From Bacillota bacterium (GTDB lineage: Bacteria; Bacillota; Clostridia; Peptostreptococcales; Anaerovoracaceae), in assembly GCA_017397825.1 (NCBI GenBank), contig JAFQHT010000113.1, forward strand, positions 1-32,871: DNA of 32,871 nt, written 5' to 3'. The notes beneath the pieces are model-generated. The model ran no database searches. It was not told the DNA's origin and worked only from the letters and a program-made list of their open reading frames with translations. A program made the position numbers and the translations under genes. Shown here one piece after another: positions 1 to 32,871 of this stretch; positions within the stretch are counted from its first letter, which is position 1; each line of letters begins with the position of its first letter.

Positions 1-48
1 AAATAATCGCTTAACTTTATATTGCTCATTTCAGTTTATATGCTGTGT

Positions 49-789
49 TTAGTAATAGAATCCTGTATTTTCGTCTGAATATTCCTTTACTCTTGCTTCG
101 TAAGCTTCCATTGCCTCTTTTTCAAAGGCCAGCTCCACGTCGCCTGCACCGATTTCTTTGAGCAGCCATTTTGCAAATGGCGGATTGAGTACCAGTACAG
201 GACCGATAACGTAAGTTCCGAGGAAGTTATTTCTGCGGACACCTTCCTTAGTAATTTCAGGATTGAGTCCAGGTCCGCGTACTGTGTCGAATACACCTTC
301 GCCGGCTTCACCATCCCAGTATGAATGGGTGAACTGGCTCTTGTAGCCTACGATGTCCATCGCAGTTTCGCCGTCGACAAATTTCGCAAGATAAAGAGAA
401 TTGAATCTCTTCATCATGTCCCTCTTTGCATGAATCGGGAAAATTGCCAGACCGCAGTCTTCGCTGCCGTTTGTGTCAGTGATTCTGCCGCCGAAAACTT
501 CAAGGGCATTGCCTGTTACAAGGAAGTGTACGCCTGCATCAATCATTTCGACAATTTTCGCCTTATACTGAGCAAGCTTCTCAACTGCCAGTCTCTGGCC
601 TATTTCTGTAAGAGTTCCCATGTAAATCAGATCCGGTGTTTTTTCCATGAAACAAGGCTCACCCACCAGATGTGTTTCCACCACTTCGATTTCAGGGCAG
701 GATTTTTTTAAGTATGTTATGTTTTCCAGATCTCCGTAAAGGTTGGCGATTTCAGGAAAAAGCACTTCAATTCTGATAGTCTTGTCCAT
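49..789 (-). CDS. GatD-like class I glutamine amidotransferase homologue lacking the catalytic Cys and His
   Basis: 246 residues, similar to GatD, the glutaminase partner of MurT that amidates lipid II glutamate. The N-terminal EVLFPEIANLYGD block, the central FTHSYWDG block and the C-terminal GTYxxGPVLxLNP block are all recognisable. The nucleophile elbow, normally ICGGYQ-like, reads VTGNALEVFG (residues 91-100), so Thr92 sits where the cysteine belongs. The second motif, normally GTYLHGP, reads GTYVIGP (191-197), with Ile195 in place of the histidine. Glutamine hydrolysis by the usual mechanism is therefore unlikely. The start overlaps the MurT-like stop by one base (TAATG) and is preceded by a strong GGGAGGAG site, so this is the last gene of a three-gene operon. 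The family call is firm; the function is open (structural subunit, free-ammonia use or another chemistry). Confidence 0.85.
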   Translation of the reverse strand: MDKTIRIEVLFPEIANLYGDLENITYLKKSCPEIEVVETHLVGEPCFMEKTPDLIYMGTLTEIGQRLAVEKLAQYKAKIVEMIDAGVHFLVTGNALEVFGGRITDTNGSEDCGLAIFPIHAKRDMMKRFNSLYLAKFVDGETAMDIVGYKSQFTHSYWDGEAGEGVFDTVRGPGLNPEITKEGVRRNNFLGTYVIGPVLVLNPPFAKWLLKEIGAGDVELAFEKEAMEAYEARVKEYSDENTGFYY

Positions 790-2162
790 TAATTTGCTCC
801 TCCCTTCATAAGTTCACGTACTTTGGCAGCAACTCTGTTGCCAAGGCCGATGGAGTCTGTTCCGTAAAGTACATATACATTGTCATTTTCAAAAAGCTTC
901 AGCTGGTCAGGCGCATCGATTTCCTTTTCGCTGTAGCTGAGCTTTTCTTCAGGAACTCCCGCAAGGAGCAGTCTCAGCTTGTGGTCAAGTCTTCTCGGTC
1001 CGCAGAGGACGATATTCTTGATGCAGTCCTGGTTGAGGAACTCAAAGTCGCAGTCATAGAGCCAGCATGTGTTTTCGGACCAGTGCTTCATGTCCCCCTG
1101 GCAGCTGTTCATAAGGATGATTTCCTTGTCACCAGGAAGTGTTGAAATATAGTCAAAAACTCTGGATGTTGCGAAAGCATTCTTTTCCTTGGCAAGAAGC
1201 TTTATGAGGGTCTTGTCCCCTATTTTTTCTTCGTGAAGTCTGGAACCTACGATATTGAGCTTTTCAAAGAAAGACTCAATTTTTTCGTGGGAGTAGCCCA
1301 TCTGACGGAGAAGTGCCACTGCTGATACAACGTTATAAATGTTGAAAACACTTTCGTTGAGCAGTTTGTAGTGGCCTGTGCCTTCTGCATCTTTCACGTC
1401 GATTGTCATATCCGCCACGTTTACATTGATACCTGCGTAATCGTACTCAGGGGCTTTGAATCCGCATACAGGGCAGTATGCTTTACCAATGTGGTTATAT
1501 CTTAAGTATTCATATTCCAGCTTGTTATGGCAGTCAGGACAGATCTGAATGTCATTGATAAGGTTGATGCACTCCTTGATGTCCCCTTCCATTTCTTCAA
1601 TGCCGAAGTATGCTCTCTGGTTTTCAGGTGCAATGGCAGAGGAAATCAGGCAGTCAGCGTTTACAACCAGCTTGGTTTCCTTCGGGATATACTTGGTCAG
1701 AATGTCCCCAATATATTCAGGATGACCGTTTCTCATGATTGAGTCACGGGAAAGGTTTGTGATGAGCATGTAGTCCGGCTTCATGTAAGGGAAAACGCGG
1801 ACTGCAGATCTTTCGTCGATTTCGAAAAGACCAATCTTGTGCTTGCACTTGCCGGAAATTGTGGAGCCGTAAATCAGGCTGGAAGCAATTCCGGAATTGA
1901 TGTTGGAACCCATCTTGTTGTTAAGTACGTTGTGACCGTCCATGGTAAGCATGTCCAGCAGCATGTTGCTTGTGGTTGTCTTGCCGTTGGTACCTGTCAC
2001 TGCAATGATTTTTTCAGGCTTGGCAGCGTACTTTAGGAATCTTGGGCAAATTTTAAGTGCCAGCACTCCCGGAAAGTTTGTGCCGTTATGCTTGGTTATT
2101 TTCAGCGCCACAATGGACAGTTTGGCTGCCCAGAGAGCAATATAGTATCTTAAAATTTCCAT
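789..2162 (-). CDS. MurT-like Mur ligase family protein (DUF1727 C-terminal domain)
   Basis: 457 residues with MurT architecture. The ATP-binding loop GTNGKTTT is at 57-64. A four-cysteine zinc ribbon lies inside the central domain (C208, C211, C230, C233). A DUF1727-type C-terminal domain ends near 450. In MurT-GatD, MurT supplies the ATP-dependent ligase half and an aspartate that completes the GatD triad, within a GRDTSW-like motif. Here that motif reads SENTCW (362-367), with Asn364 at the aspartate position, and the NPAG-like motif is also altered (around 326-330). The start has an AAGGAGGT site inside the end of the ATP-grasp gene (13-bp overlap). Amidation of lipid II is the nearest known reaction, but the degenerate residues here and in the GatD-like partner argue for a different activity. 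Confidence 0.85.
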   Translation of the reverse strand: MEILRYYIALWAAKLSIVALKITKHNGTNFPGVLALKICPRFLKYAAKPEKIIAVTGTNGKTTTSNMLLDMLTMDGHNVLNNKMGSNINSGIASSLIYGSTISGKCKHKIGLFEIDERSAVRVFPYMKPDYMLITNLSRDSIMRNGHPEYIGDILTKYIPKETKLVVNADCLISSAIAPENQRAYFGIEEMEGDIKECINLINDIQICPDCHNKLEYEYLRYNHIGKAYCPVCGFKAPEYDYAGINVNVADMTIDVKDAEGTGHYKLLNESVFNIYNVVSAVALLRQMGYSHEKIESFFEKLNIVGSRLHEEKIGDKTLIKLLAKEKNAFATSRVFDYISTLPGDKEIILMNSCQGDMKHWSENTCWLYDCDFEFLNQDCIKNIVLCGPRRLDHKLRLLLAGVPEEKLSYSEKEIDAPDQLKLFENDNVYVLYGTDSIGLGNRVAAKVRELMKGGAN

Positions 2163-3172
2163 TCAGGAGCGACCTCCTTGATCTTTGGTATAATTCCGAT
2201 TCCTCCAGGTGTCTGTCCCGGCAGCTGCCAGAAATCGTGAGCGCAGTAGTTGTTTCCTTCAATGATTGCAGGACCGTTCGGTGTGATTGCCACGTCCCAG
2301 CCCACGTATCTCATCTGAGGCACAACCTTGGCTGCTCTCTTGGCCATTTCAACTGCTTCCTTTACATAAGGAACTTTGTAGCCAAGAAGCTCAACGCCGG
2401 TATTAGGATGCTTTGTGTAGTGCATGCCTGCAGTAGTATCGCCGGAGTGTGCTGGGAAAAGGAATTCCCCTGTTTCCATGTCCACAGGTCCGTGAAGGCC
2501 ATAGTTATCAACGATTCTGCCGTCCTTGCCCATCTTGAAAACTGCAAAGAGGCAGTGTGGCTCGCCCTGAGCATCGAGCATTGTTATGATTCTGATTGTG
2601 TTTACTGAGTGAGGATAAAGCTTGGCAACATCCGGATGATTTTCGATAACATCTTCGATAGTTGCAAAACCCTTTTCCTTTATATATTCTGCGAAAGCCT
2701 TCGCATCAGCGAAGTCCTCAGTCTTAAGAAGTTCACATCCGATACCGCAGGAAAGGTCTTTCATCTTTGCGAAAATTTTCTGTCTTGATTCAAAAAACTT
2801 CACAACATCTTCTTCAGTGGCTGTTTCAAGGTCGATACATTCTCTTCCGATATAGTCCTTGAAAACTTCATTGAATTCGTTCTTGTTATTGAAAATATGT
2901 GCATAATCATGGTCATTCATAAACATCATCAGCTTTTTGCTTCTGAAACGTGTCAGGTAAGTGTCACGCTGTTTATGATTCAGATCCCAGAACTCAAAAG
3001 TAACATAATCATTATAGCCACAGCCGTATCTGACCATGGAATTTAAAATATCGCAGAAAAGAAATGCTTTGTTCTTTCCTGATCTTTTATGTGCATTATC
3101 AAGAACTTTGAAAAACTTTTCAAAGCTTGCGCCTTTAAAAACTCTCATGTAATACTGTAATTTATTTTCCAT
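2150..3172 (-). CDS. Sugar-transfer-associated ATP-grasp family protein
   Basis: 340 residues that look like the ATPgrasp_ST (PF14397-like) family, often labelled hexapeptide transferase family protein. Visible features are NTIRI at 191-195, a VDN / GPVDxETG stretch at 221-235, HPxTG near 255-259, GWDVAITPNGP at 291-301 and IEGNN at 304-308; the last two form the usual metal/ATP-binding end of an ATP-grasp domain. The N-terminal 180 residues are helical-looking and less distinctive. ATP-grasp enzymes join a carboxylate to an amine or thiol through an acyl phosphate; the substrate is unknown. It is the first gene of the operon with the MurT-like and GatD-like genes. It has an AAAGGAG site 8 bases before the ATG and an extended -10 promoter upstream. 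Confidence 0.8.
   Translation of the reverse strand: MENKLQYYMRVFKGASFEKFFKVLDNAHKRSGKNKAFLFCDILNSMVRYGCGYNDYVTFEFWDLNHKQRDTYLTRFRSKKLMMFMNDHDYAHIFNNKNEFNEVFKDYIGRECIDLETATEEDVVKFFESRQKIFAKMKDLSCGIGCELLKTEDFADAKAFAEYIKEKGFATIEDVIENHPDVAKLYPHSVNTIRIITMLDAQGEPHCLFAVFKMGKDGRIVDNYGLHGPVDMETGEFLFPAHSGDTTAGMHYTKHPNTGVELLGYKVPYVKEAVEMAKRAAKVVPQMRYVGWDVAITPNGPAIIEGNNYCAHDFWQLPGQTPGGIGIIPKIKEVAPEWKF
2165..2178 (-). promoter_or_regulatory. Hairpin over the MurT-like ribosome-binding site
   Basis: The Shine-Dalgarno sequence of the MurT-like gene lies in a perfect inverted repeat, AGGAG-GTCG-CTCCT in the sense direction, inside the last codons of the ATP-grasp gene. Ribosomes finishing the ATP-grasp frame would melt it, so translation of the ligase is probably coupled to the upstream gene. 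The stem is only 5 bp, so the effect is an inference. Confidence 0.4.
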
Positions 3173-3204
3173 AATGTATACTCCTTTATCACATAGGTTA
3201 TTAT

Positions 3205-3213
3205 ATTATAACA
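3205..3213 (-). promoter_or_regulatory. Extended -10 promoter of the ATP-grasp/MurT-like/GatD-like operon
   Basis: Read on the minus strand the sequence is TGTTATAAT, a perfect -10 hexamer with the extended TG motif, about 33 bases before the ATG. There is no convincing -35 hexamer at 16-18 bases, which fits an extended -10 promoter. Confidence 0.55.
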
Positions 3214-3270
3214 CATTTTCTTACCTAAAACCATAAATTTTCCAAGTATCTCAATGTATACAAAAAAGTA

Positions 3271-3297
3271 AACACCCGGCCTGCATTCCGGGTGCTG
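3271..3297 (-). terminator. Rho-independent terminator of spoIVA
   Basis: A hairpin with arms CACCCGG and CCGGGTG is followed on the minus strand by TTTACTTTTTTG. It lies just after the spoIVA stop and separates it from the promoter of the next operon. Confidence 0.8.
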
Positions 3298-3319
3298 GGA
3301 ATAATAGTTTTTGTTGTTA

Positions 3320-4798
3320 TTACAGAATTATACAGATAAAATAGTCCTTTCCTTCATCGCTTATTCTCTGCAATGATTTCTGAACTTTACTGCGGAGAAC
3401 TTCGGGAACACTGTCGACTTTGTTAGCCATTTGTTCTGTAACCATATCTTTCAGTGTTTTGCCGAAAAGATTAGTTTCCCAGATGTCACTTTCTTCTCCG
3501 GCAAACTGCTGGGATAAAAGTTCTGCAAGATCCTGAGACTGGCTCTCTGTTCCTACGACAGGTGAAATTTCTGTAGTGATATCAGTTTTTATTATGTGCA
3601 TACACGGTGCCTTTGCTTTCATCCGCACCCCGTACTTGCCGCCCTGCCTGAAAACCTCCGGTTTGTCGAGAACCATTTCTGAAAGTTTAGGTGCCACAAT
3701 ACCATAATCATTAAGTTCTGCCTGTTTCAGCGCTCCCTTGACACTGTCATATGCCACTTTTGCTTCTGAATATTCTTTAAGAAGCATAAACAGCTGACTG
3801 TCATTTTCCACCGGTGCGCCCATGAGTTCTTCTATGACCTTATAATAAAGGCTTTCTTCCAGACGTGGCTCAATGGTTACAATTCCCCTGGACATATCAG
3901 TGCTCACGATTCTTATACTTTTTATTATTTTTCCGTCAGCCAGAAATCCGCAGCCTGATATTGCCTCACCTATAGTCTCAAAACTGTTCATCCACGTGCA
4001 GACATTTTCTACAATAGTTGATTTTATCCAGTGGCTTACCGGCAACGCATCAAGATACCCCGGCAGCATAAAATCAATCTGACACACAGGAAACTGATTG
4101 AGTATCTGCCCGAAAAGATTATCAAAGTCTTCCTCGCTCATACGCTGGCAGTTGGTCAGTATCACCGGTATATTGTATTTATCCTCCAGCTGTAGCGCAA
4201 GTTCCTTACTTTTCTGACTCTGAGGAGTTGCAGAATTAAGTACTACCACGAAAGGCTTTTTCAGTGTCTTCAGTTGATTTATTGTTTTTTCTTCGGCTTC
4301 AACATAGTTATTCCGTGGAATTTCACCAAAAGATCCATCGGTTGTCACCACAATTCCCACCACAGAATGATCGCATATAACCTTTTCTGTACCTATCTCT
4401 GCTGCCTGCGCAAAAGGAATTTTTTCATCACTCCATGGTGTTGAAACCATCCGTGCCTTACCATCTTCTTTATCACCCAATACCCCAGGAACCATATATC
4501 CCACACAGTCTACAAGCCGTACTTTAAGTTCATTGCCGCTGTTTGTAGATACCAGAACTGAATCCGGCGGAATAAATTTCGGTTCTGTCGTTGTTATTGT
4601 CTTTCCTTCCCCACTCTGCGGCAGTTCATCCATGACTCTGGTTTTTTCATATTGATTGGTCATATTAGGAAAAACCAGTATATCCATAAACCGTCTTATA
4701 AAAGTTGACTTGCCGGTTCTCACCGGTCCTGTGATTCCAAGATAAATATCGCCCCCGGCCCGCATGCCGATATCCTCATATATTGATGTACTTAACAT
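3320..4798 (-). CDS. spoIVA: Stage IV sporulation protein A (spore coat basement layer ATPase)
   Basis: SpoIVA is the cytoskeletal ATPase that polymerises on the forespore outer membrane in the mother cell and anchors the spore coat. From the ATG at 4798 the protein is 492 residues, the same length as the Bacillus subtilis protein. It shows the Walker A loop GPVRTGKST (24-32), DELPQSGEGKTITTTEPKF, LVDCVGYMVPG and the conserved extreme C terminus ending in IIL. An upstream in-frame start would add 11 residues, but the ATG at 4798 has a strong GGAGGA site 5-6 bases upstream, so it is preferred. The gene is monocistronic between its own promoter and terminator. Its presence shows the organism belongs to a spore-forming lineage. 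Confidence 0.97.
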   Translation of the reverse strand: MLSTSIYEDIGMRAGGDIYLGITGPVRTGKSTFIRRFMDILVFPNMTNQYEKTRVMDELPQSGEGKTITTTEPKFIPPDSVLVSTNSGNELKVRLVDCVGYMVPGVLGDKEDGKARMVSTPWSDEKIPFAQAAEIGTEKVICDHSVVGIVVTTDGSFGEIPRNNYVEAEEKTINQLKTLKKPFVVVLNSATPQSQKSKELALQLEDKYNIPVILTNCQRMSEEDFDNLFGQILNQFPVCQIDFMLPGYLDALPVSHWIKSTIVENVCTWMNSFETIGEAISGCGFLADGKIIKSIRIVSTDMSRGIVTIEPRLEESLYYKVIEELMGAPVENDSQLFMLLKEYSEAKVAYDSVKGALKQAELNDYGIVAPKLSEMVLDKPEVFRQGGKYGVRMKAKAPCMHIIKTDITTEISPVVGTESQSQDLAELLSQQFAGEESDIWETNLFGKTLKDMVTEQMANKVDSVPEVLRSKVQKSLQRISDEGKDYFICIIL

Positions 4799-4831
4799 AT
4801 AACTCCTCCGCTTTTGCCTGCTTTTTTTCAA

Positions 4832-4860
4832 AATATATGTGGAAAAGTACAGTTATATTA
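4832..4860 (-). promoter_or_regulatory. Sigma-E-like promoter of spoIVA
   Basis: On the minus strand, TAATATA (plus 4854-4860) and CATATATT (plus 4832-4839) are separated by 14 bases. This matches the mother-cell sigma-E pattern (KMATATT, 13-15 bases, CATACAHT), and spoIVA is a known sigma-E target in Bacillus. It lies 34 bases before the chosen start. Confidence 0.6.
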
Positions 4861-4876
4861 CACATCTTTGAGAGAT

Positions 4877-4908
4877 AAAAAAAGAGCACCCTCATTTCAA
4901 AGGTGCTC
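4877..4908 (-). terminator. Rho-independent terminator after the DUF2812 gene
   Basis: A stem GAGCACC / GGTGCTC (plus 4884-4890 and 4902-4908) is followed on the minus strand by a run of seven T. It closes the operon that ends with the DUF2812 gene. Confidence 0.85.
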
Positions 4909-4916
4909 CTGAACTC

Positions 4917-5459
4917 TTAAATATTCCGTATTTTCAACTCATTGACAATACTTCTTGCTTTACTTGCACATACCAGCATAGTTACGCCGATCAGTGCAAA
5001 TAAACCACACATCCATAAAATCCACTTTTCAACATTTCCATCTGCATTGTAATAGAAATTGTATTCCACTGCGAGGAAAACGAGGATTGCGAAAGCCATG
5101 AACAGGTACATATTACGCAGTTTTTTGTAATATGTAAGCTTGGTTTCATTCTTTATCTTAAAGTGAAAATCCTTTTCTCTTCTGAAAACAAGCCAGTCTT
5201 TTCGCTCTGAAACAAGATGTGCCCCTGTAGATTCAATTTTTTTAATATGATCCTTTATGCCTGCTCTGGTCATATTGGTCTGAAGATCCAGTCTGTATTT
5301 ATACTGACGTGGTGTGCACTTGCTGAACTTGTAGAAACCTATCGGAAATAATCCATTCTTAAAACAGATGATTTTTTCCAATGCCCATCCCTTTGCGGAC
5401 ATTTCATTAAGATACATTTCCTCGTAATCTTTATCAATAAAACATTTTACTTTTACCAT
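4917..5459 (-). CDS. DUF2812 domain-containing membrane protein
   Basis: 180 residues. The N-terminal half (about 3-100) resembles DUF2812: it starts KVKCFIDKDYEEMYLNEMSAKGW, with a GFYKF motif and paired basic and aromatic residues. Two hydrophobic segments follow, near 115-132 and 145-165, so the domain is tethered to the membrane. DUF2812 proteins usually lie next to PadR-type repressors; none is present here. The start overlaps the end of the Na/Pi cotransporter gene by 7 bp, so it is the last gene of the miaB/cotransporter operon. The function is unknown; a sensory or envelope-stress role is typical speculation for the family. Confidence 0.75.
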   Translation of the reverse strand: MVKVKCFIDKDYEEMYLNEMSAKGWALEKIICFKNGLFPIGFYKFSKCTPRQYKYRLDLQTNMTRAGIKDHIKKIESTGAHLVSERKDWLVFRREKDFHFKIKNETKLTYYKKLRNMYLFMAFAILVFLAVEYNFYYNADGNVEKWILWMCGLFALIGVTMLVCASKARSIVNELKIRNI

Positions 5460-7276
5460 TTATTTATCCCTTTTAATTTGTATTGTTCAAGGGCATCAAG
5501 TCTGCTGAAATACTGTTCTTTACGTCTTGCCAGTTCTGCAGTATATGATGCTTCTCCACCTTCATGAAGTTCCTTCAGATAGTTGTGGTAGTTACCGATA
5601 ATGCTGCTGTCATCATGGCTCATGATAAGCAGAGCAATGTTGGAACACTGGTCTGCAACTCTTTCAAGATTTGTGATAAGGTCAATAAAGGCCATACCAT
5701 TAGGAGTATTGCAGATACCCAGTTTAAGTCTGTCTACATGTCTTTCTTTAAGCTTCGCAACAATATCGTCGATAACTTCTTCAAGTGGTTCGATAAGTCT
5801 TGCCTTAGCGCTGTCAAGAGTTCTGAAAGCTTCAACAGTAATATCCGTAATTTCAAGAACCGCTTCTTCCACAATGTGAAGTTCTTCAATTGCATCTGTT
5901 GAGAAAGAAAGTTTTTCTGCATTGATTTTCTGTGCAACTTCCATGACATTAATTGCATGGTCACCCACTCTTTCAAAGTTTGTTGCAGTCTGCATAAGAA
6001 TATTGATATGCTGGTTGTCGTGTTCTGTTTCAACATATCCTGACAGGTCCACAAGATAACTGTCCATTGTATCTGTGAAAACGTCCAGATTATCTTCGTT
6101 TTCATTGATTACAGTAATTCTTCCCTCATCATACTTTTCAACAAGCTTCAGGCTTCTTCTCAGATTCTTGAGTGCAACTTCACCCATACGTGTAACTGAC
6201 TTGTTTGCTTCGTCCAGAGCCATGGCAGGAATCTGGAAAAGTTTTTCGTCAGGCGCCACAAGGTCTGCCTTGTCTTCTGCATCAGATGGTTCAGGCTTTA
6301 TCATCATAAGTGAAAGTTTTACAAGGAGTCCTGCAAACGGAATCAGTACAATTGCAGTTGCCAGGTTGAAAACTGTCTGGAAGTTTGCAACCATACCGCT
6401 GTCTGCAATGCTTTCCCATAAATCAGGGAAACCGCCCATTGATTTAATTATTGTCATCACAATCATAAATACTATGGTACCGATTACATTGAATACAATA
6501 TGAACGATACCTGTTCTCTTTGCATCCTTGGAAGAGCCTATGGAACATACCATTGCAGTAGTAACACATGTACCAAGGTTAATACCCATAATCAGAGGAT
6601 ATACCAGATTGAAAGTCATTGTTCCTGTAACAGAAAGAGCCTGCACCATACCGACAGTTGCAGATGAACTCTGTACAATTACAGTAATTACAAGACCAAC
6701 AAGAATAGCAAGCAGAGGCTGGTCTCCGAATCTCTGCATCAGATCAACGAATTCCGGTGATTCTGCCAGTGGATCAACTGCAGAAGTCATACTCATCAGA
6801 CCTGTAAAAAGCACACCAAAGCCCATGGCAATTTCGCCCGGAGTCTTTACTTTAGGAGTCTTTATAAACATTATCATTATAATACCAGCAATAAGTGCCA
6901 GCGGTGCAAGTGTTGATGGTTTGAAAAATTCAAGAACCATACTTCCTGCAGAATCGATATCCATCAGTCTGATAATCTGTGCAGTAACTGTAGTACCAAT
7001 GTTTGCCCCCATTACAATACTTACTGCCTGTTTCAGATTAAGAATACCTGCACTGATCAGCCCTACTGTAAGTACAATAGTTGCAGTAGAACTCTGGATT
7101 ACTGCAGTTACAAGCATACCTGTGATAACGCCCATTACAACATTAGAGGTTGCTTTTCCTAAAACTCTTTTAAGTGCTGAACCGGAAAGATTCTTAAGGC
7201 CGTCGCCCATAACTTCCATACCATAGAGGAACATTGCCAGACCGCCTATAAGTTTGATGACAGAGAAAATATCCAT
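5453..7276 (-). CDS. Na/Pi cotransporter family protein with C-terminal PhoU-like domain
   Basis: 607 residues. The membrane half (about 1-330) holds two inverted Na_Pi_cotrans repeats, each with the diagnostic QSS motif (QSSTAT at 61-66 and QSSSAT at 202-207) and glycine-rich helices. A cytoplasmic PhoU-like helical part (about 350-560) follows, with the ERVGDHAINVMEVA and LERVADQCSNIALL repeats typical of PhoU bundles. The family moves phosphate, or a similar anion, with sodium; the PhoU-like part probably senses or gates. It lies 14 bases after miaB and overlaps the DUF2812 gene, so it is in an operon with both. The length is normal for the fused form. Confidence 0.92.
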   Translation of the reverse strand: MDIFSVIKLIGGLAMFLYGMEVMGDGLKNLSGSALKRVLGKATSNVVMGVITGMLVTAVIQSSTATIVLTVGLISAGILNLKQAVSIVMGANIGTTVTAQIIRLMDIDSAGSMVLEFFKPSTLAPLALIAGIIMIMFIKTPKVKTPGEIAMGFGVLFTGLMSMTSAVDPLAESPEFVDLMQRFGDQPLLAILVGLVITVIVQSSSATVGMVQALSVTGTMTFNLVYPLIMGINLGTCVTTAMVCSIGSSKDAKRTGIVHIVFNVIGTIVFMIVMTIIKSMGGFPDLWESIADSGMVANFQTVFNLATAIVLIPFAGLLVKLSLMMIKPEPSDAEDKADLVAPDEKLFQIPAMALDEANKSVTRMGEVALKNLRRSLKLVEKYDEGRITVINENEDNLDVFTDTMDSYLVDLSGYVETEHDNQHINILMQTATNFERVGDHAINVMEVAQKINAEKLSFSTDAIEELHIVEEAVLEITDITVEAFRTLDSAKARLIEPLEEVIDDIVAKLKERHVDRLKLGICNTPNGMAFIDLITNLERVADQCSNIALLIMSHDDSSIIGNYHNYLKELHEGGEASYTAELARRKEQYFSRLDALEQYKLKGINKW

Positions 7277-7290
7277 GTTGTAGTCCTTTC

Positions 7291-8622
7291 TTAAATCACT
7301 TCGCCTTCAAGGCTGAAAGTGTTTGATGCAGTAATTTTAACGTCAACGATTTGTCCTATCATTTCAGGGGAACCCTTGAAATTAACCAGTTTGAATGTTT
7401 CTGTCCTGCCGCCGTAAGTGCGTGAATTGGTCTTGGACGGTCCGTCCACAAGAACCTTTTCAACTCTGCCTACATACTCAGCATTCTTTTCTGCAGAAAT
7501 CCTGTTGATCACATCCACCAGGCGATTGAAGCGCTGATGTTTGATGTCTTCAGGAATCTGATTTTCATATTTTTCAGCAGGGGTTCCCTTTCGGATTGAA
7601 TAAAGGAAAGTGAATGCTGAATCATATCTGACTTCTTCGCAGAGAGTCAGCGTTTCTTCAAACTCTTCCTCAGTTTCACCAGGGAAACCTACAATGATGT
7701 CGGTTGAAATTGCAATGTCCGGATCCACTTCCCTGAGCTTACGCACAAGTTCAATATAAGCTTCCCTTGTATAACGCCTGTTCATTTCTTTGAGAACTTT
7801 GCTGGAACCGGCCTGTACCGGCAGGTGGAAATAGTGACAAAGTTTTTTGCAGTCACGGTATGCCTGAATCAGCTTGTCCGAAAGATCCTTCGGATGGCTG
7901 GTCATAAAACGGATTCTGTCGATACCTTCTATATCGTTGATCATATAAATCAGATCTGCAAAATCTTTTTTACATCCGTCTGTTTCACTGATACCTTTGT
8001 ATGAATTTACATTCTGGCCAAGAAGAGTGACTTCTCTTACACCATCTTCAGCCAGAGCCTTGATTTCTCTGATAATATCTTCCGGCTTTCTGCTGCGCTC
8101 GCGGCCTCTTGTATAAGGCACTATGCAGTATGTACAGAAGTTGTTGCATCCGTACATGATATTAACGAAAGCCTTGTGTCTGAACAGTCTTTCGGCAGGC
8201 AGGCCTTCAACAATTTCGCCGCCGTCCTCCCATACAGAAAGCTGTTTATGCTTTTCTTTATATAAATTGTCAAGAAGAACCGGCAGTTCGTGAATGTTAT
8301 GAGTTCCGAAAATCACGTCCACCCAAGGGTACTTTGCCTTGATGGTGTCAATGATGTGCTGCTGCTGCATCATACAGCCGCAGACACACACGGTGAAGTT
8401 TTCCTTCTCCGCCATCTTCTTCTTTTTCAGCTGTCCCAGCGTGCCGAAGAACCTTTTGTCAGCGTTCTCGCGGATGCTGCAGGTGTTGAAAATTACAATG
8501 TTTGCATCTTTCCGCTCCTTTGCCTGTGTATAACCTTTTTCAAGGAGCATGCCTGCCAGAGTCTCTGAGTCGTGTTCATTCATCTGACAACCGAAAGTCG
8601 TGATGTGAAATTTCTTGTCCAA
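7291..8622 (-). CDS. miaB: tRNA-2-methylthio-N6-dimethylallyladenosine synthase
   Basis: MiaB adds a methylthio group to i6A37 of tRNAs that read UNN codons, using two 4Fe-4S clusters and SAM. From the TTG at 8622 the protein is 443 residues. Its cluster cysteines are C12 (TFGCQMN), C48 (NTCSIREN) and C83 (GCMMQ). The radical-SAM motif CNNFCTYC is at 160-167 and the TRAM domain is at the C terminus. A longer frame beginning with another TTG at 8655 would overlap the DUF262 gene and has no ribosome-binding site. The 8622 TTG has GGAGAG 5 bases upstream and starts right at the conserved DKKFHITTFGCQMN. The gene lies 14 bases after the DUF262 stop and is followed by the cotransporter. Confidence 0.95.
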   Translation of the reverse strand: MDKKFHITTFGCQMNEHDSETLAGMLLEKGYTQAKERKDANIVIFNTCSIRENADKRFFGTLGQLKKKKMAEKENFTVCVCGCMMQQQHIIDTIKAKYPWVDVIFGTHNIHELPVLLDNLYKEKHKQLSVWEDGGEIVEGLPAERLFRHKAFVNIMYGCNNFCTYCIVPYTRGRERSRKPEDIIREIKALAEDGVREVTLLGQNVNSYKGISETDGCKKDFADLIYMINDIEGIDRIRFMTSHPKDLSDKLIQAYRDCKKLCHYFHLPVQAGSSKVLKEMNRRYTREAYIELVRKLREVDPDIAISTDIIVGFPGETEEEFEETLTLCEEVRYDSAFTFLYSIRKGTPAEKYENQIPEDIKHQRFNRLVDVINRISAEKNAEYVGRVEKVLVDGPSKTNSRTYGGRTETFKLVNFKGSPEMIGQIVDVKITASNTFSLEGEVI

Positions 8623-8636
8623 TTCTACTCTCCAGA

Positions 8637-10364
8637 TTAGTTTTTTATTTCCCAAATAGTTTTTGCTTGTTCATATAACCATTCGGATCTTTTAATAATT
8701 TCGTTTTCATCCCAGGTTGACTTATCTAAAACAGTACTCATTGTTGTTAGACCTGCAGCACACAAGTCTAATCCTGGCTTATTGCTACCATTACCAATTT
8801 TTTTAACAGTCCATGAAGCATCCCTAATAGAAGCATTTAAAGCTTGTGGGATAATTGCCAGATTACCTAAAGTTAATAACAGCGAGTCTCTTTTCTTTGC
8901 TTCCTCTTCTGTTGCACAAAGAGTCCAATTGTTTCTCCATTTTTTAGGCATTAAATGTTCCAAACTATAATTATTAAATCCAAGCAATGTTACTGCACTA
9001 TGTAAAGGTCTTATTTTACTTTCAATCAAATAAATAATCCCTTTTGATTGTAAATTAACAAGTTTTGAATCCATAAATCCTTTTTGCAATTCGCTATCAT
9101 CTGGAATATATGTAGTTGTATCATTTGCATTATTCAATCTCGCCAAAAGCTCATCTTTGTCAATTACTTGATTCTTTATAAATGATGTGAACATGTTGTT
9201 ATAATTCTTAGTTGAAACATGCACTACCAATCGCCTCATAACATAGCTTTCAAGGACTCTACAAATTTCACTTAACTGTTTTGCATCATCTATATTTTTT
9301 GCTGCATATAATACATATGGAATTAATGTACTGGTCTTAAGCCCAAAGATTACAACATTTAGACGTTCTATACCAAAGTCTTTTGGTATACTCATGTTAC
9401 ACTGCTCTGGTCTAAATATTTTTCTAAAGCAATGCGCATAATCTTTCATACTGCCCAAAACAACATTTTTATCTCCATTACAATATGTTGAAATAAAATG
9501 TTGATATGACTGTGCAAGATGATCTAGTCTTGCGTACATTAATCCATCTTCTTTTGATATGTTATATTTTTTATCTTGTATAAAGATTTGAAAATATGCA
9601 TCAAAAAATATATCTATCAAAGCACGTTTAATTCTACCAGTTTCAATTTCTGTATCCCAATATGCTTTTGCTTCCTCATCTTTTTCGAATACATCTACCC
9701 ACTTATCTTCGTACTCTGCTACTGTTTCTCGATTAAAGAAATAGTTTTTCAACAATTCAGATGTTGTTAAATTTACACCTAATGAATTAATTGTATCAAA
9801 AATCTGTTGCTCATCTTCGTTAGCATCCAAATCAATTCTGACAAAATGTGCATTTGCTATAATAGTTATTATATTTAATTTGGTTTCATCTATATTTTTT
9901 ACAAAGAAATTAAATGAATCAATTATTCTCGATTTTGACTCTGTATTATCAATTATAACTGCATTTTGCATAGTCATTACTTTTTCAAATGCATCAATAT
10001 CATTTCTACCGTGCTTCAAAGCAATGTCTGTCATTCCAAGCTTAAATTTTACATCAAATGTAAGGGATTGATTTAATTTTAAACACAACACTTTCATAAA
10101 AATTAAAAAAGTTGTTAGTCTTTGCTGACCATCAATTACTGTCCTGCACTCTACAAACAAGTCATCCTGCTTTGGTTTTCTACCTTCTTTAAGTATTATT
10201 GACCCTAAAAAATGTGGTTTGTTTGTTTTCACAACAAATTCCATGTCTTCCAGAAACCTGCTCCATAGTTCTTCATTCCATACGTATTTTCTTTGGAAAA
10301 ATGGAACTTCAATTAAAGTTGAGTTGTCTATTATACCTGTAATAAGAGCTTTACGAGCATCCAT
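8637..10364 (-). CDS. GmrSD-like DUF262 + DUF1524 protein (putative type IV restriction/defence nuclease)
   Basis: 575 residues. The N-terminal DUF262 has PFFQRKYVWN (21-30) and the NTP-binding motif IDGQQRLT (77-84). The C-terminal DUF1524 HNH-like nuclease has YSLEHLMP (His470) and LGNLAIIPQALN (Asn501). GmrSD-type proteins use nucleotide-driven restriction against phage DNA with modified bases, and single-chain fusions such as this are common. The gene is clearly richer in A and T, with many TTA, ATA and AAT codons, than its neighbours. It stands alone between gpsA and miaB, next to a MITE-like palindrome. This suggests horizontal gain. The start has AAGGAG 7 bases upstream. The domain call is strong; a defence role is inferred. 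Confidence 0.88.
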   Translation of the reverse strand: MDARKALITGIIDNSTLIEVPFFQRKYVWNEELWSRFLEDMEFVVKTNKPHFLGSIILKEGRKPKQDDLFVECRTVIDGQQRLTTFLIFMKVLCLKLNQSLTFDVKFKLGMTDIALKHGRNDIDAFEKVMTMQNAVIIDNTESKSRIIDSFNFFVKNIDETKLNIITIIANAHFVRIDLDANEDEQQIFDTINSLGVNLTTSELLKNYFFNRETVAEYEDKWVDVFEKDEEAKAYWDTEIETGRIKRALIDIFFDAYFQIFIQDKKYNISKEDGLMYARLDHLAQSYQHFISTYCNGDKNVVLGSMKDYAHCFRKIFRPEQCNMSIPKDFGIERLNVVIFGLKTSTLIPYVLYAAKNIDDAKQLSEICRVLESYVMRRLVVHVSTKNYNNMFTSFIKNQVIDKDELLARLNNANDTTTYIPDDSELQKGFMDSKLVNLQSKGIIYLIESKIRPLHSAVTLLGFNNYSLEHLMPKKWRNNWTLCATEEEAKKRDSLLLTLGNLAIIPQALNASIRDASWTVKKIGNGSNKPGLDLCAAGLTTMSTVLDKSTWDENEIIKRSEWLYEQAKTIWEIKN

Positions 10365-10418
10365 GATAATCTCCTTGTTAAATATTTTGCTGGAACGGTT
10401 ATATTATTTATTCCATAG

Positions 10419-10607
10419 TAGCTTTTAAGAGTTTCGAACGATTTCCGCAGACATAGTTGAAACAATCAATTAAGCAGTGAATGTGAACAGCTAAGAGTCT
10501 GGCACTGTCTGAGCCGTAGGCGAGTTTGCCTGACTCTCTGTGAACAGAACTGCGTATTGCGTTTGTTTCCTATGTCGAGGACTAAGTGAGAAACTCTCTA
10601 AAAGCTA
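10419..10607. mobile_element. MITE-like long imperfect palindrome between gpsA and the DUF262 gene
   Basis: The outer ends are TAGCTTTTA-AGAGTTTC on the left and, on the opposite strand, TAGCTTTTAGAGAGTTTC on the right (one indel). Further inward both arms share GACATAG (10450-10456 / 10570-10576), GAAACAA, GCAGT, a TGT..ACAG block and AGAGTC.GGC, so the ~189 bp folds almost wholly on itself around base 10513. The ends could be written TA-GCTTTT...AAAAGC-TA, like a TA-duplicating IS630/mariner-type MITE. The right end falls in the gpsA TAG stop. There is no coding capacity. It could also act as a terminator or a structured RNA. Confidence 0.6.
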
Positions 10608-11615
10608 AAGTATGTGCATTTCGTTCTTGGTGTCCCTGCCCATCAGATAACCTACAGCCTCTGCGGCATTGATTTCGCCGTGAATAACTTTATAAATACA
10701 CTCGGTAATAGGCATTTCAATTCCGCACTGATTTGCCAGAGCATATGCAGCCTCTGCCGTTGAAATGCCTTCAACAACCATGCCTATTTCTTCAGTGGCT
10801 TTTTCAGGTGCTGTACCGCGTCCTATAAGTATGCCGCATCGTCTGTTTCTGGAATGCATACTTGTACAGGTTACAATCAGGTCCCCGATACCGGCAAGTC
10901 CTGAAAAAGTAGTCATGTCAGCTCCCAGCGCAAGTCCCAGTCTGGTCATTTCGGTAATACCTCTGGTCATCATGGCAGCCTTGGCATTGTCGCCGAATCC
11001 CATACCGTCAGAAACGCCTGCCCCAAGAGCAATTATATTTTTAAGCGCACCGCCAAGTTCCACACCCAGCAGGTCTTCGTTGGTATATACTCTGAATCTT
11101 TCTGTATTAAATAGTTCCTGTACTTCCACTGCAAGGTTGTGGCTGTCGCCTGCAACTACCACAGTTGTCGGCATTTCCCGTGCCACTTCCTCTGCATGTG
11201 ACGGACCGGAAAGTGCAATATAATTCACATCCGGAAGTATTTCCTTTGCAACCTGAGATAGTCTGAGTAAGGTTCCTTTTTCAATCCCCTTCGCCACATT
11301 TATCACAGGTACCTCATGGTTAAAATACTGTGCTGCTTCTGTAAAAACTCCCCGGAAACTCTGGGCAGGCACAGCAAAAATCAGATAATCCTTTTCTTTA
11401 GCTGCATTTTCCAGATCAGCAGTAAAATGAAGGTCTGCAGGGAGAATGACATCCGGCAGATATTTTTTGTTTTCACGGGTCAGGCTCATCTGCTCTACCT
11501 GAGCTCTGTTTCTGGCCCATACAGTAACGTTATGACCCTTATTTGAAAGAATCATGGCAAGAGCAGTTCCGAAACTGCCCGCACCGATAACTCCTATATT
11601 TCTGATATTATCCAT
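10605..11615 (-). CDS. gpsA: NAD(P)H-dependent glycerol-3-phosphate dehydrogenase
   Basis: GpsA reduces dihydroxyacetone phosphate to sn-glycerol 3-phosphate, the acceptor for phospholipid synthesis. The 336 residues match the family length. The Rossmann motif IGVIGAGSFGTALA is near 8-21, and the C-terminal domain has the conserved GVELGGALKNIIALGAGVSDG and NAKAAMMTRGITEM blocks. It is the last gene of the plsX-rnc-smc-ftsY-der-plsY-gpsA run, directly after plsY, the enzyme that uses its product. GGAG lies about 6 bases before the ATG. The final TAG stop coincides with the edge of the palindromic element, which may have supplied its third base. Confidence 0.97.
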   Translation of the reverse strand: MDNIRNIGVIGAGSFGTALAMILSNKGHNVTVWARNRAQVEQMSLTRENKKYLPDVILPADLHFTADLENAAKEKDYLIFAVPAQSFRGVFTEAAQYFNHEVPVINVAKGIEKGTLLRLSQVAKEILPDVNYIALSGPSHAEEVAREMPTTVVVAGDSHNLAVEVQELFNTERFRVYTNEDLLGVELGGALKNIIALGAGVSDGMGFGDNAKAAMMTRGITEMTRLGLALGADMTTFSGLAGIGDLIVTCTSMHSRNRRCGILIGRGTAPEKATEEIGMVVEGISTAEAAYALANQCGIEMPITECIYKVIHGEINAAEAVGYLMGRDTKNEMHIL

Positions 11616-11650
11616 CTCTTCTCCAATTCCTCTGAAGGATAAGTCCTTAA

Positions 11651-12244
11651 TTATTTTTTCTTAAAAGACATTTTAGGCTCTTCACCTCTGATGAGTCTCT
11701 GAATGTTGGATCTGTGTTTCACCAGAATGATAACAGCCATTATTGTACCAATAAAAATGAACCCAGGCTCAACAAACCAGCAAACAACAGGGAATGTTGC
11801 TGCACCCAGTACTGAACCTACTGACATTTTCATTGTAGTTACCACACCAAGAGCAACAATTGCCAGTGCCAGCACTCCAAGAAGCCAGTTGACTCCAAGC
11901 AGAGCACCGAAAGCTGTTGCAACACCCTTGCCGCCTTTGAATCCGAAGAAACAAGGCCAGATGTGTCCGCAGAAAACTGCCAGTGCGCATAAATAACCAG
12001 CCTCTTCTCCGCCCAGGGCGTTTCCTATGAGCACTGCAATTACACCTTTTGCAATATCAACTGTCAGGGTGATAAGCGCTGCTTTTCTGCCAAGAACTCT
12101 GAGAGTGTTGGTAGTTCCTGCATTGCCGCTGCCTTCTTTTTTAATATCAACACCATGCATTCTTCCCTGAATTATTGATGGCGAAATTGATCCCATAAGA
12201 TAGGCGATAACAGCCGCCAGGAAAATTCTCAAAACTGTGCTCAT
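11651..12244 (-). CDS. plsY: Acyl-phosphate:glycerol-3-phosphate acyltransferase
   Basis: PlsY is the membrane acyltransferase that moves the acyl group from acyl phosphate, made by PlsX, to glycerol 3-phosphate. It has 197 residues with about five hydrophobic segments. The conserved loops GSGNAGTTNTLRVLG (near 37-51), GHIWPCFFGFKGGKGVATAFG (near 92-112) and the C-terminal KHRSNIQRLIRGEE are all visible. Its start overlaps the der stop as TAATG, so the two are translationally linked, and gpsA follows. All three enzymes of lysophosphatidate formation (PlsX, PlsY, GpsA) are in one operon. Confidence 0.97.
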   Translation of the reverse strand: MSTVLRIFLAAVIAYLMGSISPSIIQGRMHGVDIKKEGSGNAGTTNTLRVLGRKAALITLTVDIAKGVIAVLIGNALGGEEAGYLCALAVFCGHIWPCFFGFKGGKGVATAFGALLGVNWLLGVLALAIVALGVVTTMKMSVGSVLGAATFPVVCWFVEPGFIFIGTIMAVIILVKHRSNIQRLIRGEEPKMSFKKK

Positions 12245-13566
12245 TAGTATTCCTCACCCTTTTCTCTGAATACGAATTTGATGGAAGTTCCTTCAAATCC
12301 GAAAGCTTCTCTGATCTGATTTTCCAGATATCTTGCATATGAGAAATGCATCAGTTCACGGTCATTGATCTGGAAGCTGAATAAAGGCGGTTTTACTGCA
12401 ACCTGAGTTGCATAGTAAATTTTAAGTCTGCGGCCCTTATCTGAAGGTGGCTGCTTCATCATTGTAGCGTCTGCAATCAGGCTGTTAAGCTGACCTGTAG
12501 GCACGCGCATTGCTCTCTTTTCTGCTACGTACTTGGCCATTTCGATAACCTGATTTACTCTCTGCTTGTCCTTTACAGAAATAAACACTGAAGGTGCATA
12601 TGTCATGAACATAAACTCTGCTTCAATCTTACGCTTATAATCTCTCATTGTGTTTGTTTCTTTTTCGATAAGGTCCCACTTGTTTACTACAACTACGATG
12701 CCCTTGCCTGCTTCGTGAGCAACGCCGGCAATCTTCTTGTCCTGCTCGGTGATGCCTTCTGCCGCATCGATAACCAGAAGTGCAACGTCACATCTTTCGA
12801 TGGCAGCAACTGCTCTGATTACGCTGTATCTTTCGATATCTTCATTAACCTTGGACTTTCTTCTGATACCTGCAGTGTCGATGAGGATATATTTTTCGCC
12901 GTCTTTTTCAAAAGGAGTGTCGATACTGTCTCTTGTAGTGCCGGCAATCGGTGAAACAATTACACGCTTTTCACCAAGGAGACAGTTGATAAGTGAGGAC
13001 TTACCAACGTTTGGTTTACCGATAACAGCAATTTTGATTGTTTCTTCGTCATCATCATATGCTTCCTTAGGGAAACTTTCCACGATTTCGTCCAGCACAT
13101 CACCGAAGTTGAGCATGTTTGCTGCAGAAATAGGAATAGGTTCTCCAAGACCCAGCTCCCAGAAATCATAGAAATCATCAGGAAGCTTGGAAGGATTGTC
13201 GATTTTGTTGACAACAAGAATTACCTTCTTGCCGGTTCTCATAAGCATATTTGCAACTTCTCTGTCTGCATGGGTCAAACCATCCTTACCATCTGTGATG
13301 AAAAGAATTACATCTGCCATATCCATTGCAATCTGAGCCTGTTCGCGCATCTGTGAAAGAATAACGTCTGCGCTGGACGGTTCAATACCGCCTGTATCAA
13401 TCAGTGCGAAGTGAATTGAGTTCCATTCAGCTTCTGCGTAGATTCTGTCGCGGGTAACACCAGGTGTATCTTCAACGATAGAAATTCTCTTGCCCACGAT
13501 TCTGTTAAAAAATGTTGATTTGCCTACGTTAGGTCTTCCAACGATGGCAACAATTGGTTTACTCAT
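12244..13566 (-). CDS. der: Ribosome assembly GTPase Der (EngA)
   Basis: 440 residues with two tandem G domains and a C-terminal KH-like domain. The first domain has GRPNVGKST (near 10-18), DTGGIE and NKID; the second has GKPNVGKSS (near 182-190), [19 protein letters not shown] and NKWDL. Der is essential for 50S subunit maturation. It overlaps the end of ftsY by 8 bases and the start of plsY. Length and motifs are complete. Confidence 0.98.
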
Positions 13567-14458
13567 TGAAAATTCCTCCTATAAAGTGCGCCGGTTCAAA
13601 AGCTTCCATATCTTCGATTCCTTCGCCAACCCCTATAAACTTAATCGGCATATCGAATTCCTCTGCAATGGTAATTGCGATGCCTCCCTTTGCTGTACCG
13701 TCAAGTTTGGTCAGCACAATTCCTGTAATGTCAGCAACTGAGCCGAATTCCTGTGCCTGGGAAACAGCGTTCTTTCCCGTAGTCGCATCGAGAACCAGTA
13801 AAGTTTCTCTTGTTGCTTCAGGATATTCTCTGGAAATGACCTTGTTCATCTTTTCCAGTTCGTTCATAAGATTCTTTTTATTCTGAAGTCTTCCTGCTGT
13901 GTCGCAGATAAGAACATCGATTTTTTTAGACTTTGCTGACTGGATGGCGTCAAAGATTACAGCAGACGGGTCTGCACCTTCCTGATGCTTGACCACGTTG
14001 ATACCATTTCTTTCGCCCCAGATTGCAAGCTGCTCTGCCGCTGCTGCACGGAAAGTATCCGCAGCCGCAAGCATAACTGTCTTGCCTTCACTTTTCAGTC
14101 TGTGAGCCAGTTTGCCGATGGAAGTTGTCTTGCCGCCGCCGTTGATACCGATCATCAGGATTACCAGCGGAGTTTCTTCGCTCAGCTTCTGGGCATCGCC
14201 CTTGTCAACAACTTCAATCATAATATTTTTAAGCGCTTCAGTCACAGCCTCAGGTGTGCCGATGCGGTCATCTTTTATCTTTTCTCTGAGCTTTTCCATA
14301 ATCTTCATGGTTGTATCCATGCCGATGTCGGAAGTGATGAGGATTTCCTCAAGCTCGTCCATTAAATCTTCGTCAACTTCTCCACGGAACATTACTGCAT
14401 CAGCAATCTTTTCGCCGAGACGCCCGAAGAAAGATTTTTTCTCTTTAAATAATGACAT
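13559..14458 (-). CDS. ftsY: Signal recognition particle receptor FtsY
   Basis: 299 residues, the NG core of the SRP receptor without the long acidic A domain found in E. coli. The GTPase motifs are [39 protein letters not shown] and [10 protein letters not shown], followed by the C-terminal [14 protein letters not shown] and the membrane-binding end. It docks SRP-ribosome complexes at the membrane for co-translational insertion. It starts 11 bases after the smc stop with an AAAGGAG site, and its end overlaps der, so it is cotranscribed with both. Confidence 0.98.
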
Positions 14459-14469
14459 TCTTTTCTCCT

Positions 14470-17400
14470 TTAAAGATCAATTTTATCGCCTAAGCGAAGT
14501 GATAATACTTTGGAAATACCCTGTTCAGGCATTGTAACTCCATAAAGTACATCTGCATGTTCCATGGTCGCCTTCTGATGAGTAACGATGGCAAACTGAA
14601 TTTCATAGAACTTGCGCAGATACTTGGCAAATCTGTCGATATTTGCATCATCCAGAGCCGCTTCTACTTCGTCCAGAATACAGAATGGTGTAGGCTTGGT
14701 CTTAAGTACTGCGAACATGAGTGCAATAGCAGTCATGGTCTTTTCTCCACCGGACATCAGGTTGATGTTCTGCAGTTTCTTTCCAGGCGGCTGAGCAATA
14801 ATTTCAATACCTGCTTCAAGAGGATTTTCCTCGTTATCCAGGCGCAGCTCTGCATGCCCGCCTCCGAAGAGTTCCTTGAAGATGTCTTCAAAATTGTCAA
14901 CAATCTTATCAAAGTTTTCTTTGAAGCGTGTCCTGATGGTTTTTTCCATATCATCAATGATTGCTTTGAGCTCGTCCATTGCTGTAACAATGTCTGTCCG
15001 CTGCTCTGTAAGGAAACCGTATCTTTCGCTTACCTGTTCGTATTCCTTGATTGAGCCCACATTCACATCACCCAGTTCTTTCAGACGATTTTTAATTTCA
15101 CGGCTGTCCTTCATGGCAGTACTCATTACAAAATCATCTTTTCTGAATTCAAGAGCCTGAGCATAGGAAATTTCAAATTCCTCCCAGAGCTTTTCCTTGA
15201 TGGTGTCAAGCTGGGTTTCATTCTTTGCAAGCTTGATTTCCTGCTGATACTTCTGGTCCTGATATGAATTAAGTTTATCTCCGAGAGCTGAGTGTTCAGC
15301 AGTGATTTTATTCAGCTGTTCCACTAATGCAGCTTTTTCTGCAGAAACCTGAGCAATGTAGTCTTCAAGTTCAGTCTTTTCTTTTACAAGGCCTTCCACA
15401 AGACTTTCAACATCTTCAGAACTGAACATAATCTTGTTCTTCTGCTTTTCCAGAGATTCCAGCTGATCATTCTTTGCATCAATCTGCATTGTGAAATCAT
15501 CAATTGCATCCTGAACCCTTGAAAGCAGCTGATCTACTGCTTCCAACTTGTTATCCCAGTCAGTCTTTGCAATACGGGCTCTGGTAATTTCTTCATTGGC
15601 CGCACTTACTTCATCCTTAAGAGCTTCAGATTTTTCAATGTTTATATTGATTTCAGCATCAAGTTCTTTTATACGGAGTTCAGCCTGCTCAGCTTCATCC
15701 ATAACTTCTGCTGCCATGTTCTCCGCATTTGCAAAATCCTGCTCGATGGCTGCCAGTTCTCTTTCACGCTTAGCACCTGTCTGCTGAATTTCTTTAGTAT
15801 TTTCTTCAAGAACCGCAAGCTGAGCATTGATATTTGCTGCAGCAATCTGCAGAGTTCTTGTTTCTTCTTCCAGATTTACGATAGATTCAGCAATTTCCAG
15901 ATTTTCTTCTGTTTTTGCTTTTATATTTTCTTCAATTTCAAGGTATTCTTTTTTAAGGTCCCCGATTTCGCCGTTAAGCTTATCTATTTCACTGCGGCGT
16001 GCAAGAAGATTTGCTGTTGCGTTCTTGTACTTACCACCTGTGATTGCTCCGCTTGCATTAATGATTTCGCCGTCAAGAGTAACGAATCTTATGCCGTTTC
16101 CTGCCATTTTTGAAAGGCTCACCGCACTGTCCATATCCTCAACAACAGCAACTCTGCCAAGAAGATACTGGAAAATGCCTTCGTATTTGTCGTCAAATTC
16201 CACGATATCAGAGGCCATACCTTTAAAGCCTGCTGCACCTGTAACCTTGCTGCCCGGCTGGCCAACACTTCCTTTTACAGATTCCACCGGCAGGAAAGTA
16301 AGTCTTCCGGCCTTGTTATTCTTCAGTGCATTGATTGCTTCTTTTGCATTGGCGTCCTTCTGGCAGACAATATTCTGCAGACTGCCGCCAAGGGCAGTTT
16401 CAACAGCGATTTCAAATCCGGCAGGAACTTTCATCAGTTCCGCAACTACCCCTTCTATACCGCGGATACCGCTCTTCATTATGAACTTTACCGCACCATT
16501 ATAACCTTCGTAGTTATTTTCCATCTCTTCGATGGTTTTTTTACGTGCTGTAAGCTGTCCGGCTCTGATGCGTACATCTTCTCCTACTTTGGAAAGGCTG
16601 CGCAGCTGTTCATTGACTTCTGCCTGCTTTTCCTTTGCTTCAGAAAGTTTTTTTGCAGTATTTCTGATTTTTTCTTCAGTTTCAGATTGCTGAAGTCTGC
16701 CTCTTTCTGCAGCTTCAGTAAATGCCTGACTGTTTTTTTCCAGTTCTTCGCCTTCATCAAGAAGCTGCTTCTTACGTTTTGCCAGGGACTCTCTGTAACT
16801 TTCCATGCTCTTTGCTTCAGAACGTTTAGCAGAAACTTTGCTGTGAAGACTGAACATTTCGTTCTTTGCGTTTTCCACTGCCTCGGTCAGTTCCAGAGAA
16901 CGCTTCATAACCTGATTATAGGCCTCCACTTTTTCTCCAAGCTTTGTTTCTTCGTTCTTAAGGTTTTCCAGAACTCTGTCCTTGTTTGCCTCAAGTTCTT
17001 CAGCATTGGCTGCTTCTCTGGAAAGCTTTTCGTCCAGTGTCTGAATTTCTTCTGTAATACGTATATAATCACGGTCAAGTCCCGCGATTTTTTCGCTGTC
17101 AAGCTGACTTTTATTAGTCAGTCTGTTGATTTCTTCTACCTTTACCAGAAGCTTGTCTCTGGCATCGTTGGAAAGCTGTTCCAGAGTTTCATTTCTGTTT
17201 CTTCCTGCAAAAATCTCCTCATCCATGGTCTTTTTCTGACCATTAAGAGCTTCAATGTCTGCAGTAAGCTGCTCAACGTCTTCTTTGATGGCATCGTTGG
17301 AAATATTAAGCTTTTCAACGTTTTTAAGCGTAATATTTATTTCAAGTTCCCTGTATTTTTCTTTTAATTCCAGATATTCTTTGGCCTTGATGCTGTCCTC

Positions 17401-18018
17401 ACGGAGTCCGTCAATACGTCCTTCAATTTCTCCGATAATATCGTTGACTCTTTCAAGGTTGGCATTTGTAGAAGCAAGCTTTTTTTCAGCTTCAGCCTTT
17501 TTGCTCTTGTACATAACAACGCCGGCAGCTTCTTCAAAAATTTCACGTCTGCTTTCAGGCTTGTTACTTACAATATCAGCAATTTTTCCCTGACCGATGA
17601 GAGAATAACCGTCCACACCTATACCTGTGTCCATAATCAGTTCCTTAATGTCACGGAGACGACACTGGTTATTATTGATCAGGTACTGGTTTTCACCTGA
17701 GCGGTACATTCTTCTGGTGATTGCAACTTCATTATAGTCAATTGGCAGAATTCCGGTTGAGTTATCAATTACCAGAGTAACTTCTGCCATACCTCTTGAC
17801 TTACGGTTTGCAGTACCGGAGAAAATCACTTCCTCCATCTTGCCGCCTCTGAGCATCTTAGGGCTCTGCTCACCGAGTACCCATCTTATAGCGTCACTGA
17901 TGTTACTCTTTCCGCTTCCGTTAGGTCCTACAATACAAGTCACACCTTCATGGAATTCTATTACAACAGGTTCAGCAAATGACTTGAACCCATGCATTTC
18001 CAGTCGTTTAAAATACAT
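14470..18018 (-). CDS. smc: Chromosome segregation/condensation ATPase SMC
   Basis: 1182 residues, full length. Walker A GPNGSGKS is at 31-38. Two long coiled coils flank a hinge near 510-670, with its conserved GYNGAVKFIMK entry and glycine-rich GGxxxN segments. The C-terminal head has the signature LMSGGEKTMTAIALMFA and the Walker B CILDEVEAALDDANI. SMC dimers with ScpA and ScpB load at parS and fold the chromosome arms; scpAB are not in this window. The start is one base from the rnc stop, the usual rnc-smc-ftsY order of Firmicutes. Confidence 0.99.
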   Translation of the reverse strand: MYFKRLEMHGFKSFAEPVVIEFHEGVTCIVGPNGSGKSNISDAIRWVLGEQSPKMLRGGKMEEVIFSGTANRKSRGMAEVTLVIDNSTGILPIDYNEVAITRRMYRSGENQYLINNNQCRLRDIKELIMDTGIGVDGYSLIGQGKIADIVSNKPESRREIFEEAAGVVMYKSKKAEAEKKLASTNANLERVNDIIGEIEGRIDGLREDSIKAKEYLELKEKYRELEINITLKNVEKLNISNDAIKEDVEQLTADIEALNGQKKTMDEEIFAGRNRNETLEQLSNDARDKLLVKVEEINRLTNKSQLDSEKIAGLDRDYIRITEEIQTLDEKLSREAANAEELEANKDRVLENLKNEETKLGEKVEAYNQVMKRSLELTEAVENAKNEMFSLHSKVSAKRSEAKSMESYRESLAKRKKQLLDEGEELEKNSQAFTEAAERGRLQQSETEEKIRNTAKKLSEAKEKQAEVNEQLRSLSKVGEDVRIRAGQLTARKKTIEEMENNYEGYNGAVKFIMKSGIRGIEGVVAELMKVPAGFEIAVETALGGSLQNIVCQKDANAKEAINALKNNKAGRLTFLPVESVKGSVGQPGSKVTGAAGFKGMASDIVEFDDKYEGIFQYLLGRVAVVEDMDSAVSLSKMAGNGIRFVTLDGEIINASGAITGGKYKNATANLLARRSEIDKLNGEIGDLKKEYLEIEENIKAKTEENLEIAESIVNLEEETRTLQIAAANINAQLAVLEENTKEIQQTGAKRERELAAIEQDFANAENMAAEVMDEAEQAELRIKELDAEININIEKSEALKDEVSAANEEITRARIAKTDWDNKLEAVDQLLSRVQDAIDDFTMQIDAKNDQLESLEKQKNKIMFSSEDVESLVEGLVKEKTELEDYIAQVSAEKAALVEQLNKITAEHSALGDKLNSYQDQKYQQEIKLAKNETQLDTIKEKLWEEFEISYAQALEFRKDDFVMSTAMKDSREIKNRLKELGDVNVGSIKEYEQVSERYGFLTEQRTDIVTAMDELKAIIDDMEKTIRTRFKENFDKIVDNFEDIFKELFGGGHAELRLDNEENPLEAGIEIIAQPPGKKLQNINLMSGGEKTMTAIALMFAVLKTKPTPFCILDEVEAALDDANIDRFAKYLRKFYEIQFAIVTHQKATMEHADVLYGVTMPEQGISKVLSLRLGDKIDL

Positions 18019-18717
18019 CTATTTTTTATCTCCTCTCCTGAGAGTAGCTAATGTTTCTTTTGCAGCATTCTGTTCTGCTTCTTTTTTACTCTTTCCGCTT
18101 CCGCTGCCATAGATTTTTCCGTCACATTCCATGTGAACGAAGAAAGTTTTATTATGGGCAGGGCCTTCTTCTCTGTCTGTGATGTAAACAATGTTCACAG
18201 ACTTTCCTTTGCTCTGGAGAATTTCCTGCACTTCTGATTTATAGTCAAGAAAGATTTTACCTTCTATGGCCTTTTCAATGGTTTCTCTGAAAAAACGCAC
18301 CACAAATTTTGTAGCTTCATCGAAACCACCATCCAGAAAAATTGCTCCGATAATGGCTTCTGTACAGTCTGCCAGAATGGAGTCCTTCTGGCGGCCTCCT
18401 CCTGCTTCTTCTCCATGGCCCATATACATATAACTGCCAAGGCCGATTTCTCTGGCCACATCGGCAAGAGCTTTTTCACACACAATAAGGGCTCTGGTTT
18501 TAGTCAGTTTCCCTTCAGTCACACCTTTCATGCGGTTAAACAGCTCCAAACCCACGATTGCATCAAGAAAACCGTCTCCTATGAACTCGAGACGTTCATT
18601 ATCCATATGTTTCGTATTTTTTTCCCTGTTGTATGAACTGTGGGTCAGCGCCCTTTCCAGATATTCCTGATGATTGAATTTATAGCCTATTATCTTTTCC
18701 AGCTCTGTATTATTCAC
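18019..18717 (-). CDS. rnc: Ribonuclease III
   Basis: 232 residues. The N-terminal RNase III domain has the catalytic NERLEFIGDGFLDAIVG motif (near 40-56) and the second acidic site DCTEAIIGAIFLDGG (near 115-129). A C-terminal double-stranded-RNA-binding domain ends in the typical GSGSGKSKKEAEQNAAKETL. It processes rRNA precursors and cleaves duplex RNA. It overlaps the end of plsX by 8 bases and abuts smc. The signature has Gly-Phe where many have Ala-Val-Leu, but the acidic residues are kept. Confidence 0.97.
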   Translation of the reverse strand: MNNTELEKIIGYKFNHQEYLERALTHSSYNREKNTKHMDNERLEFIGDGFLDAIVGLELFNRMKGVTEGKLTKTRALIVCEKALADVAREIGLGSYMYMGHGEEAGGGRQKDSILADCTEAIIGAIFLDGGFDEATKFVVRFFRETIEKAIEGKIFLDYKSEVQEILQSKGKSVNIVYITDREEGPAHNKTFFVHMECDGKIYGSGSGKSKKEAEQNAAKETLATLRRGDKK

Positions 18718-19723
18718 TTAAAGTAATCTCCTCGATTTCAAGTACCGAATTCTGAATTGTTTCAATAACATTTTCTTCTACGAAAGGAATTGCTTTGATG
18801 ATAGTATTCTTCACAGCATTCGCCTTGGAAGAACCGTGCATCTTTACAATAGGGCCTTTTACACCAAGAATAGGTGCTCCACCGTATTCAGAATAGTCAA
18901 ATTCCTTTTTGAGTTCACCAAGCTTGTCAATCAGCAGGGCTGCACCCAGCTTCGCCTTGACACCGTCTGTGAATTTTCTCTTTATTACCTGCAGAATGTT
19001 CCATGCAAGTCCTTCTGTAAGCTTAAGTATTACGTTTCCTGTAAATCCGTCTGCTACGATAACATCACATGCACCTTTAGGTACATCTCTTGCTTCAACA
19101 TTACCGATAAAGTTCATATGGCTCTGTTCCAGCAGTTCATAAGCAGCTTTTGTGAGAGTATTTCCCTTAGCAGCTTCTGCACCAAGATTTACAAGACCTA
19201 CTCTTGGATTTTCTCTGCCGATAACTTTTTCCATATAAATATTGCCCATAATACCGAACTCAAGCAGGTTATTAGGCTTGCATTCAGCGTTTGCTCCTGC
19301 ATCAAGAAGTAATGATGCCTTGCCGCCAACAATCGGATATACAGATGCAAGGGCCGGACGGTCAATACCCTGAATTCTTCCCAGCAGGAAAAGTCCTCCG
19401 GACAGAAGGGCTCCTGTGCTTCCTGCAGAAACAAAAACATCCCCTTCGCCGTTTTTTATCATGTTTACGCCTTTGACAATAGATGAATCCTTTTTAGAAC
19501 GCACTGCTCTTACAGGTGCTTCATCATTGCTTATTACCTCAGTTGCATTTACAACTGAAATCTTTTTTTCGTCATATTTATATTTTTTCAGTTCTTCGTA
19601 AATCAGTTCTTCTTTTCCGACAATTACAATTTCATGATTGATTTCTTTAGATGCAAGAATCGCACCTTCAACTACTGATGCAGGCGCGTTGTCGCCGCCC
19701 ATACCGTCTAAAATAATTCTCAT
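18710..19723 (-). CDS. plsX: Phosphate acyltransferase PlsX
   Basis: PlsX converts acyl-ACP to acyl phosphate, the donor for PlsY. From the ATG at 19723 the protein is 337 residues and begins with the conserved MRIILDGMGGDNAP. Other family blocks are SAGSTGALLSGGLFLLGRIQGIDRPALA, LDAGANAECKP and ADGFTGNVILK. A TTG seven codons upstream is open but lacks a ribosome-binding site; the chosen ATG has GGGAGGAA about 7 bases before it. It is the first gene of the seven-gene operon. Unlike many Firmicutes, no fab genes or acpP lie between plsX and rnc. Confidence 0.97.
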   Translation of the reverse strand: MRIILDGMGGDNAPASVVEGAILASKEINHEIVIVGKEELIYEELKKYKYDEKKISVVNATEVISNDEAPVRAVRSKKDSSIVKGVNMIKNGEGDVFVSAGSTGALLSGGLFLLGRIQGIDRPALASVYPIVGGKASLLLDAGANAECKPNNLLEFGIMGNIYMEKVIGRENPRVGLVNLGAEAAKGNTLTKAAYELLEQSHMNFIGNVEARDVPKGACDVIVADGFTGNVILKLTEGLAWNILQVIKRKFTDGVKAKLGAALLIDKLGELKKEFDYSEYGGAPILGVKGPIVKMHGSSKANAVKNTIIKAIPFVEENVIETIQNSVLEIEEITLSE

Positions 19724-19792
19724 TGGGTCTTCCTCCCGTATCAAAATATAGTATTAACTAAATATAGTAATGAACATAATAATGCAACTTTA

Positions 19793-19821
19793 ATCATAGC
19801 ACAAAAAGCAAAAAATGCCAA
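19793..19821 (-). promoter_or_regulatory. Sigma-A promoter of the plsX-gpsA operon
   Basis: On the minus strand TTGGCA (plus 19816-19821), a 17-base spacer and TATGAT (plus 19793-19798), with an extended TG just before the -10, lie about 70 bases before the plsX ATG. It is the best promoter match upstream of the operon. Confidence 0.75.
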
Positions 19822-19888
19822 GGAATTGGGGCGATTTTCACAAAAAATTTAGAATTACAGAAAAAATAATTATCTTATTTTTTACGCG

Positions 19889-19912
19889 TTTAATCTTCTT
19901 TTAATCTTGACA
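19889..19912 (+). promoter_or_regulatory. Direct repeats overlapping a TTGACA box upstream of the FN3-PepSY gene
   Basis: TTTAATCTT occurs at 19889-19897 and again at 19900-19908, an 11-base period, and the second copy runs into a perfect -35 hexamer TTGACA (19907-19912). The -10 is poor (TAAAAC at 16 bases). One-turn direct repeats next to a weak promoter are typical of OmpR/PhoP-type response regulators. The regulator itself is not in the window. Confidence 0.4.
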
Positions 19913-19997
19913 TGTTAAATTAAGGCCATAAAACAAATCGTATTAATTTTCCAAAAGGGAATTTCAGATGAATGAAAGTTTTAAGGGGGTAAATAAA

Positions 19998-20933
19998 ATG
20001 ACTAAAAGATTATCAGAAACAAGAAAAAAATTATCAGTTTTAGTACTGGCATTAGCACTTATTTTCACAGCAGTTCCTGCTACAGCACATGCAGATGATA
20101 TCTACGATGATGATTACATCGTATCCAATGTTTCTTCTCTGGCAGCACCGACAGGACTTGCAACAGTAACAAGAGATAATGACGAAATCCACCTTAAATG
20201 GAATCCTGTTTCAGGAGCCAGCGGATATGAAGTATGGCGCTACTCTTCAACTTATTCCAAATGGATACTTGTTGAAAGAGAAAACGAAAATAATGCAGAA
20301 ATCGATGATCTGCTTTCAGCAACAATCTACAAATTCAGAGTAAGAGCTTTCGCAGTGAAGTCTGATGGCTCTGTAGTATATGGTGATTACTCAAGCAGTT
20401 TCAGAACAGTTACAGAACCTAACGATGTAAATAACCTGAAAGCAACTTCAAAGACTAAATCAACAATTACACTTTCCTGGAGTCCTGCCAAGAGAGCTGA
20501 TAAATATCAGGTATACCAGTATGACAAGGCTTCCGGCACATGGGACAGACTCATCACAACAAGCAAGACTACTTATAAAGTAACAGGTCTGGATGATGGC
20601 ATTTCTTATAAGCTCAGAGTCCGCCCATACAGAGAGGCTCTCGGCTACAAGTACTATGGCGACTGGGAAACAATCACAGTTAAGACTACAACTTCAGGAA
20701 GTTCTTCCTCCTCAGGCGCAGTAACTTTAGCAAAAGCTAAAAGTATCGCTCTCAACTACGCAGGCGTAAGTTCATCTGCAGCTAATTTCATAAAAGCTGA
20801 AACTGACTACAATGACGGCGTAAAAGTTTACGAAATTGAATTCGTTGCAGGCGATTACGAATATGAATTTGAAATCGGTGCAGCAAGCGGAAAGGTTCGC
20901 GACTACGACAAAGATTACAGATGGGATGATTAA
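19998..20933 (+). CDS. Secreted protein with two fibronectin type III domains and a C-terminal PepSY domain
   Basis: 311 residues from the ATG at 19998, which has AAGGGGG 8 bases upstream; an in-frame ATG at 19968 would only lengthen the signal region. A Sec signal peptide (KRLSETRKKLSVLVLALALIF core) probably ends at AHA-DD (about 33). Two FN3 domains follow (about 49-139 and 142-230), with LKWNPVSGASGYEVWR and LSWSPAKRADKYQVYQY strands. After a Ser-rich linker (231-241) comes a PepSY-like domain (about 242-305) with AKSIALNYAGV, VYEIEF and EYEFEI. There is no sortase motif or membrane anchor. It stands alone with its own terminator. The role is unknown: FN3 suggests surface or polysaccharide contact, and PepSY often inhibits or chaperones proteases. 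Confidence 0.85.
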   Translation: MTKRLSETRKKLSVLVLALALIFTAVPATAHADDIYDDDYIVSNVSSLAAPTGLATVTRDNDEIHLKWNPVSGASGYEVWRYSSTYSKWILVERENENNAEIDDLLSATIYKFRVRAFAVKSDGSVVYGDYSSSFRTVTEPNDVNNLKATSKTKSTITLSWSPAKRADKYQVYQYDKASGTWDRLITTSKTTYKVTGLDDGISYKLRVRPYREALGYKYYGDWETITVKTTTSGSSSSSGAVTLAKAKSIALNYAGVSSSAANFIKAETDYNDGVKVYEIEFVAGDYEYEFEIGAASGKVRDYDKDYRWDD

Positions 20934-20957
20934 GCGTTGTTCCCTATAATAATATAA

Positions 20958-20986
20958 ACAAAAACGGGCCATAAGGCCCGTTTTTT
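20958..20986. terminator. Bidirectional rho-independent terminator
   Basis: The stem ACGGGCC / GGCCCGT (20964-20970, 20975-20981) has a four-base loop, T run on the right and A run on the left. It ends the FN3-PepSY transcript and the convergent maoC-side transcript. Confidence 0.9.
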
Positions 20987-20997
20987 CATGCTCTTAT

Positions 20998-21411
20998 TTA
21001 TCTTGGAGGCATTACAACTGCCTCGCCTACCAGTACAACTGTACCGTCCTGTTTGGTACAGGTTGTGGTAAGAACTGCTCTGTTCTTCTCCTTTATCAGT
21101 TCTTTTACTTCTATTTTCGCTGTGATGGTATCGCCAATATAAACAGGATTTGTAAACTTCATTTTCTGCTCAAGATATATTGTACCCGGCCCAGGAAGAT
21201 CTGTACCGATTTCTGTGGACACGAAGCTTGCAGAAAGCATACCATGAGCAATGCGCTGCTTGAATGGTGTCTTTGCTGCAAACTCCGAATTGACATGAGC
21301 TGGATTAAAATCCCCGCTGACTCCTGCGAACATATACACATCAGTTTCTGTAACTGTTTTGGAAAAACTTGAGCTCTGTCCGACAGTTAACTGATCAATT
21401 GTATAACTCAT
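20998..21411 (-). CDS. MaoC family dehydratase / (R)-specific enoyl-CoA hydratase
   Basis: 137 residues, a single hot-dog domain. The MaoC/PhaJ active-site motif is present: FAGVSGDFNPAHVN with Asp34 and His39, then FKQRIAHGML with Arg53 and His56-Gly57. Such enzymes hydrate trans-2-enoyl-CoA to (R)-3-hydroxyacyl-CoA, or the reverse. It follows the BKACE gene by 15 bases in the same operon, so it probably acts on an acyl-CoA made or used in that pathway. The family is certain; the exact substrate is not. Confidence 0.92.
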   Translation of the reverse strand: MSYTIDQLTVGQSSSFSKTVTETDVYMFAGVSGDFNPAHVNSEFAAKTPFKQRIAHGMLSASFVSTEIGTDLPGPGTIYLEQKMKFTNPVYIGDTITAKIEVKELIKEKNRAVLTTTCTKQDGTVVLVGEAVVMPPR

Positions 21412-21426
21412 TGTCAGCCCCCTTTA

Positions 21427-22275
21427 TTAGAATACCTTTCTTGTAAGGCCGTAAATCTGACGAGCTTCGTCAGGAGTTGCAGCTTCAAGGTTGTTGAGTT
21501 CAAGAATCTGTTTAGCTCTTGTAACCAGTTCTGCGTTGGATTTTGCAAGAACGCCGCGGTCCATGTAAAGGTTGTCTTCAAGACCAACACGGAGGTGTCC
21601 GCCCATAGCGATTGTTGCCATCATCATTGGTAAATGTCCAGGTCCGATACCGCAGCCTGCCCATGTTGAACCTTCCGGAAGGATGTTCTTTAAGAAGCAG
21701 AGGTTTTCAACTGTACTTGGCATACCACCAGGGCATCCCAGTACGAACTGGTAGTGGCAAGGAGCTTTAAGAACGCCTGTCTTTAAGTAATAATGTGTAT
21801 TGTAAACCATACCTGCGTCGAAGATTTCGATTTCAGGCTTAACGTTTGCTTCCTGGAGAGCATAACCTAATTTTTCAAGGAATGCAGGTGGGTTTGAGAA
21901 TACTGTACGGTGCTGCCAGTTAAGAGTACCGGCATCGTAGGAAGCAAGTTCAGGTTTTAATTTGATGATAGGGTCGATTCTTTCTGAATCTGGTCCGTCT
22001 ACGTTACCGGAGCTTGTGATGTTGATACAAACGTCGCAGTCCTTGTGAGCACGGATTTTGTTGATAGTTTCTTCATAAAGTTCATATCTGATTGATGGAG
22101 AACCATCTGCTTCACGAACATGAACGTGAACGATTGCAGCACCGGCTTTCCAGCAGTCATAAGCTGCGTCAGCAAGTTCTGAAGGTGTAGTAGGAAGATA
22201 TGGGCTCATTTGCTTTGTTGGCCATGATCCGCATAAAGCTGCTGTTATAACTCTTTTTCTTGATAAATCTGTCAT
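21427..22275 (-). CDS. kce: BKACE family beta-keto acid cleavage enzyme (3-keto-5-aminohexanoate cleavage type, DUF849)
   Basis: 282 residues. BKACE enzymes take a beta-keto acid plus acetyl-CoA and give acetoacetate plus a new acyl-CoA, using a metal held by a His-X-His pair and a glutamate. Here these are IVHVHVR (His50, His52) and VGLEDN (Glu233), with family blocks SYDAGTLNW, FVLGCPGGMPST and GIGPGHLPMM. The founding member, Kce, works in lysine fermentation; relatives cleave dehydrocarnitine and other keto acids. No lysine aminomutase, 3-aminobutyryl-CoA lyase or CoA-transferase gene is nearby in this window, so the substrate is left open. It is first in an operon with the MaoC gene, behind a sigma-54-type promoter. 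Confidence 0.9.
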   Translation of the reverse strand: MTDLSRKRVITAALCGSWPTKQMSPYLPTTPSELADAAYDCWKAGAAIVHVHVREADGSPSIRYELYEETINKIRAHKDCDVCINITSSGNVDGPDSERIDPIIKLKPELASYDAGTLNWQHRTVFSNPPAFLEKLGYALQEANVKPEIEIFDAGMVYNTHYYLKTGVLKAPCHYQFVLGCPGGMPSTVENLCFLKNILPEGSTWAGCGIGPGHLPMMMATIAMGGHLRVGLEDNLYMDRGVLAKSNAELVTRAKQILELNNLEAATPDEARQIYGLTRKVF

Positions 22276-22347
22276 CTTTTTTATCTCCTTTAAATTAAAA
22301 TTATTTACTATTTGTTTTACAACTTTTTTCTGTCACACATTATTAAA

Positions 22348-22363
22348 GCAAGAAGCGTGCCAA
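22348..22363 (-). promoter_or_regulatory. Sigma-54 (-24/-12) promoter of the BKACE-MaoC operon
   Basis: On the minus strand the site reads TTGGCACG, four bases, then TTGCT. This is an essentially perfect match to the sigma-54 consensus, with the GG and GC pairs 12 bases apart. Transcription would begin near 22337, about 60 bases before the ATG, which has a ribosome-binding site AAAGGAG. A sigma-54 enhancer-binding activator would be required; none is in the window. Confidence 0.75.
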
Positions 22364-22491
22364 ACTTGCCGGCCCACTGCAACACCTCATTTTAACATGT
22401 TTTTTTAGTAATCCTTTTCCTTGTGCACATCTTGTCCGTTTTTTGATACAAATATCGTCCTGTATTTAGCACAATGTATTTTTTAAATACT

Positions 22492-22521
22492 CTGTTCACT
22501 TTTTTGCAATAGTACTGTTCA
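22492..22521. promoter_or_regulatory. Paired CTGTTCA repeats in the divergent intergenic region
   Basis: CTGTTCA occurs at 22492-22498 and 22515-22521, 23 bases apart. They lie 130-175 bases upstream of the sigma-54 site, the normal distance for an enhancer, and just upstream of the dehydrogenase -35. They are a candidate activator site for both directions. The rest of the 345-bp gap (22276-22620) holds short AT-rich inverted repeats only. Confidence 0.3.
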
Positions 22522-22542
22522 AGGTATATACACACTTTTTGC

Positions 22543-22570
22543 TTGCCTTTTTTTCCGTTTGCTTTATAAT
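22543..22570 (+). promoter_or_regulatory. Sigma-A promoter of the dehydrogenase gene
   Basis: TTGCCT (22543-22548), a 16-base spacer and TATAAT (22565-22570), followed by AAAGGA and the ATG at 22621. Confidence 0.65.
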
Positions 22571-22620
22571 TATAATCAATAAAAGTCTTAATGATTATTA
22601 ATCTGAAAGGAATGATTGAC

Positions 22621-23547
22621 ATGGCAATTAAAAATGTATTAATTTACGGCGGCGGCTTAATGGGTAAGAACATCGGTTTTAACTGTACAGCTTTAAAAGA
22701 TGTTTGTGTTACTATTTTTGATATCAACCCTGTTGATGTACACGCAGGAATCAAGGAAAGCACCAAGCAGCTTGTTGAAAAAGGTATCGTAGGTGAAGAA
22801 GAACTGGCAGAACGTCTTTCCCGTATCTCCTTTACTCAGGATCTGGACAGCGAAGGCGTAAAGAATGCTGACATGGTAATCGAAGCTATTTTCGAAAATC
22901 TCGATGCAAAGAGAGAAGTTTTCGGCAAGCTGGAAGAAAAATGTCGTCCTGACTGTATCTTTACTACAAACACTTCTGTAATCAGCCCTACTGAAATCAG
23001 CAGCGAATTAAAGTACAGAGAACGTTTCTGCGGAACTCACTTCTGGAATCCTGCTCACCTTATTCCACTGGTAGAAATCGTACGTACAGATGCTTCCAGC
23101 GATGAAGTAATCAACGCTGTTTACGAATTCCTGACAGCAATCGGCAAAAAAGCATGTATCTGCAACAAGGACGTTCCAGGTTTCATCGGCAACAGACTTC
23201 AGTACGCGCTTTACCGTGAAGCAATCTATATCATTGAAAATGGTATTGCTGATGCACAGACAGTTGACATCGCAATCAAGAATTCCTTCGGTCTCCGTCT
23301 TCCACAGCTTGCTCCAATGGAAAACATGGACCTTATCGGTAATGACCTTGTATGGAACATCTCCGATTACATCCTTCAGCACCTTGCTGACAACCACGAA
23401 CCTTCCGCTCTCCTCACTAAGATGAGAGACGAAAACAAGCTTGGTTTCAAGACTGGTGAAGGCTGGATGAAGTGGGATGACGAAAGCATCAAGAAATGCA
23501 GAGAAGACCTCAATACATACCTCATCAAGATGCTTTACGACAAATAG
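22621..23547 (+). CDS. 3-hydroxyacyl-CoA dehydrogenase family protein (possibly a 3-hydroxy acid dehydrogenase)
   Basis: 308 residues from the ATG at 22621, chosen for the AAAGGA site 9 bases upstream and the conserved start next to the Rossmann motif YGGGLMGKNIG (9-19). Asp34 after the second strand points to NAD. The catalytic block is CGTHFWNPAHLIPLVEI (His140, Asn143), preceded by TTNTS (115-119); the C-terminal domain has DVPGFIGNRL and a GWMKW ending. The family includes 3-hydroxybutyryl-CoA dehydrogenase, L-gulonate dehydrogenase and carnitine 3-dehydrogenase. Facing a BKACE gene, a 3-hydroxy acid dehydrogenase that makes the beta-keto substrate is a good guess. It is monocistronic, with a terminator just downstream. 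Confidence 0.85.
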   Translation: MAIKNVLIYGGGLMGKNIGFNCTALKDVCVTIFDINPVDVHAGIKESTKQLVEKGIVGEEELAERLSRISFTQDLDSEGVKNADMVIEAIFENLDAKREVFGKLEEKCRPDCIFTTNTSVISPTEISSELKYRERFCGTHFWNPAHLIPLVEIVRTDASSDEVINAVYEFLTAIGKKACICNKDVPGFIGNRLQYALYREAIYIIENGIADAQTVDIAIKNSFGLRLPQLAPMENMDLIGNDLVWNISDYILQHLADNHEPSALLTKMRDENKLGFKTGEGWMKWDDESIKKCREDLNTYLIKMLYDK

Positions 23548-23561
23548 AATCAGATATACTT

Positions 23562-23593
23562 AAAGGGCTCTCCGATATGGCGGGTCCTTTTTT
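23562..23593 (+). terminator. Terminator of the dehydrogenase gene
   Basis: AAAGGGCTC (23562-23570) pairs with GGGTCCTTT (23582-23590), allowing G-U pairs, and is followed by a T run. Confidence 0.65.
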
Positions 23594-23600
23594 ACATGAG

Positions 23601-23634
23601 AAAAGCCCCGCATTATAAGCGGGGCCGTTTTTTG
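23601..23634. terminator. Terminator of glyA, usable in both directions
   Basis: The stem GCCCCGC / GCGGGGC (23605-23611, 23619-23625) is flanked by A-rich sequence on the left and six T on the right. It is just past the glyA stop and would also stop read-through from the dehydrogenase. Confidence 0.85.
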
Positions 23635-23635
23635 C

Positions 23636-24883
23636 TTATTTATATTCTTCTCTGAGTTTTTTAATCAGTTCGTCGATTCTGCCTACTACCTTTACGAAGT
23701 CTTCTTCCTTGTAACCTCTTGTAGTCATAGGCGCTGTACCGATTCTTACGCCGGAAGTTTCCTTCGGAGTTCTCTTTTCGCAAGGCACGCAGTTCTTATT
23801 GAGAGTAATGCCGATTTCGTCGCATCTTTCCTGAAGGATTCTGCCGCTGAAAGGTTCATCGGACAGGTCAAGGAGAATCAGATGGTTGTCTGTACCTCCT
23901 GTTACTACCTTATAGCCAAGTCTGATGAATTCATCAGAAAGAGCCTTGCAGTTTCTTACTACCTGGTGAACATATTCCTTGTATTCAGGAGTCTGAGCTT
24001 CTTCAGCACATACTGCTTTGCCTGCGATTACATGTTCAAGAGGGCCGCCCTGTGCATAAGGGAATACAGCACTGTCAACCTTCTTTGCAAGTTCAGGTCT
24101 TGCGAAAATAAGGCCTCCTCTAGGACCTCTTAAAGTCTTGTGAGTAGTAGTTGTGATAAGATCAGCATGACCGAACGGTGTCGGATGTGCACCGCCTGCA
24201 ACCAGGCCTGCAATGTGAGCCATATCAACCATGAAGTATGCTCCCACTTCCTTTGCGATTTCTGCAAATGCTGCGAAATCAATGATTCTGGAGTATGCAG
24301 ATGCACCTGTAAGGATAAGCTTAGGTCTGCATGCAAGCGCCTTCTTGCGTACGTCAGCCATGTCGATGTATCCTCTTTCGTCTACATCGTAGAACACCAT
24401 GTCATAAAGCTTGCCGCTGAAGTTTACGGAGGAACCATGAGTAAGGTGTCCGCCGTTGTCAAGTGTCAGGGAAAGAATTGTGTCGCCAGGGTTCAGGATT
24501 GATTTGAATGCTGCAAAGTTTGCCTGTGAGCCGGAGTGAGGCTGCACGTTTACGTGATAGTCAGTATCAAAAACTTTTCTCCACTGGTCGCAGCAGTATT
24601 CTTCCAGCTGGTCTACAAATTCAGTTCCGCCATAGTAACGTCCTGTATTTCCATAAGTACGTTCAGTCGGATAACCTTCTGCATACTTCCATGAAAGGCA
24701 GCTTCCGCAGGCTGCAAGAACTGCTTCAGAGCAATAGTTTTCAGAAGCAATAAGTTCTACATTATTCTTCTGACGGTTATATTCTTTTTCAATTAATTCC
24801 CCTACTTTAGGAGAAGCTTTTTTAAGTAATTCAATATTGTCAAGATTATATCTGCTGTTGTCGTTACCGATAGCATCAAACAT
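23636..24883 (-). CDS. glyA: Serine hydroxymethyltransferase
   Basis: GlyA is the PLP enzyme that interconverts serine and glycine with transfer of a one-carbon unit to tetrahydrofolate. From the ATG at 24883 the protein is 415 residues. Family blocks are ELIASENYCSEAVL, YAEGYPTERTYGNTGRYYGG, the PLP-lysine motif TTTTHKTLRGPRGG (Lys249) and the C-terminal GVRIGTAPMTTRG. An upstream ATG at 24898 overlaps the GGAGGG ribosome-binding site and gives five extra non-conserved residues, so 24883 is preferred. It is a single-gene unit with its own promoter and terminator. FolC, which extends the tail of the folate cofactor, lies 5 kb away. Confidence 0.97.
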   Translation of the reverse strand: MFDAIGNDNSRYNLDNIELLKKASPKVGELIEKEYNRQKNNVELIASENYCSEAVLAACGSCLSWKYAEGYPTERTYGNTGRYYGGTEFVDQLEEYCCDQWRKVFDTDYHVNVQPHSGSQANFAAFKSILNPGDTILSLTLDNGGHLTHGSSVNFSGKLYDMVFYDVDERGYIDMADVRKKALACRPKLILTGASAYSRIIDFAAFAEIAKEVGAYFMVDMAHIAGLVAGGAHPTPFGHADLITTTTHKTLRGPRGGLIFARPELAKKVDSAVFPYAQGGPLEHVIAGKAVCAEEAQTPEYKEYVHQVVRNCKALSDEFIRLGYKVVTGGTDNHLILLDLSDEPFSGRILQERCDEIGITLNKNCVPCEKRTPKETSGVRIGTAPMTTRGYKEEDFVKVVGRIDELIKKLREEYK

Positions 24884-24904
24884 GTTTTTTCCCTCCATAT
24901 AAAT

Positions 24905-24948
24905 AAAAAACTGTCATATATTTTATCATACATAACAGTTTTCTTCAA
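24905..24948 (-). promoter_or_regulatory. glyA promoter embedded in a terminator-like hairpin
   Basis: TTGAAG (plus 24943-24948), 17 bases and TAAAAT (plus 24920-24925) form the glyA promoter. The same bases make a hairpin, AAAACTGT...ACAGTTTT plus an AT-rich inner stem, followed by TTTTTTATTT (about 24905-24942). This would terminate the carrier transcript coming from upstream. Confidence 0.55.
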
Positions 24949-24967
24949 GTATATTTGGTATTAACTT

Positions 24968-26413
24968 TTATGCCCCATATCCTATAAATACTGCAAACAT
25001 GAGGATTGCTGCATTTAGTGCAAGCATTGCAAGCTGCAGCCCGATGGTCCATTTAAACCATTTAGTATAACTTACTACAGTTACTCCCAGTGTAATCATC
25101 AGCAGCGGGTTGGTAGGATAAAGCATGTTGGTGAAACCATCGCCGAAGCAGAATGCCTGACATGCCATCTGACCAGTAAGTCCTACAAGTTCCGCCAGCG
25201 GAGCAATGATAGGAATCAGCAGGAAGGCCTTGGCAGAACCTGAACCAACGAAGAAGTTGAGCATGAGCACCAGTCCGAAAATCATAAGAATTGCTGCATA
25301 CGGACCCATCTGAGAAACTTTTTCGGAAGCGTAATAGAGTATGGTGTCCATGATTCCTCCGTTGCTGATAATCAGTTTCACAGACATTGCCATGAGAATA
25401 AGCAGCGCACTTGGTGCAATACCACCTACTCCGCTTACAAAGTCTTTTCCGATTTTCCCACCGTAGTGAGACTCTCTTGCCGCAATAAGTCCGCCTGTAA
25501 GGAAAAGTACTGCCATCACAGGAAGTGATACAGAAGAAAGCGCAGGAACAAAAAATCCGCAGACCACATATGCAATTACCAGTGCCAGTGCAGTTCCGAA
25601 AATCTTTACAGTTCTGCCCAGATACTGTTCATTTGGCAAAGTCTCCAGCGCTGCACCGCTTGCATATTTTTCACGCTGTCCCTTGTCCTCTTCGTAAACG
25701 GAAGATTTTGCAGGGTCTTTTTCGATTTTATGTGCATAGCGGTACAGGAAACCGTAAAGCATTCCATAACATATTACAAACACACCGATTCTGAAAGGCA
25801 GCCCGGAGAATGCAGGTACACCCGCCAGCTGCTGTGCAATACCAAGTGTAAACGGATTTAGAGTTGCCGCCGCAAAGCCGAAACCTGCAGCAAGAGCACT
25901 CATTCCAAGGCCGGTCAGAGAGTCCCATCCAAGAGCATATGACAGCAGAATTACAATGGGCACCAATGCAACAAGCTCCTCAAAAATACCGAATACAGAG
26001 CCAAAAAGCATGAAAAAAAGTACCAGTACAGCCATGAGCTTGTACTTTGAATCCTCAAAACGCTTCACCAGGCCGTTCATAATATATTTAAGCATGCCGC
26101 TTTTATCCAGCACACAGAAAGTTCCGCCAATAATAAAAATAAAAAGAATGATTGAAATTACTGTAACCGCATCACTGCTCCACAGCACTTCCACAGGTGC
26201 CGTAAACCACCTCCACACAGGGTAGCCACCTTCACCGCTGAAAGTAAAAGTCCCCGGCACGATGGATTCCTTGCCGTCCACAATTACTTTTTCAAAAGAA
26301 CCAGCAGGAATAATGTAAGTCAGTATCCCTGCTGCCATCATAAGCACAAACAGAATTGCTACTGATGAAAAGAATGATTTTTTGCTGATCTGAATGCCGG
26401 AGTTATTTTCCAT
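24968..26413 (-). CDS. YfcC/DcuC-type membrane carrier (PF03606-like)
   Basis: 481 residues with about a dozen hydrophobic segments. The start (SSVAILFVLMMAAGILTYIIPAGSFE) and the blocks GSVFGIFEELVALVPIVILLSYALGWDSLTGLGMSALAAGFGFAAATLNPFTLGIAQ and FFVGSGSAKAFLLIPIIAPL are typical of the YfcC / arginine-ornithine-like antiporter branch of the C4-dicarboxylate anaerobic carrier family. Substrates in this family include dicarboxylates, short peptides and basic amino acids; the sequence alone does not decide. The N-terminal extracytoplasmic loop (about 37-75) is short. AGAGG precedes the ATG. It has its own promoter and lies between glyA and the SSB-like gene on the same strand. Confidence 0.85.
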   Translation of the reverse strand: MENNSGIQISKKSFFSSVAILFVLMMAAGILTYIIPAGSFEKVIVDGKESIVPGTFTFSGEGGYPVWRWFTAPVEVLWSSDAVTVISIILFIFIIGGTFCVLDKSGMLKYIMNGLVKRFEDSKYKLMAVLVLFFMLFGSVFGIFEELVALVPIVILLSYALGWDSLTGLGMSALAAGFGFAAATLNPFTLGIAQQLAGVPAFSGLPFRIGVFVICYGMLYGFLYRYAHKIEKDPAKSSVYEEDKGQREKYASGAALETLPNEQYLGRTVKIFGTALALVIAYVVCGFFVPALSSVSLPVMAVLFLTGGLIAARESHYGGKIGKDFVSGVGGIAPSALLILMAMSVKLIISNGGIMDTILYYASEKVSQMGPYAAILMIFGLVLMLNFFVGSGSAKAFLLIPIIAPLAELVGLTGQMACQAFCFGDGFTNMLYPTNPLLMITLGVTVVSYTKWFKWTIGLQLAMLALNAAILMFAVFIGYGA

Positions 26414-26451
26414 ATATTTACCTCTTTGTTTTATTTTATCATTTGTGTTTT

Positions 26452-26460
26452 ATTATATCA
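26452..26460 (-). promoter_or_regulatory. Extended -10 promoter of the YfcC-type carrier
   Basis: On the minus strand TGATATAAT is a perfect extended -10. Its TGA is also the stop codon of the upstream SSB-like gene. No good -35 is present. Confidence 0.45.
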
Positions 26461-27060
26461 TATTTCTTCCAGCTTTACTACTGATACTTCGTAAGCTTTG
26501 CGGAGTTCTGATGTGCCGTCTTCTAATTTTTTGCGGTAATCCCGGCTCTGGATACGGCCCTCAATGGCCAGCTTGGTGCCTACATCAAGCTGCTCTGCAT
26601 AACCTGCATTTCGCCCCCAGGCTATACAAGGTATATAGTCTGACTTGTTATACATGCGGTTTACCGCAAGCATCAGATCGCAGATGTCACGGCCAAGTGG
26701 TGATGTCCTTTTAAGAGGAGGTTTGCAGAGAAAACCCTCCAGATAAATATAGTTTTCGTTATATCCGAAATTTTCGCTGGGGTATATTTCCTTTGCAAAA
26801 ACTACTACATTTAATTTGTTTCTTCCCTCAGCAAATTCATTGTATGTACGCACCTGCCCTTTTATCTCCACGAAATCATTGATTCTCGGTGAGTGCTCGA
26901 ATATGAGTCTTTCCGATACCATTATATTGATTTCGTCCATATATCCGCTGCGCCGTTCTATTCCCAGTACGAAGGTATAAAATATCTCGCCGTAGGTTTT
27001 GTGGCTGAAACTCAGGTCAGACATCACTGCCCCGCAAAGTTCTGCTAAATTACTTTCCAT
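26458..27060 (-). CDS. Tandem OB-fold single-stranded-DNA-binding-like protein
   Basis: 200 residues with two OB/SSB-like halves. Residues about 3-98 begin NLAELCGAVMSD and contain VEIKGQVRTYN. Residues about 104-200 begin YIYLEGFLCKPPLKRTSPLGRDICDLMLAVNR and contain the PCIAWGRNAGYAEQLDVGTKLAIEGRIQSRDY block that is typical of SSB. The acidic glycine-rich SSB tail for partner recruitment is missing. Such proteins occur widely in Clostridia beside a normal SSB and are of unknown role; single-strand binding is inferred from the second half only. GGAGGAGAGGA lies directly before the ATG. Its 5' region is shared with the divergent DUF2500 remnant. Confidence 0.75.
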   Translation of the reverse strand: MESNLAELCGAVMSDLSFSHKTYGEIFYTFVLGIERRSGYMDEINIMVSERLIFEHSPRINDFVEIKGQVRTYNEFAEGRNKLNVVVFAKEIYPSENFGYNENYIYLEGFLCKPPLKRTSPLGRDICDLMLAVNRMYNKSDYIPCIAWGRNAGYAEQLDVGTKLAIEGRIQSRDYRKKLEDGTSELRKAYEVSVVKLEEI

Positions 27061-27097
27061 TCCTCTCCTCCAGTGTTTTTAGTGTCTGTATATTGTA

Positions 27098-27126
27098 TTG
27101 AAAGGAACTGGTAATTATGATACAAT
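27098..27126 (+). promoter_or_regulatory. Sigma-A promoter before the DUF2500 remnant
   Basis: TTGAAA (27098-27103), exactly 17 bases and TACAAT (27121-27126). The promoter is intact although the gene it serves looks broken. Confidence 0.7.
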
Positions 27127-27171
27127 ATTAAAAAGTTGAAGTGTGGTATTTTTCAGAAAGGAGCATGGCAT

Positions 27172-27419
27172 ATGGGACTTGGCGAAAAACTTCTTATCCT
27201 TTTAGTTGTGGCTGCATGGCCTCTGTAACTTCTGATAATATCCAGTATGCAGGCCGTGGAATGTCAGATACAGTATTCTACGGTACTTTTCTTCTTGAAA
27301 ACGGTCAGACTACAGAACTCTATATGAGCGGCCAGAAATATATTATCTTCGAAGAAGGCGACACCGGTGAACTCTGGTATCAGGGAACCAAAATGCTGGG
27401 ATTTATAAAAGACGAATAG
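27172..27419 (+). pseudogene. Frameshifted DUF2500-like small membrane protein
   Basis: From the ATG at 27172 (AAAGGAG 8 bases upstream) the frame gives MGLGEKLLILLVVAAWPL, a DUF2500-like membrane start, then stops at 27226-27228. The rest of the family core continues in the other frame to 27419: YGTFLLENGQTTELYM, YIIFEEGDTGELWYQGTKMLGF. A -1 shift near 27220 would join them into about 83 residues, shorter than the usual 100-120 because the linker is missing. It is either a decayed gene, a sequencing error or, less likely, recoding. Alternative starts in the second frame (27141 GTG, 27165 and 27207 ATG) give a soluble protein without the membrane segment. Confidence 0.55.
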
Positions 27420-27431
27420 CTTTAAGACTAC

Positions 27432-27463
27432 AAAACCTCGCATCATCAGCGAGGTTTTCTTTT
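27432..27463. terminator. Terminator overlapping the end of the small ThrE subunit gene
   Basis: AAAACCTCGC (27432-27441) pairs with GCGAGGTTTT (27449-27458), followed by TCTTTT. It serves the plus-strand DUF2500 remnant and, in the other direction, the valS-to-exporter operon. The right arm contains the last codons (Lys-Pro-Arg) of the minus-strand gene. Confidence 0.8.
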
Positions 27464-27892
27464 CATGAACATATAAAAATATTTACTGCCCAGGGCAACT
27501 ATTACAAAGCCCAGTGCTATTGCCAGCGCAATTGTGACTGCAGCCTCTCCGTTTTCAGCAAATGCTGCCTTGTCACTGTTTACAAGCCCTGCCATGGTAT
27601 AATACAGTCTTCCTCCAGGCACCAGCGGAACTGCCGCTGCAGTGAGGAAAATCGTAGCAGGTGCCTTATTTACTCTGGCCATAATTTCCGCATATATTGC
27701 TGCGAAAATTGCTGCTATAACATTAGGTATAAAATATCCGCCAGCCTGAACTGCAACCATAAGATATACAGCCCATGTTGCCGCGCCACCTGCAGCAGCC
27801 AGCAGTATCTGCTTTCCTTTCATTCTGAAAAAAACAGCAAATCCGAAGGAACCGATAAATGCTGTTATTATCTGAACAGCCATTTCTGTCAT
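27446..27892 (-). CDS. Threonine/serine exporter family protein, small subunit (ThrE_2 / YjjB-like)
   Basis: 148 residues with four to five hydrophobic segments. It carries the ThrE_2 features: an early FGFAVFFRMKG, the KAPATIFLTAAAVPLVPGGRLYYTMAGLV signature (near 77-105) and a last helix ending in basic residues. It forms, with the larger ThrE-type subunit just upstream (4-base ATGA overlap), the split version of the threonine/serine exporter. The substrate may be another small metabolite such as succinate, since YjjP-YjjB homologues differ. It is the last gene of the operon. Confidence 0.88.
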   Translation of the reverse strand: MTEMAVQIITAFIGSFGFAVFFRMKGKQILLAAAGGAATWAVYLMVAVQAGGYFIPNVIAAIFAAIYAEIMARVNKAPATIFLTAAAVPLVPGGRLYYTMAGLVNSDKAAFAENGEAAVTIALAIALGFVIVALGSKYFYMFMKRKPR

Positions 27893-28656
27893 ATTACCCC
27901 ACCTCCCATCAGCAGGATGGAAAGAGCAAATCCACAGGCAATTGCTGCCGCCTGAAGAAGTGAATTGGCCAGTCTGAGCATACCTGTCACAATGTCTCCG
28001 ATAAGCATGTCTCTTACCGAATTAGTCATGGCAATACCAGGAATCAGAAGCATTATACTTCCTATCATGATTTTATCTTCATGTTCTCCGAAGCCCAGCT
28101 TCATCATTAACAGAATAAGAATACCCGTAAAAAAAGATACTATGAAAGTCTTTGCCAGCTGATTAGGTTCAACTTTTCCCAGGAAATACATCATAATCAT
28201 GATGGCAACACCTGCAGCAGCTGCAGCAAGTCCATCAACCAGACTTCCTCCGAAAAAGACTGCAAATCCTCCGGCTGCCATGGCCGAACCAAGGCATACA
28301 AACCATCCGGGATAATTCTTACGGCTCATTACTTTGTCATATCGCTGTCTGATTTCTTCAACAGAAGGTTTATTTGCGCATATATATCTGGAAAGGTCGT
28401 TAAGATAGTCCAGTTTGTCAAAATCTGCATTGCTTCTCAGAATTCGTCTTATCTGAGTGATAATATTTCCATCTGGATCTTCAAGTGTAACCTGGATGTT
28501 GGAAGTAATGATAAAAACATTAATTCTGGTATGGTCACATCCGTATGCACTGCACATTCTTTCAATACTGTCCTCTACACGGCTGACTTCTGCTCCGCAT
28601 ACAAGCATTTCTTCAGCTACATCCAGAACAGCCTGTAAAAGCCTGTTGTAATTCAT
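27889..28656 (-). CDS. Threonine/serine exporter family protein, large subunit (ThrE / YjjP-like)
   Basis: 255 residues. The soluble N-terminal part (about 1-120) has the LLVCGAEVSRVEDSIERMCSAYG-type signature of the family (here MLVCGAEVSRVEDSI near 18-32). Five hydrophobic segments follow (about 125-250), including MLLIPGIAMTNSVRDMLIGDIVTG. It pairs with the small subunit encoded right after it. It starts 19 bases after the GNAT gene. In an amino-acid-fermenting anaerobe it would relieve internal excess; the exact substrate is not proven. Confidence 0.9.
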   Translation of the reverse strand: MNYNRLLQAVLDVAEEMLVCGAEVSRVEDSIERMCSAYGCDHTRINVFIITSNIQVTLEDPDGNIITQIRRILRSNADFDKLDYLNDLSRYICANKPSVEEIRQRYDKVMSRKNYPGWFVCLGSAMAAGGFAVFFGGSLVDGLAAAAAGVAIMIMMYFLGKVEPNQLAKTFIVSFFTGILILLMMKLGFGEHEDKIMIGSIMLLIPGIAMTNSVRDMLIGDIVTGMLRLANSLLQAAAIACGFALSILLMGGGVI

Positions 28657-28675
28657 AATCAGTTCTCCATTAAAA

Positions 28676-29140
28676 CTAAAGGACAGGTCCTTCTGCAGGA
28701 ATTGATTTTCGCATAATTTCAGGGAAGCAACTTACCCGGTACTGAGGGCACTCAAGGCACTCGAATTCAAGAGGTGAATCTTCCGGTTCCACAGTCTCGA
28801 AATTAAGTTTTCTGTAAAACTCAGGTGCACGGCCGATAAGAATAACTTCTTCTGCACCAAGTTCGCGGGCCTTTTCCATGGCCTTCTTCACCAGGATTCT
28901 GCCCAGACCGAATTTGCGGAGAACAGGGTCCACAGCAACCGCTTTTATAACAAAATGTCCCTCTTCCTTTGCAAGCATACAGCCTCCGATAAGGAAATCT
29001 CCCGGCTGGGTGATTTTCCATGCACCTACGATATCTGAATAATCGCGGATTTCGTCTTCGTCGTATTCAAGGCCCTGTTTGATTCCAAACTGCACCAGAC
29101 GCTCGTATTCAGTTGTACTTTCCATTCTGACTCTAAGCAT
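28676..29140 (-). CDS. GNAT family N-acetyltransferase
   Basis: 154 residues with one GNAT domain. The acetyl-CoA-binding motif A is IKAVAVDPVLRKFGLGRILVKKAMEKARELG (near 69-99), followed by EVILIGRAPEFYRKLNFE (motif B). The C-terminal tail has a cysteine set (FECLECPQYRVSCFPEIM), seen in a clostridial GNAT subgroup. The acceptor is unknown. It lies 12 bases after folC and 19 before the exporter genes, in one operon. Confidence 0.88.
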   Translation of the reverse strand: MLRVRMESTTEYERLVQFGIKQGLEYDEDEIRDYSDIVGAWKITQPGDFLIGGCMLAKEEGHFVIKAVAVDPVLRKFGLGRILVKKAMEKARELGAEEVILIGRAPEFYRKLNFETVEPEDSPLEFECLECPQYRVSCFPEIMRKSIPAEGPVL

Positions 29141-29152
29141 TTTTATCTCCTT

Positions 29153-30460
29153 TTAGGCCATCTTCCGCAGAATTCCGCGGATTGCCCCTATCAAGTAAAG
29201 TGAGCCCGCAAAGAGCACCACATCGTAATCTTTATATCTTGCCTTTGCCATCTGACATGCCTGAGCATTGTCTGGAGCCTCAGCGCAGCTACCTCCGAGA
29301 GCTTCAATTTTAGCTTTTAAGGCACTTGTTTCAAGCTTGCGGGGATTTGCCGGCTCGGTGGCAATAAAGTCCTTTGTAATGGCTGTAAACTCTTTAAGTA
29401 TTCCATCAGTATCCTTGTCAGCAAGCATACCTGTAACCATGAGAATCTTTTTGCCTTGGCAGAAAGTTTCCATGGCTTTTCTGAGCGCCTTTGCGCCGTC
29501 GTCATTGTGAGCACCGTCGATGATTACCAACGGTGTCTGCCCTTCCTGTGACATGGTTTCAAAACGACCTATCTGCTTGGCTGCTCTGAATCCTTCGTAC
29601 AGCGCTTCTCTGCTGAGAGAAATATCTCCGTTCATTTCCATGATATTCAGCGCAGCAAGAGCTGCCTTAGCATTGTCAATCTGGTGCTTGCCGGACATTG
29701 AAATTTCAAGGTCTTTAAACTCTGCGCCATTGATAGTAACATCAAACTTATAGCCCGAGAGCTTTTCTTCGGTGATTGTGAATGGCACATTGCGTGTTTC
29801 GAAGTACATGCATTGTTTTTCTTCTGCAGCCGCCTTGATTACACGGAGGGCGTCCTGGTCGTCAGCGCTTGTGACAACAGGGCAGCCTGCCTTTATTATA
29901 CCCGCTTTTTCTGCGGCAATTTCAGCGATTGTGCTGCCAAGTCTGTCTGTGTGGTCAAATGAAATTGACACGATTACGCTCACCAGAGGTTTTTCAACCA
30001 CATTGGTTGAGTCGCCTCTGCCGCCAAGACCTACTTCAAGAACTACGAAGTCACAGCCCTTTTCCTTGAAATACAGGAAAGCCAGGGCTGTAATTACTTC
30101 AAATTCAGTAGGTGACTGGTCGCCGCGGTCAGTGATAACCTTCACGCATTCCAGCACCCTGTCTGTGTATGCAGCCAGGTCTTCATCACTGATGTACTCC
30201 CCGTCCAGCTCGATTCTTTCGTTGAAGACTTCCAGAAACGGTGAGGTATAAAGGCCGACTTTGTATCCGCCGGCCTTCAGCGCACTGTAAATATATCTGC
30301 ATGTGGAGCCTTTGCCGTTGGTTCCGGCAACATGAATCACCTTCAGGTCCTTTTCGGGATTGCCGAGAAGTTCAAGAAGCATATTCATTCTTTCAAGGCC
30401 CAGAATGCTTCCGAATTTTTCAAATTCGTGGATTTTGTCTATTGCATTGTTTGCGTTCAT
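29153..30460 (-). CDS. folC: Folylpolyglutamate synthase / dihydrofolate synthase
   Basis: FolC adds glutamates to folates using ATP; it is a Mur ligase relative. 435 residues, with the P-loop VAGTNGKGST (44-53), the folate-site YTSPFLEVFNERI, the metal/ATP block ITALAFLYFKEKGCDFVVLEVGLGGRGDSTN, SFDHTDRLG and the C-terminal IDGAHNDDGAKALRKA. It starts 8 bases after the valS stop, the usual valS-folC order of Firmicutes. It helps supply polyglutamylated folate for GlyA, encoded elsewhere in the window. Confidence 0.97.
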   Translation of the reverse strand: MNANNAIDKIHEFEKFGSILGLERMNMLLELLGNPEKDLKVIHVAGTNGKGSTCRYIYSALKAGGYKVGLYTSPFLEVFNERIELDGEYISDEDLAAYTDRVLECVKVITDRGDQSPTEFEVITALAFLYFKEKGCDFVVLEVGLGGRGDSTNVVEKPLVSVIVSISFDHTDRLGSTIAEIAAEKAGIIKAGCPVVTSADDQDALRVIKAAAEEKQCMYFETRNVPFTITEEKLSGYKFDVTINGAEFKDLEISMSGKHQIDNAKAALAALNIMEMNGDISLSREALYEGFRAAKQIGRFETMSQEGQTPLVIIDGAHNDDGAKALRKAMETFCQGKKILMVTGMLADKDTDGILKEFTAITKDFIATEPANPRKLETSALKAKIEALGGSCAEAPDNAQACQMAKARYKDYDVVLFAGSLYLIGAIRGILRKMA

Positions 30461-30468
30461 TTTATTGC

Positions 30469-32871
30469 CTATTGTGCCTTCTTGCTTACAAGTTCAAGTC
30501 TTGCATTTACCTTAGCAAGCATTTCTTCGTACTTAACCATCTTTTCCTTTTCTTCGTTTATAACCTTTTCAGGTGCCTTGCTTACGAAACCCTGGTTGGA
30601 AAGTTTGCCTTTAACTCTGGCAACTTCACCTTCCAGCTTCTTCTGTTCCTTGGTAAGTCTTTCAAGTTCCTGCTTGTAGTCCACAAGATCATCAAGAGGA
30701 ATGTAGATTTCCGCACCATCGATTACTGCAGACATAACTTCTTCAGGAATGTCAGCCTTATTTTCGGTGAAAGTGATTTCTGTGATATTTGCAAGGTTCT
30801 GAAGGTATCTTGCACCGTCTTTGATTGTCTGTGCTTTTTCACCTGTTGTAAGGATGATAGCGTGGAGTTTCTTGCTTGGTGCAGCTTCAGCTTCTGCTCT
30901 GATGTTTCTGATTGCACGGATTGCTTCCATTGCCATTTCAAGAGTTTCAGTTGCCTTAGGGAATACGCAGCCGAGGCTGTACTTAGGCCAGTCGCTCTTG
31001 ATGAGGAAGTTGTTAGGATTGTCAGCCTTTTCTTCGCCGTGCGGCAGGTAGCTCCAGATTTCTTCAGTGATGAATGGCATGAATGGGTGAAGCATCTTGA
31101 GCATGTTCTTAAGGCACATAACAAGAGTGAATCTTACTACCTTCTTGTCTTCTTCGTCTTCGCCCCAGAGTCTTGCCTTTACAAGTTCGATATACCAGTC
31201 GCAGTATTCGTTCCAGATAAGGTCATAAATCTTCTGTCCTGCAAGGGCAAGGTCGTATCTTTCCATAGCGTTGTCAACGTATTCAACAGTTTCGTTGACT
31301 TTGCTTATCATCCACTTGTCTTCGTCCTTGAGAGCGATATTTTCGAAGTTTGTAACATCGCCGCATGCCTTACCGCAGCAGTCTTTGCAGCACTTAGCCA
31401 TTTCTCTGAAGTTTCCTTCTTCGTCCTGAAGGTTCATGATAACGAATCTGGAAGCGTTCCAGAGCTTGTTAGCAAAGTTTCTGCAGGATTCAAGTCTGTC
31501 TTCCTTGAATCTCATATCGTTACCAGGTGTGATACCTGTTGTGAGCATGAATCTGAGGGCGTCAGCACCGTACTTGTCGATTACTTCAAGCGGGTCGATA
31601 CCGTTGCCCAGTGACTTGGACATCTTGCGGCCTTCAGCGTCTCTTACAAGACCATGAACATATACGTCGTGGAAAGGCACTTCGCCCATAGTTTCAAGGC
31701 CGGAGAATACCATTCTTACTACCCAGAAGAAAATGATGTCGTAACCTGTTACCAGTACATCTGTTGGATAGAAGTATTCAAGTTCAGGAGTCTTTTCAGG
31801 CCATCCAAGAGTGGAGAAAGGCCATAATGCTGATGAGAACCAAGTATCGAGAACGTCTTCGTCCTGTCTGAATGCAGTGTGACCGCACTTAGGACATTTT
31901 TCAGGTGTGTCGTATGCTACTACTAATTCGCCGCATTCTTCACAGTAGTATGCAGGAATTCTGTGACCCCACCAGAGCTGTCTGGAAATACACCAGTCTT
32001 TGATTTCTTCAAGCCAGTGGAGGTAAATCTTTTCAAACCTTTCAGGAACGTGTCTCAGGTCGCCCTTCTTTGCAGCTTCGATAGCTGGTTTAGCCAGTTC
32101 TTCCATTGCAACGAACCACTGGTCGCTGAGCATGGATTCAATAACTGTGTGGCATCTGTAGCATTCGCCGGCAGGGATAACCTTTTCTTCAGTCTTTACA
32201 AGGTAGCCTGCTGCTTCAAGGTCAGCCACCCAGGCCTTACGGCATTCATAACGGTCCATACCTTCGTACTTGCCTGCTGCCGCGTTCATTGTAGCATCTT
32301 CGTTGATACAAGTAGGCATTTCAAGGCCTGCTCTCTGTCCCACTTCAAAGTCGTTAGGGTCGTGAGCAGGAGTAATCTTAACTGCACCGGTACCTTTTTC
32401 CGGATCTGGGTAAGAGTCAGCGATGATAGGAATTTCCTTGCCTACAAGTGGAAGGATAACCTTCTTACCTACCATGTCTTTATATCTTTCATCGTCTGGG
32501 TGAACTGCGATAGCCACGTCGGCGAACATTGTTTCAGGTCTGGATGTTGCAACTACGATACCTTCGCCCTGACCATCTGCTGCAGGATATCTGAAGTACC
32601 AGTACTTGCCGTTTCTGTCTTCGTGTTCAACTTCTGCATCGGAAAGAGAAGTCTTACATTCAGGACACCAGTTGATGAGTCTGTTTCCTCTGTAGATGAG
32701 ACCTTTTTCGTATAACTTGATGAAGAAAGCCTTTACTGCGTTGTTGCAGCCTTCGTCCATTGTGAATCTTTCTTTTGACCAGTCGCAGGAGTCGCCCAGC
32801 TTACGGCACTGACGGGTAATTCTGCCGCCGTATTCTTCCTTCCATGCCCATGCACGCTTAAGGAATTCTTC
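30469..32871 (-). CDS. valS: Valyl-tRNA synthetase, 5' end cut by the window
   Basis: The frame is open through the right edge. Before the internal Met at 32760, the codons read KEEYGG...RQCRKLGDSCDWSKERFT, which is ordinary ValS sequence, so the real start with the HIGH motif lies outside. Visible parts are the editing domain (ATSRPETMFADVAIAV, GTGAVKITPAHDPNDFEVG), the KMSKS loop GRKMSKSLGNGIDPLEVI, the anticodon-binding domain and the C-terminal coiled coil (from LVDYKQELERLTKEQKKLEGEV). It charges tRNA-Val. It heads, or belongs to, the operon with folC, GNAT and the exporter pair. Confidence 0.98.
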   Translation of the reverse strand, partial: EEFLKRAWAWKEEYGGRITRQCRKLGDSCDWSKERFTMDEGCNNAVKAFFIKLYEKGLIYRGNRLINWCPECKTSLSDAEVEHEDRNGKYWYFRYPAADGQGEGIVVATSRPETMFADVAIAVHPDDERYKDMVGKKVILPLVGKEIPIIADSYPDPEKGTGAVKITPAHDPNDFEVGQRAGLEMPTCINEDATMNAAAGKYEGMDRYECRKAWVADLEAAGYLVKTEEKVIPAGECYRCHTVIESMLSDQWFVAMEELAKPAIEAAKKGDLRHVPERFEKIYLHWLEEIKDWCISRQLWWGHRIPAYYCEECGELVVAYDTPEKCPKCGHTAFRQDEDVLDTWFSSALWPFSTLGWPEKTPELEYFYPTDVLVTGYDIIFFWVVRMVFSGLETMGEVPFHDVYVHGLVRDAEGRKMSKSLGNGIDPLEVIDKYGADALRFMLTTGITPGNDMRFKEDRLESCRNFANKLWNASRFVIMNLQDEEGNFREMAKCCKDCCGKACGDVTNFENIALKDEDKWMISKVNETVEYVDNAMERYDLALAGQKIYDLIWNEYCDWYIELVKARLWGEDEEDKKVVRFTLVMCLKNMLKMLHPFMPFITEEIWSYLPHGEEKADNPNNFLIKSDWPKYSLGCVFPKATETLEMAMEAIRAIRNIRAEAEAAPSKKLHAIILTTGEKAQTIKDGARYLQNLANITEITFTENKADIPEEVMSAVIDGAEIYIPLDDLVDYKQELERLTKEQKKLEGEVARVKGKLSNQGFVSKAPEKVINEEKEKMVKYEEMLAKVNARLELVSKKAQ

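Follow-up and report, generated by a model that had tools for sequence, protein, structure and literature searches.

MurT-GatD-like pairs of gut Clostridia that lack the catalytic residues of the GatD glutaminase probably modify a cell-envelope precursor with something other than ammonia from glutamine

The MurT-GatD enzyme has been studied as a drug target, and glutamine chemistry is regarded as a step that defines it. Near one end of the window (the whole stretch of DNA analysed, 32,871 nucleotides) is a gene pair that resembles murT-gatD, together with an ATP-grasp gene, in which the residues for glutamine hydrolysis are missing. This raises the question of what such a complex could do, and whether it represents a decayed enzyme or a changed one. 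The three genes overlap by 13 bp and 1 bp, as the first-pass annotation had described, and all are on the minus strand. The main features are as follows.

2150..3172, minus strand: ATPgrasp_ST (PF14397) protein, 340 aa (PF14397, E 2e-40)
789..2162, minus strand: MurT-like ligase, 457 aa (MurT_C PF08353, E 2e-22, plus Mur_ligase_M)
49..789, minus strand: GatD-like pseudo-glutaminase subunit, 246 aa (GATase_3 PF07685, 24.6 bits, cut-off 27)
1068..1082, minus strand: MurT-like residues 361-365, W-S-E-N364-T, with Asn364 at S. aureus MurT Asp349 (counted from the ORF start, 2162)
499..516, minus strand: GatD-like residues 92-97, T-G-N-A-L-E, against S. aureus I-C-G-G-Y-Q, with Gly93 at Cys94 (counted from the ORF start, 789)
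205..207, minus strand: GatD-like Ile195, at the position of catalytic His189 (counted from the ORF start, 789)
Within the MurT-like protein, with roles by alignment to published enzymes: P-loop GTNGKT 57-62, acceptor Asn87, Mg-site Glu114/Asp116/Glu117, loop RDSIMRNGHPE 139-149, Cys4 zinc ribbon 208/211/230/233, hinge Arg308 and interface Trp367

The window pair contained the P-loop, acceptor Asn, Mg-site acids, zinc ribbon, MurT_C domain and adjacent gatD partner expected of MurT-GatD, and lacked the GatD catalytic Cys and His and the MurT Asp (Gly93, Ile195 and Asn364). The MurT-like protein scored 193 bits with the MurT model, 67 with pMurC (cut-off 560), 37-40 with several MurE models and 26 with the cyanophycin synthetase (CphA) model TIGR02068 (cut-off 850). 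The pair fell below the NCBIfam equivalog cut-offs (NF052463/4, NF045635/6), and so did the triad-intact pair of Ruminococcus albus 7, so these cut-offs do not discriminate.

Triad positions were assigned by alignment to the solved S. aureus MurT-GatD chains. The first-pass annotation was right to place Ile195 at His189 and Asn364 at MurT Asp349, and to see an altered NPAG-type motif in MurT, where the Lys-Asn-Pro stretch is changed (K325-E-K-N-A in the window). Its nucleophile position, Thr92, has to be moved by one residue: the ungapped alignment placed Cys94 on Gly93, and Thr92 is the preceding residue, the counterpart of S. aureus Ile93. The same annotation held that the whole triad was replaced. 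This is true under the S. aureus definition, but a different third residue, an Asp of GatD, has been proposed for S. pneumoniae (PMC6085368). By alignment its counterpart is Asp20, which is kept in the window and is Asp or Glu in 70 of the 71 related rows described below, so the statement is limited to the S. aureus triad.

To define these relatives, loci from 32 of the 47 matching genomes of the family were analysed (30 dead, in other words without Cys and His at the GatD catalytic positions, and 2 canonical); the other 15 genomes were low scorers. At the level of the class, 70 of the 198 matching genomes were analysed, with rows picked by score: the best 30 of the 198 gave 29 dead and 1 canonical, and 40 lower ones among the matches listed gave 4 dead, 4 partial and 32 canonical. 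Six of the loci L074-L100 had no GatD row, and L076 duplicates L038; the weak matches L101-L141 and five duplicate loci were excluded, the latter from all counts. The resulting sets of 71 dead and 56 canonical rows leave out all partial rows as well as two dead copies (L255 and L290), while L065, with a partial MurT, is among the 71 and outside the trees.

Seventy-two of the 131 GatD sequences lacked both Cys and His. In the larger tree, a single branch (SH-aLRT 99) separated 70 dead rows from the rest. The tree is unrooted, and loss rather than gain is assumed because other class-I glutaminases have the Cys-His pair. Four rows had other losses (L199 Gly-His, L200 Cys-Asp, L202 Gly-Ser and L215 Gly-His), and none of them grouped with the dead clade. 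L202, which lacks both Cys and His, grouped among canonical relatives; as the Asp is present in its MurT and the rows closest to it are canonical, it was classed by hand with the partial-loss rows, outside both the 71 and the 56. Sequencing error was ruled out, the dead state being common to 71 rows from many assemblies.

The dead rows came from one class, in which they spanned at least 14 coded families, and at least 33 of the 391 genomes of the class had a dead copy. Estimates of dN/dS were 0.004-0.14 in 12 of 20 comparisons, those with finite dS, which indicates that the dead pairs are under purifying selection and not decaying. A second, canonical murT-gatD, for which the first-pass annotation had proposed a search, was found neither among the 57 dead-copy genomes nor in the draft genome of the window (82% complete), where the second GATase_3 match was HisH. 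The dead pair thus seems to take the place of the canonical one. Some genomes contained two dead pairs with differing motifs.

All 71 dead rows were without Cys and His at the GatD catalytic positions, and a new motif, Thr-Gly-Asn-(Ala/Ser)-x-Glu, was fixed at the nucleophile site (Thr92 in 69 of 71 rows, Gly93 in 68, Asn94 in 66, and Glu or Asp97 in 67). The shared Thr92/Gly93/Asn94 state is more than chance. Gly-Gly-Gly and Glu-Asn-His were each present in 56 of 56 canonical rows; in the 71 dead rows the second Gly was kept in 1 and the third in 19, the Asn in 17 and the His in 3. An Arg of GatD captures glutamine in the canonical enzyme (PMC6085368). Its counterpart, Arg128 (S. aureus Arg128), was kept in 64 of 71 dead rows, including the window, a state compatible too with a pocket still binding glutamine.

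On the MurT side, the ligase site was almost untouched: Lys61, Asn87, Glu114, Asp116 and Arg308 were each kept in 69 of 71 and Glu117 in 70, and MurT Lys59, Asn85 and Asp112/Glu113 are reported to be required in S. pneumoniae (PMC6085368). Interface Trp367 was kept in 67 of 71 and the zinc Cys residues in at least 70 of 71. The counterpart of Asp349 was usually Asn, Thr or Glu (Asn in 40 of 71, Asp in 10). In S. aureus, MurT-D349N abolished or severely reduced activity (PMC6113224), but the Asn alone proves little, since ten dead pairs keep the Asp and in S. pneumoniae the Asp-to-Ala mutant had 28% activity left (PMC6085368). The loop that is RDQxDRxGE in canonical MurT was RDSxxRNGH in dead pairs, with an insertion before Asn364 and a changed DNAAD region. 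This loop and the DNAAD region may hold the muropeptide, which leaves room for an acceptor other than lipid II.

The single branch, purifying selection and kept ligase site together bear out the earlier view that joint loss in both partners reflects a changed activity rather than decay; its view that both folds are kept is consistent with the sequence similarity. Compared with the MurT-GatD lipid II isoglutaminyl synthases (S. aureus 6gs2/6h5e, S. pneumoniae 6fqb), the dead pairs share the adjacent genes, the Mur middle domain, MurT_C, the Cys4 zinc ribbon, the ATP and acceptor residues, the interface Trp and pocket Arg128, with GatD recognised by sequence similarity. They differ in the absent GatD Cys and His, the mostly replaced oxyanion-loop glycines, the usual loss of Asp349, the changed acceptor loop and, in one family, the ATP-grasp partner. 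A remnant with a regulatory role or no catalytic activity, as the loss of the glutaminase site might suggest, is very improbable, given that at least 69 of 71 pairs keep each of the six ligase residues, that dN/dS is low and that the pairs are spread over at least 14 families.

The reading that we prefer, at a probability of roughly 0.6, is that the MurT-GatD-like complex forms an amide bond without glutamine hydrolysis, using a free amine that is not made by GatD. The two proteins would assemble as a complex, in which MurT, judging from its kept ligase residues, would activate a carboxylate with ATP to an acyl phosphate. This carboxylate would most likely be the D-Glu alpha-carboxyl on lipid II or lipid I, because this is what the MurT-GatD enzymes characterised so far act on. 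The pseudo-GatD would act as a scaffold with a rebuilt amine site around the new motif, the glutamine-capturing Arg being kept, and in the family of the window the ATP-grasp enzyme is a possible second ligase. In S. aureus either subunit alone is reported to be inactive, and GatD-C94G did not use glutamine and retained NH3-dependent lipid II amidation at pH 8.5 (PMC3266927). In other words, MurT activity in S. aureus needs GatD even without glutamine, which may be why GatD was retained.

As to the amine, we lean towards a small amino acid over ammonia, because the pocket motif was fixed anew, Arg128 stays and some genomes have two dead pairs with different motifs. Tentatively, the dead clade would consist of ligases that add an amino acid or other amine, not ammonia, to the D-Glu alpha-carboxyl of peptidoglycan precursors, the former glutaminase being the amine-binding subunit and the ATP-grasp enzyme of one family extending the branch; our estimate for this rose a little when Arg128 was found to be kept. 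Peptidoglycans substituted at D-Glu exist as a wall type, and to our knowledge no gene has been assigned to this substitution. A title-level literature search on D-Glu alpha-carboxyl substitution and type-B walls found no ligase.

A special case of the preferred reading, possible though doubtful, is an amidase that makes D-isoglutamine on lipid II from free cytoplasmic ammonia. The GatD-C94G result is a precedent in vitro, and CPS1, a class-I pseudo-glutaminase, runs on free ammonia (PMC4655335); that no dead genome of the 57 showed a canonical pair would also fit. However, neither NH3 nor NH4Cl served as a substrate for S. aureus MurT-GatD at pH 7.5 (PMC3266927), two different dead pairs per genome would be odd if the amidation were identical, and ammonia would need neither a newly fixed pocket motif nor Arg128. 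Like CPS1, the dead pairs retain a dead class-I glutaminase domain beside a synthetase that is intact at the level of residues. In human CPS1 only the Cys is replaced, by Ser, whereas in the dead pairs the replacements take in both Cys and His, the greater part of the oxyanion loop and, usually, the partner Asp, and a new motif is fixed; ammonia use, a feature of CPS1, would be a prediction for the dead pairs.

The first-pass annotation had suggested a two-ligase system. In this reading the trio would be a pathway for a glycan- or lipid-linked polymer other than peptidoglycan, or for a metabolite, which is unlikely. ATPgrasp_ST adjoined the pair at 22 of 38 dead loci of the window's family, a paralogue in the same genome lies in a cluster resembling surface-polysaccharide synthesis and export (from ORF inspection alone), and the MurT acceptor loops are changed. 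However, the ATP-grasp gene was absent at the other 16 family loci, and none of the 20 loci from other coded families or of the 3 named loci without a known family had it beside the pair. These counts do not support the trio as a functional unit: the MurT-GatD pair is the core, and ATPgrasp_ST is an accessory add-on. Its Asp293, Glu305 and Asn307 did not vary among 16 aligned sequences, it had no solved relatives at E 0.01, and a literature search for papers naming PF14397 found none.

The analogy once drawn to cyanophycin synthetase is weak. CphA also combines an ATP-grasp and a Mur-type ligase, but as fused domains, whereas here they are separate ORFs with a MurT-type ligase that has a zinc ribbon and a GatD partner, and its model scored below MurT, pMurC and several MurE models. 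Archaeal pseudomurein genes include Mur-domain ligases and an ATP-grasp enzyme, and archaea are reported to have MurT-GatD pairs as well as MurT-like proteins without GatD (PMC11915815); the pMurC score of the window protein was likewise far below its cut-off.

Clustering of neighbouring genes yielded mostly housekeeping synteny and nothing specific to function (MiaB, GpsA, PlsY, Der, a cardiolipin-synthase-like gene, M50 peptidase, ClpB, GntR and Nth, named mostly by sequence inspection, with GpsA, PlsY, Der, SpoIVA and M50 confirmed by profile). No polysaccharide-synthesis gene was prominent among neighbour clusters of at least four loci, a further point against the two-ligase pathway. One five-locus cluster resembles a MATE-type transporter, and an annotated oligosaccharide flippase adjoins the Vescimonas pair. 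A single NlpC/P60 gene was found, at one locus, and the neighbours give little support for a peptidoglycan role. In this listing some GatD and MurT ORFs were masked by overlapping ORFs, and L064 was missing, its trio being observed separately.

Quite improbable is a GatD-like hydrolase with relocated catalytic residues, such as Thr92 or Glu97, that would release an amine from glutamine or some other donor: conservation of these residues and of Arg128 would suit it, but the His was lost in 71 of 71 rows along with, mostly, two of the three oxyanion-loop glycines. We know of no class-I amidotransferase with such relocated residues.

No description of the dead clade was found in the literature searched, and annotation hides it: the cultured Vescimonas fastidiosa carries a dead pair whose GatD-like subunit is labelled "hypothetical protein". 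The clade is a large natural group of gut Clostridia in which the glutamine step was dropped and the ligase kept. It has Gly in place of the nucleophile and, in 40 of 71 pairs, Asn in place of the partner Asp, changes reported to disable glutamine use in S. aureus, which makes it a natural experiment on roles of GatD beyond glutamine hydrolysis. The probable role of the dead pair, modifying a cell-envelope precursor with something other than ammonia from glutamine, points to an envelope modification not yet described in gut Clostridia. If the amine is an amino acid or the like, these pairs would supply the enzymes for peptidoglycans substituted at D-Glu.

Three minus-strand open reading frames were called in the window, overlapping by 13 bp and 1 bp:

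2150-3172, minus strand, ATPgrasp_ST protein (Pfam PF14397, E 2e-40)
789-2162, minus strand, MurT-like ligase (Pfam MurT_C, E 2e-22, and Mur_ligase_M)
49-789, minus strand, GatD-like protein (Pfam GATase_3, 24.6 bits, below the 27-bit cut-off)

The nearest solved chains for the MurT-GatD-like pair were S. aureus GatD and MurT, followed by further MurT-GatD entries. Alignment placed Ile195 of the GatD-like protein at S. aureus His189 and Asn364 of the MurT-like protein at Asp349, as the first-pass annotation had proposed; its choice of Thr92 as the nucleophile site was off by one, since Cys94 aligned without gaps to Gly93. In the S. aureus studies, GatD-C94G lost glutamine-dependent activity (PMC3266927) and MurT-D349N activity was abolished or severely reduced (PMC6113224). 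The S. pneumoniae paper reports 28% remaining activity for the equivalent Asp to Ala change and proposes a GatD Asp as the third triad residue instead (PMC6085368). SpoIVA (3320-4831) adjoins the three genes, so the host encodes at least one sporulation protein, and a secreted-looking 321-aa protein (19968-20933) has repeats that by eye resemble fibronectin type III.

GatD copies lacking both catalytic residues are here called "dead", as opposed to "canonical" copies with both. The GatD-like protein matched 47 of 148 genomes of the window's family, and among the 32 read, 30 were dead and 2 canonical. When 391 genomes of the class Clostridia were searched with a profile, 198 matched, and the 70 read comprised 33 dead, 33 canonical and 4 partial. 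Altogether 131 GatD sequences were read: 56 had Cys and His, 72 had neither and 3 had only one. One of the 72 (L202) fell among canonical rows and was left out, giving 71 dead pairs from at least 14 coded families. In quick, unrooted trees with the catalytic columns masked (SH-aLRT support without bootstrap), the dead rows formed one side of a single branch, both in the first tree (65 of 86 rows, SH-aLRT 100) and in a second with a simpler model (70 of 130 rows, SH-aLRT 99). By these sequence trees, the dead copies are a clade. The four partial rows required separate changes in the second tree; L199 (Gly-His), L200 (Cys-Asp), L202 (Gly-Ser) and L215 (Gly-His), each from a Clostridia genome and amid canonical relatives, look like separate losses. 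A search of 398 genomes of the phylum at E 1e-28 matched nine outside the class; all nine had the His motif and eight an intact Cys motif, the Cys pattern of the ninth (L274) landing on a different stretch. More divergent dead copies may lie among weaker matches there. The triad was intact in Ruminococcus albus 7 and Monoglobus pectinilyticus. Vescimonas fastidiosa was the only named cultured carrier of a dead pair found, and its GatD-like subunit is annotated as hypothetical at NCBI. No description of a triad-less clade was found in the literature covered on MurT and GatD, going by titles and the openings of abstracts, with most subscription journals outside its scope.

These copies appeared to be maintained. 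Of 20 gene comparisons, 12 gave a finite dS (two of these near saturation), with dN/dS values of 0.004-0.14; dS was saturated in the other eight. A canonical-GatD profile found no canonical GatD in 57 genomes with a dead copy, of which 52 had a completeness of at least 90% and a contamination of at most 5%. Its matches were their own dead copies, including two additional short matches (G422, G509), and long frames of ~480-550 aa that we read as probable CobQ; one genome (G091) had no match, its own dead copy being missed too. In the window's genome, a 2.02-Mb draft (estimated 82% complete) of which the window is one contig, a search for the second, canonical murT-gatD raised by the first-pass annotation likewise found none: MurT_C occurred once and the only other GATase_3 match read as HisH in a his operon. 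From a reading of its Mur_ligase_C matches, the genome encodes MurC, D, E and F, with MurE carrying the DNPR motif, which we take to be that for meso-diaminopimelate. Two further Mur-type ligases were encoded at L285 (contig C52) and L289 (contig C27), one of each kind:

MurE-like, ~500 aa, without DNPR
MurF-like, 691 aa, including a long extension at the C terminus

The ATP-grasp gene was less constant. The first-pass annotation had treated all three genes as one system, and this was not supported: of the 38 dead loci of the window's family, 22 had an ATP-grasp gene no more than 200 bp from the pair (on the opposite strand at two, L050 and L054), compared with 0 of 20 in other coded families and 0 of 3 named loci whose family is unknown. 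It is thus an accessory of the pair, not part of the core. It accompanied two types of dead pair, N-type and T-type, those with T-type being 29-34% identical to the window's. Relatives were encoded elsewhere in some dead-copy genomes of other families (G422, G435, G509, G528), and the window's genome has a paralogue in a cluster that, from its reading frames, resembles surface-polysaccharide genes. N-type and T-type pairs coexist in some genomes; one run (L045:5329-11463) combines an ATP-grasp gene and an NlpC/P60 protein with two dead pairs of differing type. In two genomes belonging to a single family, a second, very divergent type of dead GatD (L255, L290; motif IGTT/VGTS, with HYTNTYY in the L255 MurT) was found together with a different dead type.

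Alignment of the 71 dead pairs with the 56 canonical rows showed loss together with new conservation. Catalytic Cys and His occurred in none of the 71, and two motifs shared by every canonical row, Gly-Gly-Gly (the proposed oxyanion hole) and Glu-Asn-His, were largely substituted. Newly fixed were Thr92 (69/71), Gly93 (68/71), Asn94 (66/71), Ala/Ser95 (68/71) and Glu/Asp97 (67/71). At the MurT Asp349 position were Asn (40), Asp (10), Thr (10), Glu (9), Ser (1) and Arg (1). Because ten rows, among them L154, L155 and L160, retain Asp, loss of the GatD dyad and the MurT change need not coincide. In 70 of the 71, an acidic residue (Asp or Glu) occupied the position of the GatD Asp proposed in S. 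pneumoniae.

MurT ligase residues were retained (Lys61, Asn87, Glu114, Asp116 and Arg308 each in 69/71, Glu117 in 70/71, Trp367 in 67/71), and acyl phosphate formation should persist. The amine could not come from glutamine by known chemistry. S. aureus GatD with Gly94 supported ammonia-driven amidation, at pH 8.5 only and with both subunits required (PMC3266927), which gives a scaffold role of the dead subunit a sound basis. Plain ammonia could be the amine; human CPS1 is a precedent, in which a dead class-I glutaminase sits beside a live ammonia-fed synthetase (PMC4655335). Against ammonia are the coexistence of two dead types, the altered acceptor loop, and a pocket that was rebuilt and fixed with its Arg retained. 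The loop changed from RDQxDRxGE in canonical MurT to RDSxxRNGH, with His147 in 62/71 dead versus 0/56 canonical rows. In other Mur ligases a histidine from a loop acts at the Mg site, and canonical MurT lacks it (PMC6085368); since His147 is, in our reading of the alignment, differently placed, nothing was inferred from it. GatD Arg128, which captures glutamine in canonical enzymes, was kept in 64/71 dead and 56/56 canonical rows, so an amino acid may still be held in the dead pocket. The pair is a putative glutamine-independent amide ligase (probability roughly 0.6), for which we lean towards an amino acid as the amine, with ammonia close behind.
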